NCBI GenBank assembly: GCA_035714365.1
Contig: DASTMB010000073.1
Span: forward strand, 1 to 63,128
Origin: Mycobacteriales bacterium
GTDB lineage: Bacteria > Actinomycetota > Actinomycetes > BP-191
Direction of reading: 5' to 3'
Length of the DNA stretch: 63,128 nt
Shown here: positions 1 through 63,128 of the stretch, piece after piece
How positions within the stretch are numbered: the stretch's first letter is position 1
Layout of the letters: each line of letters opens with the position of its first letter
Notes under the pieces: model-generated
Seen by the model: only the letters and a program-made list of their open reading frames with translations
Databases searched by the model: none
What the model was told of the DNA's origin: nothing
Program-made: the position numbers and the translations under genes

Positions 1-384
1 ATCCGGCCGGCGGCGGCGGCCCGGCCCGCGCCGGCCCGGCCGGGGGAGGACAGGCAGCCGGGCCTCGCGAGCCCGCCCTCGCCGGCGCGGCGCGGCGTCG
101 CGCCCGCCCTGCCGCGCCGGCCCCTCGTCGTGATCGGGCCGCTGCCGGACCCGCCGCGAGCGCCGGGCGAGCGGTGCTTCCGGCGCCGCGTGTGCGTCCA
201 CCCGCCGGACGTGCACCACGGGCCGGGCGACTCGCTCTACCTCAAGCCGCTGGGTGACTACAGCGCCACCCCGGAGGAGGAGGTCGTGCCGGTGTGCGAC
301 GCGGTCACCGACAACGCCGTCGTCGGCTGCGAGCGCGACGAGCCGGACCACTACGTGGTCGATCCCAGCAGGGGGATGCCGTGA
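1..384 (+). CDS. Hypothetical protein, C-terminal part (5' end outside window)
   Basis: The frame is open from the first base to a TGA at 382-384, so the start lies upstream of the window or is a GTG/ATG near 118-130. The early part is Ala/Pro/Arg-rich. The last 75 residues look more like a folded domain, with four cysteines (contexts ERCF, VCVH, PVCDA, VGCER) and several acidic residues. The stop overlaps the GTG of the next gene in a GTGA arrangement, which supports translation as part of an operon. I do not recognise a family. Confidence 0.45.
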   Translation: MRPAAAARPAPARPGEDRQPGLASPPSPARRGVAPALPRRPLVVIGPLPDPPRAPGERCFRRRVCVHPPDVHHGPGDSLYLKPLGDYSATPEEEVVPVCDAVTDNAVVGCERDEPDHYVVDPSRGMP

Positions 385-842
385 GCCCGGTACGGCGGGC
401 ACTGGCCGCCGTACCGCTGGTGCTGCTCGCCCCGGCGCCCGCGCGGGCGGGGGTGCCGGTGCTCGCATTCGGGCACCTGGCGATCCGGCACGACGCGACG
501 GCGTTCCAGGTCTGCGCGGACGGCCGCGTCGACGACGGCGGCACGGTCGCAGGCAAGTGGGTGCTGTGGATCTACGGCGGGCGCATCGCGCACGACCCCG
601 CAGGGCTGGCGGCGCGGCCGCTGTCGGCGACCGACACGTACAGCACCGCCGAGGACGGCGCGGCGTTCCCGCTCCAGTGCGAGTGGGTCGCGCCCAACGG
701 CGTCCCGGAGGGGACGTTCTCGGCGCAGCTCACGTTCGCGGGGGCGGGGACGGACGTGACGGGCGTGTGGGGCGGCGTCGGGACGTGGAGCGCGGCGACC
801 GGCCTGACCGAGCAGCACTACGCGACGAACCGGGCCGCGTAG
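381..842 (+). CDS. Small secreted hypothetical protein
   Basis: 153 residues from a GTG that overlaps the preceding stop by 4 nt. The N-terminus is a typical Sec signal: SPVRR, a hydrophobic AALAAVPLVLLAP-like core, then an APARA cleavage region near residue 23. The mature part is about 130 residues, with two cysteines (FQVCADG, LQCEWV) that could form a disulfide and a beta-rich pattern ending in TGLTEQHYATNRAA. It probably acts outside the cell with the upstream Cys-containing protein. No family recognised. The GTG at 381 is preferred over an upstream ATG in the same frame because it places the signal peptide at the N-terminus. Confidence 0.6.
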   Translation: MSPVRRALAAVPLVLLAPAPARAGVPVLAFGHLAIRHDATAFQVCADGRVDDGGTVAGKWVLWIYGGRIAHDPAGLAARPLSATDTYSTAEDGAAFPLQCEWVAPNGVPEGTFSAQLTFAGAGTDVTGVWGGVGTWSAATGLTEQHYATNRAA

Positions 843-921
843 CGGGGGCGCGGGCCGCGGGCCGGCCGATGAGGGGCGGCCGGTCCGCGGCCCGTGGGGG
901 GCGCGGCGCTACGCTCGCCGC

Positions 922-1365
922 GTGATCGAGGACACCGACGGCGTGATCCTGCGGCTGCTCGCGCGCGACGGGCGGATGTCGTTCACGGACCTCGCCAAGG
1001 AGACGGGGCTGTCCGTGTCGGCGGTGCACTCGCGGGTGCGGCGGCTCGAGCAGCGCGGCGTGATCCGCGGCTACCGCGCCGACATCGACCCGGAGGCGCT
1101 GGACCTGGCGCTCACGGCGTTCGTGTCGGTGAAGCCGATCGACCCGGCCGCGCCGGACGACGCGCCGGACAAGCTCGCGGGCATCGACGCGATCGAGGCG
1201 TGCCACAGCGTGGCCGGTGACGAGAGCTACATCCTCAAGGTGCGGGTGCCGTCGCCGACGGCGCTGGAGCAGGTGCTCCAGGACATCCGCGCCGCGGCCA
1301 ACGTCAGCACCCGGACGACCGTCGTCCTCTCGACGCCGTACGAGGGCCGGGCGCCGTCCTTCTGA
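922..1365 (+). CDS. Lrp/AsnC family transcriptional regulator
   Basis: 147 residues from a GTG. Residues about 5-60 form the winged HTH of the Lrp/AsnC family (LLARDGRMSFTDLAKETGL, then SVSAVHSRVRRLEQRGVI). Residues about 65-140 form the RAM ligand-binding domain (AFVSVKP...VAGDESYILKV, then STRTTVVL). These proteins sense amino acids and control their metabolism. The lysine-degradation genes start 6 kb downstream, so a lysine response is conceivable but not shown. It ends 54 nt before the first short peptide gene, so it could also be co-transcribed with, or regulate, the peptide genes. Confidence 0.88.
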   Translation: MIEDTDGVILRLLARDGRMSFTDLAKETGLSVSAVHSRVRRLEQRGVIRGYRADIDPEALDLALTAFVSVKPIDPAAPDDAPDKLAGIDAIEACHSVAGDESYILKVRVPSPTALEQVLQDIRAAANVSTRTTVVLSTPYEGRAPSF

Positions 1366-1419
1366 TCGGGACGAAGCGGGCTATCCTCGGGGACCCCGTC
1401 CCCTCCAGGAGGCGCTTCG

Positions 1420-1599
1420 ATGAAGCAGCGTCGCACCCTGTCCCTCCGCCGCGAGGCACTCACCGAGCTCGGTCCCGAGACGCTCGGCGTCGTCGTCGGC
1501 GCCGCGGCCGCCACGGCCGTCAAGGAGTGCCTGGCCAACACCGGCCCGGTCGTGTGCTTCACGGACCGGTACCGCACCACCTGTCTCAACTGCGAGTAG
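1420..1599 (+). CDS. Leader-bearing Cys-containing peptide 1 (divergent member)
   Basis: 59 residues. It carries the leader shared by the array: a basic start, RTLSLRREALTEL, a short acidic segment and a VVVGAA junction. The core differs from the others: it has no TCP motif and instead places cysteines late (KECLAN, VVCFTD, TTCLNCE). An AGGAGG ribosome site lies just upstream of the ATG and a TATCCT −10-like box lies at 1382-1387, so this is probably the first gene of its own transcript with peptide 2. Cleavage after VVVGA would leave a core of about 30 residues with four cysteines. A RiPP precursor role is inferred from the leader. Confidence 0.75.
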   Translation: MKQRRTLSLRREALTELGPETLGVVVGAAAATAVKECLANTGPVVCFTDRYRTTCLNCE

Positions 1600-1629
1600 C
1601 CCCACCCCACCCCGCAAAAGGAGCCCCAG

Positions 1630-1797
1630 ATGAAGCGCACCCTCACCCTCAAGCGCGAGCCGCTCGCCGAGCTCGTGAGCACCGAGCTCACCAGCGTCGT
1701 CGGCGCCGGCCAGCTCTCCGGCCTCACCTGCCCCGTGTACGACTGCGTGAGCGAGCACCAGACCTGCGACATCACGTACCAGCCGCGCTGCTTCTAG
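1630..1797 (+). CDS. Leader-bearing TCP-motif peptide 2
   Basis: 55 residues, preceded by AAGGAG 9 nt before the ATG. The leader is MKRTLTLKREPLAEL followed by VSTELTSVVGAG. The core opens with GLTCPVYDC and has two further cysteines (QTCDI, PRCF), a ring-forming pattern seen through the array. It lies 30 nt after peptide 1, in the same direction, and is followed at once by a strong hairpin shared with the convergent hydroxylase gene. Function unknown; a modified secreted peptide is the most natural reading. Confidence 0.8.
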   Translation: MKRTLTLKREPLAELVSTELTSVVGAGQLSGLTCPVYDCVSEHQTCDITYQPRCF

Positions 1798-1808
1798 CCC
1801 GCACCACC

Positions 1809-1843
1809 GGCGCCCCGTCCTCCCGCGCGGAGGGCGGGGCGCC
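1809..1843. terminator. Bidirectional hairpin between peptide 2 and the hydroxylase gene
   Basis: A GC-rich inverted repeat with arms GGCGCCCCG and CGGGGCGCC and further CCTCC/GGAGG pairing inside. It sits in the 52-nt gap between two convergent genes (stops at 1797 and 1850), so it can end transcription from both sides. There is no U-tract, as is usual in high-GC actinobacteria. Confidence 0.6.
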
Positions 1844-1849
1844 GTCGCG

Positions 1850-2449
1850 TCAGGAGACCGGGACGTCGTCGCGGCGGCGGTACGTGCCGAGCACGAGGTC
1901 CGGCAGGGGAGTGGTGACGCCGAACCAGTACCGCTCGTTGCGGTAGTGGTGCAGCCGGTGCGCGCGCCACGCCGCGCGGTAGAGCCGGGTGCGCGGCCGG
2001 TGGTCGGTGTGGATCAGGTAGTGGACCCACTCGTACGCCGCCAGCCCGGCCACCGCGACGACGAGGAACGTCGCGCAGGCCGGCGCCGCCACCGACGCCG
2101 CCGCGAGCGGGCCACCCGCGAGGAGCAGCCCGGCGGCGAGGCCGCGCGCGTCGAGCACGACGTGGTCGGGGTCGCGCGGGTCGGCGTGGTGCGACCGGTG
2201 CGTCCGGCCCGGGTCGACGGTCCGGCCGAGCACGCGGAACGGCTTCGCGTGCAGCACCGCGACGTGCACGACCCACTCCACGAACGGCTGCGCCAGCAGC
2301 AGCGCGCCCGCCGTCACGGCGTCCGCGACGCCCCACCGGCCCAGCGCCAGCCGCCACGCGAGCGCCGCCGCGAGCGCGACCCCGAGCAGCCGCGCGGACG
2401 GCCGGCGGGCGAAGCCGCGGGCAATCTCCGGAAGTGCCGGTACGGCCAT
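1850..2449 (-). CDS. Fatty acid hydroxylase / sterol desaturase family membrane protein
   Basis: 199 residues with a Met start (AVPALPEIARGF). The family uses a di-iron centre held by histidine clusters on the cytosolic face. Here these are HVAVLHAKPF, then HRSHHADP, and at the C-terminus HYLIHTDHRP and HRLHHYRNERYWFGV. Three to four hydrophobic segments lie between them (LLGVALAAALAW, ADAVTAGALLLAQPF, FLVVAVAGLAAYEW). Known relatives hydroxylate or desaturate lipids, including carotenoids. It sits inside the peptide region and converges on peptide 2; a part in peptide or lipopeptide modification is possible but unsupported. The long in-frame extension upstream of this Met is antisense to the protease gene and was not used. 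Confidence 0.85.
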   Translation of the reverse strand: MAVPALPEIARGFARRPSARLLGVALAAALAWRLALGRWGVADAVTAGALLLAQPFVEWVVHVAVLHAKPFRVLGRTVDPGRTHRSHHADPRDPDHVVLDARGLAAGLLLAGGPLAAASVAAPACATFLVVAVAGLAAYEWVHYLIHTDHRPRTRLYRAAWRAHRLHHYRNERYWFGVTTPLPDLVLGTYRRRDDVPVS

Positions 2450-2572
2450 GGCTTCCAGGCTACGTTGCCTACCGGAGGTGACGAGAGAGTCACCGGACGA
2501 ACAGGGCGGATCGGGCGGCACCGGGCGCATGCTCGGGACATCCCTCCTCCCCGCACGAACGAAGGGGTCCCA

Positions 2573-4117
2573 TTGAGCACGAGGTCCCGCTTCGGCGTCG
2601 CGCTCGTCGCGGTCGCCGCCACGCTCTCCGGCGCCGCCACGGCCAGCGCCCGCCCCGCCCCGCAGAACGCCACCCCCGCCGCCGACGCCCGCGCCGCGGC
2701 GGTCGCCCGCGCGCTCGGCCACCTCCGCGCCAACCCGGCGCTCGCCCACGCCGACGCCGACCACGCGTTCGGCGTCCGCGACGTCGTCCTCGACGCCGGC
2801 GGCGGCGAGCACGTCCGCCTCGACCGCACCTACCGCGGCCTCCCGGTCCTCGGCGGCGACCTCGTCGTCCACGGCCGCCGCGACGGCGCGTTCACCGGCG
2901 TCACCAACGCGCTCGGCGCGGCGTTCCGCCTCTCCACGACGCCGCGCGTGGCCCGCCCCGCGCACGCCACCCGCCTCGTCGTCGACGCGTACGGCGCCCG
3001 CCCCGAGCTGGCCTGGGAGGTCGTCACCTCCGGCACCACGAGGTCCGGCGACCCGACCGAGCCGCACGTCCTCGTCTCCGCCGTCACCAACAAGGTGCTC
3101 GACGCGTGGGACGGCATCGAGACCGTCGACGGCTCCGGCCAGTCGCTCTACCTCGGCGCCGTGACGGTGCAGACCAACGCGACCGCCACCGGCTACGAGA
3201 TGCGCGACCTGACCCGCGGCGGCGGGTACACCACCGACCTCAAGGGCGCGACTAGCGGCATCGGCACGATCTTCACCGGCGCCGACAACGCCTGGGGCAC
3301 CGGCACGCACAGCCTCTCCGGCGCAGACCGCGAGTCCGCCGCCGTCGACGCGCACGTCGGCGTCGCGACGACGTGGGACTACTACAAGAACGAGCACGCC
3401 CGCCTCGGCATCGCCAACGACGGCAAGGGCACGTACTCCCGCGTCCACTACGGCACCAACTACGACAACGCGTTCTGGAACGACTCCTGCTTCTGCATGA
3501 CGTTCGGCGACGGCGACGGCCGCACCGACTGGCCGCTGGTGTCGCTCGACATCGCCGGCCACGAGATGAGCCACGGCGTCACGTCGCGCACGGCCGCGCT
3601 GAAGTACAGCTCGGAGTCCGGCGGCCTCAACGAGGCGACCAGCGACATCTTCGGCACGATGGTCGAGTTCTACGCCGCCAACGGCGCCGACCCCGGCGAC
3701 TACGACATCGGCGAGGAGATCAACCGGCCGTACACGGGCCACGGGTTCCGGTTCATGTACCACCCGCACCTCGACGGCGCGTCCCCGGACTGCTGGTCGA
3801 AGAGCATCGGCCGGCTCAACGTCCACTACTCGTCCGGCGTCGCCAACCGGTTCTTCTTCCTGCTCGCCGAGGGCACGAACAGCCCGCTCGGCGACGGCCT
3901 GAAGGGCTGCAACGGCGCCGCGGACGTGACCGGCCTCGGCCGCTCGGCCGCGGGCCGGATCTGGTACCGCGCGCTCACCGTCTACATGACGTCGCGGACC
4001 GACTACGTCGGCGCCCGCGCGGCCACCATCCGGGCCGCCGCGGACCTCGGCTACAGCACCGCCACCGTCAAGGGGGCGTGGAACTCCGTCGGGGTCCCGG
4101 TGTCGTCCGCCGGCTGA
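2573..4117 (+). CDS. Secreted thermolysin-like (M4) zinc metalloprotease
   Basis: 514 residues from a TTG with GAAGGGG upstream. An N-terminal signal (SRFGVALVAVAATLSGAATASA) is followed by a propeptide region (about 35-190; RTYRGLPVLGGDLVVH is FTP-like). The catalytic domain has the zinc motif HEMSH at residues 330-334, the second ligand in GGLNEATSDIFG, and the active-site His region VHYSSGVANRFF. All key residues are present, so it should be active and exported. It lies between peptide 2 and the main peptide array but ends in its own terminator. Trimming of exported peptides is an attractive but untested role; scavenging protein is the default. Confidence 0.93.
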   Translation: MSTRSRFGVALVAVAATLSGAATASARPAPQNATPAADARAAAVARALGHLRANPALAHADADHAFGVRDVVLDAGGGEHVRLDRTYRGLPVLGGDLVVHGRRDGAFTGVTNALGAAFRLSTTPRVARPAHATRLVVDAYGARPELAWEVVTSGTTRSGDPTEPHVLVSAVTNKVLDAWDGIETVDGSGQSLYLGAVTVQTNATATGYEMRDLTRGGGYTTDLKGATSGIGTIFTGADNAWGTGTHSLSGADRESAAVDAHVGVATTWDYYKNEHARLGIANDGKGTYSRVHYGTNYDNAFWNDSCFCMTFGDGDGRTDWPLVSLDIAGHEMSHGVTSRTAALKYSSESGGLNEATSDIFGTMVEFYAANGADPGDYDIGEEINRPYTGHGFRFMYHPHLDGASPDCWSKSIGRLNVHYSSGVANRFFFLLAEGTNSPLGDGLKGCNGAADVTGLGRSAAGRIWYRALTVYMTSRTDYVGARAATIRAAADLGYSTATVKGAWNSVGVPVSSAG

Positions 4118-4126
4118 CTCGCACAC

Positions 4127-4168
4127 CGCCACCGGGCCGCCTCCTTCGGGGGCGGCCCGGTGGCGTTT
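4127..4168 (+). terminator. Strong intrinsic terminator after the M4 protease
   Basis: A perfect 15-bp stem (arms 4127-4141 and 4151-4165) with a TCCTTCGGG loop, followed by TTT. It starts 10 nt after the protease stop and separates the protease transcript from the peptide array, which therefore needs its own promoter. A TATCGT box near 4219 is a candidate −10. Confidence 0.8.
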
Positions 4169-4265
4169 CCGCGCCAACTGTCACCGTGGCGGGGGCAGGG
4201 ATCGGGACGTTTCCGGCGTATCGTCCGGTCAACGCCATCCCCCCGCCCCAGGAAGGAGAGGCCTC

Positions 4266-4448
4266 GTGAAGCGTTCCCTGTCGCTCAAGCGGGAGACCCT
4301 CGCCGAGCTCACGGTCGAGCAGCTCACCCACGTCGCAGGCGCGGCCGCGCCCGCCACGGGCAGGGGCACGACCTGCCCGCTGCAGAACTGCCTCACGCTC
4401 GAGACGTGCGCGACGCAGACCTGCTGTACCGCCTCGGCGAGCTGCTGA
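4266..4448 (+). CDS. Leader-bearing TCP-motif peptide 3 (first of the tandem array)
   Basis: 60 residues from a GTG with GGAAGGAGAG 5-6 nt upstream, the best ribosome site in the array. The leader reads MKRSLSLKRETLAEL, then TVEQLTHVAGAAAPATG. The core has TTCPLQNC, then ETCATQTCC and the C-terminal CCTASASC block found in the next three copies. There are six cysteines and many Ser/Thr, compatible with thioether or disulfide rings. The TGA overlaps the next ATG by one base (TGATG). Confidence 0.85.
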   Translation: MKRSLSLKRETLAELTVEQLTHVAGAAAPATGRGTTCPLQNCLTLETCATQTCCTASASC

Positions 4449-4639
4449 TGAAGCGCTCCCTCTCGCTCAAGCGCGAGACCCTCGCCGAGCTCAGCACCGA
4501 CGACCTGCTCCGCGTCGCCGGCGGCGCCGCCACCGGCAACGGCCTCACCTGCCCGGTCGGCGCGAGCTGTGTCAACGAGCTGACGCTGAGCTGCCCCGAG
4601 CGCACCTGCAACTGCTGCACCGCCTCGGCGAGCTGCTGA
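4448..4639 (+). CDS. Leader-bearing TCP-motif peptide 4
   Basis: 63 residues, starting on the ATG of a TGATG junction with peptide 3; no strong ribosome site of its own, so reinitiation after peptide 3 is likely. The leader ends in LLRVAGGA, a clean double-glycine-type junction. The core is GLTCPVGASC with a 4-residue rather than 3-residue spacer, then LSCPERTCNCCTASASC, making a second CP element inside the same core. Seven cysteines. Ends on another TGATG. Confidence 0.85.
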   Translation: MKRSLSLKRETLAELSTDDLLRVAGGAATGNGLTCPVGASCVNELTLSCPERTCNCCTASASC

Positions 4640-4830
4640 TGAAGCGATCCCTGACTCTGAAGCGCGAGACGCTCGCCGAGCTCGCGACCAGCGACCTGAT
4701 CCGGATCGCCGGCGCCGGCGGGCGCATCACGGTCGACGGCATCACCTGCCCCGGCCTCCTCGGCTGCGTCGACGCCACGCGGAGCTGCGCGCAGACGTGC
4801 GACTGCTGCACGGCGACGGCGAGCTGCTGA
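4639..4830 (+). CDS. Leader-bearing TCP-motif peptide 5
   Basis: 63 residues, translationally coupled on both sides by TGATG. The leader is MKRSLTLKRETLAEL, then ATSDLIRIAGAGG. The core begins RITVDGITCPGLLGC and ends TCDCCTATASC, a two-residue variant of the CCTASASC tail. It introduces the ITVxG element that precedes the TCP motif in eight copies. Confidence 0.85.
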   Translation: MKRSLTLKRETLAELATSDLIRIAGAGGRITVDGITCPGLLGCVDATRSCAQTCDCCTATASC

Positions 4831-5009
4831 TGAAGCGATCCCTGTCCCTCAAGCGCGAGGCGCTCACCGAGCTCACCGCCGGCGAGCTCACCAGCGTCGC
4901 CGGCGGCGCGATCACCGTCCAGGGCGCGTCCTGCCCGGTGCTCCGCTGCGCCTCGATCGAGTGCTACGGCTACACGTACACCTGCTGCACCGCGTCGGCG
5001 AGCTGCTGA
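4830..5009 (+). CDS. Leader-bearing TCP-motif peptide 6
   Basis: 59 residues, coupled by TGATG at both ends. The leader ends ELTSVAGGA; the core reads AITVQGASCPVLRC, with Ser in place of the usual Thr before CP, then IECYGYTYTCCTASASC, unusually Tyr-rich. The last 14 nt before the next ATG (GCGAGCTGCTGATG) are identical in peptides 3, 4 and 6 and nearly so in 5, which points to recent tandem duplication. Confidence 0.85.
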   Translation: MKRSLSLKREALTELTAGELTSVAGGAITVQGASCPVLRCASIECYGYTYTCCTASASC

Positions 5010-5203
5010 TGCGGCGTTCGCTGATCCTCCGGCGGGAGGCGCTCACCGCGCTGACGACCGACGAGCTGGTGTCGGTCGCGGCCGGCCAGATGGCCATCAC
5101 CCGCGAGGGCCTCACCTGCCCGATCGGGCGCTGCGCGACCGTCCCGCAGAGCGAGGACCTGTACCGGACCTGCACCTGCGGACCCGAGGCGGTGGGCCGG
5201 TGA
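5009..5203 (+). CDS. Leader-bearing TCP-motif peptide 7
   Basis: 64 residues. The leader is altered (MRRSLILRREALTAL; junction VAAGQ instead of GG). The core has AITREGLTCPIGRC and a single further pair, RTCTCGPEAVGR; the CCTASASC tail is lost. The stop TGA overlaps the GTG of peptide 8 (GTGA). Divergence in both leader and core suggests an older copy or relaxed selection. Confidence 0.8.
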   Translation: MRRSLILRREALTALTTDELVSVAAGQMAITREGLTCPIGRCATVPQSEDLYRTCTCGPEAVGR

Positions 5204-5400
5204 GGGGGCGTTCGCTGACGCTCAAGCGGGAGCGGCTCGCCGAGCTCACCCAGGACGAGCTGCTCTCGGTCAACGGCGGCAACCGGATCACGCTCGACGG
5301 CGTGACCTGCCCCGTCCTCACCTGCGTGTCGCCCGACCCGCAGAGCCTGGTGAAGGTCGACACCTGCCACTGCTGCACGGCCTCCGACAGCTGCGCCTAG
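5200..5400 (+). CDS. Leader-bearing TCP-motif peptide 8
   Basis: 66 residues, the longest copy, starting on a GTG overlapping the previous stop by 4 nt. The leader is MRGRSLTLKRERLAEL, then TQDELLSVNGGN with a true GG. The core is RITLDGVTCPVLTC and ends DTCHCCTASDSCA, close to the tail of peptides 3-6 but extended by one Ala. Six cysteines. It ends the tightly coupled part of the array. Confidence 0.83.
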   Translation: MRGRSLTLKRERLAELTQDELLSVNGGNRITLDGVTCPVLTCVSPDPQSLVKVDTCHCCTASDSCA

Positions 5401-5421
5401 ACCCCTCCGAGAGGACCCTCC

Positions 5422-5598
5422 GTGAAGCGCACGCTCACCCTCAAGCGCGAGACGCTCGTCGAGCTCACCGGCACCCAGCTCACGTCCGTCATCGGTGCCG
5501 CCGCCCGGATCACCGTCAACGGGATCACCTGCCCGTTGACGTACTGCCCCGAGATGACCGGCACCGAGACCTACCAGTGCACCCAGACCACCGGCTGA
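5422..5598 (+). CDS. Leader-bearing TCP-motif peptide 9
   Basis: 58 residues from a GTG, 21 nt after peptide 8, with GAGAGGA as its own ribosome site. The leader is MKRTLTLKRETLVEL, then TGTQLTSVIGAAA. The core is RITVNGITCPLTYC, then CPEMTG and a single late cysteine (YQCTQTTG); the Cys-rich tail is absent. From here on the copies carry MKRT rather than MKRS, so the array falls into two sequence subgroups. Confidence 0.8.
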   Translation: MKRTLTLKRETLVELTGTQLTSVIGAAARITVNGITCPLTYCPEMTGTETYQCTQTTG

Positions 5599-5603
5599 CC
5601 GCG

Positions 5604-5774
5604 GTGCGACGGACCCTCGTCCTGCGCCGCGAGGCGCTGGTGGAGCTCACCGGCGCCGAGCTGACCGCCGTGTCCGGCGGTCACGCGATCACCGTCGGCG
5701 GCACCACCTGCCCGGTCGCCCACTGCGACCTCAGCCTGTGGGCGAGCTGCCTCATCTCCTGTCCCACCGAGTAG
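5604..5774 (+). CDS. Leader-bearing TCP-motif peptide 10
   Basis: 56 residues from a GTG 5 nt after the previous stop, without an obvious ribosome site, so coupling is likely. The leader is MRRTLVLRREALVEL, then TGAELTAVSGGH. The core is AITVGGTTCPVAHC, then WASCLISCPTE; the CLISCPT ending recurs in peptide 11, showing these two are the closest pair. Confidence 0.8.
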   Translation: MRRTLVLRREALVELTGAELTAVSGGHAITVGGTTCPVAHCDLSLWASCLISCPTE

Positions 5775-5784
5775 GAGCACCCCT

Positions 5785-5940
5785 ATGAAGCGCACCCTCA
5801 CGCTCAAGCGGGAGACCCTCGCCGAGCTCACCGCCGACGAGCTCACCGGCGTCGGCGGCGGCCAGCAGGCGATCACGGTGCAGGGCTTCACCTGCCCGCT
5901 CGTCAGCTGCCTCATCTCCTGCCCGACCACGAACTTCTAA
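5785..5940 (+). CDS. Leader-bearing TCP-motif peptide 11
   Basis: 51 residues, the shortest array member, with GTAGGAG upstream of the ATG. The leader is MKRTLTLKRETLAEL, then TADELTGVGGGQ. The core is AITVQGFTCPLVSC followed directly by LISCPTTNF: two CP elements nine residues apart and only three cysteines. Compared with peptide 10 it lacks the linker between the two motifs. Confidence 0.82.
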   Translation: MKRTLTLKRETLAELTADELTGVGGGQQAITVQGFTCPLVSCLISCPTTNF

Positions 5941-5948
5941 GGACCGAC

Positions 5949-6122
5949 ATGAAGCGCACCCTGCACCTCAAGCGCGAGGCCCTCGCCGAGCTCACCGCGG
6001 ACGAGCTCGGCAGCGTGGCCGGCGGCTGGGCGCCCACGGCGCTCAACCAGTACAGCTGCGCCGTCTCCACCTGCGCCACCGGGCTCAGCCTCCAGGCGCG
6101 CTGCTCCTGGTCCTGCCCGTAA
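5949..6122 (+). CDS. Leader-bearing peptide 12 (SCAxxxC variant)
   Basis: 57 residues, 8 nt after peptide 11. The leader is MKRTLHLKREALAEL, then TADELGSVAGGW. The core departs from the rule: YSCAVSTC replaces TCPxxxC, so the otherwise constant proline is lost, and it ends ARCSWSCP. The ITVxG element is also missing. Four cysteines and two tryptophans make it a distinct core on a conserved leader. Confidence 0.8.
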   Translation: MKRTLHLKREALAELTADELGSVAGGWAPTALNQYSCAVSTCATGLSLQARCSWSCP

Positions 6123-6147
6123 CCCCCGCCCCGTCCCGGAGGACCCC

Positions 6148-6315
6148 GTGAAGCGCACCCTCATCCTCAAGCGCGAGCCGCTGGCCGAGCTCACCACCAT
6201 CGAGCTCGGGTCGGTCGTCGGTGCCGCCCAGCGGATCACCGTCGACGGCGCCACCTGCCCGGTGAACCGCTGCGTCCCGACGCTCCAGGAGTCCTGCCCG
6301 ACGGCGGCCTGCTAG
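6148..6315 (+). CDS. Leader-bearing TCP-motif peptide 13 (last of the tandem array)
   Basis: 55 residues from a GTG with CCGGAGGA upstream. The leader is MKRTLILKREPLAEL, then TTIELGSVVGAAQ. The core is RITVDGATCPVNRC, then ESCPTAAC, which again doubles the CP element. It converges on the lipoprotein gene, whose stop lies only 5 bp away, so the two transcripts must overlap or share a termination site. Confidence 0.82.
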   Translation: MKRTLILKREPLAELTTIELGSVVGAAQRITVDGATCPVNRCVPTLQESCPTAAC

Positions 6316-6320
6316 TACGG

Positions 6321-7133
6321 CTAGTCCGGCGGGACGCACCCCACCTCGTGGGGGAGCAACGGCCGGAACGCGATCGACCAGTCGCCGCGCGCGGTGTGCC
6401 AGCGCGTGGCGGCGGTCGCGCGCGCCAGGTCGGCCCGCACCGCCGCCAGCACGCCGCCGACCAGCACCGTGCAGCGGCCGTACGCCGTCTCCGCCGCGAC
6501 CGCCAGCTCGGGGCCGCGCCAGGCGACCGCCGCGGGCGCCGGCGCGCCGCGCGGCGGCGCATACGGCACGGCGTAGGCTGCGACCTCCTCCGGCACGTAC
6601 CGCTCCTCGCCCACGACCGTGCCGGCGCCGAGCCAGCCGTTCAGGTCGGTCAGGTGCGCGCGCAGCTCGGCCAGCCGCTGCCGGGCCGCCCGCTGCTCCG
6701 CGGTGAGGCCGTCCGCCGGCACGTCCAGCGCGTACACCCGCCGTACGACCACCGTCTCGTCGCGGCGCGTGTACCGGAACACCGTCGTCGGGGTGTCGGT
6801 CACCGGCGGCTCGCCGAGGTCCGCGTCCGGCGCGGCCAGCCCGGCCGCCTCCGCCGCCGCGGCGATGCGCTCCACCGCGCCGTAGCGCAGCCGCAGCACC
6901 GTCAGCGCGGGCAGCGCCGGCGGCGGGTGGACCGCGGTCGACGGCGCGGGCAGGAAGACGCGGCCGTCGCCGTAGAGCGTCCACGCCGCCGGGCGCACCG
7001 CGCTCTGCCGCGGCACCAGGCCGCCGCTCTCCGCGACGTAGAGCACCTCGCCGGGGCGCATCCCCGCCGGGTCGACGATCGGCGGGCGCGCGCAGGCGGC
7101 GAGCGCGAGCAGCAGCGCGGCGAGGCGGGTCAT
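6321..7133 (-). CDS. Putative lipoprotein of unknown function
   Basis: 270 residues. The N-terminus MTRLAALLLALAAC is a short lipoprotein signal with a LAAC lipobox, so Cys14 should be lipidated and the protein held at the outer face of the membrane. The rest is a soluble domain rich in beta-strand and Arg (WTLYGDGRVFLPAP near residue 50, VFRYTRRDETVVVRRVYALDV in the middle, and a C-terminal WSIAFRPLLPHEVGC). It lies between peptide genes 13 and 14 on the opposite strand and starts 54 nt from peptide 14, so the two are divergent. A role as an immunity or binding protein for the peptides is speculation from position only. Confidence 0.7.
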   Translation of the reverse strand: MTRLAALLLALAACARPPIVDPAGMRPGEVLYVAESGGLVPRQSAVRPAAWTLYGDGRVFLPAPSTAVHPPPALPALTVLRLRYGAVERIAAAAEAAGLAAPDADLGEPPVTDTPTTVFRYTRRDETVVVRRVYALDVPADGLTAEQRAARQRLAELRAHLTDLNGWLGAGTVVGEERYVPEEVAAYAVPYAPPRGAPAPAAVAWRGPELAVAAETAYGRCTVLVGGVLAAVRADLARATAATRWHTARGDWSIAFRPLLPHEVGCVPPD

Positions 7134-7187
7134 GCCGTTCCGACGCGCCGGGGCAGGAACGCGTTCCGCCGCGACGAACCCCGGCGC

Positions 7188-7373
7188 ATGAAGCGCACCC
7201 TCTCCCTCCGCCGCGAGACCCTCGCCGAGCTCGCCACGAACGACCTCGCGGCCGTCGCCGGTGGCGCCCTCAGCGGCCTCACCTGCCCGCTCACCGACTG
7301 CCTCGACCAGCACCGGCCGAGCTACGAGTACACCTGCCTGGACTGCCTGACCCGCTCGCCCGCCTGCTACTAG
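7188..7373 (+). CDS. Leader-bearing TCP-motif peptide 14
   Basis: 61 residues, separated from the array by the lipoprotein gene. The leader is MKRTLSLRRETLAEL, then ATNDLAAVAGGA. The core is LSGLTCPLTDC, then CLDCLTRSPACY. The LSGLTCP element matches peptide 2 rather than the ITVxG copies, so peptides 2 and 14 form a flanking subgroup around the array. It converges on kamA, with 9 bp between the stops. Confidence 0.83.
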   Translation: MKRTLSLRRETLAELATNDLAAVAGGALSGLTCPLTDCLDQHRPSYEYTCLDCLTRSPACY

Positions 7374-7382
7374 CACGCCGCG

Positions 7383-8723
7383 CTAGGCGGTCAGCGCCGC
7401 GGACTCCTGCGCCCGCCACCACTCCTGCCCCGACTCGGGCAGCGTCGGGATCGGGTCGTAGTACTCGTAGCGGCGGGTCAGCGCGTCCGGGTCGTCGCGC
7501 TCGATGCCGGTGCGGTAGTTCTTGGTCCAGTACGAGATGCCGCGCTCGCGGTCGTACTCGGCGACCTGGTGCACCCAGCGCTTGCCGACGTACGGCACGT
7601 CGCAGACGATCCGCGGCGTCGCGAAGCCCGGCAGGTAGCCCATCACCGCGTGCTGGAGGTCCTGCGCCTGCGCGACCGACACCCGCCAGTGCTCGCTGTT
7701 CGGGATCAGGTCGCACATGTAGAAGTAGTACGGCATGACCTTGGCGTGGTCGAGCAGCGTGAAGCAGAGGTCGAGCAGCGCGTCCGGGGTGGCGTTGACG
7801 CCGCGGAGCAGCACGCCCTGGTTGCGCACGTCGCGCACGCCGGCCTCGAGCAGCCGCTTCGCGGCCCGGGCGACGAGCGGCGTGACCGACCGCGCGTGGT
7901 TGACGTGGGTGTGCACGGCGAGGTCGACGTCGTGGTCGAACGCCTTGCGCGCCAGGCGTTCCATGCCGGCGACGACATCGTCCTGGAGCCAGTGCTGGGG
8001 CAGGCCCATCAGCCCCTTCGACGCGAGCCGGATATCGCGGACGTTGGGGATCTCGATGAGGGCGGCGACGAACGCCTCGAGCTGGTGGAACGGCAGGTTC
8101 GCGACGTCGCCGCCGGACACGACGACGTCGCGCACCTCGGGGTGGTCGCGCAGGTAGCCGAGCATCTCGCGGTGCCGGTCCTGCGGCTTCGCCGCGAACT
8201 TCAGCTTCGCGACCTGGGGGACGGAGTTGCCGACGAGGTCCATGCGGGTGCAGTGGCCGCAGTACTGCGGGCAGGTGGGCACCATCTCGGCGAGCACCTT
8301 GGTGGGGTAGCGGTGGGTGAGCCCCTCGACGGTCCACATCTCGTGCTCGTGCAGCGAGTCGCGGGTCGCGCGCGGGTGCGACGGCCACTCGGCGTCGCGG
8401 TCGGAGAACGCCGGGACCATGTAGCGGCGGACCGGGTCGGCGTAGAGGTCGCTCTCGTCCATCGTGTTGAGCATCTGCGGCGGGACGAGGATCGACATGG
8501 TCGCCCGGTCGGCCTGGTCCCGCTCGATGTCGGCCAGCAACGCGTCCGGGACGAGGTCGCCGAAGACGTTCTTGAGCTGGGCGAGGTTCTTGACGCAGTG
8601 GGCGCGCTGCCACTGCGCGGACTCCCACTCCTCGCGGGTCACGTCGCGGAAGCCGGGCAGCCGCCGCCAGTCCGGCTCGGCGAACTCACGAGCCACGGGG
8701 TACTGGAAGGGCTGCGCCGTCAT
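7383..8723 (-). CDS. kamA: Lysine 2,3-aminomutase (KamA family radical SAM enzyme)
   Basis: 446 residues from the Met of MTAQPFQYP. The radical-SAM cluster motif is C151-PQY-C155-GH-C158, followed by RMDLVGNS; GGDVANLP and RLASKGLMGLP are barrel strands; DVPYVGKRW carries a candidate PLP-binding lysine. KamA interconverts L-lysine and L-beta-lysine, the first step of lysine fermentation. It is divergent from kdd, with 74 bp between starts, and the enzymes for the next steps are adjacent, which argues for lysine rather than another substrate. It could be misread as a peptide-modifying radical SAM enzyme because of the adjacent peptide genes, but it has no SPASM domain and fits KamA throughout. 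Confidence 0.9.
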   Translation of the reverse strand: MTAQPFQYPVAREFAEPDWRRLPGFRDVTREEWESAQWQRAHCVKNLAQLKNVFGDLVPDALLADIERDQADRATMSILVPPQMLNTMDESDLYADPVRRYMVPAFSDRDAEWPSHPRATRDSLHEHEMWTVEGLTHRYPTKVLAEMVPTCPQYCGHCTRMDLVGNSVPQVAKLKFAAKPQDRHREMLGYLRDHPEVRDVVVSGGDVANLPFHQLEAFVAALIEIPNVRDIRLASKGLMGLPQHWLQDDVVAGMERLARKAFDHDVDLAVHTHVNHARSVTPLVARAAKRLLEAGVRDVRNQGVLLRGVNATPDALLDLCFTLLDHAKVMPYYFYMCDLIPNSEHWRVSVAQAQDLQHAVMGYLPGFATPRIVCDVPYVGKRWVHQVAEYDRERGISYWTKNYRTGIERDDPDALTRRYEYYDPIPTLPESGQEWWRAQESAALTA

Positions 8724-8797
8724 ACGGCTACGATACGGAAGATCACGCGGCAGCGGCAACGACAGCCGCAAGTTCTTTCGTGGGAGGGCCGGTCGTC

Positions 8798-9817
8798 GTG
8801 CGTGCGGAGTCGCCCGTCGGGCTGCACCGGGTGCTCGCGCCGGAGGGCGTGCTGCCCCAGGCCGCCGAGCGGCTGGACGCCTCGCCGGACCTGTGGCCGG
8901 GCGAGGTCCGCATCGCCGTCGAGCGCCTCAACCTCGACGCCGCGTCGTTCCGCCAGCTCGCCACGAAGCACCACGGCGACGGTGACGCGGTCCGCGCCGA
9001 GGTCGTCTCGATCGTCGCCGAGCGCGGCAAGATGCAGAACCCCGTCACCGGCTCCGGCGGCATGCTCGTCGGCGTCGTCGACGAGGTCGGCCCGGCGTCG
9101 CCGCTGGGGCTGGCGGTGGGGCAGCGGGTGGCGACGCTGGTGTCGCTGACGCTGACGCCGTTGCGGATCGCGGACGGGCTGGTGCGCTGGGACGGGCGGT
9201 CCGAGCAGGTGCCGGCGGAGGGGCACGCGATCCTGTTCGCGCGGTCGATCGCGGCGGTGCTGCCGGACGACCTGCCGGCGCCGCTGGCGCTGGCGACGCT
9301 CGACGTCTGCGGCGCGCCCGCGCTGGTCGCCCGCGTCTGCGGCCGCTACACCGCGCCGCGCGTCGCCGTGATCGGCGCGGCCGGCAAGTCCGGCTCGCTC
9401 GCCTGCGCCGCCGCGCGCCGGGCCGGGGCCGGCGCCGTCGTCGGCGTGGTGCCGGTGCCGCGCGAGGCGGACGCGTTGCGGGCGGCCGGGCTGGCCGACG
9501 AGGTCGTCATCGCCGACGCGCGCGACCCGGTCGCGCTGTCGGCGGCGGTGGGGGAGCCGGCCGACGTGACGGTGGTCTGCGTCGACGTGCCGGGCTGCGA
9601 GGGCGGCGCGATCCTTGCCACCTGCGACGGCGGGACCGTCGTGTTCTTCTCCATGGCGACGTCGTTCACGGCCGCCGCGCTCGGCGCCGAGGGGCTCGCG
9701 GCGGACGTGACGATGCTCGTCGGCAACGGCTTCGTCCCCGGCCACGCCGACCTGGCGCTGGACCTGGTGCGCACCGACGCCGGCGTGCGCGGGCTGTTCG
9801 AGGCCCGGCTCGCATGA
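8798..9817 (+). CDS. kdd: L-erythro-3,5-diaminohexanoate dehydrogenase
   Basis: 339 residues from a GTG with GGGAGG 10 nt upstream; an in-frame GTG at 8780 would overlap that ribosome site, so I prefer 8798. The middle holds a Rossmann fold (VAVIGAAGKSGSLACAAARR). NPVTGSGGMLVGVV in the N-terminal domain and a C-terminal GNGFVPGHADLALDL fit the Kdd family. Kdd oxidatively deaminates 3,5-diaminohexanoate to 5-amino-3-oxohexanoate. It is the first gene of the plus-strand lysine operon and overlaps the next gene by ATGA. Confidence 0.85.
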   Translation: MRAESPVGLHRVLAPEGVLPQAAERLDASPDLWPGEVRIAVERLNLDAASFRQLATKHHGDGDAVRAEVVSIVAERGKMQNPVTGSGGMLVGVVDEVGPASPLGLAVGQRVATLVSLTLTPLRIADGLVRWDGRSEQVPAEGHAILFARSIAAVLPDDLPAPLALATLDVCGAPALVARVCGRYTAPRVAVIGAAGKSGSLACAAARRAGAGAVVGVVPVPREADALRAAGLADEVVIADARDPVALSAAVGEPADVTVVCVDVPGCEGGAILATCDGGTVVFFSMATSFTAAALGAEGLAADVTMLVGNGFVPGHADLALDLVRTDAGVRGLFEARLA

Positions 9818-11349
9818 CGACGCTGTACCGCAACGCGCGCGTGCACGCGCCCGGCCCGCCCGCGACGGCACTCGCCGTCGACGGCGGCACCATCGTCTGG
9901 CTCGGCACCGGCGAGGTCGCGGCCGACGAGGCCGTGGACCTGGGCGGGGCGTTCGTCGCGCCGGCGTTCGTCGACGCGCACGTCCACACGACCGCCACCG
10001 GCCTGATGCTGACCCAGCTCGACCTGCACGCGTGCCGTTCCGTCCGCGACGTGCTCGACGCGGTCGAGGCGGTGGCGCGGCGCAGCGGTGGCCGCCCGAT
10101 CCTCGGCACCGGCTGGGACGAGTCCTCCTGGCCGGAACGCCGCCCGCCCACGGCCGCCGAGCTGGACCGGGCGTCGTACGGCGGCGTCGTCTACCTCTCC
10201 CGGGCCGACGTGCACGGCGCGGTCGCGTCGTCGGCGCTGCTCGCGCTGGCGCCGGTCGCCGGGCTGGCCGGCGACGAGGGCGGCGGGCTGGTGCGGCTGG
10301 ACGCGCACCACGCCGTGCGCCGCGTCGCGCTGGCGTCGTTGACGCCGTCGCAGGTCGCGGACGCGCAGCGCGCGGCGCTGGCCGAGGCGGCCCGGCTCGG
10401 CATCGGGTCGGTGCACGAGATGAGCGGCCCGGAGGTGGCGGGGGAGGACGACCTGCGGTCGCTGCTGGCGCTGGACACCGGCGTCGAGGTGGTCGCGTAC
10501 TGGGGCGAGCTCGGCGCCGTCGACCGCGCCTTGGCGCTCGGTGCGCGGGGGCCGGGCGGCGATCTGTTCTGCGACGGGTCGATCGGCTCGTGGACGGCTT
10601 GCTTTCACGACCCGTACGCCGACGACCCGGCGCGCTCCGGGTCGTTGCGGTTCACGGTCGAGGAGGTCGAGGCGCACGTGCGCGACTGCGTCGAGGCGGG
10701 CGTGCAGACCGGCTTCCACGTCATCGGCGACCGGGCCGTCGACACCGTGGTCGAGGCGTTCGAGCGGGTGGGCCGCGACCGCGTCGCCGCGGGGCGGCAC
10801 CGGCTCGAGCACGTCGAGGCGGCGTCGCCGGAGACCGTGTCCCGCATGGCGGCGCTGGGGCTGGTGGCGAGCGTGCAGCCGGCCTTCGACGCGGCGTGGG
10901 GCGGGCCGTCGGGCATGTACGCCGACCGGCTCGGCGCGGAGCGCGCCGCCGGGCTGAACCCGTACGCGGCGTTCGGCGCGGCCGGGGTGCCGATGGCGTT
11001 CGGGTCGGACGCGCCGGTGACGGCGCTGGACCCGTGGGGCGGGGTGCGCGCGGCGGTCCGGCACGGCACGTCGGGCAGCGCCGTGTCGCCGCGGGCGGCG
11101 TTCCTCGCGGCGACCCGCGGGGGGCACCGCGCGGCCGGCGACGACGAGAGCGGCGTGCTCGCCGTGGGCGCGCCGGCGACGTTCGCGGTGTGGGACGCGG
11201 AGCCGTTGCCGCCGCGCCCGGTGGACGAGCGCGTGGCGGGCTGGTCGACGGATGCGGGATGGCCGGAGGCGGGGCTGCCGGACGTGAGCGAGACGCCGGA
11301 GTGCCTGCGAACGGTCGTGAGAGGACGGGTCGTGTGGAACCGAAGCTGA
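9814..11349 (+). CDS. Amidohydrolase family protein (YtcJ-like)
   Basis: 511 residues. Motifs of the metal-dependent amidohydrolase-3 group: APAFVDAHVHTTATG near residue 50, GTGWDESSWPER, FHVIGDRAVD, HRLEHVEAA and MAFGSDAPVTALDPWGGV. The composite beta domain at both ends is typical. Overlaps with kdd (4 nt) and kamD (16 nt) place it firmly in the lysine operon, although it is not one of the classical lysine-fermentation enzymes. It may hydrolyse a lactam or N-acyl form of a pathway intermediate; the substrate cannot be read from the sequence. Confidence 0.85.
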   Translation: MTTLYRNARVHAPGPPATALAVDGGTIVWLGTGEVAADEAVDLGGAFVAPAFVDAHVHTTATGLMLTQLDLHACRSVRDVLDAVEAVARRSGGRPILGTGWDESSWPERRPPTAAELDRASYGGVVYLSRADVHGAVASSALLALAPVAGLAGDEGGGLVRLDAHHAVRRVALASLTPSQVADAQRAALAEAARLGIGSVHEMSGPEVAGEDDLRSLLALDTGVEVVAYWGELGAVDRALALGARGPGGDLFCDGSIGSWTACFHDPYADDPARSGSLRFTVEEVEAHVRDCVEAGVQTGFHVIGDRAVDTVVEAFERVGRDRVAAGRHRLEHVEAASPETVSRMAALGLVASVQPAFDAAWGGPSGMYADRLGAERAAGLNPYAAFGAAGVPMAFGSDAPVTALDPWGGVRAAVRHGTSGSAVSPRAAFLAATRGGHRAAGDDESGVLAVGAPATFAVWDAEPLPPRPVDERVAGWSTDAGWPEAGLPDVSETPECLRTVVRGRVVWNRS

Positions 11350-12890
11350 GGCTCGACCCGGCGGTCGTGCGGAGGGCGCGGTCGCTGGCGCGCAAGGCCG
11401 CCGCGCCGGTCGAGAAGATGGCGCGCACGCACACGACCGTGTCCGTCGAACGCGCCGTGCTGCGGCTCGCGGGCATCTCCGGCGCGGACGCCGAGCAGAT
11501 CCCGTGGGTCAACCGCCTGGTCGACGCGGTCCGCGCCGACACCGACCTGGCGGCGGGTGTCGCGCTGCCGGTGTGGGACGCGCTGCTGCGCGAGGACTCG
11601 GCCGACCTGACGGCGCTGGCGCAGAAGGCGGCCGTCGGGGGCGTGTCGTTCCGCGTGCCGGAAGGGCGCGACGCGGTGCGGGCGAAGGCCGCCGCGCGCA
11701 AGGCGGTCGGCGCCGGCATCAAACGGATCGATCGGAACCGCGCCGAACGCGACCGGCTGGTCCGCCGGCTCGGCGACCCGCCGAAGCCGTGGATCTACCT
11801 GATCGTCGCGACCGGCGACATCTACGAGGACATCCCGCAGGCGCAGGCCGCCGCCCGCGCCGGCGCGGACGTCGTCGCGGTGATCCGCAGCACCGGGCAG
11901 AGCCTGCTCGACTACGTGCCGGAGGGCGCGACCCGCGAGGGGTACGCCGGCACGTACGCGACGCAGGAGAACTTCCGGCTGATGCGCGCGGCGCTGGACG
12001 AGGTCGGCCGCGAGCTCGGCCGTTACGTGCGGCTGACCAACTACGCGAGCGGCCTCTGCATGCCGGAGATCGCCGCGCTGGCCGGGCTGGAACGCCTGGA
12101 CATGATGCTCAACGACTGCATGTACGGGATCATCTTCCGCGACATCAACCCGCGCCGGACGTTCGTGGACCAGCGGTTCTCGCGGCAGGTGCACGCCCGC
12201 GCGGGCATCGTCATCAACACCGGCGAGGACAACTACCTGACCACGGCCGACGCGGTCGACGCGGCGCACACGGTGGTCGTCTCGCAGCTCCTCAACGAGC
12301 GGTTCGGCCTGGAGGCGGGGCTGGCGCCGTGGCAGCTCGGGCTCGGCCACGCGTTCGAGATCAACCCGGCGATCCCCGACCAGTTCCGGCTGGAGCTGGC
12401 GCACGCGCAGCTCGTGCGGGAGCTGTTCCCGGAGGCGCCGTTGAAGTACATGCCGCCGACCAAGCACATGACCGGCAACGTGTTCGCCGGCTACCTGCTC
12501 GACGGGTTCTTCAACCTCGTCGGCATGATGACCGGCCAGGGGATCATCCTCGTCGGGATGATGACGGAGGGGATCGTCACGCCGTTCCTCTCCGACCGCG
12601 ACCTGGCGCTGGAGAACGTCGCCTACGTCCGCAACGCCTGCGGCAACCTGGCCGAGGACTTCCACCCGCCGCGCGACGGCTTCGTCGCGACCCGCGCCCG
12701 GCAGGTGCTCTCGGAGTCGGTGGAGCTGCTGGAACGCATCGTCGACGACGGACTGCTGAACGCCATCGCCGACGGCACGTTCGGCATCACCAAGCGGCCG
12801 CCGGACGGCGGCAAGGGGCTGGACGGCGTGGTGCCGCACGGCCCGTCGTACCGGAACCCCGCGACCGAGATCTTGGAGGCGGGCCGATGA
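11334..12890 (+). CDS. kamD: Lysine 5,6-aminomutase alpha subunit
   Basis: 518 residues, matching the usual KamD length, from a GTG preceded by AGAGGA. The TIM-barrel subunit shows strong family stretches: [55 protein letters not shown] and [12 protein letters not shown]. With KamE it moves the terminal amino group of beta-lysine (or D-lysine) using adenosylcobalamin and PLP. It starts inside the amidohydrolase gene and ends in an ATGA overlap with kamE, so equimolar translation is expected. Confidence 0.93.
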
Positions 12891-13729
12891 GCGGGACGGA
12901 CGCGCGGGGGTTGGGGTCCCCCGCTGCGGAGGAGCGCGGGGTCGGGGCCCCGCGCGGGCCGGGCAGCATCGTCCGGCCGTACGGCGACACCACCGGCGAC
13001 GGGATGGTGCAGCTCTCGTTCACGCTGCCGGTGCCGCACGACGCGCGCGCCGAGGGGGCGGCGTTGCAGCTCGCGCACAAGATGGGCATCGACCCGGCGA
13101 TGGTCGTGCACGCGAAGCCGATGGGGCCGGCGTTCACGTTTTTCGTCGTCTACGGCCGGGTCGGCCACGTGGTGGACCTGGACGCGGTCGAGGTCGTGGA
13201 GCGCGAGTACCCGCTGCTGTCGGCGAAGGAGGTCAACCTCGCGATCCGCTCGCGGCTGCGCCGCAAGCTGGTCGTCGTCGGCGCGACCGTCGGCACCGAC
13301 GCGCACACCGTCGGCCTCGACGCGATCCTCAACGTCAAGGGGTTCGCCGGCGAGAAGGGGCTCGAGTACTACCGGGAGATCCGGGTCGTGAACATGGGCT
13401 CGCAGGTCACCGTGGACGAGCTGGTGGAGCGCGCCCGCGCCGAGCGCGCGGACGCCGTGCTCACCTCGCAGGTCGTGACCCAGCGGGACGCGCACGTGCA
13501 CCACACGCAGGAGGTGACGGCGGCGTTCCGGGCGGCGTACGGCGCCGACGAGCAACGGCCGTTGCTGGTCGTGGGCGGGCCGCGGTTCGACCCGCGGATG
13601 ACCGGCGAGCTCGGCGTCGACCGGGTGTTCACCAAGGGGACGACGCCGCGCGAGGTCGCCTCCTACCTCGTCCACGCGCTGCTGCCGGCCGACGCGCCGG
13701 CCGTGCCGCCGCACCGGAGGTCGGCATGA
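12887..13729 (+). CDS. kamE: Lysine 5,6-aminomutase beta subunit (B12-binding)
   Basis: 280 residues. The cobalamin motif is D138-A-H140-TVG, and the PLP-binding lysine is probably K151 in the adjacent [10 protein letters not shown] dimerisation region precedes it ([18 protein letters not shown]), and a Rossmann B12 domain follows ([28 protein letters not shown]). The first 30 residues are Gly/Pro-rich and poorly conserved in kind. It forms the enzyme with KamD and overlaps kal by 4 nt. Confidence 0.92.
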
Positions 13730-14118
13730 GCCTCGGTCTGTCCGTGACGCACCGGAGGTACGTGCCCTACGCGCACGCGCACTACGGCGGCAACCTCGTG
13801 GACGGCGCGTACGTGCTCGGGCTGTTCGGCGACGTCGCCACCGAGGTCTGCGTCCGCACCGACGGCGACGAGGGGCTGTTCGCGGGCTACGCGGAGGTGG
13901 CGTTCACCGGGCCGGTGCTGGCCGGCGACGTGCTGGAGGCGACCGCGACGGTGGTGCGGATGGGGCGGCGGTCGCGGGAGCTGGCGTTCGAGGCGCGGGT
14001 CGTCTGCCGGGCCGCGCCGGACGTGTCGCCGTCGGCAGCGCGGGTGCTGGCCGAGCCGCTCGTCGTCGTGCGCGCCACCGGCACCGTCGTCGTGCCCGCG
14101 GCTGCGCCGAACGGCTGA
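13726..14118 (+). CDS. kal: 3-aminobutyryl-CoA ammonia-lyase (hotdog fold)
   Basis: 130 residues, a single hotdog domain ([23 protein letters not shown], then [24 protein letters not shown]). Kal releases ammonia from L-3-aminobutyryl-CoA to give crotonyl-CoA, a late step of lysine fermentation. Assignment rests on the fold, the size and its place directly after kamE with a 4-nt overlap. The preceding step (Kce, the 3-keto-5-aminohexanoate cleavage enzyme) is not found in this window. Confidence 0.82.
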
Positions 14119-14416
14119 GCACTCACCCCCGCGGCAGAGTTTTTTGGTGATCGGCGATCAGCGGCGTGACCTGCGGCGATGGCGCAAAGGCGCAGGTCAG
14201 GGCGGTGTTGACAGGCACCCCGGCGAGTTGGCAGGGTCGCCACCGACCAGCAGGTCGTACCTGTGTCGGAGGGGTCCGGTCGTCCAGTAGACAACGGTCC
14301 GCATGCGCGCCCTGGCGGCGCGCGGACCGGCCCGAAGGGCGCCCGGGCTCTCTCCTCCGCCTTCCCGTGACGTGACCGTGCGGCGGCCGTGCCCGGCTGC
14401 CGGTAGCGTCCTACGC
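14119..14416. other. Non-coding gap between kal and lnt
   Basis: 298 bp with no convincing gene. It contains a run of six T at 14139-14144, a TTGACA at 14208-14213 that could be the −35 of an lnt promoter, and short inverted GATCGGCGATC-like repeats near 14149. Nothing else is recognised. Confidence 0.4.
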
Positions 14417-15982
14417 GTGGGCGGCGACGCGGCGGCGGAGGAGCGGCGGGAGCGCCTGCTCGCCGCCGCGGCGGCGGTCGGCGGGGGCCTGCTGACCTAC
14501 GCGGCGTTCCCGCCGTTCGCGGTCCGGCCGCTCGCCGTCGCCGGCCCGGCGCTGCTGCTCGGCGCGGTGCGCCACCGCACCCCGCGGCAGGGCGCGCTGC
14601 TCGCGCTGCTGTACGGGCTGGCGTTCTTCGTGCCGCTGCTGTCCTGGCTGCAGGTCGGCGCCGGCACCAACGCCTGGCTGATCCTCGCGCTGCTCGAGTC
14701 GCTCATCGTCGCGGTGTCCGGCGCGGCGCTCGCGGCGGTGTCGCGGCTGCCGGCCTGGCCGCTGTGGTCGGCGTGCGTCGTCGTGGCGCAGGAGGCGGCG
14801 CGGGGGCGGCTGCCGTTCGGCGGGTTCACCTGGGGGCGGCTCGGCTTCAGCCAGGACGCGGGGCCGCTGCTGCGCTGGGCGGGGGTCGGCGGCCCGGCGC
14901 TGGTGACGTTCGTCGTGGCGCTGGCGGCCGGGCTGCTCGCCGTGGCGGCGCGGCACGCGGTGCTGTCGCGGCGGCTGTTCCGCGGCGGCGACGTGCGGGT
15001 CGCCTGGGCCGCGCTCGGCCTCGCGCTGCTGCCGGCGGTCCTGGGGCCGCTGCTGCCCGGCGCCCCGCCGGCGCCGCGCGCGACGACGGTCGCCGTCGTC
15101 CAGGGCAACGTGCCGCGGCTGGGGCTGGCGTCGTTCGACCCGAAGCAGCAGGAGCTGGTGATCCGCAACCACGTCGAGGCGACGCTGACCCTCGCCGAGG
15201 AGGTGGACAGCGGGCGGCTGCCGCGGCCGGCGTTCGTGGTCTGGCCGGAGAACAGCACCGACCGCGACCCGCGCGGCGACGCGGTGGTGCGCACGCAGAT
15301 CGAGGCGGCGGTCGGGCGGATCGGCGTGCCGGTGCTCGTCGGCGCGGTGCTGGACCGGCCGGACGGCGGCGCGGAGAACGCCGGCGTCGTGTGGGACCCG
15401 GCCACCGGCTTCGGCGCGACGTACGTGAAGCGGCACCTGGTGCCGTTCGGCGAGTACGTGCCGTTCCGCTCGGCGCTCCAGCCGGTGTTCGGGCGGCTGG
15501 CGCTGGTGGCGCACGACTTCGTGCCGGCGGGCGACGACGACGCGACGCCGCTCGACGTCGACGGCACCAAGGTCGGCGACGTCATCTGCTTCGAGGTCGC
15601 CTACGACGGGCTGGTCCGCGACACCGTCCGCGCCGGGGCCGAGGTGCTCGTCGTGCAGACCAACAACGCGTCGTTCGGCCGCTCGGCGCTGACCCGGCAG
15701 CAGCTCGCCATGTCGCGGGTGCGCGCGGTCGAGCACGGCCGCGCGGTGCTCGTCGCGGCGACGAGCGGCGTGAGCGCCGTCATCGCCCCGGACGGCTCGA
15801 CCGTCGACCAGTCGGAGATCTTCACCCGCGACCTGCTGGTGCACGTCGTGCCGCTGTCGTCCTCGCGTACGCTCGCGACGAGGGCCGGCGCGTGGCCGGA
15901 GTGGCTCCTCACGGCGGTGGCGGGAGCGGCGGTGCTGGCGGTCGCGGTCCCGGCCCTGCGGGCGCGGAGGCGGCGGGCGTGA
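14417..15982 (+). CDS. lnt: Apolipoprotein N-acyltransferase
   Basis: 521 residues from a GTG. Six or more membrane helices occupy residues 15-215 (LLTYAAFPPFA..., ALLALLYGLAFFVPLLSW). A C-terminal nitrilase-type domain carries the catalytic triad E278 (WPENSTD), K338 (YVKRHLVPFGEY) and C391 (VICFEVAYD). Lnt adds the third acyl chain to lipoproteins. It overlaps the next gene, a Ppm-type mannosyltransferase, by 4 nt; in mycobacteria these two functions are fused or adjacent. Confidence 0.94.
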   Translation: MGGDAAAEERRERLLAAAAAVGGGLLTYAAFPPFAVRPLAVAGPALLLGAVRHRTPRQGALLALLYGLAFFVPLLSWLQVGAGTNAWLILALLESLIVAVSGAALAAVSRLPAWPLWSACVVVAQEAARGRLPFGGFTWGRLGFSQDAGPLLRWAGVGGPALVTFVVALAAGLLAVAARHAVLSRRLFRGGDVRVAWAALGLALLPAVLGPLLPGAPPAPRATTVAVVQGNVPRLGLASFDPKQQELVIRNHVEATLTLAEEVDSGRLPRPAFVVWPENSTDRDPRGDAVVRTQIEAAVGRIGVPVLVGAVLDRPDGGAENAGVVWDPATGFGATYVKRHLVPFGEYVPFRSALQPVFGRLALVAHDFVPAGDDDATPLDVDGTKVGDVICFEVAYDGLVRDTVRAGAEVLVVQTNNASFGRSALTRQQLAMSRVRAVEHGRAVLVAATSGVSAVIAPDGSTVDQSEIFTRDLLVHVVPLSSSRTLATRAGAWPEWLLTAVAGAAVLAVAVPALRARRRRA

Positions 15983-16755
15983 CGACCGGCGACCTCGGAC
16001 GCGTCGTCGTCTGCATCCCCACCTACAACGAGGCCGGCAACGTCGCGTCCATCGTCGGCCGGGTCCGCGCGGCCGTGCCCGAGGCGGCCGTGCTCGTCGT
16101 CGACGACGGCTCGCCCGACGGCACCGGCGCCATCGCCGAGGGCCTCGCCGCCGCCGATGAGTCGGTGCACGTGCTGCACCGGACGGCGAAGGACGGGCTC
16201 GGCGCGGCGTACATCGCGGCGTTCGCCTGGGCGAAGGAGCGCGGCTACGACGTCGCCGTCGAGATGGACGCCGACGGCTCGCACCAGCCGGAGGAGCTGC
16301 CGCGGCTGCTGGCGGCGTTGCGCGGCGCCGACGTCGTCCTCGGCTCCCGGTGGGTCACCGGCGGCGCGGTCCGCAACTGGCCGACGTCGCGGCGGCTGCT
16401 CAGCCAGGGTGGCAACACGTACACGCGCGTCGCGCTCGGCCTGCCGCTGCGCGACGCGACGGGCGGGTACCGCGCGTACCGGATGCCGGTGCTCGACGCG
16501 CTGCCGCTCGGCGAGGTCGCGTCGCAGGGGTACTGCTTCCAGGTCGACCTGGCGTGGCAGGCGTGGCGGGCCGGCTTCCGGATCGTGGAGGTGCCGATCA
16601 CGTTCGTGGAGCGCGAGGTCGGCGAGAGCAAGATGAGCCGCGCGATCGTCGCCGAGGCGCTGTGGCGGGTGACCTGGTGGTCGCTGCGGTCGCTGCGCGC
16701 GCGCCCGCGCGGGCGGCACCCGTCCTCGGTCGGCCCGGCGGCGGGGGAGCGGTAG
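15979..16755 (+). CDS. ppm1: Polyprenol monophosphomannose synthase (GT2)
   Basis: 258 residues from a GTG overlapping the lnt stop. GT2 motifs: IPTYNEAGNV, LVVDDGSPDGTG, EMDADGSHQPEELP (the DxD metal site), VLGSRWVTGG, and SQGYCFQVDLAW. No C-terminal membrane domain is present, as in actinobacterial Ppm. It makes polyprenyl-phosphate-mannose from GDP-mannose for envelope glycans and protein O-mannosylation. GDP-mannose supply may come from the guanylyltransferase gene at 41826. Confidence 0.9.
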   Translation: MTTGDLGRVVVCIPTYNEAGNVASIVGRVRAAVPEAAVLVVDDGSPDGTGAIAEGLAAADESVHVLHRTAKDGLGAAYIAAFAWAKERGYDVAVEMDADGSHQPEELPRLLAALRGADVVLGSRWVTGGAVRNWPTSRRLLSQGGNTYTRVALGLPLRDATGGYRAYRMPVLDALPLGEVASQGYCFQVDLAWQAWRAGFRIVEVPITFVEREVGESKMSRAIVAEALWRVTWWSLRSLRARPRGRHPSSVGPAAGER

Positions 16756-17268
16756 ATGCCGCTGCTGCTGGTGGTCGCGTTCGTCGTGATCCCGCTGGTC
16801 GAGATCTACGTGCTGATCCAGGTCGGCCACGTCATCGGCGTGCTGCCGACGATCGGGCTGCTGCTCGTCGTGTCGTTCGTCGGGGCGTGGCTGGTCAAGC
16901 GCGAGGGCGTGCGGACGTGGCGGGCGTTCCGGCTGGCGCTGGACGAGGGGCGGGTCCCGGCGCGGGAGACCGCCGACGGCGCGCTGGTCATCGTGGGCGG
17001 CGCGCTGCTGCTGGCGCCGGGGTTCGTCACCGACGTGCTCGGCGCGCTCTGCGTGCTGCCGCCGACCCGCGCGGTCGTCCGCAAGTTGCTCTACGGCGTG
17101 GTCGCGTCGCGGTTCAGCCCGCTCGGCTGGTACGAGACGGCGAAGTTCGGGGCGGAGCGGGTGCGCAAGGTGCGGGCGAAGCGGATGCCGTCGACCCGGC
17201 CGGCGAACGACCCTGGCCGCGCCGGGCGTCCGCCGGAGCCGCCGCCGCCCGCGCTGCCGCCGGAATAG
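16756..17268 (+). CDS. fxsA: FxsA family membrane protein
   Basis: 170 residues starting immediately after the Ppm stop. FxsA features: an N-terminal helix (LLVVAFVVIPLVEIYVLIQVG), a second helix with GLLLVVSFVGAWLVKREG, a LLLAPGFVTDVLG segment and a cytosolic basic tail (RVRKVRAKR), then a Pro-rich end. Function is poorly known; E. coli FxsA affects phage F exclusion. The lnt–ppm–fxsA order with rbpA behind it recurs in actinobacteria. Confidence 0.88.
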   Translation: MPLLLVVAFVVIPLVEIYVLIQVGHVIGVLPTIGLLLVVSFVGAWLVKREGVRTWRAFRLALDEGRVPARETADGALVIVGGALLLAPGFVTDVLGALCVLPPTRAVVRKLLYGVVASRFSPLGWYETAKFGAERVRKVRAKRMPSTRPANDPGRAGRPPEPPPPALPPE

Positions 17269-17312
17269 GAACAGGCCACGTGCACCGGGGGGGTGGTGCG
17301 CGCGGCCTGTTC
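17269..17312. terminator. Hairpin between convergent fxsA and rbpA
   Basis: Arms GAACAGGCC (17269-17277) and GGCCTGTTC (17304-17312) are perfect complements, with a G-rich loop. The element starts one base after the fxsA stop and lies 41 bp from the rbpA stop on the other strand, so it probably serves both genes. Confidence 0.65.
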
Positions 17313-17353
17313 GTCTAAGGGCGCCTCGCGGCGCTGCTGCGTATCGTAGCGGG

Positions 17354-17701
17354 TCAGGCGCTCTTCTTCTTGTCGGCGGCGTGCAGGGCCGCGAGCTGCT
17401 CGCGGAGGACCTCCTCGAGGTCGCCCGTCGAACGCCGCTCGCGGAGCATGTCCATGTGCGTCCGGGCCGGCTTGACCTTCTTCGGCTCGGGCGCGGCGGC
17501 GCCGGCGTGCAGCGCGGTGGTGCCGCAGAACCGGCACTCCCACGTCGCCGGCACCTCGGCGTCGGCCGCGAGGGGCACCGTCATGTGGTGGCCCTTCGGG
17601 CAGTCGTAGCCGGCCGACTGGCGCGGGGCGAGGTCGGTGTTGCGGTCGTTCTCGTAGCTGATGGCGCCGAGGCGGCTGCCCCGGAGGACTCGCTCACCCA
17701 T
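17354..17701 (-). CDS. rbpA: RNA polymerase-binding protein RbpA
   Basis: 115 residues. The N-terminus RVLRGSRLGAISYEN and DRNTDLAPRQ is diagnostic. The central zinc-binding region has DCPKGHH and ECRFCG. The C-terminal RTHMDMLRERRS is the sigma-interaction part. RbpA stabilises open complexes with the principal sigma factor and occurs only in actinobacteria, which helps fix the phylum. The KKKSA tail is slightly longer than usual. Confidence 0.95.
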   Translation of the reverse strand: MGERVLRGSRLGAISYENDRNTDLAPRQSAGYDCPKGHHMTVPLAADAEVPATWECRFCGTTALHAGAAAPEPKKVKPARTHMDMLRERRSTGDLEEVLREQLAALHAADKKKSA

Positions 17702-17855
17702 GTGGGGCCTCCCGGGTGTCAGGGGGAATCGCTTCGTTCAACGGCTCGTCACCCTCCGGAATTCCCGGTGTGACCGGCGTCACGCGCGAGGCAAGGGGGA
17801 CCGCACCTTCCTGCCAGCCCGTTTCCTGTCACAGGGGGTGGTTACAGTCCCGGCC

Positions 17856-18239
17856 ATGCGGATCACACGGGACGCGGTATGGCTGGTGGCGCTGGGCCGG
17901 GTCGGCATCGGGCTCGGGATGCTGGCGCGGCCGCGGCTGCTGCCCGCCGTCGTCGGCGTCGACAGCGGGACGGCCGCGCGCGTGTCGTGGGTGGTGCGGA
18001 TGCTCGGCGTGCGGGAGGTGGTGCTCGGGGCCGGTGCGCTGGCGGCGTTGCGGCGCGGGGCGGACGCCCGCGACTGGGTGCTGGCGCAGGCGGTGAGCGA
18101 CGCGGTCGACTCGGCGGCGTTCGCCGGGGCGGTGGCGCGCGGGCACGCGCACCGGGTGACCGGGTCGCTGTTCGCGTGCACGGGGGCGGCGGCGGCCGCG
18201 GTGCAGGGGGTGAGCCTGGCGGGGGAGCGGGGCGAGTGA
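17856..18239 (+). CDS. Small integral membrane protein, DUF4267-like
   Basis: 127 residues, hydrophobic, with about four helices (LVALGRVGIGLGMLARP, VVRMLGVREVVLGAGALAAL, AVSDAVDSAAFAGAVA, LFACTGAAAAAVQG). The VRxLGxRE and SDAVDSxA elements are seen in small actinobacterial membrane proteins that I associate with DUF4267. Role unknown. Divergent from rbpA with a 154-bp gap that presumably holds both promoters. Confidence 0.6.
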   Translation: MRITRDAVWLVALGRVGIGLGMLARPRLLPAVVGVDSGTAARVSWVVRMLGVREVVLGAGALAALRRGADARDWVLAQAVSDAVDSAAFAGAVARGHAHRVTGSLFACTGAAAAAVQGVSLAGERGE

Positions 18240-18257
18240 GTCGGGTGGCCGCCCGGG

Positions 18258-18467
18258 TCAGGGGTCGAGGAGGCGGTCGCGCAGCTCGGCGTTGGTCATG
18301 CCCTCGGCGGTGAGGCGCCACTGGCGGAGGCAGCGTTCGATCTCGGCCGGGTCGTGCGCGGCGCGCGCGGCGGCGACGGCGGTGGCCAGGTCGTCGTAGA
18401 ACGCCGCCTGCTCCGGCGCGTCGAGGGAGGCGACCCAGGCGAGGAGGGGGACGTTCGCGGCGGTCAC
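18258..18467 (-). CDS. Small hypothetical protein coupled to acyl-CoA dehydrogenase
   Basis: 69 residues from a GTG that overlaps the stop of the upstream acyl-CoA dehydrogenase gene (4-nt overlap). It is mostly helical and charged: [21 protein letters not shown], then [23 protein letters not shown] and LRDRLLDP. The [12 protein letters not shown] element resembles small DUF-type proteins fused or adjacent to unrelated enzymes in actinobacteria. No function is known. The tight coupling argues it is a real gene. Confidence 0.6.
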
Positions 18468-20173
18468 AGCGACGCCCCGTCCACGACGTGCGCGAACGCC
18501 CGGTGGCCCTCGCCCGCGGCCGGGTCGCCGAGCAGGCGCCGGCGTGTCCAGAGCGAGGCGACGAGCGCGGTGCGGGCGTCGCCGCGGTCGAGGTCGAACG
18601 CCGCCTGCTCGGTCAGCGCGGCGGCCGCGAGCAGGTGCGCCATGCGTTCCATCAGCGCGCGGGCGCGGGCCTGGGTGGCGTCGGCGGTGGGTGCCGCGGC
18701 GGCGGCGCGGGCCGCCTCGGCGACCTCGTCGCGGACGGTGCGCAGGCGTTCGGCGACCGGGCCGAGCCACTCGCCGGCGCAGGCGTCGAGGGCGGCGTCG
18801 ACGCGGGCGAGGTACGGCGTCAGCGCGTCGTCGCGGGCGAGCGCGCGGAGGACGTCGAGGGAGAGCACGTTCGTGGTGCCCTCCCAGACGGGCAGCACCT
18901 GCGCGTCGCGGAGCAGGCGGGGGATCTCGGTGTCCTCGATGTACCCGGGGCCGCCGAAGCACTCGACGACCTCGCTGGCCGCGGCGACCGCGAGCTTACC
19001 GGTGGACGCCTTGGCGAGCGTCGCCGCGAACCGCAGCAGCGCCGCCGCGCCCTCGTCGCGTTCCACCTCGGCCCGGCCGAGCAGCTCGAAGCAGAGCCCG
19101 GTGAGCGCGAACGCCGCGTCCGCGTCGACGCCGAGCCAGGCCAGCACCTCGCGGTGCAGCGGCTGGCGGAACAGCCGCAGCCCGAACGCCTCCCGCGTCT
19201 CCGCGTAGCTGCGCGCGAGCAGCAGGCCGCGGCGCATCGCGGCCGCCGCGGCGGCGGCGTTGTGCAGCCGGGTCACCTGGACGAGCGCGAGCATCCGGCG
19301 CAGCCCCGGCTCGGCCGGGTCGCCGACCGGCCACGCCTCGGCACCGTCGAGGCGGACCTCGGCGGAGGGGAGGGCGCGGGTGCCGAGCTTGTCCTTCAGC
19401 CGGTGGACGAAGAGGCCGGGCGCGGTGTCGCGGGTCCCGGCCGCGTAGCGGGGGACGACGAAGCAGGCGAGGCCCCGCGAGCCGCCCGGCGCGCCGTCCG
19501 GCCGGGCCAGCGCGACCGCGAACTCCGCGGTCGTCGCCGAGCAGAACCACTTCTCGCCGTGCAGCCGCCAGGTCCCGTCCGCGTCCGCGCGGGCGGCGGT
19601 CGTGGCGCGGCCGACGTCGCTGCCGCCCTCGCTCTCGGTCATCCACTGCCCGGACGTCCACGCCTCGTCCGGGTCGCGGGCCAGCAGCCGGGGGAGCAGC
19701 CGGTCGCGCAGCGCCGGGTCGACGCCGTCGGCCAGCAGCACCGTCGCCGCCCCGTCGCTCATCGCCACCGGGCAGGAGAACGTCGCCGACCACGGCCCGT
19801 ACAGGTGCAGCAGCGCGTGCTGGACGACCCGCGCGCCGGCGCCCCAGGTCGCGCGCGCCTCCGGCTCGTACGGCAGCGCGACCAGGCCGTGCCGGGCGGC
19901 GGCGCGGCGTTGCGTCTCCCAGCCCTGCCCCGTCTCGATCCGGTCGACCCGGCGGCCCCACCCGTCGTACGGGACGTGCACCGGCGGGTGGCGCTCCGCG
20001 TCGAGGTGCGCGGCGCGCAGCGGGCCGGCGGCGTCGGCGGCGAGCGACTCCAGCAGGGGAGCGGCGTTCTTGTGCCCGACCTCGCCGAGCAGCCGGTCCA
20101 GGTGGGCGCGCAGCATCGCGTCGCCGGCGTAGAGGTCGGGGAGCGGGGCGAGGTCCTGGACGAAGCGCGGCAT
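18464..20173 (-). CDS. Acyl-CoA dehydrogenase (AidB-like group)
   Basis: 569 residues, longer than standard ACADs (about 380) and typical of the AidB/long group. FAD and substrate motifs: [50 protein letters not shown], and the C-terminal [25 protein letters not shown] with [11 protein letters not shown]. The catalytic base region is close to YIEDTEIP. The substrate cannot be set; it may be a long-chain or unusual acyl-CoA. The last 100 residues form a helical extension. Confidence 0.9.
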
Positions 20174-20295
20174 GCGCTGATCATCGGGGTTCGCGCCCGG
20201 CGGGCGCCAGGGCGGCGTTCAAGGAGTGGACGAATCGGGCCGATGTGCACAAGAGTCACCCGAGCACCGTCCACCCCTCGCCCTACGGAGGCGCC

Positions 20296-21339
20296 ATGCG
20301 TACGCGTGCCGCGACCCGGGTGGCGGGCGTCGTCCTGGCGCTCGCCGCGCTGGGGGCCTCGGCCGCCGTCGGCGTGACCGGCAACGGCACCCCGCCCGCG
20401 CCGGACGCCGCCGCCGCGAAGGTGCTCGCCGCCGCGCGGACGCACCTGGGGGACAAGTACGTCTACGGCGCCACCGGGCCAGACCGCTGGGACTGCTCCG
20501 GGCTGACGTCGGTGCTCTGGCGCACCGTCGGCGGCGCGAGCGCGATCCCGCGCACGTCCCGGCAGCAGCAGGCGTGGGCCTGGCCGCTGCGCGCGGCCGA
20601 CGCGCGCCCGGGCGACCTGGTGTTCTTCGGCTCGCCGGTGACGCACGTCGCGTTCTACCAGGGGAACGGCCGCATCCTCGACGCCTCGAGCTCGAAGGGC
20701 GTCGTGGTGGAGCGCGCGATCTGGACCGGCGACGTCGTGCGGTACGGCCGGGTGCCACGCAGCGGTGTCCCGCACCCGGCGCCGCCGCCCGCACCGAAGC
20801 CCGCGCCCGCGCCGGTCGCCAAGCCGGCCCCGAAGCCGGCGCCGAAGCCTGTGGCCAAGCCCGCCCCCAAGCCTGGGGCGAAGCCGGCGCCGAAGGCCGC
20901 GCCCGCCCCGGCGCGGACGACGTTGCGCCCGGTCCCGCCGCCGGGGCACCGGCCGCGGACGGCGACGACGCCGGAGATGGCGCGGTTCGTGGCGGCGTTG
21001 CGCACCCGGATCGGGACCGACTGGGCGGCGGGCGAGAGCGGCGAGCACGGGCCGCGGTACGACGCGGCCGGGCTGGTCCGCTGGGCCTGGGCGCGGTGCG
21101 GGTACGCGATCCTGCCGAACACCCCCGCCGCGATCGAGCGCCTCGCGAAGCCGGTGGCGCTGCGCGACCTGGCCGTCGGCGACCTCGTCCTCTACGGCGG
21201 GCCGGCCGTGCACGTCGGGGTCTACGTCGGCAACGGCCAGATGATCGACGCGTCGAAGGTGCTGCGGACGGTGTCGCAGCGGGCGGTGTTCGCGAGCGAG
21301 ACGGTGCGGTTCGCGCGGCTCACGCCGCCCCGGCACTAG
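20296..21339 (+). CDS. Secreted protein with one active and one degenerate NlpC/P60 domain
   Basis: 347 residues from an ATG with CGGAGG upstream. After a signal (RVAGVVLALAALGASAAVG) comes an NlpC/P60 domain (about 45-160) with C67 in WDCSGL and H117 in VTHVAFY. A linker of Pro/Ala/Lys repeats follows (about 165-220). A second NlpC/P60-like domain (about 230-340) keeps H306 and GDLVLYGGPAVHVGVYVG, but RYDAAGL has Ala257 where the catalytic Cys belongs. The first domain should cleave peptidoglycan peptides; the second probably only binds. The linker may cross the cell wall. Confidence 0.88.
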   Translation: MRTRAATRVAGVVLALAALGASAAVGVTGNGTPPAPDAAAAKVLAAARTHLGDKYVYGATGPDRWDCSGLTSVLWRTVGGASAIPRTSRQQQAWAWPLRAADARPGDLVFFGSPVTHVAFYQGNGRILDASSSKGVVVERAIWTGDVVRYGRVPRSGVPHPAPPPAPKPAPAPVAKPAPKPAPKPVAKPAPKPGAKPAPKAAPAPARTTLRPVPPPGHRPRTATTPEMARFVAALRTRIGTDWAAGESGEHGPRYDAAGLVRWAWARCGYAILPNTPAAIERLAKPVALRDLAVGDLVLYGGPAVHVGVYVGNGQMIDASKVLRTVSQRAVFASETVRFARLTPPRH

Positions 21340-21421
21340 CCCTACTAGGCACACCACCCCATCGGGTGATCCTGGGCGAAACGCCGGACAGCGGCTCCGC
21401 GGCCGACCTAACATCCCGCGC

Positions 21422-21640
21422 ATGGTGGCGACCACATACGAGATCGGGCTGCGCCGGCTTGCGCGCGGCTGGGAGTGGCAGATCGTGACGTTCTCGCGCG
21501 GGGAGATGTTCCTGCGCGCGAAGGGCACGGCGCCGTTCCGCTGGATGGCACGGATCGACGCGACCCGGTGCCTCAAGCACAACCGCACCGCGCTCACCTA
21601 TGGGCACGAGCCGTGGCTCGACGGGATCGACCTGCGCTGA
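21422..21640 (+). CDS. Small hypothetical protein
   Basis: 72 residues, basic and Trp/Arg-rich: a strand-like YEIGLRRLARGWEWQIVTFSRGEMFLRAKG followed by FRWMARIDATRC and a tail ending LDGIDLR. It looks like a compact beta sheet with one helix. No family recognised. There is room for a promoter in the 82 bp upstream. Codon use is as in its neighbours. Confidence 0.5.
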   Translation: MVATTYEIGLRRLARGWEWQIVTFSRGEMFLRAKGTAPFRWMARIDATRCLKHNRTALTYGHEPWLDGIDLR

Positions 21641-21674
21641 CGGCGCCGCCCGGCCCCGGGCGGCGGGACGGCCG

Positions 21675-22070
21675 CTAGAACCCGTAGTGCGCCTGGTCGC
21701 GCCGCGCCAGCCGCTCCTGCTCCTCCCTGATCCGCTCCTCGTGGCTCGGCAGGTCGATGCCGTACCGGCCGTGGCGCAGGCGGGGCAGCAGCTCGTACGG
21801 CGGCGGCCCGGCCTCGCCCTCCTCGTCACGGACCACCGGCGGCGGCGGCCGGAACGCCAGCACCGGCTCGCCCGGCCGCGACGCGCGGAACGCCGCCCAC
21901 TCCCGGTCCAGGAACGCGAGCACCCGCTCCTCGTCGCTGGACCCCAGCGCGAACACGGCCTTCGCCCAGGCGAGGGCGAACCAGCGGTCCGGCGCGGTCG
22001 CGGTGCGGCGGGCGGCGAAGTGCTGGTGCAGGCGGTGGCGCGCAATCGCCTGGAGGGGCTCGGCGGTCAT
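21675..22070 (-). CDS. Hypothetical protein
   Basis: 131 residues. The first half is helical (PLQAIARHRLHQHFAARR, RWFALAWAKAVFALGSSDEERVLAFLDREWAAF); the second half is Pro- and Glu-rich and ends in a charged coil (SHEERIREEQERLARRDQAHYGF). No signal or membrane segment, so cytosolic. Function unknown. It converges on the small gene at 21422 and lies 49 bp from the next minus-strand gene. Confidence 0.55.
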   Translation of the reverse strand: MTAEPLQAIARHRLHQHFAARRTATAPDRWFALAWAKAVFALGSSDEERVLAFLDREWAAFRASRPGEPVLAFRPPPPVVRDEEGEAGPPPYELLPRLRHGRYGIDLPSHEERIREEQERLARRDQAHYGF

Positions 22071-22119
22071 GCTCCCGACGGTAGGACGGGGGTGTGACAG
22101 AAACGGGGACCGACACGCG

Positions 22120-22779
22120 TCAGCCGCCGAGGAAGCCGCCGATCAGGTCGGCGAGGGCGGCCTCGTCCAGGCGCTCGTACTGGTGCGGCGCGCCCGGCAG
22201 CACGGCGAGCCGGCCGTGCGGGAGGCGGTCGACCGCCGCCTCGCACTCGGCGCGGGTGACCAGCGCGTCCGCCTCACCGACGACGACCAGGGTGGGGCAG
22301 GCGACGGCGCCGAGGTCGAGCGGCGGCGCGGTGCCGAGGCCGGTGAGGAACGCCGCCGTGCGCTCGAGCATCGTCCGGGCGCCGGGGCCGGGGTGGCGTC
22401 CGGCGAGGTCGGCCACGAACGCCGGGGCGCGTTCGGTCAGCCGGTCCGGGTCGAGCCGCCGCGCCTCGGCGGCGGCGACCTCCGGCGTCCAGGCGAGCTT
22501 GGTGGCGACCGTGACCACGCGGCGTACCCGCTCGGGGGCGGCCGCGGCGGCGGCGAGGGCGACGTAGCCGCCGAGGCTGTAGCCGACCAGGTCGAGCGGC
22601 CCGTCGCCCGCGGCCAGCACGGTGTCGACAAAGGCACCGAGGTCGAACGGCCCGGCGTCCGGGCGCGCGCCGTGCCCGTCGAGGTCCGGCAGAGCGACAG
22701 CGCCGTCCGGGGCGAGGCGGGCGGCGAGGCCGGCGAGCTGGGCCGCGTTGCCGAGCGCGCCGTGCAGGAGGACCAGCAC
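22120..22779 (-). CDS. Alpha/beta hydrolase
   Basis: 219 residues from a GTG. The fold is clear: oxyanion region LVLLHGALGNAAQL, PDLDGHGARPDAGPF, nucleophile Ser in VGYSLGGYVAL, acid Asp in VVVGEADALV and His in PGAPHQYERLD. It is a compact single-domain hydrolase resembling MenH-type or general esterases; the substrate is unknown. Confidence 0.85.
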   Translation of the reverse strand: MLVLLHGALGNAAQLAGLAARLAPDGAVALPDLDGHGARPDAGPFDLGAFVDTVLAAGDGPLDLVGYSLGGYVALAAAAAAPERVRRVVTVATKLAWTPEVAAAEARRLDPDRLTERAPAFVADLAGRHPGPGARTMLERTAAFLTGLGTAPPLDLGAVACPTLVVVGEADALVTRAECEAAVDRLPHGRLAVLPGAPHQYERLDEAALADLIGGFLGG

Positions 22780-22846
22780 GCGGCGACCCTACCGGCGGCG
22801 AGTGTCGGGTCGCCGACAGGGATTGCCGGGGCGCGGGAACGGGTCC

Positions 22847-23644
22847 ATGCTCGCGCGCATGACCATACGGGGGATCGACTACTTCAGCGGCGAGCGCGCC
22901 GACTTCGCGGCGTTCCGGGCGGCGGGCCTCTCGTTCGCCTGCCGGTACATCTCGACGCCCGGCAACGACAAGAACCTCACGCCCCACGAGGTGGCGGGCC
23001 TCCACGCGAACGGCCTGAGCATCGTCGTCGTCTTCGAACGCACGCAGCTCCGGTCCCTGGAAGGCGCCGCCGGCGGCACCGAGGACGGCGGGCTGGCGCG
23101 CGAGCAGGCCGGCGTCCTCGGCTGCCCGGGCACGGTCCCGATCTACGCGGCGGTCGACTTCGACGCCCAGCCGAAGGACATGCCGACGGTGCTCGCCTAC
23201 CTGCGGGCGTTCGAGGCGGCGGTCGCGCCGCACCCGCTCGGCGTCTACGGCGGATTCCGGGTGATCGACACGGTGCACAAGGCGCACGGCTGGCGGGTGC
23301 CGGGGCCGTTCCTGTGGCAGGCCGGGGCGTGGTCGAAGCAGGGGCGCCACCCGGCCGCGCACCTGCACCAGAACGGCGGTGACCACGTCGGCGGCGTCGA
23401 TGTCGACACCGACCGCGCCACCGGTCCCGGCTACGGCGGCTGGGCACCGCCCGGCGGCGTGCTGGCCCGCCTCGACGCGGACGACCTCGCGGCGATCGCC
23501 GGGCTGGTCCGCAACGCGCTCGACGAGGGCACCGGCCACGGCCAGCACGACTGGGGCAGCACCAGCAAGGCGATCCTCGGCACCGTGCAGGCGAACCACA
23601 ACGACCTCGCCGACGTGCGGCACGCCCTGCGCGAGCACACGTAA
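22847..23644 (+). CDS. DUF1906 (glycoside hydrolase-like) domain protein
   Basis: 265 residues from the first of two close ATGs (the other is 22859); no strong ribosome site decides between them. The DUF1906/Rv2525c-like barrel is seen in IRGIDYFSGERADFAAFRAAG, FACRYIS, HANGLSIVVVFE, VPIYAAVDFDA, GVYGGFRVID and FLWQAGAW. Relatives are thought to act on cell-wall glycans. Unlike Rv2525c it has no visible export signal. A C-terminal segment of about 60 residues (after GGVLARLDADDLAAIAGL) is helical and acidic/His-containing. Confidence 0.8.
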   Translation: MLARMTIRGIDYFSGERADFAAFRAAGLSFACRYISTPGNDKNLTPHEVAGLHANGLSIVVVFERTQLRSLEGAAGGTEDGGLAREQAGVLGCPGTVPIYAAVDFDAQPKDMPTVLAYLRAFEAAVAPHPLGVYGGFRVIDTVHKAHGWRVPGPFLWQAGAWSKQGRHPAAHLHQNGGDHVGGVDVDTDRATGPGYGGWAPPGGVLARLDADDLAAIAGLVRNALDEGTGHGQHDWGSTSKAILGTVQANHNDLADVRHALREHT

Positions 23645-23846
23645 CGCGCTCCGCCCGCTCCGGCCCTCCTCGCGACGCCGATAATGTATGTTATGTCAAG
23701 TACGGCGGGTGGCGGCGAGCGGAGGGCCTCCCCGCACCGAATCTTCCGGGCCAATCCGGACCAGCCCGGCAAATGACCCGAACTGACCATGCCCTTTCGA
23801 GGCTCTTCGTCGTTGGATGGGTTGAGACCCCAGAGAGGACACGACG

Positions 23847-24047
23847 ATGTGCCCGCACCTCCCGACCTGCCCGAACGCTGACAGCCCGGACCACGACGCC
23901 GCGCGCGTCGTCGCGTCGCACCCGGAGCAGGGCTGGGCGCTGCTGTGCAACGGCGTCGTCCGCTTCGACGACACCGGCGAGATCCTCCCCGACGGCCGCG
24001 TGCAGCTGCCGGTCCGCCCGCGGCTGCTGCGCCGCGTCGCCGCCTAG
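23847..24047 (+). CDS. DUF5999 family small protein (copy 1)
   Basis: 66 residues. The family signature is complete: MCPHLPTCP at the start (a possible metal-binding CxHxxxC), DHDAARVVASHPEQGWALLCNG and VVRFDDTGEILPDG. Such proteins are found in actinobacteria and their function is unknown. AGAGGA lies upstream. A second copy is at 33174. The 202-bp leader includes an AT-rich stretch at 23681-23700. Confidence 0.85.
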   Translation: MCPHLPTCPNADSPDHDAARVVASHPEQGWALLCNGVVRFDDTGEILPDGRVQLPVRPRLLRRVAA

Positions 24048-24180
24048 CCGACCCAGCACAGCGCCCCTCCCGTCCAGCAGCACGACCGCCCGCCGGTACG
24101 CCGGAGCGGGCGACGAGCAGGACCCGCGGCCCCGCCGGCATAGCCGGTGAGGGGGAGCGGGGTTCGTTAGGGTCGCAGCG

Positions 24181-24666
24181 ATGACCGCTCCCCTCCCCCT
24201 GGCCGTTGTCGACATCGACGGCGTCGTCGCCGACGTGCGGCACCGGCTGCACCACGTCGAGTCCCGGCCGAAGGACTGGCCGGCGTTCTTCGCCGCCGCC
24301 GCGGCCGACCCGCCGCTCGCCGAGGGCGTCGCCCGGGTCCAGGAGCTCCTGGCCGACCACGACGTGGTGTACCTGACCGGCCGCCCCGACCACCTGCGCC
24401 GGGTCACCACCGACTGGCTCGCCGCGCACGGCATCCCCGGGTCGAGGCTGGTGATGCGCCGCCGCGGCGACTTCCGGCCGGCGCGGGTGACCAAGGCCGA
24501 GGAGCTGCGCCGGCTGGCGCGGGACCGGACGGTCGCCGTCGTGATCGACGACGACCCGGAGGTCTGCGCGGCGCTGCGCGAGGCCGGGTGGCCGGTCGAG
24601 CAGGCCACCTGGGTGCCGCACGCCAAGACGCTGCGCGAGGCGCAGGAGCGCGAGGGCCGCACCTGA
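24181..24666 (+). CDS. HAD-superfamily phosphatase-like protein
   Basis: 161 residues. Motif I is VVDIDGVVADV (Asp11 nucleophile, Asp13 acid), motif II VVYLTGRPDHLRR, and motif IV VAVVIDDDPEVCAAL. It resembles the phosphatase domain of polynucleotide kinase-like proteins and small 5'-nucleotidases, with a short helical cap (HHVESRPKDWPAFFA). Substrate unknown. It converges on the large surface-protein gene. Confidence 0.82.
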   Translation: MTAPLPLAVVDIDGVVADVRHRLHHVESRPKDWPAFFAAAAADPPLAEGVARVQELLADHDVVYLTGRPDHLRRVTTDWLAAHGIPGSRLVMRRRGDFRPARVTKAEELRRLARDRTVAVVIDDDPEVCAALREAGWPVEQATWVPHAKTLREAQEREGRT

Positions 24667-24702
24667 CCTTCGGGAAGCGTTTCGCGCCTTCCCCGTGCGG
24701 AG

Positions 24703-24721
24703 GCCGCTTCCGGGAAGCGCC
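24703..24721 (-). terminator. Short hairpin after the surface-protein gene
   Basis: CGCTTC and GAAGCG (24705-24719) pair around CGG, 5-7 nt beyond the stop of the minus-strand gene. An upstream GGGAAGCG copy at 24672-24679 offers alternative pairing for transcripts from the HAD gene. The stem is weak in length but well placed. Confidence 0.4.
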
Positions 24722-24725
24722 GAGG

Positions 24726-27700
24726 TCAGGCGAGGCGGCGGCGGGCGAGCGGGGCGCCGGCCGCGACCAGGGCCAGGCCGAGCAGCAGCAACGCCGCCCA
24801 GTCGCCGCCGGTGACCGGCAGGCCACCGCCGGAGCCGCCGTCGCCGCCGGAGCCGAAGCCGCCCGAGCCGACGTCCGGGTCGCCGCCGCCACCGGTGACC
24901 GGCGGGGTGTCGCCGCCACCGCCACCGCCGCCGTCGACCGGCGGCTTCGGGGCCGCGGCGACGGAGACGGCGACGTGCCCGACGGCGGTGCCGCCGTGGC
25001 CGTCGGAGACGGTGTAGGAGAACGAGTCGTTGCCGCTGTAGGCCTTGTCCGCCGTGTACGTGCAGGTCGTGGCGGTGCAGGTCACGGTGCCGTGGGCGCC
25101 GTTCGTCCACGACGAGACGGCGAGGGTGTCGCCGTCGGCGTCGGCGTCGTTGGTGATCACCGTGACGGTGACCTTCTTGCCGCCGACGACGGAGACGGTC
25201 TCCGGCAGCACGAGCGGCGCGTCGTTGACCGGCGTCACGGTGACCGTGGCGACGGCGGTGGCCACCCCCCCGGCGCCGTCGGAGATCGTGTACGTGAACG
25301 CGTCGGTGCCGTTGAAGTTCGGCTCCGGCGTGTAGAGGCAGCCGGTGGCGTCGCAGGTCACGGTGCCGTGCAGCGGGTCGACGATCACGGTGATCGCGAG
25401 CGGGTCGGCGTCGACGTCGACGTCGTTGCCGAGCACGTCGACGGTCACCGGCGTGTCCTCGGGCGTCGCGACGGCGTCATCGGCGGCGACCGGCACGTCG
25501 TTGACGGCCGTCACGGTGACCGTGACCAGCGCGGTGGCGAGGCCGCCGTTGCCGTCGGAGACGGTGTACGAGTAGGTGTCGGTGCCGTTGAAGTCCGCGT
25601 CCGGCGTGTACGTACACACGCTCGCGGTGCAGGTCACGGTGCCGTGGGCGCCCTGCGTCCAGGCGCTGACCGCGAGCAGGTCGAGATCGACGTCGGTGTC
25701 GTTGAGGAGCACGGCGGTGTCGACGGTGCCGTCCTCGGCGACCGTGTCGGTGTCCGGCCCGGCGACGGGGGCGTCGTTGTCGCCGACGACGGTGAGGGTC
25801 ACGGTGGCGGTGGCCACTCCCCCGTTGCCGTCGGAGATCGTGTACGTGAACGAGTCGGGGCCGTTGTAGTCGGCGCCGGGCGTGTACGTGCAACCGGTCG
25901 CGTCGCAGGCGACGGTGCCGTGCATGCCGTCGCTCCACGCCGTGATCGTGAGCACGTCGCCGTCGACGGCGGAGTCGACGTCGGTGTCGTTGGCCAGCAC
26001 GTCGACGAGGACCGGGTTGTCCTCGAGCGTGCTCGCCGAGTCGTCCGGGGCGACCGGCGCGTCGTTGACCGCGGTCACCGTGATGGTCACCGTCGCCGTG
26101 GCGGTGCCGCCGTTGCCGTCGGAGACGGTGTAGGCGAACGCGTCGGGGCCGTGGTAGTTCGCGTCCGGCGTGTACGTACAGGACCCGGCGGAGCAGGTGA
26201 CGACGCCGTGCGCGGGCGTGCTCCAGGAGACGACCGTGAGGACGTCGCCCTCGGTGTCGGTGTCGTTGCCGGTGACCGGGAACGTCGTCGGCGTGTCCTC
26301 GGCGGTCGTCACGGCGTCGCCGGCCGCGACCGGCGCGTCGTTGACCGCGGTCACCGTGACGGTCACGGTCGCCGTGGCGGTGCCGCCGGCGCCGTCGGAG
26401 ATCGTGTACGTGAACGAGTCGGGGCCGTTGTAGTCCGCCGCCGGGGTGTACGTGCACGAGACGGGCGAGCAGATCACCGTGCCGTGCGCCGGCTGGGTGG
26501 CCGACGCGATCGACAGCGGGTCGCCGTCGACGTCGGTGTCGTTGCCGCGGACCGTGATCAGCACCGAGCCGTCCTCGGCGACGGTCGCGGTGTCGGCGTT
26601 GGCGACCGGCGCGTCGTTGACCGCGGTCACGGTGATCGACACGGTCGCGGTGGCGGTGCCGCCGGCGCCGTCGGAGATCGTGTACGTGAACGAGTCGCTG
26701 CCGTTGAAGTCCGGCCCCGGCGTGTACGTACAAGTCGTGGCGCCGCAGGTCACGGTGCCGGCCGCGGCCGGGGTGTGCGCGACGACGCTGAGCGCGTTGC
26801 CCTCGATGTCGGTGTCGTTGCCGGTGACGGCGACGAGGATCGCGGTGTCCTCGGGCGTGGAGCGCGGGTCGTCGACGGCGACCGGGGCGTCGTTGACCGG
26901 GGTCACGGTCATGGTGACGGTCGCGGTGGCGGTGCCGCCGTTGCCGTCGGAGACCGTGTAGGTCCACGAGTCCGGGCCGAAGTAGTTCGCGTCCGGCGTG
27001 TACGTACACGCGGTCGCGGTGCAGGTCACCGTGCCGTGGGCCGGCTGGGTGAACGCCGTGATCGTGAGCGGGTCGCCGTCGACGTCGCTGTCGTTGTTGC
27101 GCAGCGCCGTCATGGTCAGCGGCGCGTCCTCGGCGGTGGTGCGGGAGTCGTTGCCGGCGACCGGGGCGTCGTTGACCGGCGTGACCGTGACCGTCACGAC
27201 CGCGGTGTCGGTGCCGCCGGACCCGTCGGAGATCGTGTAGGTGAAGGTGTCGGTGCCGTTGGCGTTCGGGTTCGGCGTGTAGGTGCACGCGGTCGCGGTG
27301 CAGGAGACGGTGCCGAACGTGCCGTTGGTGTGACCGGTGACCGTCAGCGTGTCGAGGTCGACGTCGGTGTCGTTCTGGAGCACCGCGACGTTGACTGGCG
27401 TGTCCTCCGCGGTGGTCTTGGTGTCGTCGCCGGCGACCGGCGGGGTGTTCGCGGCCGGGCCGCCGACGGTGATCGTCAGCGTCGTGTCGGCGCTGCCGCC
27501 GTTGCCGTCGGAGACGCGGATCACGACCGTGTACGTGCCCGGCGCGTCGGCCGTGCCCGTGAAGGCGCCCGCGCTCGTCAACGTCACGCCGGTAGGCAGC
27601 GTGCCGCTCACGAGTGCGTACGTCAGGGGGTCGTTCTCCACGTCGCTCGCCGACAGCGACTGCAGCGCGCTGCCGACCGGGACGGTCTGCGACGTGTTCC

Positions 27701-30700
27701 GGGAGGCCGCGGTGTAGGCCGGCGGGTCGTTCACCGCGGTGACCGTGATGGACACGGTGGCGGTGTCGGTGCCGCCGGAGCCGTCGGCGATCGTGTACGT
27801 GAACGAGTCGGAGCCGTTGAAGTTGGCCCCCGGCGTGTACGTACAGGCGGTGGTGGTGCAGGTGACCGAGCCGAAGCTCGCCGCGCCGTGGCCGGTGACG
27901 GTCAGCGTGTCGAGGTCGACGTCGGTGTCGTTGCCGGTGACGCCCACGTTGACGGGCGTGTCCTCGGCGGTGGTCGCCGTGTCGTTGGCCGCGTCCGGCG
28001 GGGTGTTCGCCGTCGGGCCGCCGACCTGGATGGACAGGGTCGTGGTGGCGGTGCCGCCGTTGCCGTCGGAGACCCGGATCTGCGCCGAGTAGGCGCCGGG
28101 GGCGTTCGCGGTGCCGGTGAACGCGCCGCCGGACGTGAGCGTGATCCCGGGCGGCAGGCTCCCGCCGATCAGGCTGTACGTCAGGGGGTCGAGGTCGGCG
28201 TCGGTCGCGGCCAGGCTGGACAGGCTCGCCCCGACCGGGACGGTCTGCGCCGTGTTGGTCGTCGCCGCCGTGTAGACCGGCGGGTCGTTGACCGGCGTGA
28301 CCGTGACCGTGACGGTGGCGGTCGCCGTGGCGAGGCCGTCGGACACGGTGTAGGTGAAGGTGTCGGTGCCGTTGGCGTTCGGCGCCGGCGTGTACGTACA
28401 GGTCGTGCCGGTGCAGGAGACGGTCCCGAACGCGCCGTTGGTCTTCGCGGTGATCGTCAGGGTGTCGCCGTCGACGTCGGTGTCGTTGCCGAGCACGGGG
28501 ACCGCGACGGCGTTGTCCTCCAGCGTGGTGGCGGTGTCGTTGGCCGGGGCCGGCGGGGTGTTGGCGGTCGGGCCGCCCACCTGGATGGTCAGGTCGGTGT
28601 TGGCCGACCCGCCGTTGCCGTCGCTGACCTTGATCTTGACCGGGTAGGTCCCGTGCGGGCTCGCACCGCCGCTGAAGGAACCGTCCGGGTTGAGCGTGAC
28701 CGTCGGCGGCAGCGCGCCGTTGACGATCGAGTACGTGAGCGGGTCGCCGTCGACGTCGGTGGCGGCGAGGCTCGACAGGGTGCCACCCACGGGGACGGTC
28801 TGGGACGTGTTGGTCGCGGCGGCCGTGTAGACCGGCGCGTCGTTGACCGGGGTGATCGTGACGGTCACGGTCGCCGTGGCGGTCGCGCCGTCGGGGTCGC
28901 TGATCGTGTACGTGAACGTGTCGGTGCCGTTCGCGTTGGCGCTCGGCGTGTACGTACAGGTGCTGGTGGTGCAGGACACCGTGCCCCGGGTCCCGTTGGT
29001 CTTCGCCGTGATCGAGATGGCGTCGCCGTCGGGGTCGGAGTCGTTCGACAGGACGGAGACCGTGGTCGCCGCGTCCTCGGCAGTCGTCTTGGTGTCGTTC
29101 ACCGCGACCGGCGGCAGGTTCCGGTAGCGCATCCCGAAGTCGATCCCGGTCACCCGCTCGTCGGCAGCGAGGGTGATCGTGCGCGGGCTGCTGGTGGTGA
29201 ACACGTACTTGGTGGGCGGGCTCACCGACACGGCGTAGGTGCCCGCGACCAGCCCGACGAACGCATACGTCCCGTCGGCGGCAGTGGTCGTGGTGCGGGT
29301 GACCGGCCCGGTGGCGGTCACGGTGCGGCCGGCCAGCGCCGGCTCCCCCGCGTCCCGCGTGCCGTCCGCGTCCAGGTCGTCCCAGACCGTGCCGGCGATG
29401 CCGGAGTTGTCCACGGCGGTGACGTCCTGGGCGGTGTTGTTCGTGCCGGCCGGGTCGCTGCTCGCACTCGACACGGTGGCGGTGTTGGTGACGCTCGCGG
29501 CCGTGGTGGCGGTGACGTCGACCTGGATCACGAGCTGGGAGGAGGCGCCGCTGGCGAGCGGCGTGCTCCGCGTGCAGGAGACGACCTGGCCGGCTGCCGA
29601 GCAGACCCAGCCGCTGCCCGAGGCGGCGACGTAGGTGAGCCCGGCCGGCAGGGTGTCGGTGACGGTCGTCGGGGGGTTCGCCGGGCTCGGCCCGGCATTG
29701 GTGACGGTGAGCAGGTAGCTCCCCGTCGTGCCCGCGGTGAACGAGCCGATGTGCGTCTTGGTCAGCCCCAGGTCGGCAGAGGAGTCGACCGTCGTGCTCG
29801 CCGTGGCGGCGTTGTTGCCCCCGACCGGGTCGGCGGCGGTGGTCGTGGCGGTCGCGGTGGCCGTGAGCGTCCCTCCGGACGCGGTCACGTCGGCAGTCAC
29901 CGTGATCGCCGGTGCGGCCCCCGTCGGCAGCGGGGTGGCGCGGGTGCAGGTCACCGTGGACCCGGTCGTGCAGGACCAGCCCGTGCCGGTCGCGCTCGTC
30001 ACCGTCAGGCCGCTCGGCAGGGGCAGCGTGACGGTGGTGGCAGGCGCGGCGTCGGGGCCGTTGTTGGTGGTCGAGATCGTGTACGTGAGCGTGGTGCCGG
30101 CCAGCACCGGGTCCGGGCTGTCGGCGATCGACACGGCCAGGTCGGCCGTGAGGACGTCGGTGGACTCGGTGGCCGTGACCGGCGCGAACGCGTTCCCGAT
30201 CATGTCGGTGTAGGTCACGGTGGCGTTGTGCGTGAGCGTGCCGGACGCGGTGCCGGAGACCGTCGTGGTGATCTTGACGGCGGCGCTCGCGCCCGCGTCG
30301 AGCTCGCTGGTCAGGGTGGCCGTGACGACGCCCGCGGACTGCGTGCAGGTGCCGGTCGCCGGGGCCACGATCGAGCAGGAGGCGAACGTCTCCTCCGCCG
30401 GGACCGTGTCCTTGAGGACCACGTTGCGGGCGGTGCCCGCGGTCGCGCCGGAGGAGGCGTTGGTGATCGTGAACGTCGTCTGCCGGGTGGCCCCGCGGGT
30501 CACGGTCGTGAGCCCGTCGGTGGCGCTCGCGGCGAGGCTCGGCGTGGGCGGCTGGTCGAGGTACGCGGTCACGCCGGCGCGGCCCTCGGGCACGAACTCG
30601 TTGCCGCTCGGGGCGCAGTAGACCTCGCGCCACCAGCCGCTCTCCGGCGACGCGATGACGTCGCCGCCGCGGGCCGTCGTGGCGCTGTTGTTCCAGGTCA

Positions 30701-31598
30701 GGGCACCACTGACGGTCCCGGGGGTGCCCCCCGTGGTGGCCGTCGCGTCGTAGGCGTCGGACGGCGCGTAGTACCGCACGCGGCCGCCGCCCATGCCGAA
30801 GTTGTTGAGCGTCATCGACGCAAGGCCGGGGGCCGCGTACTCGAACAGCGTGAGGCACGCGGTGCCGCCCGAGTTCTGCTGGACGGCGGCCTGGGTGAGC
30901 CCCGCCACGATCTCGTCGCCGGTGCCCGGCGTGGAGTCGTAGTCGTCGCTGTTCGCGGGCGGGGTGTTGCCGGTGTTCGTGTCGTTGTCGGTGCCGACGC
31001 GCAGCAGCCAGTGGTTGCGGTCGTCGGTGCCGCCGAGCGGGTTGAACGGGTCGCCGCCGAGGATCGCGGAGCGCAGGACGTACCGGCCGCAGGTCAGCGC
31101 CGGGTCGGCGCCGGGACCGAGGATCTGGGTGAAGCTCTCCCAGTCCGGGGCGGACGTCGTCGGCTGGTACGAGAACCGGTAGCCGGCGATGCCGGTGCCC
31201 GGTGCCGGGCTGGTGAAGCCGGGGCCCACGCTCGCACCGGGGCCGTACAGCTCGAACTCCACCGAGTCGGCGGCACCGGTGACGGTGTCGCGGCTCCCGG
31301 CCGCCGTCGAGATCCGGGGACTGAAGATGTCGACGTAGATCGGCTGGTTGGCGGGCCAACCGCACGGGATGTCGAACGTCGCGTAGTGCGAGCCGCCGCC
31401 ACCCCCCGACGCCGTCGGCGCCGTGTACCAGTCACCGGCGGCGAGGCCGGTGGTCGAGCCGTTGGTGACCACGAAGAACGCGCTGCTCGCCGGGATCAGG
31501 TCGACCGCCCCCGCCGGCGGGGCCGGCAGCGCCGCCACCGTCAGGGCAGCCGCCAGCACGGCAGCGCGCCGAGGCGCCCGCGTGCTGGGGAGGCGCAC
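24726..31598 (-). CDS. Giant LPXTG-anchored surface protein with Ig/cadherin-like repeats
   Basis: 2290 residues from a GTG with GGAGAA upstream. Order: signal peptide (AAVLAAALTVAALPAPPAGA); a secreted domain to about 340; two DUF11-type domains (ADLAVSIADSPDPVLAGT..., ADLGLTKTHIGSFTAG...); an SdrB-like domain (GTVWDDLDADGTRDAGEP); then about residues 830-2205 with twelve repeats of the Big/VCBS type (TTAEDTPV, NDTDVDGDPLTI, SFTYTISDGNGG, VTPVNDAPV). After repeats 1-3 comes a putative Ig (He_PIG) domain each. Every repeat has a close Cys pair (pattern VTCTATxCTYTP). A Gly/Pro tail leads to LPVTG (from L2260), a membrane helix and RRR. It should be exported, folded with Ca2+ or disulfides, and linked to the wall by a sortase: an adhesin or matrix protein. 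Confidence 0.93.
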   Translation of the reverse strand: MRLPSTRAPRRAAVLAAALTVAALPAPPAGAVDLIPASSAFFVVTNGSTTGLAAGDWYTAPTASGGGGGSHYATFDIPCGWPANQPIYVDIFSPRISTAAGSRDTVTGAADSVEFELYGPGASVGPGFTSPAPGTGIAGYRFSYQPTTSAPDWESFTQILGPGADPALTCGRYVLRSAILGGDPFNPLGGTDDRNHWLLRVGTDNDTNTGNTPPANSDDYDSTPGTGDEIVAGLTQAAVQQNSGGTACLTLFEYAAPGLASMTLNNFGMGGGRVRYYAPSDAYDATATTGGTPGTVSGALTWNNSATTARGGDVIASPESGWWREVYCAPSGNEFVPEGRAGVTAYLDQPPTPSLAASATDGLTTVTRGATRQTTFTITNASSGATAGTARNVVLKDTVPAEETFASCSIVAPATGTCTQSAGVVTATLTSELDAGASAAVKITTTVSGTASGTLTHNATVTYTDMIGNAFAPVTATESTDVLTADLAVSIADSPDPVLAGTTLTYTISTTNNGPDAAPATTVTLPLPSGLTVTSATGTGWSCTTGSTVTCTRATPLPTGAAPAITVTADVTASGGTLTATATATTTAADPVGGNNAATASTTVDSSADLGLTKTHIGSFTAGTTGSYLLTVTNAGPSPANPPTTVTDTLPAGLTYVAASGSGWVCSAAGQVVSCTRSTPLASGASSQLVIQVDVTATTAASVTNTATVSSASSDPAGTNNTAQDVTAVDNSGIAGTVWDDLDADGTRDAGEPALAGRTVTATGPVTRTTTTAADGTYAFVGLVAGTYAVSVSPPTKYVFTTSSPRTITLAADERVTGIDFGMRYRNLPPVAVNDTKTTAEDAATTVSVLSNDSDPDGDAISITAKTNGTRGTVSCTTSTCTYTPSANANGTDTFTYTISDPDGATATATVTVTITPVNDAPVYTAAATNTSQTVPVGGTLSSLAATDVDGDPLTYSIVNGALPPTVTLNPDGSFSGGASPHGTYPVKIKVSDGNGGSANTDLTIQVGGPTANTPPAPANDTATTLEDNAVAVPVLGNDTDVDGDTLTITAKTNGAFGTVSCTGTTCTYTPAPNANGTDTFTYTVSDGLATATATVTVTVTPVNDPPVYTAATTNTAQTVPVGASLSSLAATDADLDPLTYSLIGGSLPPGITLTSGGAFTGTANAPGAYSAQIRVSDGNGGTATTTLSIQVGGPTANTPPDAANDTATTAEDTPVNVGVTGNDTDVDLDTLTVTGHGAASFGSVTCTTTACTYTPGANFNGSDSFTYTIADGSGGTDTATVSITVTAVNDPPAYTAASRNTSQTVPVGSALQSLSASDVENDPLTYALVSGTLPTGVTLTSAGAFTGTADAPGTYTVVIRVSDGNGGSADTTLTITVGGPAANTPPVAGDDTKTTAEDTPVNVAVLQNDTDVDLDTLTVTGHTNGTFGTVSCTATACTYTPNPNANGTDTFTYTISDGSGGTDTAVVTVTVTPVNDAPVAGNDSRTTAEDAPLTMTALRNNDSDVDGDPLTITAFTQPAHGTVTCTATACTYTPDANYFGPDSWTYTVSDGNGGTATATVTMTVTPVNDAPVAVDDPRSTPEDTAILVAVTGNDTDIEGNALSVVAHTPAAAGTVTCGATTCTYTPGPDFNGSDSFTYTISDGAGGTATATVSITVTAVNDAPVANADTATVAEDGSVLITVRGNDTDVDGDPLSIASATQPAHGTVICSPVSCTYTPAADYNGPDSFTYTISDGAGGTATATVTVTVTAVNDAPVAAGDAVTTAEDTPTTFPVTGNDTDTEGDVLTVVSWSTPAHGVVTCSAGSCTYTPDANYHGPDAFAYTVSDGNGGTATATVTITVTAVNDAPVAPDDSASTLEDNPVLVDVLANDTDVDSAVDGDVLTITAWSDGMHGTVACDATGCTYTPGADYNGPDSFTYTISDGNGGVATATVTLTVVGDNDAPVAGPDTDTVAEDGTVDTAVLLNDTDVDLDLLAVSAWTQGAHGTVTCTASVCTYTPDADFNGTDTYSYTVSDGNGGLATALVTVTVTAVNDVPVAADDAVATPEDTPVTVDVLGNDVDVDADPLAITVIVDPLHGTVTCDATGCLYTPEPNFNGTDAFTYTISDGAGGVATAVATVTVTPVNDAPLVLPETVSVVGGKKVTVTVITNDADADGDTLAVSSWTNGAHGTVTCTATTCTYTADKAYSGNDSFSYTVSDGHGGTAVGHVAVSVAAAPKPPVDGGGGGGGDTPPVTGGGGDPDVGSGGFGSGGDGGSGGGLPVTGGDWAALLLLGLALVAAGAPLARRRLA
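24980..29110 (-). repeat. Tandem coding repeat: twelve Ig/cadherin-like units
   Basis: About 4.1 kb inside the surface-protein gene, made of roughly 270-bp units, three of which alternate with an extra domain (near 27460-27720, 28000-28270 and 28550-28840). The unit-to-unit nucleotide similarity is visible by eye (GTGTACGTACA and CCGTTGCCGTCGGAGAC recur on the plus strand), so expansion by recombination is likely and assembly here could be wrong in copy number. Confidence 0.85.
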
Positions 31599-31800
31599 AG
31601 GTTCTCCACGAGGTCAGGGCCGCCCGGAGCGGCATCGCCGTCTCCGGGTCGTGATCGCACGGTAGGCAGGCCACCGCGCATGGTCAACGACCACAACCTG
31701 GCACATCGGCACCCCTAGCCGGAGGTACCAGGGCCAAATGGTGGATGACTTTCTCGACAGAATGGCGTCACTACGCGTGGTGCCGGAGTGACTCTTGGTA

Positions 31801-32943
31801 CTAGTCCGGCCGCGACACCTTCAGTGGGTCCAGGGCGCGCAGCAACGGCGCCGCCTTCGCCGCCGCCTCCGCCAGCTCGCCGGCCGGGTCGCTCCCCCAG
31901 GTCACCCCGCCGCCGGTCCACAGGTGGACCCGCCCCCCGGCCACCGCGAACGTCCGGATGGTCAGGCCGAGGTCGACCCGGCCGTCCGGCGCCACCCAGC
32001 CGAGGGCGCCCATGCTCGGCCCGCGGCCGAGCGGCTCGGTCTCGTGGATGATCTTCAACGCCGCCGCCTTCGGCGCCCCCGTCACCGACCCCCCGGGGAA
32101 CGTCGCCGCCAGCAGCTCGGCCAGCCCGGTCCCCGGCGCGAGCCGCGCCTCGACCGTCGACTCGGCGTGCCAGACCCCGGCCAGCGGCCGGACGTCGTAG
32201 AGCACCGGGACGGTCACCGTGCCGGTCGTCGCGACCCGCGCCAGGTCGTTGCGCTCCAGGTCGACGATCATGACGTGCTCGGCCCGGTCCTTGGCGCTGG
32301 CGAGCAGCGTCGCGGCGTCGGCGGCGGTGCCCTTGATCGGCCGGACCCGCACGACACCTTCACCCCCCACCTCGAGGAACGACTCCGGGCTGGCCGTGTG
32401 CACCGACCACCCGGCGCCGGCCAGGCCGCCGGCGTAGGGGGCGTTCGGCACCCGGGCCAGCGCCGCCGCCACCGCCGCCGGGTCGCCCTCGAACGGCGCG
32501 CTGCGGTGACCCACGAGGTTCGCCTGGTAGAGGTCGCCGCGCGCGATCGCCGCCCGGATGCGTTCGACCGCGGCGGCGTGCTCGGCCGGCGTCCAGCTCG
32601 GCGTCCACGGCCCGATCCGGGCCGGGCCGGGCGGCGGGTCACCCGGCCCGTCGGCGTCGGCGAAGACCACCACGGCGGCGTCCGGGACCTCCGGGCACGG
32701 CGTGGCCGGCGGCACCGTCCGGGCCGCCAGGTCGGCGGGCAGCGCCGCCGCCCCTAGTAACAAGGCCGCCCCCGCGACCTCCGGGCCGGGCCGCGCCGCC
32801 CCGCCGAGGGGGCTGACGGGGAACCCGTGACCGGCCAGGAACGCGCTCGCCAGCACCACCGGGTCGCCCCCGTCGCCGCGCCGCCACTCCCAGCGGGCCA
32901 CCTCGCGGAGGGGCCGTCGCGGGGCGCGGGGCGGGTGCGGCAC
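31801..32943 (-). CDS. pabB: Aminodeoxychorismate synthase component I
   Basis: 380 residues from a GTG. Chorismate-binding motifs: RVRPIKGTAAD (the Lys of PIKGT separates PabB from the Ala of TrpE), EHVMIVDLERNDLARVA, LLAATFPGGSVTGAPK and GRVHLWTGGGVTWGSDP. The N-terminal subdomain is short and Pro-rich, giving a protein smaller than most PabB (about 450). It makes aminodeoxychorismate for folate. No glutamine amidotransferase (PabA) or lyase is next to it. Could also serve p-aminobenzoate for a natural product, but nothing nearby supports that. Confidence 0.88.
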   Translation of the reverse strand: MPHPPRAPRRPLREVARWEWRRGDGGDPVVLASAFLAGHGFPVSPLGGAARPGPEVAGAALLLGAAALPADLAARTVPPATPCPEVPDAAVVVFADADGPGDPPPGPARIGPWTPSWTPAEHAAAVERIRAAIARGDLYQANLVGHRSAPFEGDPAAVAAALARVPNAPYAGGLAGAGWSVHTASPESFLEVGGEGVVRVRPIKGTAADAATLLASAKDRAEHVMIVDLERNDLARVATTGTVTVPVLYDVRPLAGVWHAESTVEARLAPGTGLAELLAATFPGGSVTGAPKAAALKIIHETEPLGRGPSMGALGWVAPDGRVDLGLTIRTFAVAGGRVHLWTGGGVTWGSDPAGELAEAAAKAAPLLRALDPLKVSRPD

Positions 32944-33173
32944 GCGGCGGAGCGTACGCGCGGCGGCTGGGTCAAGGCGTCGCCGCGCCCGCCGTTCGAC
33001 GCTCTCAGCCGGGCGGATCCGGCAAAGATTCGGTGAAGGTTGTCCACAATCTGGCCTGAAACCGCGCGCGCGGGCCGAAGTCGGAGTGCAATGAAGACCT
33101 GATGAGGTCTGAAGATTCCTGGCGCGATGCCGACATACGCCTGGAGAGCAGCACTCGACGAGGAGCGCTCACC

Positions 33174-33365
33174 ATGTGCCCGCACCACCCGCAATGCCCC
33201 CCGGCGGAAGCCAGCGACCACGAGGCCGCCCGCGTCGTCGCCTCCCACCCCGAGCAGGGGTGGAGCCTGCTGTGCAACGGGGTCGTCCTGTTCGAGGACT
33301 ACGGCGAGCTGCTCCCCGACGGCACCGCCGTCGGCGCCCAGCGCCCGGACCCCCGGGCTGCCTAG
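33174..33365 (+). CDS. DUF5999 family small protein (copy 2)
   Basis: 63 residues with GAGGAGCG upstream of the ATG. It shares MCPHHPQCP, DHEAARVVASHPEQGWSLLCNG and VVLFEDYGELLPDG with copy 1, about 70% identical over the first 50 residues; the C-terminus diverges (VGAQRPDPRAA). The leader holds a small hairpin, AGACCT-GATG-AGGTCT (33095-33110), and a TTGTCCACA box at 33040-33048. Function unknown. Confidence 0.85.
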   Translation: MCPHHPQCPPAEASDHEAARVVASHPEQGWSLLCNGVVLFEDYGELLPDGTAVGAQRPDPRAA

Positions 33366-33407
33366 CCGTAGGGGGCGCCCCGAGGACCGCCGCGCGCGAA
33401 GGCACGG

Positions 33408-33481
33408 GGCCGGTACCCGGTCCCGCGCCTAAAGGGAGCGCCGCGCAGCGGCGCGGAATCTAGCGGGACCGGGTACCGGCC
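33408..33481. repeat. 74-nt nested-hairpin element, copy A
   Basis: Outer arms of 19 nt (33408-33426 and 33463-33481) are perfect complements. Inside is CTAAAGGGA, then an inner stem (GCGCCGC and GCGGCGC) and GGAATCTAG. It lies between the convergent DUF5999 and gcvP genes. A second copy at 59522-59595 keeps the CTAAAGGGAGCGCCG and CGGCGCGGAATCTAGCGGGAC blocks while the outer arms change sequence but still pair. It may be a bidirectional terminator, a mobile palindromic repeat, or a structured RNA end. Confidence 0.75.
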
Positions 33482-33502
33482 GCGGGCCGACCACCCGAGA
33501 GA

Positions 33503-36361
<2,859 letters not shown>

Positions 36362-36409
36362 GGGGCCTCCTCGGGCGTCGGCGCCGCGCACGCGGCGGCC
36401 GGGCCTCCC

Positions 36410-36600
36410 CCTCTGTCATGGCGACCTGAGAGTGTCGCCCGCCTGAGCGGGCTTGCCCCGTCGGTGAGGCGCGGTGGGCACGCCTGCTCTCCAGAGTGGC
36501 CTCGCCCGCGCGGTCTGCTGGCCTGAGAGATTCCGGGGAGGGATTGCTCCTTCGGCGTCCCCGGCTGGCGGCCGGGGACTCTCCCGCGCGGGGTCTGCGG
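36410..36600 (-). promoter_or_regulatory. Tandem glycine riboswitch upstream of gcvP
   Basis: Read on the minus strand, the first aptamer has GCGGGAGAGTCCC, GCCGAAGGAGCAA and GGAATCTCTCAGGCC; the second has CTCTGGAGAGCAGG, CGACGGGGCAAGCCCGC and ACACTCTCAGGTCG. These are the conserved cores of the glycine riboswitch, in the classic two-aptamer order. It ends about 50 nt before the gcvP start, room for a short expression platform. Such switches usually turn gcv genes on when glycine is plentiful. Confidence 0.92.
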
Positions 36601-36651
36601 CGACCTCCACGGTACCAGCGCGCGGGGCGCCGGGCCGTACCGGCGCGCGGG

Positions 36652-37329
36652 TCAGGCGCCGCGCTTGCGGCGGCGCGCCGACAGCTCGTCGCCGGTGTGC
36701 TCGGCGGGCGCCGCCTCGTCCTCGGCCCGCTCGCCCGGCAGCTCGGCCAGCGACCCCTCGACCTCGCGGACGACCTTGCCGACCGCGATCGCGAACACGC
36801 CCTGCCCGCCCTGGAGCAGGTCAACGACCTCGTCGGCCGAGGTGCACTCGTACACGGTCGTGCCGTCGCTGAGCAGCGTGATCTCGGCCAGCTCCTCGGC
36901 GCCGCCGGCGCGGAGCTGGCCGACGGCGGTACGGATGTTCTGCAGCGAGATGCCGGTGTCGAGCAGCCGGCGGACCAGCTTGAGCACGAGCACGTCGCGG
37001 AACGAGTAGAGCCGCTGCGTGCCGGAGCCGGACGCGTCGCGGACGCTCGGGGTCACCAGGCCGGTGCGGGCCCAGTAGTCGAGCTGGCGGTAGGTGATCC
37101 CGGCCACCGCGCACGCCGTCGGGCCGCGGTACCCCACGCCCTCCTCGGGCGGAGCGGGCACGCCCTCGTCGAACAACGTCTCCTGCACCCCGCCGCGCGC
37201 CCCGCCGGGCCGGGCACCGGCCGCGGTGCCGGCCGTCCCGGGCGCGGGGTCCCCGCCGCTCGCGCCGGGGGCGGGGTCGCCGCCCGTGCCGGAGCCGCCG
37301 CCGTCCGCGCCGTCCCGCTCGTCAGCCAC
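36652..37329 (-). CDS. MerR family regulator (Rv1830-like)
   Basis: 225 residues. A 60-residue Gly/Ala/Pro-rich head precedes the MerR DNA-binding domain (YRGPTACAVAGITYRQLDYWARTGLVTPSVRDASGSGTQ, then RLYSFRDVLVLKLVRRLLDTGISLQNIRTA). The C-terminal part (LLSDGTTVYECTSADEVVDLL) has no known ligand motif. Gene order (gcvP, this gene, DUF151, ftsR, garA, gcvH) matches the mycobacterial locus, where the equivalent is Rv1830. It may bind the palindrome at 37440-37464, just upstream. Confidence 0.88.
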   Translation of the reverse strand: MADERDGADGGGSGTGGDPAPGASGGDPAPGTAGTAAGARPGGARGGVQETLFDEGVPAPPEEGVGYRGPTACAVAGITYRQLDYWARTGLVTPSVRDASGSGTQRLYSFRDVLVLKLVRRLLDTGISLQNIRTAVGQLRAGGAEELAEITLLSDGTTVYECTSADEVVDLLQGGQGVFAIAVGKVVREVEGSLAELPGERAEDEAAPAEHTGDELSARRRKRGA

Positions 37330-37439
37330 CCCGACCGCCCCTCGTCGTGCGCGGCGCGCCGGGCAGCGCGCGCGTGGTGCGGGCGACGTTAGGGATGCGG
37401 CTGCTGCCGGTCAACGACCGGAGGAGGCGTGTCGTAGCA

Positions 37440-37464
37440 CTCACCCTCAAGTGGAGGTTCAGAG
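37440..37464. promoter_or_regulatory. Candidate MerR operator
   Basis: CTCACCCTCAAGTGGAGGTTCAGAG is an imperfect dyad (CTCa-CCTC / GAGG-ttcaGAG) in the 163-bp gap upstream of the MerR gene. A related sequence (CTCAACCCTCACCCTCAGG when read on the minus strand) lies upstream of garA at 39446-39470. Confidence 0.4.
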
Positions 37465-37492
37465 TCTGCGCGGGGTCGAGCACGGCTTGAGG

Positions 37493-37963
37493 TCAGCCGG
37501 TCGTGTTGAAGTCGTCGGGCGAGATCTGGTCGAGGAACTCGCGGAACTTCTCGACCTCGGTCTCCTGCTCGTCGGCGATCGGGATGCCGGCCTCCGCGAG
37601 CACCGTCTCGTCCGCGTAGAGGGTCACGCCCATCCGCATCGCCAGCGCGATCGCATCGGACGGGCGGGCGGAGACCTCGGCGCCGGAGTCGAAGACGAGG
37701 TTGGCGTAGAACACGCCGTCCTGGAGGTCGGTGATGTGCACGGCGGTGACCGTCGCGCCGAGCGCGTCGAGGATGTCCTTCATCAGGTCGTGCGTCATCG
37801 GGCGCGCGGTGACGATCTGCTGCTGCGCGAACGCGATCGCGGTCGCCTCGACGGCCCCGATCCAGATGGGCAGGTACCGGTCGCCGTCGACCTCCTTGAG
37901 CAGCACGATCGGCTGGTTGGTCGGCAGCTCGACGCGGACCCCGACGACGGTCACCTCGTTCAA
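37493..37963 (-). CDS. Bifunctional nuclease domain (DUF151) protein
   Basis: 156 residues from a TTG with GGGAGGGG 5 nt upstream; an in-frame GTG at 37978 would overlap that site. The family core is complete: VRVELPTNQPIVLLKE, GDRYLPIWIGAVEATAIAFAQQ, RPMTHDLMKDIL, and VSARPSDAIALAMRMGVTLYADE, ending EKFREFLDQISPDDF. Homologues (Rv1829) are annotated as bifunctional nucleases from plant BBD proteins; the bacterial role is unclear. It sits between two MerR genes in a conserved locus. Confidence 0.9.
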   Translation of the reverse strand: MNEVTVVGVRVELPTNQPIVLLKEVDGDRYLPIWIGAVEATAIAFAQQQIVTARPMTHDLMKDILDALGATVTAVHITDLQDGVFYANLVFDSGAEVSARPSDAIALAMRMGVTLYADETVLAEAGIPIADEQETEVEKFREFLDQISPDDFNTTG

Positions 37964-38058
37964 GACAACCCCTCCCACGCTCGGCCGCGAGCCGCTCCCC
38001 TACCCGGGGGCCGCCCCTCGCGAACCTACACCGGCCCGCGCCGCCCGGCGCCCCGGCG

Positions 38059-38796
38059 TTACCGGGTCAGACCGGGCTTGAGGCCGGCGCGGACCAGCGC
38101 CGAGTGCAGCCGGATGCTCAGCGCCGCCAGCTCCCGCACGGTCTCCTCCGCGCGGGCCCGCGCCTCCGGGTTGCGCTGGCGGACGAGCGGCGCGACGACC
38201 TGCTCGAACAGCCCGATCTCGCGGTCGGCCGCGCTGCGGAACGGCCGCAGGTGCCGCGACTCGATCCCGAACCGGCTCATCTCCGCCACCGTCTTGGCCA
38301 CCACGAGGGCGTCGCCGTCGTAGAACGACCCGCCCGGGCGCGGCCCGACCAGGCCGTACTGCTCGAGCTGGTCGAGCTGCTCGGTGGACAGCCCGGCCGC
38401 CGTCGCCAGCTCGTCGCGGGTCAGCCGGACGTCCGAGACGTCGCGGACGAACGACTCCGGCCCCGGCAGCCCGTCGACGGCGGTGAGCGCGCGCGGCACC
38501 TGCGGCCCGGCGCCGTCGCCCTCCGGCGGCTCCAGCCCCCGGTCGAGCGCCTCGAGGTGCTGCTTGATCACGCGGAGCGGGAGGTAGCGGTCGCGCTGGG
38601 CGGAGAGCACGTAGCGCAGCCGCGCGACGTCGTCGCGGGAGAACTTCCGGTACCCGGACGACGTGCGCTCCGGCTCGATCAGCCCCTCCGTCTCCAGGAA
38701 GCGGATCTTGGAGATCGTCACGTCGGGGAAGTCGGCGCGGAGCTGCGAGAGCACCTCGCCGATGCTCATGAACGCCTTGCGGGCCCCGGTGCTCAT
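38059..38796 (-). CDS. ftsR: MerR family regulator FtsR-like (Rv1828)
   Basis: 245 residues. The DNA-binding domain is MSIGEVLSQLRADFPDVTIS with KIRFLETEGLIEPERTSSGYRKF. A second helical domain follows (RLTRDELATAAGLSTEQLDQLEQYGLVG) and a C-terminal region ending GLKPGLTR. The best match by context and sequence is FtsR/Rv1828, which in corynebacteria activates ftsZ. The start lies 13 nt from the garA stop, so they form one transcript. Confidence 0.88.
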   Translation of the reverse strand: MSTGARKAFMSIGEVLSQLRADFPDVTISKIRFLETEGLIEPERTSSGYRKFSRDDVARLRYVLSAQRDRYLPLRVIKQHLEALDRGLEPPEGDGAGPQVPRALTAVDGLPGPESFVRDVSDVRLTRDELATAAGLSTEQLDQLEQYGLVGPRPGGSFYDGDALVVAKTVAEMSRFGIESRHLRPFRSAADREIGLFEQVVAPLVRQRNPEARARAEETVRELAALSIRLHSALVRAGLKPGLTR

Positions 38797-38809
38797 GCGC
38801 CGCCCCGGC

Positions 38810-39316
38810 TCACGCGTCGCCCTGCCGCGGCCCGGCGAAGAACACCAGCCGGAACTTGCCGATCTGCACCTCGTCCCCGCCGGAGAGCTCGGTGGAGTCG
38901 ATCCGCTCGCGGGTGAGGTAGGTGCCGTTGAGGCTGCCGACGTCGCGGACGGTGAACCGGCCGCCCTCGCGGCGGAACTCCGCGTGCCGCCGGGAGACGG
39001 TCACGTCGTCGAGGAAGATGTCGCTCTCCGGGTGCCGGCCGGCCGTGGTGACGTCCTTGTCGAGCAGGAACCGGCTGCCGGCGTTCGGGCCGCGCTTGAC
39101 GACGAGCAGCGCCGAGCCGGGGGGCAGGCCCTCGACGCCCGCCGCGGCCTCGCCGCCGTGGTCGTCGTCGTGCTCGGGGTCGAGCGCCTGGAGCGCGATC
39201 GTGGACGTGGTCTCGGCGGGCGACTCACCGCCCGCCGGCCGGGTCAGCGGCGACCCGCAGCGGGCGCAGAAGTGGCTGTCCGGGGGGTTCTGCTGACCGC
39301 ACCGTGTGCAGAACAC
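38810..39316 (-). CDS. garA: FHA-domain regulator GarA-like, with zinc ribbon
   Basis: 168 residues from a GTG. An N-terminal zinc ribbon (C3-x2-C6 and C17-x2-C20) is followed by the phospho-acceptor motif AETTS (T36/T37), a spacer, and an FHA domain with GRHPESDIFLDDVTVSRRHAEF and VRDVGSLNGTYL. In mycobacteria GarA, once phosphorylated on this ETTS motif by PknB/PknG, folds on itself and stops inhibiting 2-oxoglutarate and glutamate enzymes. Mycobacterial GarA lacks the zinc ribbon. Its neighbour gcvH and the DnaA-box-like TTTTCCACA at 39435-39443 lie upstream. Confidence 0.9.
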   Translation of the reverse strand: MFCTRCGQQNPPDSHFCARCGSPLTRPAGGESPAETTSTIALQALDPEHDDDHGGEAAAGVEGLPPGSALLVVKRGPNAGSRFLLDKDVTTAGRHPESDIFLDDVTVSRRHAEFRREGGRFTVRDVGSLNGTYLTRERIDSTELSGGDEVQIGKFRLVFFAGPRQGDA

Positions 39317-39445
39317 GCGGGGGTGCCTCCTCGCCGTCGCGCCGTGCCGCCCAGGGGGTCCCAGGGGTGCTGCGGAGGCTAGTCAGCGGGTCCGCGAGGG
39401 TCAACCAGAGGTAGGGGGTTGTGGACGTGTCGCGTTTTCCACACC

Positions 39446-39470
39446 TCTACCTGAGGGTGAGGGTTGAGCG
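39446..39470. promoter_or_regulatory. Candidate MerR-type operator upstream of garA
   Basis: TACCTGAGGGTGAGGGTTGAG on the plus strand. Read from the minus strand it gives CTCAACCCTCACCCTCAGG, which resembles the dyad at 37440 and the one inside parA at 54867. It lies 130-155 nt upstream of the garA start. Confidence 0.35.
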
Positions 39471-39484
39471 CGGAACGGCCCGGA

Positions 39485-39874
39485 TCAGGCCTGCGCGACC
39501 AGGTCGGCGTACGCCGCCGCGTCCAGCAGCCCGTCCAGCGCCGCCGGGTCGGACGGGCGGACCTCGGCGATCCAGCCGTCGCCGTACGGGTCGGTGTTGA
39601 GCAGCTCCGGCTGCTGGTCCAGCCGCTCGTTGCGGGCGACGACGGCGCCGGACAGCGGCGCGTAGACGTCCGAGACGCTCTTGGTCGACTCGACCTCGCC
39701 GAGCGCCTCGCCGGCCGTGGTGTCGGCGCCGACGGCGCTGACGGAGACGAAGACGATGTCGCCGAGCGCCTCCTGCGCGTACGACGTGATCCCGATGCGG
39801 ACGATCCCGTCCTCGTTCGGCGGGCTGACCCACTCGTGGTCGGAGGTGTAGCGGAGCTCTTCGGGGAACGACAC
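39485..39874 (-). CDS. gcvH: Glycine cleavage system H protein
   Basis: 129 residues from a GTG. The lipoylation motif is GEVESTKSVSDVYAPLSG (the Lys after EST is modified); the N-terminus LRYTSDHEWVSPPNEDGIVRIGIT is typical. It shuttles the aminomethyl group from GcvP to GcvT. No gcvT is present in the window, so the T protein must be encoded elsewhere. Confidence 0.95.
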   Translation of the reverse strand: MSFPEELRYTSDHEWVSPPNEDGIVRIGITSYAQEALGDIVFVSVSAVGADTTAGEALGEVESTKSVSDVYAPLSGAVVARNERLDQQPELLNTDPYGDGWIAEVRPSDPAALDGLLDAAAYADLVAQA

Positions 39875-39882
39875 GTCTGGTC

Positions 39883-40599
39883 TCACTCTCGTCCGGCGGC
39901 GGCGCGAGCGTAGCGGGGCGCCGAAAGCGGCCGCAACGCGTCGACGACGACCCGGGCGCGCTCCTCGACGCGGATCGTCGCGCCGCTGCGACCGCTGACC
40001 GCGTCCTCGACGCCGCCGGGGATGCCCATGGCGTCGGCGAGCGTGTGCGCGTCGCCGATCGCGCGGAACACGTACGGCGCCCGCAGCGGCGTCCCGTCCG
40101 CCAGCACGGTCGGCCCGGAGTCGCTGAACCAGCTCGACGCGGTCAGCCGCACGCCGTTGACCTGCAACGCCTCGGCGCCGGCGTCGCGGAGCTCCTGCAT
40201 GGTGTCGAGCAGCAGGTCGGAGGTCACCGCGTGCTCCGGGTCGGTGATCGTCACCTCGACGCCCGGGCCGGCGGCGGCGACCGTCCCGGCCAGGATGCGC
40301 AGCGCGTCCTGGCGCCGGCGGCTCTCCGCGAGCGCGGCGGCGTCCTGCCCGGCGCCACCGGTCAGCCGGTCCCGGGTGCGTTGCAGCTCCTCGATCTCCC
40401 CGCGCAGCCGGTCCGAGCGGGCGGTGAGGTCGTCCAGGATGCGGACCAGGTCCTCCTGCCGCGCGGAGGCGAACTTCGACGTCTGCTGCGCCGCCCGGAG
40501 CTGCACGACCAGCGCGAAGCCGAGCACGGCCAGCATCAGCCCGATCAGCGCCTGGCTGCGCAGCGGGTGCCGGCGCCGCGGCGGCCTGGGGTCGCTCAT
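39883..40599 (-). CDS. DUF881 family membrane-anchored protein (Rv1825-like)
   Basis: 238 residues. A basic N-terminus and one membrane helix (ALIGLMLAVLGFALVVQLR) are followed by a coiled coil (EDLVRILDDLTARSDRLRGEIEELQRTRDRL) and the DUF881 domain (GPGVEVTITDP, ELRDAGAEALQVNGVRLTASSWF). These proteins face outward and are linked to division in mycobacteria. It overlaps the small basic protein gene by 4 nt and ends 8 bp before gcvH. Confidence 0.88.
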   Translation of the reverse strand: MSDPRPPRRRHPLRSQALIGLMLAVLGFALVVQLRAAQQTSKFASARQEDLVRILDDLTARSDRLRGEIEELQRTRDRLTGGAGQDAAALAESRRRQDALRILAGTVAAAGPGVEVTITDPEHAVTSDLLLDTMQELRDAGAEALQVNGVRLTASSWFSDSGPTVLADGTPLRAPYVFRAIGDAHTLADAMGIPGGVEDAVSGRSGATIRVEERARVVVDALRPLSAPRYARAAAGRE

Positions 40600-40928
40600 G
40601 CGCGGAACAGGTGCCGCCGGATGGCGGCGAGGTTCTGGAAGATCCGGATGCCGAGCACGACGATGACCGCCGTCGAGAGCTGCCCACCGACCCCGAGCTG
40701 GTCGCCGAGGAAGACGAGCACGGCCGCCAGCAGGGCGTTCGAGACGAACGACACGACGAAGACCTTGTCGTCGAAGATCCCGTCGAGCAGCGCCCGCACG
40801 CCGCCGAACACCGCGTCCAGCGCCGCCACCACCGCGATCGGCAGGTACGGCTGGAGCCACAGCGGCACCACCGGCTGGAGCACCAGGCCGAGGGCGACGC
40901 CGACGAGGAGCGCGAGGCCGGGGATCAC
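40596..40928 (-). CDS. Small basic family membrane protein (DUF1290)
   Basis: 110 residues from a GTG, with three membrane helices (IPGLALLVGVALGLVLQP, PYLPIAVVAALDAVFGG, VFVVSFVSNALLAAVLVFLGDQLG) and the ending RIFQNLAAIRRHLF. The family (Sbp, Rv1824) nearly always lies between two DUF881 genes, as here. 4-nt overlaps on both sides show a tight operon. Confidence 0.9.
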   Translation of the reverse strand: MIPGLALLVGVALGLVLQPVVPLWLQPYLPIAVVAALDAVFGGVRALLDGIFDDKVFVVSFVSNALLAAVLVFLGDQLGVGGQLSTAVIVVLGIRIFQNLAAIRRHLFRA

Positions 40929-41815
40929 GGCGCCGCCGTCCCCGCGACCGGCGTGGCGTGCCGCAGCTCGGTCTGCGCCGCCGCGGGCAGGTCCAGCCGC
41001 TCGGCGCGCTTCACGTCGAAGCCGATCCCGAACGCGTCCACCCAGGTCCGGAACCGCCGCGCCGTCGCGCTGTCCCCGAACGCCGGCTCCAGCACGTCCG
41101 GGTCCCCCACCGCGCGCACGACGTACGGCGGGGAGACGGCGGCGTAGTCCACGAGGATCGACTTCCCGGCCTCGCGGATCGCGGTGAGCGCGCTGATCCG
41201 GCGGTCGTTGACCGTCACGGCCTCCGCGCCAGCCGCCCACAGGGCGTTGACGACGGACTGGAGGTCGGCGTCGCCGATCCGGCCGTCGCCCTCCGGGTCG
41301 TCGTCGTCCGCGCTGTCGTCCAGCGTGACGACCACGCCGGGGCCGCGGACGCGGACGCCGCCGACGGCGAGCTCGAGCCGGGCGAGCTGGTCGGCCAGCG
41401 CCCGGCCGGCCGCGCTCTGCCGCAGCCGGGCGTCGCGGGCGGCGGCGGTCTCGCGGCGCAGCGCCTCCTCCCGCGCGGTGAGCCGGTCGACGGTCTCCGT
41501 GCGCCGGCGCGCCTCCGTGACGAGCTGCGCGCGCACCCGCTGCGCCGCCGGCGCCCGCAGCCGGGTCTGCGCCGCGGCGATGCCGCAGACCAGGCCCACC
41601 ACCAGCAACGCCGCCACCGCCACGACCGAGCTGGGCCGCGGCGGGCTGCGGTCCGGCGTCGCCGCGCGGCGCGCGGCCGCCTCGACGTACGCCGGATCGA
41701 CGGTGATCGTCGTTATGTCGACGAAGAGAGACGTTGACACGAACGGGTGCGGGTCCTCCTGCGCCGGCCGCGCCGCCGTCCCCCCGCTCGTGGTCACGCC
41801 GCGATTCTGGACCAT
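40925..41815 (-). CDS. DUF881 family membrane-anchored protein (Rv1823-like)
   Basis: 296 residues from ATG; a GTG at 41797 is an alternative start. A 60-residue cytosolic head is followed by the membrane helix (SVVAVAALLVVGLVCGIAAAQ), a long Arg/Glu coiled coil (VTEARRRTETVDRLTAREEALRRET), and the DUF881 domain (VRGPGVVVTLDDS, NALWAAGAEAVTVNDRRISALTAI, YVVRAVGDPDVLE). An acidic DDSADDDDPEGDG loop is unusual. It probably acts with the other DUF881 protein around the division machinery. Confidence 0.87.
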   Translation of the reverse strand: MVQNRGVTTSGGTAARPAQEDPHPFVSTSLFVDITTITVDPAYVEAAARRAATPDRSPPRPSSVVAVAALLVVGLVCGIAAAQTRLRAPAAQRVRAQLVTEARRRTETVDRLTAREEALRRETAAARDARLRQSAAGRALADQLARLELAVGGVRVRGPGVVVTLDDSADDDDPEGDGRIGDADLQSVVNALWAAGAEAVTVNDRRISALTAIREAGKSILVDYAAVSPPYVVRAVGDPDVLEPAFGDSATARRFRTWVDAFGIGFDVKRAERLDLPAAAQTELRHATPVAGTAAP

Positions 41816-41825
41816 CGCGCGCGGA

Positions 41826-44324
41826 TCAGTGCCCCGCCGCGTCGACGACCGCCGCCCACTCCTCCAGCAGCGCCGACGCCGCCGCCGCGTCCGGACCCTC
41901 GGCCCACAGGTGCGTCACCGCCTCCGCCGGGTCCGGCAGCACCAGCGCCCACCGGCCGTCCGGCTCGACCACCCGCACGCCGTCGGTCGTGTCCAGCTCC
42001 CGCCCCGCCGCCGCCTCGACCACCGAGCGCATGACCAGCCCCTTCGCCGCCCACGGCGTCGGCACCGACTGCCGCACCACGAACGCCGTCGGGATCCGCG
42101 CGTCGATCTGGCTCAACGTCAGGTTGGTGCGCGCGACCAGCCCGGCCAGCCGCACGAACGCCGCCACGCCGTCCAGCGCCGCCGTGAACTCCGGCACCAC
42201 CACGCCGCCCCGGCCGTCACCGGCGAAGATCACCCCGGCGTCCCGCGCCCGCGTCACCAGGTCGTACGGCGACTGCGACGTCCACGCCACGTCCACCCCG
42301 TGGTAGCGCGTCACCATCTCGGCGATCCGCGTCGTCGTCACCGGCAGCACCACCGTGCCGGAGCGGCGTTCGGCCGCGACCAGGTCGAGCATCACGAGCA
42401 TCGCCCGGTCGTCGTGGATCAGCACGCCGCGCTCGTCCACCAGCGCGATCCGCTCCCCCGCGTGGTCGAACCGCACCCCGAAGTGCGCCCGGCTCGCGCT
42501 CACGATCTCGCCGAGGCGTTCGATCCCGCGCATGTGGTCGGCCAGCGACTCGGTCGTGTACGCCTCGTCGAGCTGGTTGTTCAGCGTGAGCACGTCCACG
42601 CCGAGCCGGCCCAGCAACGTCGGCAGCACCAGGCTGGCCGTGCCGCCCGCCGTGTCGACCACGACCTTCAGCCCCGCCTCGCGGATTCCGGAGGTGTCCA
42701 CGCAGCGCAGCAGCTCCTGCGTGTACTGCTCCATCGTCCGGCTCGGGAACGTCAGCTCCGCGATCTCGCCGGGGAACGCCCGGCGGAACTCCTCGCGGTA
42801 GAACACGCGTTCGAGCTTGCGCTGCGCCGCCTGGCTGAGGTCCGCGCCGTTGGCGTCGAGGAACGCGATGTCCAGGCTCTGCGGGTCGCCGCGGGTCGTG
42901 CGCAGCGTGATGCCGCCGACCGCGTCCCCGATCGCCACGTCGAACCGCGTCACCGGCGTCGGCGCCACCTCGAGGTCGCGCACGTTGATCGCGCTCGCGG
43001 TCAGTGCGCTGATCACCGCCCGCTTGAGCGCCCGCGCCGCGCGGCTCGCGTCGCGGCTGGTCGTGACGACGCTGCCCTTCTTGAGCGTCGTGGCGTACGC
43101 GCTGGCCAGGCGGACCGCCAGCTCCGGCGTGATCTCGACGTTGACCAGGCCGGAGACCCCGCGCGGGCCGAACAGGTTGCGCTGGCCCCGGCTCTCCCAG
43201 ATCACGCTCGTGTTGACGAGCGCGCCGGCCTCGATCGTCTTGAAGGGGTACACCTTCACCCCGTGCGAGAGGAACGCCTCCTCCTCGATGACGCACTCGT
43301 CACCGACGACGGCGCCCTCCTCGATCCGTGCCGCCCGCATGACGTCGGTGTTCTTGCCCACGACGCAGCCGCGGAGGTTGGTCTGCGGGCCGATGAACAC
43401 GTTGTCGTGGATCACCGCCCGGTGCAGGAACGCGCCGCTCTTCACGACGACGTTGCTGCCGAGCACGGTGTACTCGCGCAGCTCGGCCCCGCCCTCGACC
43501 TTCGCGTAGTCGCCGATGTACAGCGGCCCGCTCAGCGTCGCGTCCGGGTCGACCTCCGCGCCCTCCGCGACCCACACGCCCGGCTTCATCTCGAAGCCGT
43601 CGATCTCGACCTCGACCTCACGGTTCAACACGTCGGCCTGCGCGCGGATGTAGCTCTCGTGCGTGCCGACGTCCTCCCAGTAGCCGTCGGCGACGTAGCC
43701 GAACAACGGCGCGCCCTCGGCCAGCAGCTTCGGGAACACGTCGCCCGACCAGTCCACGACCTGGCCCTCGGCGACGTAGTCGAAGACCTCCGGCTCCATC
43801 ACGTAGATGCCGGTGTTGGCGGTGTCGGAGAACACCTGCCCCCACGTCGGCTTCTCCAGGAACCGGTCGATCCGCCCGTCCTCGTCGGTGATGACGATGC
43901 CGAACTCGAGCGGGTTCGGGACCCGCTTGAGGCAGACGGTGACCAGCGCCCCCTGCTTGCGGTGGTACTCGGTGAGCGCGGTGAGGTCGATGTCGGTGAG
44001 CGCGTCCCCGGAGATGACGAGGAACGGCTCGTCGCGCAGCCGGTCCTCCGCGTTCTTCACGCTGCCGGCCGTGCCGAGCGGCTCCACCTCGGTCGCGTAG
44101 TCCAGCGCCATGCCGAGCTCGTCGCCGTCGCCGAAGTAGTTGCGGATCAGGCTGGCCAGGAACTGCACCGTCACCACGGTCTCGGTCAGCCCGTGCCGGC
44201 GGAGCAGCCGCAGGACGTGCTCCATGATCGGCTTGTTCACGACCGGGAGCAGCGGCTTCGGCTGGTTCGCCGTCATCGGCCGCAACCGGGTGCCCTCGCC
44301 CCCGGCCATCACGACCGCCCTCAC
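41826..44324 (-). CDS. Mannose-1-phosphate guanylyltransferase fused to phosphomannomutase-like domains
   Basis: 832 residues from a GTG. Residues 1-235 are a nucleotidyltransferase (VMAGGEGTRLRPMTANQPKPLLPV, then ISGDALTDIDL). About 250-370 is a left-handed beta helix of hexapeptide repeats (VLGSNVVVKSGAFLHRAVIHDNVFIGPQT). From about 375 to the end comes a phosphohexomutase-like part, but at the usual phosphoserine loop (TASHNP) I see only LRTTRGDPQSLD, so mutase activity is doubtful. It should supply GDP-mannose for Ppm and mannolipids. It overlaps the phosphatidyltransferase gene by 4 nt. Confidence 0.87.
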   Translation of the reverse strand: MRAVVMAGGEGTRLRPMTANQPKPLLPVVNKPIMEHVLRLLRRHGLTETVVTVQFLASLIRNYFGDGDELGMALDYATEVEPLGTAGSVKNAEDRLRDEPFLVISGDALTDIDLTALTEYHRKQGALVTVCLKRVPNPLEFGIVITDEDGRIDRFLEKPTWGQVFSDTANTGIYVMEPEVFDYVAEGQVVDWSGDVFPKLLAEGAPLFGYVADGYWEDVGTHESYIRAQADVLNREVEVEIDGFEMKPGVWVAEGAEVDPDATLSGPLYIGDYAKVEGGAELREYTVLGSNVVVKSGAFLHRAVIHDNVFIGPQTNLRGCVVGKNTDVMRAARIEEGAVVGDECVIEEEAFLSHGVKVYPFKTIEAGALVNTSVIWESRGQRNLFGPRGVSGLVNVEITPELAVRLASAYATTLKKGSVVTTSRDASRAARALKRAVISALTASAINVRDLEVAPTPVTRFDVAIGDAVGGITLRTTRGDPQSLDIAFLDANGADLSQAAQRKLERVFYREEFRRAFPGEIAELTFPSRTMEQYTQELLRCVDTSGIREAGLKVVVDTAGGTASLVLPTLLGRLGVDVLTLNNQLDEAYTTESLADHMRGIERLGEIVSASRAHFGVRFDHAGERIALVDERGVLIHDDRAMLVMLDLVAAERRSGTVVLPVTTTRIAEMVTRYHGVDVAWTSQSPYDLVTRARDAGVIFAGDGRGGVVVPEFTAALDGVAAFVRLAGLVARTNLTLSQIDARIPTAFVVRQSVPTPWAAKGLVMRSVVEAAAGRELDTTDGVRVVEPDGRWALVLPDPAEAVTHLWAEGPDAAAASALLEEWAAVVDAAGH

Positions 44325-44968
44325 GCGACCGCTCCTTCCGCGCCCCGCGTACCGGGCCGCCCCCGATGATCTCCCCCGGAGGGGCCCGGACGAACCAACC
44401 GCCACACCTGCCGGGCGTACAGCACGCCCGCCCACCAGTAGAGCGTGACACCCCAGGTCGCGAACGCCCAGCCGATCGGCCGCGCGATCGTGGCCGCGGT
44501 GTCGTGACCCGCGCCGAGCAGCAGCAGCGGGAACGCGTACAGCAGGTTGTACGTCGCCGCCTTCCCCATGAAGTGCACCGGCGGCGGCCCGTACCCCTTC
44601 GCCCGGAACATCGGCAGCAGCGTCGTGAGGAACAGATCGCGCGCCAGGAGGCTCAACGTCAGGTAGAGGGGCAGGATGCCGCGCACCGTGAAGGCCAACA
44701 CTGTCGTCAAGATGTAGAGCCGGTCCGCCAGCGGGTCCAGCAACTGGCCCACGCGGGAGACGAGCCCGTAGCGGCGGGCGATCTTGCCGTCGAAGTAGTC
44801 CGTCCACCCGCTCGCGGCCAGCACCACGATCGCCCAGCCGTCCGCGTGCGGGCCGAGCACCAGCCACAGGAACAGCGGGACACCGAGCAGCCGCAGGAAC
44901 GACAGGGCGTTCGGGACCGTGAGTACGCGGTCGGAGACGGCGGGCGCGCCGGCGCCGGTCACTGCCAC
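44321..44968 (-). CDS. CDP-alcohol phosphatidyltransferase family protein
   Basis: 215 residues from a GTG. The family signature is complete: DGKIARRYGLVSRVGQLLD then PLAD, i.e. D-G-x2-A-R-x8-G-x3-D-x3-D. Five to six membrane helices surround it. It joins a CDP-activated lipid to an alcohol, making phosphatidylglycerol-phosphate, PI-phosphate or cardiolipin. The equivalent in mycobacteria is pgsA2 (Rv1822), also next to the DUF881 locus. The substrate cannot be read off. Confidence 0.9.
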   Translation of the reverse strand: MAVTGAGAPAVSDRVLTVPNALSFLRLLGVPLFLWLVLGPHADGWAIVVLAASGWTDYFDGKIARRYGLVSRVGQLLDPLADRLYILTTVLAFTVRGILPLYLTLSLLARDLFLTTLLPMFRAKGYGPPPVHFMGKAATYNLLYAFPLLLLGAGHDTAATIARPIGWAFATWGVTLYWWAGVLYARQVWRLVRPGPSGGDHRGRPGTRGAEGAVA

Positions 44969-45086
44969 CTCCGCTGCTGCCCCATCACCGAGCGGGCGCC
45001 GCGGGAACGGCGCTCCGTCTTCGGCGCAGTATGTCAGGCGGGCGAGGGTCTAGCCGGTGGCGGGGCCGGTCGTTAGCCTCGGGTGC

Positions 45087-45245
45087 ATGCGAACCCTCAC
45101 CCTACGCAGCGAGCGCCTCGCCGAGCTGACCCGCGACGAGCTGGCCGGCGTCGTCGGCGCGGCGGCGACAATAGGCGTCTGCCCGTCGATCCCGGACCAA
45201 CCACTGCCTCACGCTGCTCTGCTGACACCGGACCCGTTCCGGTAG
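45087..45245 (+). CDS. Orphan leader-bearing peptide 15
   Basis: 52 residues. The leader clearly belongs to the 1.4-7.4 kb family: MRTLTLRSERLAEL, then TRDELAGVVGAAA. The core has lost the TCPxxxC motif and holds one cysteine only (IGVCPSIPDQPLPHAALLTPDPFR, with the CP pair kept). It lies alone, 38 kb from the array, between a core lipid gene and tRNA-Pro. It could be an eroded relic or a member with a different product. There is no clear ribosome site. Confidence 0.65.
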   Translation: MRTLTLRSERLAELTRDELAGVVGAAATIGVCPSIPDQPLPHAALLTPDPFR

Positions 45246-45551
45246 CACGGCCGCAGTGCGCGCCGCCGGGCACGTTGCACCCTGCTGCGCGCGGCTCGGT
45301 CACGCGGACGTGCCGCGGCCGTGCGCGCGGTCCCGGGGCCCTCGGCCTGCCCGGCGGGTCCGTGGCGCTCGGCTCTGCCGCGCGTCGTTTGCGCCGCGCG
45401 GGCGCTCGGGGCGTTCCGGCGCGGCCCGGCTCGCGGCCCACTCGTCGCGGCAACGGTCCTCGCGCGCGATGCCCGCGGCAGTCCCCGCGGCGCGATGCAC
45501 GCGGCGTTCCCCGCCGCCGCCGTGCGTGCGCGGCCGGCGGGACCGCCTCTG
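45246..45551. other. Non-coding gap before tRNA-Pro
   Basis: 306 bp of very high GC (near 80%) with many short CG-rich inverted repeats. Open frames exist on both strands but show no start-site signal or recognisable protein. I see no gene here. Confidence 0.4.
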
Positions 45552-45625
<74 letters not shown>

Positions 45626-45727
45626 GCGCCCCGGCGCGCGGCGCCGAGGTGCGGGCGGATCGTAACAGGCTCTCCGGGGCCACGGTCGAGCGTCCGCGCG
45701 GGCCGGCGGGCGCCCGCACCGCCCGCG

Positions 45728-47095
45728 TCAGCGGCCCTTGCGCTTCTCCTTCACCCGCACCTGGACGTCGATCGGGGTGCCGGGGAAGCCGAAGTCCTCC
45801 CGCAGCCGCCGTTCCACGAACCGCCGGTACCCCGGCTCCAGCGGGCCGCTCGTGAACAGCACGAACTTCGGCGGCCGCGTCCCCGCCTGCGTCGCGAACA
45901 GCACCCGCGGCGCCTTCCCGCCCCGCGGCGGCGGTGGCGTACGCCCGACCACGTCGCTGATCCAGGCGTTGAGGCGGGCGGTCGGGATGCGCTGCTCCCA
46001 GGACGCCAGCGCCGTCTCCAGCGCCGGCGCCAGCTTGTCGACGCCGCGGCCGGTGCGCGCGCTGATGTTCACGCGCGGCGCCCACGCGGTGCGGCCCAGG
46101 TCGCCGCGCAGCTCGCGTTCGAGCTCGTACTGGCGGTCCTCGTCCAGCAGGTCCCACTTGTTCACCGCGAGCACCAGCCCGCGGCCGGCCTCGACCACCG
46201 TCGCGAGCACCCGCTGGTCCTGCTCGGTCAGCGGCACCGACGCATCGACGAGGACGATTGCCACCTCGGCCGCCTCGAGCGCCTGCACCGTGCGGACGCT
46301 GGAGTAGTACTCGGCGCCCTTCGCCTCCCGCACCCGCCGCCGCAAACCGGCCGTGTCGACAAAGCGGTAGGTCGTTCCGTCGATCTCGACCAGCGAATCG
46401 ACCGGGTCGCGCGTGGTGCCGGCGACGTCGTCGACCAGCACGCGCTCCGCCCCCAGCAGGCGGTTGAGCAGCGACGACTTGCCGACGTTCGGCCGCCCAA
46501 CGAGCGCGACCCGCCGCGGCCCCGCCTCCTCGTCCGACTCCGGCGGCGCCTCCGGCAACGCGTCGAGGACCGCGTCGAGCAGGTCGCCGCTCCCCCGGCC
46601 GTGCAGCGCGCTCACCGCGAACGGCTCGCCCAGCCCGAGCGACCACAGCTCCGCCGCGTCCGACTCCGTCCGCGCGTCGTCCACCTTGTTCGCGGCGAGC
46701 ACCACCGGACGCTTGCTGCGTTGCAGGATCCGCGCCACCTGCCGGTCCGCCTCGGTGGCGCCGACCGTCGCGTCGACCACCATCAGCACCGCGTCGGCGG
46801 CGGTCACCGCCACCTCGGCCTGGTCGGCGACCCGCGCGGACAGGCCCTCGGCGTCCGGGTCCCAGCCGCCGGTGTCCACCACCGTGAACGCGCGGCCCCG
46901 CCAGGCGGCGTCGTACGCCACCCGGTCCCGCGTCACCCCCGGCACGTCCTCGACCACCGCCTCGCGGCGCCCCAGGAACCGGTTGACGAGTGTCGACTTG
47001 CCGACGTTCGGCCGCCCGACGACGGCGAGCACCGGCAGCCGGCCGCGCACGCCCTCGGCGGGGACCGCGCCCTCGCTCACCATGTCTTCCGTCAT
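45728..47095 (-). CDS. der: Ribosome biogenesis GTPase Der
   Basis: 455 residues. Two GTPase domains in tandem: [14 protein letters not shown] with DTGGW and NKVD, then [14 protein letters not shown] with DTAGL and NKWD. A C-terminal KH-like domain follows ([35 protein letters not shown]). Der acts in 50S assembly. The first ATG overlaps the plsC stop; the cmk–plsC–der order is usual in actinobacteria. Confidence 0.96.
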
Positions 47096-47844
47096 CGCCG
47101 CACCGCCGCCTCCGCCGCCGCCACGTGCGCGGCGAGTGCCACGCGGATCTCCTCGGCGGCCGCCGCCACCGCGCTGCGGGCGCGCGGGTTGGCCGGCGCC
47201 GCGACCGTGAACGGCTCCCCGAACACGATGTCCACCCGGCTCCGCCACCGCGGCAGCCGCCGCCCCTTCGGGAGCGCACGCTCGGTGCCGAGGCAGGCCA
47301 CCGGCACGATCGGCACCCCGGGCGCGCGCAGGGCAACGTAGGCGATGCCGTGCTGGACCGTCTCCAGCTCGCCGACGCCGCGGGTGCCCTCGGGGAACAT
47401 GCCGAGCACGCCGCCGCGCCGCAGCACCTCCCCCGCCCGCCGCAACGCCTCCCGGTCCGGGCGCCCGCGGTCGACCGGGATCTGCCCCAGCCAGCCCAGC
47501 GGGCGGACCAGCCAGCCGCGGAACAGCTCCGACTTCGCGAGGAAGCTCGCCTGCCGCGGCACGAACGCCGCCACCAGCGGCCCGTCCAGGAACCCGCGGT
47601 GGTTCCCCGCCAGCAGCACCGGCCCGCTGGACGGGACCCGGTCCGGATGTCCAACCCTCACGTCGAGAGCGAGCCTGATCACGCTGCGCCCGACAACTCT
47701 CAGCCCGCGGTACAGCCGCTCGTTGGGCTGGACGTCCGGCAACGGTGGCCGCCGCGGGCTCACCGGCGTGGCCGCTCGCAGTCCGTGGGAGGCCGGGACC
47801 GCCTGGTCGTCACCAGCCGGCGTCGGGATCGGCTCGCTGCTCAC
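47092..47844 (-). CDS. plsC: 1-acyl-sn-glycerol-3-phosphate acyltransferase
   Basis: 250 residues from a GTG. Acyltransferase motifs: NHRGFLDG (HxxxxD), FPEGTRG, and [19 protein letters not shown] 45-residue Pro-rich head precedes it. It makes phosphatidic acid at the membrane. It overlaps both cmk (4 nt upstream) and der, so the three are probably translated from one message. Confidence 0.9.
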
Positions 47845-48935
47845 GTCGCGTCTCCCCCGGTGCCGCCACCGCGCCGGCGCCGCCGGCGGCCGGCTGCCTG
47901 CTCCCCGGCCCCCCCGTGCCCGCCCGCGTCCTGCCGCTCGCCCGCCGCGTTCCCGCGCGTCTCCGGCGTCCCACGCGCCGCGTTCCCGCGCGCCTCCGGC
48001 GTCCCACGCGCTGCGTTCCCGCGCGCCTCCGGCGTCCCGCGCCCCGCGCTCCCTCGCGCGCTGCGCCGCGCCGCGCGCTGCGCGCGCTCTCCCGGCACCG
48101 CCCCGGCGCCCTCCGCCCGGCCGCTGGCCGGATTCGTCTGGCCCGCGGCCGCACCGGTGCTCCGGCGCCGGGTGGAACGCGTACCGGTGAGGCCGCGACG
48201 GGTCGCCGCCGCGAGCACCTCACCCACGACCTCGTCCACGCCCCGCGTCGTCGAGTCCACGACGAGCGCGTCGGCCGCCTGCACGAGCGGGCTGGCGGCG
48301 CGGCTCGAGTCGCGCTCGTCGCGGCGTTCGATCTCCGCGCGGGTGTCGTGCTCCGCCGCGGCGTCACCGGAGGCAGCGAACTGCCGGTGCCGACGCGCCG
48401 CCCGCGCCTCCGACGACGCGGTGAGGAACACCTTCAACGCCGCGTCCGGCGCGACCGTCGTCCCGATGTCGCGCCCCTCGACCACGATCGGTCCGGCGGC
48501 GATCAGCTCGCGCTGCCGCCGCACCAGCGCCTCCCGCACCGCAGGGACGGCTGAGACGGCGGAGACGGCGTTCGTCACGGCCCGGGACCGGATCGGCGTG
48601 GACACGTCGACACCGCCGATGGCGATCGTGGGGCGGCGCGGGTTCGTCCCGGGTTCGAGGTGCACGCGCTCCGCCAGCTCGGTGAGGGCTGCGGCGTCCT
48701 CCAGGTCGACCCGCCGGTCCAGTGCCTGCCAGGTCAGCGCGCGGTACATCGCGCCGGTGTCGAGGTAGCGGTACCCCAGCCGCTGCGCGACCCGCCGCGC
48801 CACCGTGCTCTTGCCGCTGCCGGAGGGGCCGTCGATCGCGATCACGACCGCGCCCGCGGGCTCGGCCGTCGCGTCGTCATCGGGCGCGGGGACGGGTGCC
48901 GTGGCCGGAGCGGGCGTCGCGCGAGCCACCGCCAC
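47841..48935 (-). CDS. cmk: Cytidylate kinase with long Arg/Gly-rich C-terminal tail
   Basis: 364 residues from a GTG. The kinase part covers about 28-245: P-loop IDGPSGSGKST, LDTGAMYRALTWQAL, VEGRDIGTTVAPDA, HDTRAEIERRDERDSSR. It phosphorylates CMP and dCMP. The last 115 residues are a disordered tail with three near-identical units (RGTPEARGNAA, RGTPEARGNAA, RGTPETRGNAA) and an RRRRRRGGGTGG end, absent from standard CMK (about 225 residues). The tail may bind RNA or ribosomes; it could also be a recent expansion. The matching DNA repeat is at 47949-48025. Confidence 0.9.
   Translation of the reverse strand: MAVARATPAPATAPVPAPDDDATAEPAGAVVIAIDGPSGSGKSTVARRVAQRLGYRYLDTGAMYRALTWQALDRRVDLEDAAALTELAERVHLEPGTNPRRPTIAIGGVDVSTPIRSRAVTNAVSAVSAVPAVREALVRRQRELIAAGPIVVEGRDIGTTVAPDAALKVFLTASSEARAARRHRQFAASGDAAAEHDTRAEIERRDERDSSRAASPLVQAADALVVDSTTRGVDEVVGEVLAAATRRGLTGTRSTRRRSTGAAAGQTNPASGRAEGAGAVPGERAQRAARRSARGSAGRGTPEARGNAARGTPEARGNAARGTPETRGNAAGERQDAGGHGGAGEQAAGRRRRRRGGGTGGDAT
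47949..48025 (-). repeat. Short tandem repeat encoding the cmk tail
   Basis: About three copies of a 33-bp unit (GCGTTCCCGCGCGCCTCCGG then CGTCCCACGCGCC on the plus strand), in frame, encoding RGTPEARGNAA. The copies differ by one or two bases, so slippage is recent. Confidence 0.75.
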
Positions 48936-49123
48936 CGCCTCCTCGTCCGCGCGCCCGGGCGGCGCTCGTCGCTTGCGAGCCTAGCGTGCGCGGTGCGCGC
49001 CGCCGTACCGCGCGTGCCGCCCGTCGCCCCGTCCCCGGCCTCGCCCACCGCCGCACGCTTTTTGTCGACACGTCGCCACGCCGCCGCACGCGTCGACTCG
49101 CATGACACCGCTAAGTCGATATG

Positions 49124-50200
49124 TTAGCTACTGCGGTGAGCGGCCCATCCGGCGGCCGCCAGCGCGGCCAGCAGCCGCTCGACCGAGTCCGGCCGTACGT
49201 CGAGGTCGACGTACCCGACCGGGTGGTCGGGCGCGTGCTCGATCGCCACGTCCTCGACGTTCACCCCCGCGGCGCCCGCCGCCGTGAACAACCGAGCCAG
49301 TTCTCCCGGCCGGTCGGCCAGGACCACACCGACCCGGCTCCACGCCGGCCGCGGCGCGGCCGCCTTGCCCGGCAACGTCGCCCGCGCCGAACGCCCCGCC
49401 GCCACGACCTCGCCCACGCCTCCGGCGTCACCGCGTTCCAGGCGCTCGGCGATCCCGTCGAGGAGGCCCGCGAGCGCGCGCAGCTCCGCCGCCAGCGGCG
49501 CGGCGTTGCCGGCCGCGATCCCCGCCCAGAGGTCGGGGTCGGAGTCGGCGAGGCGGGTGGTGTCGCGGAACCCCTGGCCGGCGAGCCCGGGGGCGTGCGG
49601 GCCGGCCGCCGCGAGCCGGGTGGCCAGGGCGCTCGCCGCGACCTGCGGCGCGTGCGAGACCGCCGCGAGCACCAGGTCATGCGTGGCGGCGTCCACGGTC
49701 ACCGTGCGTGCCCCACACCGCCGCGCGAGCTCCTCGGTGTCGCTGCGGGCCCGCTCCGACGACCGGGGCAGCGGGCAGACAACCCAGGCCGCGCCGTCGA
49801 ACAGCTCCGGCTGCGCCGCACCCGGCCCCCCGCGTTCGCGTCCGGCGATCGGGTGCCCACCACAGAAGCGGCTGGACGATTCACCGATCAGCGTCTCGAC
49901 CTCAACGAGAACGTTGGCCTTGGTGCTCCCGACGTCGCTCACGGTCGCGTCGACCGTCAGACGGAGAACCCGTTCCACGACCGCCGCTGTCGCGGCCGGT
50001 GGCGTGGCGACGACGACGTGGTCGCAGTCCGCCAGGGCCTCCCACGAGACGGCGTCGCCCGCCCCGAGCGCCGCCGCGGTGGCGGCCCGGGCCGCGTCGG
50101 CGTCCACCAGCCGGGTGGCCACCCCCGCGCGCGCGAGCGCCAGCCCGATCGAGGTGCCGATCAGGCCGGCGCCGACGACGCCGACCCGCTCCAGCGTCAC
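49124..50200 (-). CDS. tyrA: Prephenate dehydrogenase
   Basis: 358 residues from a GTG. Rossmann start VGVVGAGLIGTSIGLALARAG; family motifs DVGSTKANV, GGHPIAGRERGGPGAA, AAVSHAPQVAASAL and GFRDTTRLADSDPDLW. A C-terminal ACT-like domain (SRVGVVLADRPGELARLFTAAGAAGVNVED) suggests feedback control by tyrosine. It makes 4-hydroxyphenylpyruvate. It overlaps aroH by 4 nt. Confidence 0.93.
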   Translation of the reverse strand: MTLERVGVVGAGLIGTSIGLALARAGVATRLVDADAARAATAAALGAGDAVSWEALADCDHVVVATPPAATAAVVERVLRLTVDATVSDVGSTKANVLVEVETLIGESSSRFCGGHPIAGRERGGPGAAQPELFDGAAWVVCPLPRSSERARSDTEELARRCGARTVTVDAATHDLVLAAVSHAPQVAASALATRLAAAGPHAPGLAGQGFRDTTRLADSDPDLWAGIAAGNAAPLAAELRALAGLLDGIAERLERGDAGGVGEVVAAGRSARATLPGKAAAPRPAWSRVGVVLADRPGELARLFTAAGAAGVNVEDVAIEHAPDHPVGYVDLDVRPDSVERLLAALAAAGWAAHRSS

Positions 50201-50559
50201 CGGGGCAGGTCCGTCCGCAGCGCGGCGGCACCGCGCAGGTACACGTGGCGGACCTCGGCCCGGCTCAACGGCGTCTCGAAGTGCGCGAGCAGCCGGAGCA
50301 CGCGCGGCATCGCCGCCGGCACGTCGATCTCGGTGGCACAGAGCAGCGGCACGTCGGTGATGCCGAGCTGGCGGGCGGCGTAGGCGGGGAACTCCGAGGT
50401 GAGGTCCGGCGTCGCCGTGAACACGATGCTGATCAGGTCGTCCGGGTGGATCCGATTGCGCTCGAGGACGGCCGTGACGAGTTCGCTGGCCGCGGCCAGG
50501 ACGAGGTCGCGGTCGTCCCGGTCGACCTGCGTCGCCCCACGTACCGCGCGTACCGCCAC
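50197..50559 (-). CDS. aroH: Chorismate mutase, AroH type
   Basis: 120 residues from a GTG placed 4 nt after GAGGAGG; in-frame starts at 50562 and 50583 are possible. The AroH fold shows in RAVRGATQVDRDD, TAVLERNRIHPDDLISIVFTATPDL and LCATEIDVPAAMPRVLRLLAH, ending EVRHVYLRGAAALRTDL. It converts chorismate to prephenate, the substrate of the TyrA encoded next. Class AroH rather than AroQ is the clear match. Confidence 0.92.
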   Translation of the reverse strand: MAVRAVRGATQVDRDDRDLVLAAASELVTAVLERNRIHPDDLISIVFTATPDLTSEFPAYAARQLGITDVPLLCATEIDVPAAMPRVLRLLAHFETPLSRAEVRHVYLRGAAALRTDLPR

Positions 50560-50862
50560 CACGCCTCCTCTCGTCCGGGCCACCTTAGTGGCTTCGTGCT
50601 AGGTCGGCGCAACGCCATGCCGTTTGCACGCTTACCCGATAAGTCGACAGATCGGTGAAGTGCTGGAGCCACGTAGCGCTTCGCACTACGAGCCGCCCCG
50701 CGCGGCCATACCGGAGCAGGAGCCGGATACGCCCGCACAAGATGCGGACACAAATCGACTTGTCGTTGCGCTGCGCGGACTCGGCAGTCGCGGGGCCGGA
50801 GGCGACGCTCGGACTTCTCGCTTGGCGGCCCTATTGCTTCAGTGAGACCAGAACAAGTCGAC
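50560..50862. other. Gap with A/T-flanked GTCGAC sites
   Basis: About 300 bp upstream of aroH and downstream of rluB (both minus strand), of lower GC than its surroundings. It contains AAGTCGACAG (50641), AAATCGACTTGT (50752) and ACAAGTCGACTT (50853), the last with a perfect 10-bp palindrome, plus a GTAGCGCTTCGCACTAC hairpin near 50676. A 73-codon open frame on the plus strand (50624-50845) has no recognisable product. Likely holds the aroH–tyrA promoter. Confidence 0.45.
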
Positions 50863-51612
50863 TTACAGGCTTGCTGCCTTGTAGAGGGAGTGCACCTCGG
50901 GCGGCGCCAGGTGCCGTAGCCGTCCGGGCCGCAGCTCGCCGAGCGCCAGCGGGCCGATGTGGGTCCGGACGAGGCGGCGGACCGGATGCCCCAGTGCGTC
51001 GAACATCCGCCGGACGACGCGGTTGCGACCGTCGTGGATGACGACCTCGAGCTGGGCGGCGACGTCGGTCGCCGCGACGATCCGCGCCGCGTCCGCTCGG
51101 GCCGGCCCGTCGTCGAGCTCGACCCCCGAGCGAAGCTGCTGCGCCAGCCGACGGCCGGGCCGGCCGTCGATCTGCACGAGGTAGGTCTTCGGCACCCCGA
51201 ACGACGGGTGGGTCAGCCGGTGGGTGAGCGTGCCGTCGTTGGTGAGCAGGAGCAGCCCCTCGCTATCGGCGTCGAGGCGGCCGACGTGGAAGACCCGGTC
51301 CGTGCGGTCCGCGACGTAGTCGCCCACGCACGGGCGGCCCTGGTCGTCGTGCATCGTGGTGAGGACGCCCGCGGGCTTGTTGAGGGCGAGGTAGACGGTG
51401 TTGGGCACGACCGGTACCGGCGCGCCGTCGACCATCACCTCGTCGGTGGCGGGGTCGATGCGGGTGCCGAGCTCGCGGACGGTGGTGCCGTTGACCCGGA
51501 CTCGTCCGGCGACGATCAGTTCTTCGCAGGCTCGTCTCGAGCCGAGACCACTAGAGGCCAACGCCTTCTGTAGACGGACACGGTTGGTATCGTCCAACTC
51601 TCGGCCTGACAT
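50863..51612 (-). CDS. rluB: 23S rRNA pseudouridine synthase (RluB/RsuA family)
   Basis: 249 residues. An S4 domain (VRLQKALASSGLGSRRACEELI and GRVRVNGTTV) is followed by the RsuA-type catalytic domain with the Asp in VGRLDADSEGLLLLTNDG, and ALNKPAGVLTTMHD, HDGRNRVVRRMFDALGHPV. It modifies helix 89-90 of 23S rRNA in homologues. The scpA–scpB–rluB order is conserved in many Gram-positives. Its TAA lies inside the AAGTCGACTT site. Confidence 0.93.
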   Translation of the reverse strand: MSGRELDDTNRVRLQKALASSGLGSRRACEELIVAGRVRVNGTTVRELGTRIDPATDEVMVDGAPVPVVPNTVYLALNKPAGVLTTMHDDQGRPCVGDYVADRTDRVFHVGRLDADSEGLLLLTNDGTLTHRLTHPSFGVPKTYLVQIDGRPGRRLAQQLRSGVELDDGPARADAARIVAATDVAAQLEVVIHDGRNRVVRRMFDALGHPVRRLVRTHIGPLALGELRPGRLRHLAPPEVHSLYKAASL

Positions 51613-51621
51613 CGAGACGTG

Positions 51622-52443
51622 TTACGCGTGGTCGGCGAGGTCGTCGAGGTTGACCGGGAGGAGCGGCGCGAGGTTCGGCAGCTCCTCCATGCTCCGGATG
51701 CCCAGGCGCTGGAGGAAGTACGGCGTGGTGACGTACAGGTGCGCGCCGCTCGGCCCCTCCTCCCCCGCCTCCGCGATCAGCCCGCGGGCGAGCAGCGTGC
51801 GGACGACGCCGTCGACGTTGACGCCGCGGATCGCGGCGACCGACTGCCGGCTGACGGGCTGGCGGTACGCGATCACGGCCAGCGTCTCGAGTGCTGCCTG
51901 CGTCAGGCGGGCCTGCTGGCCTTCGAGCACGAAGCGTTCGATGTACGGCGCGCAGTCGGGGGCGGTGTAGAGCCGCCAGCCGCCGGCGACCTGGCGCAGC
52001 TCGAAGCCGCGGCCGTCCCGGGCGTACTCCTCGGCGAGGTCCTCCAGCGCGGCGAGCACCGTCGTCCGCGGCGCCTCGACCACCTGGGCCAGGTCGACCT
52101 CCGGCACCGGCTCGTCCACGACCAGCAGGATCGCCTCGAGGATCCGCCGCAACGGCGGCAACGGCTCGTCGCGCGGCTCCGTACCGCCGTGGTGGGGGTC
52201 GATCTCGGCGCGCGCCGCCGCGGCCTCGTCCTCGCCCGCCTCGGCGGGCGGCGCGGGCGGCGCGGGCGGCGCGGCGTCGCCGGCAGGCGCGGCGGCCGGG
52301 TCGGTGACGTCGCCAGAACCGGCCGGACCCGCGGCGGCGTCCGCGCGGGCGATGGCGGCATCCGTTATGTCAACCACATCCTCGCCGCCGGGTACCTCCG
52401 GTACCCCCTCGAACGGCGCGCCGGGCAGCTCGTCGTCAGGCAT
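51622..52443 (-). CDS. scpB: Segregation and condensation protein B
   Basis: 273 residues. About 95 residues of Ala/Pro/Glu-rich head are followed by the two winged helices of ScpB (LRRILEAILLVVDEPVPEVDLAQ, GRGFELRQVAGGWRLYT, LSQ-like LTQAALETLAVIAYRQPVSRQSVAAIRGVNVDGVVRTLLARGLI). It works with ScpA and SMC in chromosome condensation. It overlaps scpA by 8 nt. Confidence 0.93.
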   Translation of the reverse strand: MPDDELPGAPFEGVPEVPGGEDVVDITDAAIARADAAAGPAGSGDVTDPAAAPAGDAAPPAPPAPPAEAGEDEAAAARAEIDPHHGGTEPRDEPLPPLRRILEAILLVVDEPVPEVDLAQVVEAPRTTVLAALEDLAEEYARDGRGFELRQVAGGWRLYTAPDCAPYIERFVLEGQQARLTQAALETLAVIAYRQPVSRQSVAAIRGVNVDGVVRTLLARGLIAEAGEEGPSGAHLYVTTPYFLQRLGIRSMEELPNLAPLLPVNLDDLADHA

Positions 52444-53293
52444 CGGTGGACTCCTCCGGAGCGGGTTCGGGGGCGCCGTCGTACTCCTCGACCGCCAGGT
52501 ACACCGACGGCCCCGCCTCGTGCCCGGTCCAGCGGCACTGGAGGTCGCCGAGCGGCACGATCTGGTCGAACGCGACGTGGCCCTCGCGGTAGAGCTCGAG
52601 CAGCGCGAGGAACCGGGCGACGACCTCGATCGTCTCCCGGCAGTCGGAGACCAGCGCACGGAACGACGCCGTCCCGGCCTCCGCGAGCCGTTGGGCGAGC
52701 AGGACGGCCTGCTCGCGGACGCTGACGCGGACGTGGTGCACGTGGTCGACGGCGACGGCGGGCGGCTCGCGCGGCGTGAGGGCCCGGACGGCGAGCGCGG
52801 CGAACTGGTCCAGCCCGATCCCGATGAGCACGTCCGGCACCGCAGCCGCGAACCGCGGCTCCAGGCTGACCGCGCGCGGCACCCGCCGAGCCTCCTCCGC
52901 CATCAAGCCGCCGAGGATCGCCGCGGCCTCCTTGTACGCGCGGTACTGGAGCAGCCGGGCGAACAGCAGGTCGCGCGCCTCGAGCAGCGCGACGTCCTCC
53001 TCGTCGTCCACCTCGCCGGCGGGCAGCAGCCGCGCCGCCTTGAGGTCGAGCAGCGTCGCCGCGACGACGAGGAACTCGGTGGCCTGGCCGAGGTCCCAGG
53101 ACGAGCCGGCCGCCCGGATGTGGGCGATGAACTCGTCGGTGACCTGCGACAACGCCACCTCGGTGACGTCGAGCTTGTGCTTGGCGATGAGGTTCAGCAG
53201 CAGGTCGAACGGCCCCTCGAACACGTCGAGGTGCACGGCGAAGCTGCCCCGCCCGGGCGCGGCGACGGCCACAGCTCCGGCGTCGTCCTCCAT
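52436..53293 (-). CDS. scpA: Segregation and condensation protein A
   Basis: 285 residues from an ATG. The kleisin N-domain is typical (FAVHLDVFEGPFDLLLNLIAKHKLDVTEVALSQVTDEF), then FLVVAATLLDLKAARLLP and, at the C-terminus, the SMC-cap-binding winged helix (TASFRALVSDCRETIEVVARFLALLELYREGHVAFDQ). It bridges SMC heads. The start at MEDDAGAV is chosen over an upstream in-frame start because the latter has no ribosome site. Confidence 0.94.
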   Translation of the reverse strand: MEDDAGAVAVAAPGRGSFAVHLDVFEGPFDLLLNLIAKHKLDVTEVALSQVTDEFIAHIRAAGSSWDLGQATEFLVVAATLLDLKAARLLPAGEVDDEEDVALLEARDLLFARLLQYRAYKEAAAILGGLMAEEARRVPRAVSLEPRFAAAVPDVLIGIGLDQFAALAVRALTPREPPAVAVDHVHHVRVSVREQAVLLAQRLAEAGTASFRALVSDCRETIEVVARFLALLELYREGHVAFDQIVPLGDLQCRWTGHEAGPSVYLAVEEYDGAPEPAPEESTDA

Positions 53294-53393
53294 GCCCGCA
53301 CGGTAGCAGGCGGCACCCGCCGCACCGGCCGCCACGCCGCGAGCCGACAGCGGAGGCAGGCGTGGCGAGAAAGTGCTGAACGTCTTTGTCGAC

Positions 53394-54092
53394 TTACAGC
53401 AGGTGCGGGACGTGCAGGGCGGTCAGCAACGGTGCCAGGAAGGCGCCCGAGATCGCCGACACGAGCGCCAGCAGCAGCCCCTGCCCGGTCCGCAGCAGCG
53501 GGAGCATGAGCACGATGACGATGCCGAGCCCGATGTTGCGCTCCTCGAGGTGGTAACGCGCGTTGCGCCAGCCGGGGCTGGACGGCGCGAACAGCCAGAG
53601 GATCCGGGCCCCGTCCAGCGGCGGCAGCGGGATGAGCGTGAGCACGCCCATCGCGGCGTTGACCACCATCAGCTCGACCACCAGCACGACCAGGAACCCG
53701 CCCGGGACGACCTCCGCGCGCGGGCTGGCGCTGTAGACGGCGACGTCGCCACCGATCAGCGACAGGCCCACGGCGGCGAGCGCGGCGACGGCGAGGTTCG
53801 CCAACGGCCCGGCGAGCACCGCGAGCACGTACCGGCCGCGCGCGCCGCGGAACCGCGGCTCCTGGAGCCCCACCGGCTTCGGCCAGCCGACGCCGGACAG
53901 CAGCATGACGATCACGCCGAACGGCTCGAGGTGACGTCGCGGGTCGGGGTGCAGCCGCCCGGTGGCGACGGGCATGCGGTCGCCGAGGGCGCGCGCGACC
54001 CCGGCCTGGACGAGCGAGTGGACGACCACGCCGATCACCAGCGCGATCGCGACGCCGAGCAGCTCGACGGGGTGGCGCAGCAACCACAGCAC
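53394..54092 (-). CDS. M50 (site-2 protease) family protein lacking the HExxH motif
   Basis: 232 residues from a GTG, with five to six membrane helices. The family frame is clear: after a first helix comes VVVHSLVQAGVARALGD, then GRLHPDPRRHLEPFG, AGPLANLAVAALAAVG, and the second metal region N145...P155LPPLD160G. Where active members have HExxH this one has H25-S26-L-V-Q29, so both the catalytic Glu and the second His ligand are lost. It is therefore probably not a protease. It lies between scpA and the parA pair. Confidence 0.85.
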   Translation of the reverse strand: MLWLLRHPVELLGVAIALVIGVVVHSLVQAGVARALGDRMPVATGRLHPDPRRHLEPFGVIVMLLSGVGWPKPVGLQEPRFRGARGRYVLAVLAGPLANLAVAALAAVGLSLIGGDVAVYSASPRAEVVPGGFLVVLVVELMVVNAAMGVLTLIPLPPLDGARILWLFAPSSPGWRNARYHLEERNIGLGIVIVLMLPLLRTGQGLLLALVSAISGAFLAPLLTALHVPHLL

Positions 54093-54197
54093 GGGCCCGG
54101 GCTCCCTTCGCGGACGGCGGTAGCGACGCTACCGCGTGCGGCCGCGCGGGGCGGGACCCCGCCGCCCGGGGACGGGCGGCCATGGCGGCGCCGGGCG

Positions 54198-54650
54198 TCA
54201 GTGCCCGCCGCGGAGCCGGCGGACGAGCACGCTCTGCTCGCCCTTCGCCTCCAGGTCCGCGAGCACGACCGCGAGCGCCTCGCGCACGATCCGGCCGCGG
54301 TCGGCGGCCAGGCCGTACTCGCCGCGCAGCGTGAGCCGGGCGCGTTCGATGTCGATCAGCTCCTCGGCGGAGCAGTAGACGGTGATCTTCTCGTCGTGGC
54401 GCTCGCGCCCGGTGGGGCGGCGTTCGCCGAGCGGCCGCGGGCGCCGGCGGACCGGCGGCGGCGCGAACGTCTCCTCCCCCACCGGCTCCACCGCCGCGAG
54501 GGCGGGCGCGGCGGCGGCCGCGACCGGCTGCGGTGCCGGTGCGGGCGCCGCCACGGGCTGCGGCGCGGGCTCGGCCGGAGCGGCCTCGGCCGCCGGGCCG
54601 GTGGAACGGAACAGCTCGTCCGCCCCGGGCAGGGTCACGCGCCGGCTCAT
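54198..54650 (-). CDS. ParA-linked small protein (ribbon-helix-helix-like)
   Basis: 150 residues. The first 85 are Ala/Pro-rich and disordered. The C-terminal 60 (DEKITVYCSAEELIDIERARLTLRGEYG, then DRGRIVREALAVVLADLEAKGEQS) look like a ribbon-helix-helix DNA-binding or ParA-partner domain. It starts inside the parA stop (ATGA overlap), where a parB would be expected; no ParB-type gene is present. It may be the ParA partner. Confidence 0.75.
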   Translation of the reverse strand: MSRRVTLPGADELFRSTGPAAEAAPAEPAPQPVAAPAPAPQPVAAAAAPALAAVEPVGEETFAPPPVRRRPRPLGERRPTGRERHDEKITVYCSAEELIDIERARLTLRGEYGLAADRGRIVREALAVVLADLEAKGEQSVLVRRLRGGH

Positions 54651-55798
54651 CGGGCCAGCACCTCCTTGGCGAGCTCGCGGTACGCCTTCGCGCCCGTCGA
54701 CGACGGTGCGTACGTCGTGATCGGCTCCCCCGCGACCGTAGTCTCGGGGAACCGCACGGTCCGGCTGATCACCGTATGGAACACCCGGTCGCCGAACGCC
54801 TCGACCACCCGCGCCAGCACCTCGCGCCCGTGCAGCGTGCGGGAGTCGTACATCGTGGCCAGAATTCCCTCAAGTTCAAGTTGAGGGTTAAGCCTTTCTT
54901 GAACTTTGTCTATAGTTTCGATCAACAGTGCGACACCTCGCAGGGCGAAGAACTCGCACTCCAGCGGGATTACGACGCCGTGCGCGGCGGTGAGCGCGTT
55001 CACCGTCAGCAGGCCGAGGCTCGGCTGGCAGTCGATGAGGACCACGTCGTAGTCGCCGAGCACCGGCTGGAGCACCCGCAGCAGGGTCTGCTCGCGGCCG
55101 ACCTCGGCGACGAGCTGGACCTCGGCGGCGGAGAGGTCGATGTTGCTGGGGAGCAGGTCGAGGTTCGGGACGTGCGTCTTGAGCATCACGTCCTCGACGC
55201 CGACGTTGCGGTCCATCAGCAGGTTGTAGACGGTGCGGTCGAGCTGGAGCGGGTTCACGCCCAGGCCGACGCTCAGCGCCCCCTGCGGGTCGAAGTCGAC
55301 CAGCAGCACCCGGCGGCCGAGCTCGGCGAGCGCGGCGCCGAGGTTGATCGTGCTGGTGGTCTTGCCGACGCCGCCCTTCTGGTTGCACATCGCGAGGATG
55401 CGGGCCGGGCCGTGGCGATCCAGCGGCGGCGGGTCCGGGAACGTGCGCAACGGCCGCCCAGTCGGCCCGAGCGGGACGGGCTCCGGCGCGACCTCCGCGG
55501 CGGGTGGTGCGGGCGGCGCGGCGGGTGCCCCGCCCGGCGCGGCTGGCGGCTCGGACGGAGCGACGGGTGCCGCGGGCGCGCCGACCGCGTCGGCCAGCGG
55601 CACAGCCGGCGGCTCGGCGGCGGCGGTCTCGGCCGGCTCGTCCGCGGCGGGCGTCCCGGACGGCCCGGTGCCGGCCTGCGCGTCGTCCCCGGCCGTTGCC
55701 TCCGCCGCCGTCCACGGCGCCCCCGCGGCCTCGCCCGGCGGCGTGGCCGGCGGGGCGGGCTCGGGTACGGCGAACGGGTCCGTCGCGAATGTCGACAT
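54647..55798 (-). CDS. parA: ParA family ATPase
   Basis: 383 residues from the ATG of MSTFATDPF. A 130-residue Pro/Ala-rich head precedes the ATPase: deviant Walker A CNQKGGVGKTTSTINLG, VLLVDFDPQGALS, VVLIDCQPSLGLLTVNAL and ECEFFALRGVALLIETID. It belongs to the scpAB-linked ParA group found beside xerD in actinobacteria rather than the origin-linked parAB. Codons near 54863-54930 are unusually A/T-rich and contain a 21-nt dyad. It probably positions a cargo or aids segregation. Confidence 0.92.
   Translation of the reverse strand: MSTFATDPFAVPEPAPPATPPGEAAGAPWTAAEATAGDDAQAGTGPSGTPAADEPAETAAAEPPAVPLADAVGAPAAPVAPSEPPAAPGGAPAAPPAPPAAEVAPEPVPLGPTGRPLRTFPDPPPLDRHGPARILAMCNQKGGVGKTTSTINLGAALAELGRRVLLVDFDPQGALSVGLGVNPLQLDRTVYNLLMDRNVGVEDVMLKTHVPNLDLLPSNIDLSAAEVQLVAEVGREQTLLRVLQPVLGDYDVVLIDCQPSLGLLTVNALTAAHGVVIPLECEFFALRGVALLIETIDKVQERLNPQLELEGILATMYDSRTLHGREVLARVVEAFGDRVFHTVISRTVRFPETTVAGEPITTYAPSSTGAKAYRELAKEVLAR
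54867..54887. promoter_or_regulatory. Dyad inside parA (CCCTCAA–7–TTGAGGG)
   Basis: Arms CCCTCAA (54867-54873) and TTGAGGG (54881-54887) are perfect complements around GTTCAAG, within parA codons for LNPQLELEG. It lies in a 70-bp A/T-rich island and resembles the MerR-type dyads at 37440 and 39446. It may be an intragenic regulator site. Confidence 0.35.
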
Positions 55799-55915
55799 AC
55801 CGTGAAAGCCTCCTGTCGGGAAACCGTCGTGCAGCCATGACGACAGGCGGGCGACGCTAGCGCCGCGAGCGGCGCGGCGCAAGGTCGCGGTGCGCGGGGG
55901 CGGCGGGGAGGCGCG

Positions 55916-56836
55916 TCAGGAGGTCGCGCGCGGGTGCGCGGCGGCGTACACCTCGCGCAGCCGGTCGACGGTGACCAGCGTGTAGACCTGCGTCGTCGTC
56001 ACCGACGCGTGCCCGAGCAGCTCCTGCACGACCCGCACGTCGGCGCCGCCGTCGAGCAGGTGCGTGGCGAACGAGTGCCGCAACGTGTGCGGCGAGACGA
56101 CCGCGGCCAGCCCGGCGCGGTCGGCGGCGGTGCGCAGCACGGTCCACGCGCTCTGCCGGGACAGCCGCCCGCCGCGGGCGTTGAGGAACACCGCGGGCGT
56201 CCCCCGCCCCGCGGCCGCGAGGACGGGGCGGGCGCGGACGAGGTACGCCTCCAGCGCGGCGCGGGCGTAGGAGCCGAACGGGACGACGCGCTCCTTCGAC
56301 CCCTTCCCGAACAGCCGCACCGCGCCCGACGCCACGTCGACGTCGTCCAGGTCGAGGCCGACGACCTCGGAGATGCGGGCGCCGCTGCCGTAGAGGAGCT
56401 CGACCAGCGCGCCGTCGCGGAGCGCGCGCGGCGTCTGGTCGAACGCCGCCGCCTCGATCAGCCGCTTCACGTCGTCGAACGCGATCGCCTTGGGCAGCGA
56501 GCGCGGCAGCACGGGCGGGCGCACCTCGCGCGCGACGTCGAGCGGCGCCCACCCCTCCCGCACGGCGAACTTGTGCAGCCCGCGGACGGCCACGAGCGCG
56601 CGGGCGGCCGACGACGCCTTGACCGGCGGGTGCCCTGCCGACCCCTCGCGCAGCACGGAGACGAACCGCGCCACGTCCGCCTCGGCGACCGACGCGAGCG
56701 GCGTGTCCTCCCCCACCACGGCGGCGTACCGGCGCAGGTCGCGCCGGTAGGAGGACAGCGAGTTGCCGGCGAGGCCGCGTTCGACGGCGAGGTGGTCGAG
56801 GTAGCGCGCGGCGGCCGCGGCCACCGACAGCGTCAA
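55916..56836 (-). CDS. xerD: Tyrosine recombinase XerD
   Basis: 306 residues from a TTG one base after the ald stop. SAM-like N-domain ([26 protein letters not shown]); catalytic residues R ([10 protein letters not shown]), K ([10 protein letters not shown]), H-x2-R ([14 protein letters not shown]), H ([11 protein letters not shown]) and the Tyr (VYTLV). It resolves chromosome dimers at dif. Its place beside ald and parA is typical. Confidence 0.94.
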
Positions 56837-56837
56837 C

Positions 56838-57953
56838 TCAGCCCCACACCTCGGCCAGCGGCACCGACGACAGCCCGTGCGCCTCGGCGACCGGCGCGTA
56901 CGTGACCTGCCCGCCGACGGCGTTGACGCCGAGCGCCAGGGCCGGGTCGCGGCGCACCGCGTCCACGACGCCGCGGTTGGCTATGGAGACGGCGTACGGG
57001 AGGGTGACGTTGGTCAGCGCGTACGTGGAGGTGTGCGGCACGGCGCCCGGCATGTTCGCGACGCAGTAGAAGATCGAGCCGGCCACCTCGAACGTCGGGT
57101 TCGAGTGCGTGGTGGGCCGGGTCGACTCGAAGCAGCCGCCCTGGTCCACGGAGATGTCGACCAGCACCGACCCCGGCTTCATCGACGCGACCATCTCGTC
57201 GGTGACGAGCACCGGCGCCTTGGCGCCCGGCACGAGCACCGCGCCGATGACGAGGTCCGCCTCGACAACGGCCTTCTCGATCTCGTACGTGTTCGAGGCG
57301 ACGGTCTGGATGCGGCCCTTGTGGATGCGGTCTACCTCGCGGAGGCGGGCGATGTTCTTGTCCAGCAGGAGGACCTCGGCCTCCATGCCCTGCGCGATCC
57401 AGGCGGCGTTGGAGCCGGAGATGCCGGCGCCGAGCACGACGACCCGGGCCGGGTACACGCCGGGGGCGCCGCCCATGAGGACGCCGCGGCCGCCCTGGGC
57501 GCGTTCCAGGAAGTGGGCGCCGGCCTGCGGCGCCATCCGGCCCGCGACCTCCGACATCGGCGCGAGCAGCGGCAGCGAACGGTCCGGCAGCTCGACGGTC
57601 TCGTACGCGACGGCCGTGATGCCCGACTCCAGCAGCGCGGTGGTGCACTCCAGCGACGCGGCGAGGTGCAGGTACGTGAACAGCACCTGGTCCTTCCGCA
57701 TCCGGTGGTACTCCTCCGCGATCGGCTCCTTGACCTTGAGCACGAGGTCCGCGGTGCCCCACACGTCGTCGGCGGTGCGGAGGATGGTCGCGCCGGCCGC
57801 GACGAACTCGTCGTCGGTGATGGACGAGCCGACGCCCGCCGACTCCTCGACGTAGACGTCGTGGCCCGCGGCGGAGAGCTCGCGGACGCCTGCGGGCGTG
57901 ATCGCGACGCGGTACTCGTTGTCCTTGAGCTCGCGCGGGATGCCGACCTTCAC
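56838..57953 (-). CDS. ald: Alanine dehydrogenase
   Basis: 371 residues from a GTG. Family motifs: [59 protein letters not shown], the NAD fold [20 protein letters not shown], and [19 protein letters not shown]. It interconverts alanine and pyruvate with NAD. It is the first gene of the ald–xerD–parA group. Confidence 0.96.
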
Positions 57954-58131
57954 GTGACTCCTTCGGGGGAACGCGCCGGCGTCACCCGCGCCGGGAACGG
58001 CTCCGCAGTCTAGGGGACGCGCACCTGGGCGGCCTCACCCGGAGGCCCTACACTGCTGGCGCCCGGTTTGTGCCTCCCGCTCACGGGGACGGATCCAGCA
58101 ACCGGGAACCCTACGCAAAGGAGTCCCACTC

Positions 58132-59439
58132 GTGCGCACTCGTGTGCTCGCGGCAGGTGGAGTGGCCCTCGCCGCCGCCATCGCCGCCACCCTCTCCGGT
58201 GGCACCGCCACCGCCGCCGGCTTCTCGGCCCCCGTGGTCGTCAGCTCGCTCAACGCGAGCGAGCCGGGCATCGACGCCGCCCCCGACGGCACCCTCTACA
58301 TCAACGCCCCCCTCGGCATCGGCTCCAGCCTCCCGACCTCGCCGAGCGTCGTCTGGCGCTCGACCAACGGCGGCGCCACCTGGACGCAGACGCCGTTCGG
58401 GCTGCGCGCGGCCGCCCCCGGCGGCGGCGACTCCGACATCTCGGTCGCGCCCGACAACACGCTGTCGTGGACCGACCTGTGGCTGGGCAGCTCGACCGTC
58501 GGCAAGTCCACCGACCAGGCGCAGACCTGGCTGGTCAACCCGCTCCAGGGCACGTACGCCCAGGACCGCCAGTGGGTCGCCGGTGTCGGCGGCAACGTCG
58601 TCTACCACGTGACGCACCAGATCCCCACCGGCATCACGGTGGCGCGTTCGGTCGACGGCGGCGTCACCTACCCGACGCAGACCATCGCCGCGACGCCGCT
58701 CGACCAGACCGGCTGCGTCTGCCCGGCGGGCACGCTGATCGCCGAGGCCGGCACGCCGGTCGTCGCGGGCCAGCAGGCCAGCAGCGTCACCGACAAGGTC
58801 GGCGTCATCTACTACACGTCCTCCGGCGGCATCAAGTTCGCCAAGTCCACCAACAGCGGCTCGTCGTGGACCAACGTCAACGTCAAGCCGGCCAGCAGCG
58901 CCGACACCGGCCGCGCGTTCCCGGTCGTCGCGAACGCCGGCAACGGCGTCCTCGTCGCCGCCTGGCAGGAGGTCAACGGCTCGTCCAGCACGGTCGCGTA
59001 CAGCGTCTCGACCAACTGGGGCTCGACCTGGAAGGCGCCGGTGACGATCGTCAGCGGCGGCTCCTCGGTCTTCCCGTGGATCGACGCGCGCGGCTCGAAG
59101 GTGTCGGTGTCGGTGTTCCACACCACCGCCAGCGGCCTGCCGGACAACGTCGCCAACTCCGCGTCGTGGTTCGAGACCTACCTCGAGGGCACGATCACGC
59201 TGAGCGGCACCGCCCCGAACATCACCGCCACCACGGCGTGGGGCGCGCTCCAGACGGCCGACACCACCGCGGTGAAGACCGGCCCGATCTGCACCAACGG
59301 TCTCGACTGCTCCGGCGACCGCGAGCTCGGTGACTTCCAGGCCGTCGCGATCGACCGCAACGGCATGGCGAACCTCACCTACGCCCGCAGCATCAACGGC
59401 GCCAGCGACACCGAGATCCGCTTCGTCAAGCAGATCTAG
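58132..59439 (+). CDS. Secreted sialidase-like beta-propeller protein
   Basis: 435 residues from a GTG with AAAGGAG upstream. Signal peptide LAAGGVALAAAIAATLSGGTATAA. The rest is a beta-propeller with four Asp-box-like turns (STNGGATW, SVDGGVTY, STNSGSSW, STNWGSTW). The arginine triad and Tyr/Glu pair of true sialidases are not evident, so enzyme activity is uncertain. A Cys pair (GCVC) and another (CTNGLDC) are probably disulfides. Divergent from ald. Confidence 0.8.
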   Translation: MRTRVLAAGGVALAAAIAATLSGGTATAAGFSAPVVVSSLNASEPGIDAAPDGTLYINAPLGIGSSLPTSPSVVWRSTNGGATWTQTPFGLRAAAPGGGDSDISVAPDNTLSWTDLWLGSSTVGKSTDQAQTWLVNPLQGTYAQDRQWVAGVGGNVVYHVTHQIPTGITVARSVDGGVTYPTQTIAATPLDQTGCVCPAGTLIAEAGTPVVAGQQASSVTDKVGVIYYTSSGGIKFAKSTNSGSSWTNVNVKPASSADTGRAFPVVANAGNGVLVAAWQEVNGSSSTVAYSVSTNWGSTWKAPVTIVSGGSSVFPWIDARGSKVSVSVFHTTASGLPDNVANSASWFETYLEGTITLSGTAPNITATTAWGALQTADTTAVKTGPICTNGLDCSGDRELGDFQAVAIDRNGMANLTYARSINGASDTEIRFVKQI

Positions 59440-59521
59440 CAGACAGACAACGGAGGCCGGGCGCTCGATGCGCCCGGCCTTCGTCATGTCCAGGGTGGGG
59501 TGAGCGGAGTGCCGTGGGCGG

Positions 59522-59595
59522 GGCCGGACGGGTCCCGCGGCTAAAGGGAGCGCCGGGCAGAGCCCGGCGCGGAATCTAGCGGGACGCGTCCGGCC
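59522..59595. repeat. 74-nt nested-hairpin element, copy B
   Basis: Outer arms of 17 nt (59522-59538 and 59579-59595, one mismatch), inner stem GCGCCGGGC/GCCCGGCGC, and the same CTAAAGGGA and GGAATCTAG internal strands as copy A. It too lies between convergent genes, here the propeller protein and the NUDIX gene. Confidence 0.75.
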
Positions 59596-59609
59596 GCGAC
59601 CGCGGCGCT

Positions 59610-60152
59610 TCAGATACCCAGACGACGCGCGGCGGCGAGGACGCCGAGCGCGCACATGGCGTTCGTGATCGTGCCGTCGAACACCCACTCGCACGCGTCG
59701 CGCAGCGGCACCCACCGCACCTCGAGGTCCTGCTCCTCGTCGACGACGTCCGGACGTTCCGCCGCCTCGGTGACGCCGGAGGCGAGGTAGACCTCGTAGC
59801 GCTCGTCCGAGCCGCCGGGTGTCGCGTACACGGAGCAGAGGGGCTCCACCGTCTCGGCGACGTAGCCGGTCTCCTCGTGCAGCTCGCGCTTCGCGGTCTC
59901 GGCGGGGTCCTCGCCGTCGACGTCGCGGATGCCGGCCGGCACCTCCCACAGCGCCGCGCCGACGGCGTGGCGGTACTGCTTGATGAGCAGGACGTTGCGG
60001 TCGGCGTCGATGGCGACGGCACCGACCGCGCCGGGGTGCTCCACGACGTCGCGCGGGGCGCTGCTGCCGTCGGGCATCCGGACGGTGTCGGTGCGGACGC
60101 TGATGATCTTGCCGGAGAAGCGTTGCTCCGACTTCAGGACCTCGTACGTCAC
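59610..60152 (-). CDS. NUDIX hydrolase, ADP-ribose pyrophosphatase type
   Basis: 180 residues from a GTG overlapping the pyrG stop by 4 nt. The NUDIX box is [18 protein letters not shown], preceded by [10 protein letters not shown] and [12 protein letters not shown]. The WEVPAG and [22 protein letters not shown] pieces are typical for ADP-ribose pyrophosphatases. It follows pyrG here, as in other actinobacteria. Confidence 0.92.
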
Positions 60153-61819
60153 GCGACCGGCGCCGGGTCGGCGGCCTCGAACGGCAGCGCCCCGACCCGC
60201 CCCTCGGCGACCGCGCAGGCGGCGCCGACGAGGCCGGCGAACAGCGGGTGCGCGCGGGTCGGCCGGGACAGGAACTCCGGGTGCGCCTGGGTGCCGACGA
60301 AGTACGGGTGCACGTCGCGCGGCAGCTCGGCGAACTCCACCAGCCGCCCGTCCGGCGACGTGCCGGAGAAGACCAGGCCGGCCTCCTCCAGCGTCTTGCG
60401 GTAGGCGTTGTTGACCTCGTAGCGGTGGCGGTGCCGCTCGCTGACGTAGGGCTCGCCGTAGACCTCGTTGACGATGCTGCCGGGGGTGAGCTTGGCCGGG
60501 TAGAGGCCGAGCCGCATGGTGCCGCCCATGTCGCGCTCGCCGGCGACGACGTCGCGCTGGTCGGCCATCGTCGCGATGACCGGGTGCGGCGTTGCCGGGT
60601 CGAACTCGGCGGAGTTCGCGCCGTCGAGGCCGGCCAGGTCGCGGGCCACCTCGATCACCATGCACTGGAGGCCGAGGCAGATGCCGAGCGTCGGGATGCC
60701 GTGCTCGCGGGCGTGGCGGATCGCGCCGAGCTTCCCCTCGATGCCGCGCACGCCGAACCCGCCCGGCACCAGCACGCCGTCGACACCCTCGAGCGCGCGG
60801 GCGGCGTTCTCCGGCGTCTGGCAGTCGTCGCTGGTGACCCAGCGAATCTCGACCCGCGCGTCGTGGTGGAACCCGCCCGCCCGCAACGCCTCGGTGACCG
60901 AGAGGTAGGCGTCGGGCAGGTCGACGTACTTGCCGACGAGGGCGATCGTGACGTTCTTCTCCGGCTGGTGGACGCGGCGCAGCAGCCGGTCCCAGTCGGT
61001 CCAGTCGACGTCCCGGAACGGCAGGCCGAGGCGGCGCACCACGTAGGCGTCGAGGCCCTCGGCGTGCAGCACCTTCGGAATGTCGTAGATGCTCGGCGCG
61101 TCGACCGCGGACACCACGGCCTCGGTGTCGACGTCGCACATCAGGCTGATCTTGCGCTTGACGTTCGCGGGGATCGGCCGGTCGCTGCGGCAGACCACGG
61201 CGTCCGGCTGGATGCCGATGCTGCGCAGCGCGGCGACGCTGTGCTGCGTCGGCTTGGTCTTCAGCTCGCCGCTCGGCCCGATGTACGGGATCAGGCTGAC
61301 GTGCAGGTAGAAGACGTTGTCGCGGCCGACCTCGTGGCGCACCTGCCGGGCGGCCTCGAGGAACGGCAGGCTCTCGATGTCGCCTACCGTGCCGCCCACC
61401 TCGGTGATGACGACGTCCACGTCCGCGGTGGCCATCTGGCGGATGCGGTGCTTGATCTCGTTCGTGATGTGCGGGATCACCTGCACGGTGTCGCCAAGGT
61501 ACTCGCCGCGGCGTTCCTTCGCGATGACCTGAGAGTAGACCTGGCCGGTCGTGACATTGGCGTGCCGGTCCAGCTCGACGTCGAGGAACCGCTCGTAGTG
61601 GCCGATGTCGAGGTCCGTCTCCGCGCCGTCGTCGGTCACGAAGACCTCGCCGTGCTGGAACGGGTTCATCGTGCCGGGGTCGACGTTGAGGTAGGGGTCG
61701 AGCTTCTGCATCGTCACGCGCAGCCCGCGCGCCTTGAGGAGGCGGCCGAGGCTGCTGGCGGTCAGGCCCTTGCCGAGCGAGCTCGCGACGCCGCCGGTGA
61801 CGAAGATGTGCTTGGCCAA
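60149..61819 (-). CDS. pyrG: CTP synthase
   Basis: 556 residues from a TTG with GGGAG upstream (an in-frame upstream ATG would add about 17 residues of atypical sequence). Synthetase domain: [59 protein letters not shown]. Glutaminase domain: GILGG-type [11 protein letters not shown], the nucleophile in [13 protein letters not shown], and GTQAHPEF. It makes CTP from UTP and glutamine. Confidence 0.97.
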
Positions 61820-61994
61820 GAGTGGCGCTCCCGTGGTCGGTGTCCCGCGGGGAAGACCCCGCGCGTCCACGGGAGTTCACGGTAACACGGCCGTTCCGGC
61901 GTCCTCGCCGACACGCCTGCTGCCGTCTGCTGGCAGCGCAAGGGGCGGCTGCCGGTCGTCCCGGCCGCCGCCCCTGTCGCGTCGTTCGTGCCCG

Positions 61995-62993
61995 TCAGGT
62001 GACGGTGAGGGCGACCTTCATGTCCGGGTGGATGTTGCAGTAGATCGTGTACGCGCCGGCCGTCATGCCGTGGAACACGTGGCGGATCGCCTGCCGCCCG
62101 GCGCCGTTCTGGCTCGTGCCGTGGCCGTCGATGCGGACGTTGTGGGCGAACGTGTCGTTGTTGCGGAAGTAGATCGGCACGTCACCCGACTTCGCGGTGA
62201 TCGCCTTCTGCTCGAACTCGAAGTTGTGCGCCACGAGCGTCGAGTCGCCCGGCAGCGGCGTCGCGTCCGACGCGGTCGCCGCGCCGACGACGCCGGTCAG
62301 GACGACGAGCCCCGCGATCGCCGCCACGACGCGCGACGGGGTGCGGGCGGCGTCGGTGCCGTCGCGGTGGCGCAGCACGGCGATGCCCGCGACCACGCCG
62401 GCGAGCGGCACGAGCACGCTCAGCGTCGCGAACCCCATCTCGAACCACGACCGCGGCTGCGTGAACCCGGTCCAGCCGAAGAACAGCCCGCCGAACACGA
62501 GCAGCGTCAACGACGACACGACGAGCGTGTAGACCGCGCTCGCCTTCGAGCCGCGGCGCAGCCACGCGATCGCGCCGCCGAACAGCAGGATCGCGATGGC
62601 CACCGGCGGGAAGAACTGCATGTCGAACGCCATGCCCGCCGCCATGAGCGCGACGAAGCCGGCGACCTCGGCGATCGCGACGTCGCGCAGCATCCGGCGC
62701 CAGGTCATGCCGGTGCCGGCCACGGTCGTGGCGCCGGAGATGCCGAGGTAGCCGGCGGCGCCCGCGGTGGTGCCGGCGGGGGTGTCCGTCGCCGGGGCCG
62801 TGGTGGCCTCGGCCGTCGTGCCGGTGGCGCCGGTCGCCGCTGGGATCGGCGGCGCGCCCGCGGCGGCGGCGTTCTCCGGGATCGTGTGGTGGATGACCTC
62901 GAGCACGTCCGGGTCGCGCGCGTCCGGTACCGCGGCGGCCTGGTCGATGGTGGCGTCCGGCGCGGTGCGCCCGGTCTTGCTGATGCGCGGCAT
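61995..62993 (-). CDS. Membrane-anchored cupredoxin
   Basis: 332 residues. A 105-residue Thr/Ala/Pro-rich N-terminus is followed by about five membrane helices (DVAIAEVAGFVALMAAGM, PVAIAILLFGGAIAWL, VYTLVVSSLTLLVFGGLFFG, LSVLVPLAGVVAGIAVL, VVAAIAGLVVLTGVVGAATA). A C-terminal type-1 copper domain carries H in FAHNV and C-x2-H-x2-M in YCNIHPDM, the four ligands of a blue copper site. It should be an electron carrier on the outer face, reminiscent of cytochrome-oxidase-associated cupredoxins. Confidence 0.85.
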   Translation of the reverse strand: MPRISKTGRTAPDATIDQAAAVPDARDPDVLEVIHHTIPENAAAAGAPPIPAATGATGTTAEATTAPATDTPAGTTAGAAGYLGISGATTVAGTGMTWRRMLRDVAIAEVAGFVALMAAGMAFDMQFFPPVAIAILLFGGAIAWLRRGSKASAVYTLVVSSLTLLVFGGLFFGWTGFTQPRSWFEMGFATLSVLVPLAGVVAGIAVLRHRDGTDAARTPSRVVAAIAGLVVLTGVVGAATASDATPLPGDSTLVAHNFEFEQKAITAKSGDVPIYFRNNDTFAHNVRIDGHGTSQNGAGRQAIRHVFHGMTAGAYTIYCNIHPDMKVALTVT

Positions 62994-63128
62994 CTGTCGA
63001 CCCCTTCCGGTCCTCACGAAACGGCGGCGACGCTAGACCGGGTGCGAGCGCGCGGAGGTCGTTCGGCGAAAGACGGTGCGAACTGACCAGGCGACTCGCC
63101 CCGCTATCGCGCGGTGCGCGCCGAATGC

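Follow-up and report, generated by a model that had tools for sequence, protein, structure and literature searches.

Two hairpins in the window (the whole stretch of 63,128 nucleotides analysed here), copy A at positions 33408-33481 and copy B at 59522-59595, belong to a genus-specific, interspersed and strand-specific hairpin family that probably works as a folded single strand of DNA, much as REP sequences do. We put the probability of this reading, which comes from comparing sequences, at roughly 55%. A REP-like folded DNA strand would fit the data better than a transcript end.

Results

Both copies are 74 nt long, as the sequence-only reading had stated, and they do have internal strands in common: CTAAAGGGA (at 33429 and 59541) and GGAATCTAG (at 33455 and 59571), each found once per copy. 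Neither string has another match in the window, the chance expectation being 0.01-0.02 matches, and both copies fold much more stably, on each strand, than shuffled sequence does (z of -5 to -7 as RNA and about -6.3 as DNA). In copy A, read on the forward strand, a 19-nt left outer arm (33408..33426) pairs with the right outer arm (33463..33481), and between them lie the 5' side of an internal loop (33427..33437, GCCTAAAGGGA; family consensus GACTAAAGGGA), an inner hairpin (33438..33454) with a 7-bp stem and a GCA triloop at 33445-33447 (C-GCA-G), and the 3' side of the internal loop (33455..33462, GGAATCTA). Copy B, also on the forward strand, has a 17-nt left outer arm with one G.G mismatch (59522..59538), a right outer arm (59579..59595), internal loop sides at 59539..59549 (GGCTAAAGGGA) and 59571..59578 (GGAATCTA), and an inner hairpin (59550..59570) with a 9-bp stem and an AGA triloop, one of four family loops outside the DNA-stable set described below.

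Convergent flanking genes had been proposed for both copies, and they are present at both loci. A small DUF5999 gene (PF19462; 33174..33365, forward strand) converges on copy A with gcvP (glycine cleavage P-protein; 33503..36361, reverse strand), which adjoins the element and whose best named relatives are 67-74% identical. Copy B lies between a forward-strand gene (58162-59439) and a reverse-strand NUDIX gene (59610-60152). The upstream gene of copy B has its own ordinary terminator-like hairpin, read directly at 59455..59484 on the forward strand (GGCCGGGCGC-TCGAT-GCGCCCGGCC-TTCGT) and separate from copy B. Two other features of the neighbourhood were recorded, both on the reverse strand: tandem glycine riboswitch aptamers (RF00504; 36403-36596) directly upstream of gcvP, which are ordinary, and a gene (24726-31559) whose 2,277-aa product, a large surface protein, carries DUF11 and SdrD B-like domains as well as about 15 repeats of the bacterial Ig/cadherin-like type.

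The genome to which the window belongs (G000; an actinomycete, 3.8 Mb in 98 contigs) was compared with those of two sister species (G001 and G002). A pattern made of the two shared strings has 10 exact copies in G000 (none for the reversed control) and two in one sister species. A covariance model built from these 12 exact copies, together with a looser pattern, gave a wider family with at least about 62 places in G000, at least about 15 in G002 and at least 4 in G001, these copy numbers being lower bounds obtained by scoring the best 150 candidates per genome. The G000 tally comprises 62 model rows, three of which are antisense rows of listed places, plus three pattern-only places. Such a covariance-model search of the genome and its relatives had been suggested at the outset, with a lack of further copies named as the outcome that would speak against an element; many further copies were found. 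In a class-wide search of 297 genomes, the elements were confined to the three of the window's genus. The exact pattern of subtype T1' (see below) had no match in IMG/VR or in the genome contigs of GTDB, where the window's near relatives are possibly absent, and a literature search for the motif and for actinobacterial REP-like repeats returned nothing relevant.

The anatomy of the element was derived from 75 copies, each read individually. Its plan is an outer stem of 17-25 bp, an invariant bulged loop of the form 5'-GNCTAA.../...CTA(G), and a variable inner hairpin with a stem of 1-9 bp and a loop of 3 or 4 nt. The internal loop has a closing C-G pair, a 5' strand reading GNCTRA... and a 3' strand reading ...CTA(G). 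Subtypes are T1 (GACTAAAGGGA/GGAATCTA; 16 copies, A and B among them), T1' (GACTAAGGGA/GGAACTA; 34 copies, the commonest), T3 (GACTAAAGGA/GGGACTA; 9 copies) and T2 (GACTAAA/(C or A)CTA; 16 copies). One extra A-T pair sets T1 apart from T1', and a purine-rich 4x4 loop is present in three of the four subtypes. The internal loop may be drawn as a GAC bulge, a T-A pair, an A-T pair, an A.C mismatch and then purine mispairs.

Covariation, i.e. outer and inner stems that differ in sequence while keeping their pairing, had been claimed from two copies, and it is upheld with 12 and with 72. In the 12-copy alignment, 98.6% of cells pair, and the covariation score is 0.534 versus 0.104 for shuffled alignments (0/500) and at most 0.137 for slid controls. 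In a set of 72 copies, the first 20 outer pairs are intact in 96.6% of cases, compared with 58.3% ± 1.0 expected from the same columns, and three or four Watson-Crick pair types are in use at nearly every outer-stem position. By these statistics, the outer stem can take nearly any sequence provided that its arms pair. Copies with an identical inner hairpin do not have more similar outer arms (10.9 vs 10.6 identical positions of 20), which is odd for recent copy-and-paste unless the arms change very fast; either fast arm change or old spreading explains it. In the outer stem, G.T wobbles gather at two places counted from the internal loop, positions 10/11 and 19, which are separated by roughly one helical turn, and their polarity is fixed (T.G at 19 and mostly G.T at 11). 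This clustering suggests that the stem may hold a second recognised feature.

Several other repeat arrangements were seen. Contigs C12, C76, C80 and C87 start or stop within an element, and therefore the assembly breaks at the hairpin; the ends of C76 and C80 in G000 (L009 and L025) apparently carry the same element, with the TTGAGGGGGTCCCGC arm in common. At L119 (G000 C67:8076-8148 and 8160-8234), a T1' and a T3 element point the same way with about 12 nt between them, a tandem that recalls a BIME-style pair. G002 has a second palindrome family, TCGTGATCTTGG-NN-ACGTTCGTG...CACGAACGT-NN-CCAAGATCACGA, with at least 10 copies in 400 kb and a few covarying central arm positions (for example L175, C1:51767-51824 and 51858-51915; L178, C1:107691-107748 and 110042-110095; L188, C2:125431-125488). 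A third repeat family, whose arms GGTTACTGGTGAGTAGCGACG ... CGTCGCTACTCACCAGTAACC are separated by about 30 nt, has at least 6 copies in G002 (L188, C2:128350-128420; L190, C46:45227, 53494 and 54852; L186, C8:52190; L192, C53:48159) and G001 (L168, C63:103614).

On the forward strand, mismatches in the outer stem are far more often G.T than A.C (72 : 2) and G.G/G.A than C.C/C.T (48 : 5); copy by copy, their balance favours the forward strand in 61 and the reverse strand in 2 (p about 4e-16). The bias is alike in sense copies, '--' copies and copies between convergent genes, and in the antisense ('--') copies G.T to A.C stands at 22 : 0, with the forward strand favoured 23 : 1. Selection on the transcripts of the adjoining genes is not the cause of the bias, since 26 copies run antisense to the called genes on both sides. 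The mismatch statistics single out the strand reading GACTAA...CTAG as the one apparently selected to fold. The forward strand is also the better folder in 68/75 copies with DNA parameters and in 67/75 with RNA parameters. The latter figure counts against a single-stranded DNA reading, as do the G.U wobble and G.A pairs, which would suit RNA.

The apical loops fall into DNA-stable classes in 71/75 copies, versus about 6% of control hairpins: c(GNA)g in 56, g(GNA)c in 2, c(GNNA)g in 3, g(CNNG)c in 9 and c(GNAB)g in 1. Thus 58 of the 62 triloops are GNA (GCA, GAA, GTA or GGA), and all 13 tetraloops lie within cGNNAg, gCNNGc or cGNABg; one copy beyond the 75 has c(GAAT)g, also GNAB. Control hairpins from the same genomes have GNA triloops in 4/98 and DNA-set tetraloops in 8/88. 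RNA would be expected to prefer GNRA and UNCG tetraloops, and none of these occurs among the apical loops of the family, the three c(GNNA)g loops being GTCA, GTTA and GCCA. As the copies are related by descent, copy counts overstate independence, and the distinct tetraloop types, all in the DNA set (CTTG, CTCG, CTGG, CCTG, GTCA, GTTA, GCCA, GGAC and GAAT), are therefore more telling. At their shortest, the inner arms read exactly GCGCAGC and GCGAAGC. The d(GCGNAGC) minihairpins and stable DNA tetraloops, which these apical loops resemble, are known mainly from in vitro work, whereas here they cap the copies of an entire repeat family in a genome. In vitro selection for exceptional stability in DNA gave the loops d(cGNNAg), d(cGNABg), d(cCNNGg) and d(gCNNGc) (Nakano 2002, as cited in PMC2984261), and the published stable DNA loops also include GNA/GNNA minihairpins with at least two G-C pairs (Hirao and Yoshizawa, as cited in PMC4686876).

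These loops bear on whether the family might be a structured RNA, made from the forward strand in independent or read-through transcripts, whose internal loop would bind a protein or ligand. Such RNAs are classically recognised by covarying stems, G.U wobbles and a conserved internal loop, as seen here. However, the 26 '--' and 6 '-+' copies have no forward-strand upstream gene, no promoter-like block is conserved before the elements (the flanks are G-rich), the tetraloops are of the CNNG, GNAB or GNNA type, the last with a pyrimidine as its third base, and the GCGNAGC hairpins with two base pairs are the DNA minihairpin. Rfam thresholds were reached by no family, at copies A and B of the window included. 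We consider a structured RNA unlikely.

The Rfam search gave a weak reverse-strand match to RF02963, DUF3800-IV (27.8 bits, E 0.003; also 22.6 bits; gathering score 60.7), and generic hairpin families score similarly. DUF3800-IV likewise has a long variable outer stem and a short inner hairpin, but a true copy has a second inner hairpin and the family elements have one. DUF3800 genes (PF12686) were found only in G000 (2 genes; none in G001 or G002), and their 1.5-kb flanks are without an element. This identity was dropped, the match being weak and the architecture different.

Genes were called with a codon-usage script trained on the window, in place of a standard gene-finding program. The script overlooked at least one small gene, that for DUF5999, so that copy A is tallied as '--'. 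Among the 71 copies with both neighbours called, 22 are '++' (sense), 26 '--' (antisense), 6 '-+' and 17 convergent. The median distance from stop codon to element is 14-16 nt in both orientations, and in 41/48 same-direction gaps the element is closer to the stop than to the next start. This placement would suit intrinsic bidirectional terminators or 3'-end stabilisers that act in the RNA of the adjoining gene and have the loop in common by descent, as would the convergent intervals filled by a single element (7/7 and 6/5 nt) and the unrelated, ordinary 15-bp hairpin that stands in place of the element at the copy B site of G001. Yet gene orientation is random, the wobble bias tracks the element and not the gene, the loops are DNA-type rather than GNRA/UUCG, termination does not need an invariant internal loop, and a separate ordinary terminator already precedes copy B. 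A GC hairpin followed by a U-tract, sense to the gene, as in an intrinsic terminator, was not seen in the family, the U-tract being missing. We consider terminators or 3'-end stabilisers of this kind unlikely.

Orthologous gaps were sampled in G001 or G002 (n=13): 12 are without an element, and one has a decayed copy (G002 C1; core kept, right arm missing). Neither sister has an element at the site of copy A: G001 lacks one in the gcvP/DUF5999 gap, and G002 lacks one at the gcvP 3' end. By eye, no target duplication was seen in the empty-site comparisons. One orthologous site holds an element in both genomes (G000 C87:3-69 and G001 C63:41355-41427), with the same subtype and the same neighbour gene; the arms differ, each is complementary within its own copy, and G.T at position 11 is common to both. 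Therefore, arms can evolve in place with pairing kept.

Such compensatory evolution in place, together with random orientation and dispersal at about one per 60 kb, is what might be expected of fixed, non-mobile chromosomal sites (cruciform or single-stranded) bound by a nucleoid, segregation, replication or DNA-uptake housekeeping protein. GC skew, as a guide to the orientation of copies relative to replication, is near zero in most sister-species stretches, and its sign flips within the window. We regard fixed sites as quite improbable, as copy numbers differ widely between the sister species and orthologous sites are mostly empty. The idea that a core was inserted into pre-existing terminator hairpins was also dropped: the palindrome is missing at empty orthologous sites, the window has few long hairpins without a core, and two arm features, G.T at positions 10/11 and 19 and CCGGT at 6-10, keep a fixed register relative to the core.

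Discussion

The sequence-only reading had offered a transcript end or a REP/MITE-like element. The REP-like part gains from about 62 dispersed intergenic copies and empty orthologous sites. The transcript end is weakened by the occurrence of both orientations and the equal bias in antisense copies. The MITE-like part falls away: the ends of MITEs are usually conserved, whereas in this family conservation lies in the middle and the ends are variable. A MITE identity was rejected because the terminal inverted repeats (the outer arms) are the most variable part; no target duplication was evident either.

In REP/REPIN systems with TnpA-REP (RAYT), one strand is recognised as a folded single-stranded DNA hairpin with stem mismatches (PMC8266576). 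The present family is alike in consisting of short intergenic palindromes with, as the mismatch bias suggests from sequence rather than biochemistry, one folding and functional strand. It differs in that the conserved GTAG 5' of the hairpin is missing, with no conserved block outside the arms, and in that the arms vary, the loop region is conserved and the stem measures 17-25 bp. CTAG occurs within family elements, at the loop/stem border. The Y1 HUH transposase of RAYT/IS200 (PF01797) was found in 0/3 genomes, with controls matched in 5/14, and this lack of a single-stranded DNA transposase is a further point against the single-stranded DNA reading. RAYT/REP membership was dropped on this ground. 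As REP sequences without a transposase are suspected to result from gene loss (PMC6006769), the missing Y1 is compatible with, and does not exclude, a REP-like past; we do not claim REP membership. Reverse transcriptase (PF00078) is absent in G000 and G002, and a reverse-transcribed element was dropped too. In the profile search for PF04986 (IS91-like Y2), the control itself matched nowhere.

The subterminal hairpins of IS200/IS605 elements are similar in being single-stranded DNA hairpins with unpaired bases and structure-based recognition, but the family lacks a transposase and left/right end pairs, and its conserved part is on the apex side. Integron attC sites are likewise recognised as a folded single strand, with sequence-poor stems, unpaired bases, a variable terminal hairpin and a placement directly behind stop codons. 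However, attC sites have conserved outer R boxes and a fixed gene orientation, whereas the family has variable outer arms and random orientation.

If the family does work as folded DNA, we propose that: the hairpin would form when its strand is exposed, as lagging-strand template or during transfer or repair; the bulged loop might be recognised by a sequence-and-structure-specific single-stranded DNA-binding protein, nuclease or strand-transferase; this protein could copy or move the element; and purifying selection may spare the copies that lie at the 3' ends of genes, the palindrome there perhaps doubling as an auxiliary bidirectional terminator. It is possible, though we say so tentatively, that the family represents an undescribed class of element whose functional form is a folded DNA strand, like a natural DNA aptamer. 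In such an element, the arms would be free and the bulged recognition loop fixed, the caps would come from the known classes of ultra-stable DNA loops, and an enzyme belonging to neither the Y1/RAYT nor the reverse-transcriptase families would spread and maintain it.

Structural covariation is usually taken as proof of an RNA. Here it is joined by an orientation-independent strand bias and by a choice of loops that speak for a folded single strand of DNA. A single-stranded DNA origin of covariation can be separated from an RNA origin by the type of loop and the statistics of mismatches. If this is true, it would provide a sequence-only test for single-stranded DNA function, applicable to other 'structured RNA' motifs, and would indicate a single-stranded DNA-processing enzyme in the window's actinobacterial lineage.
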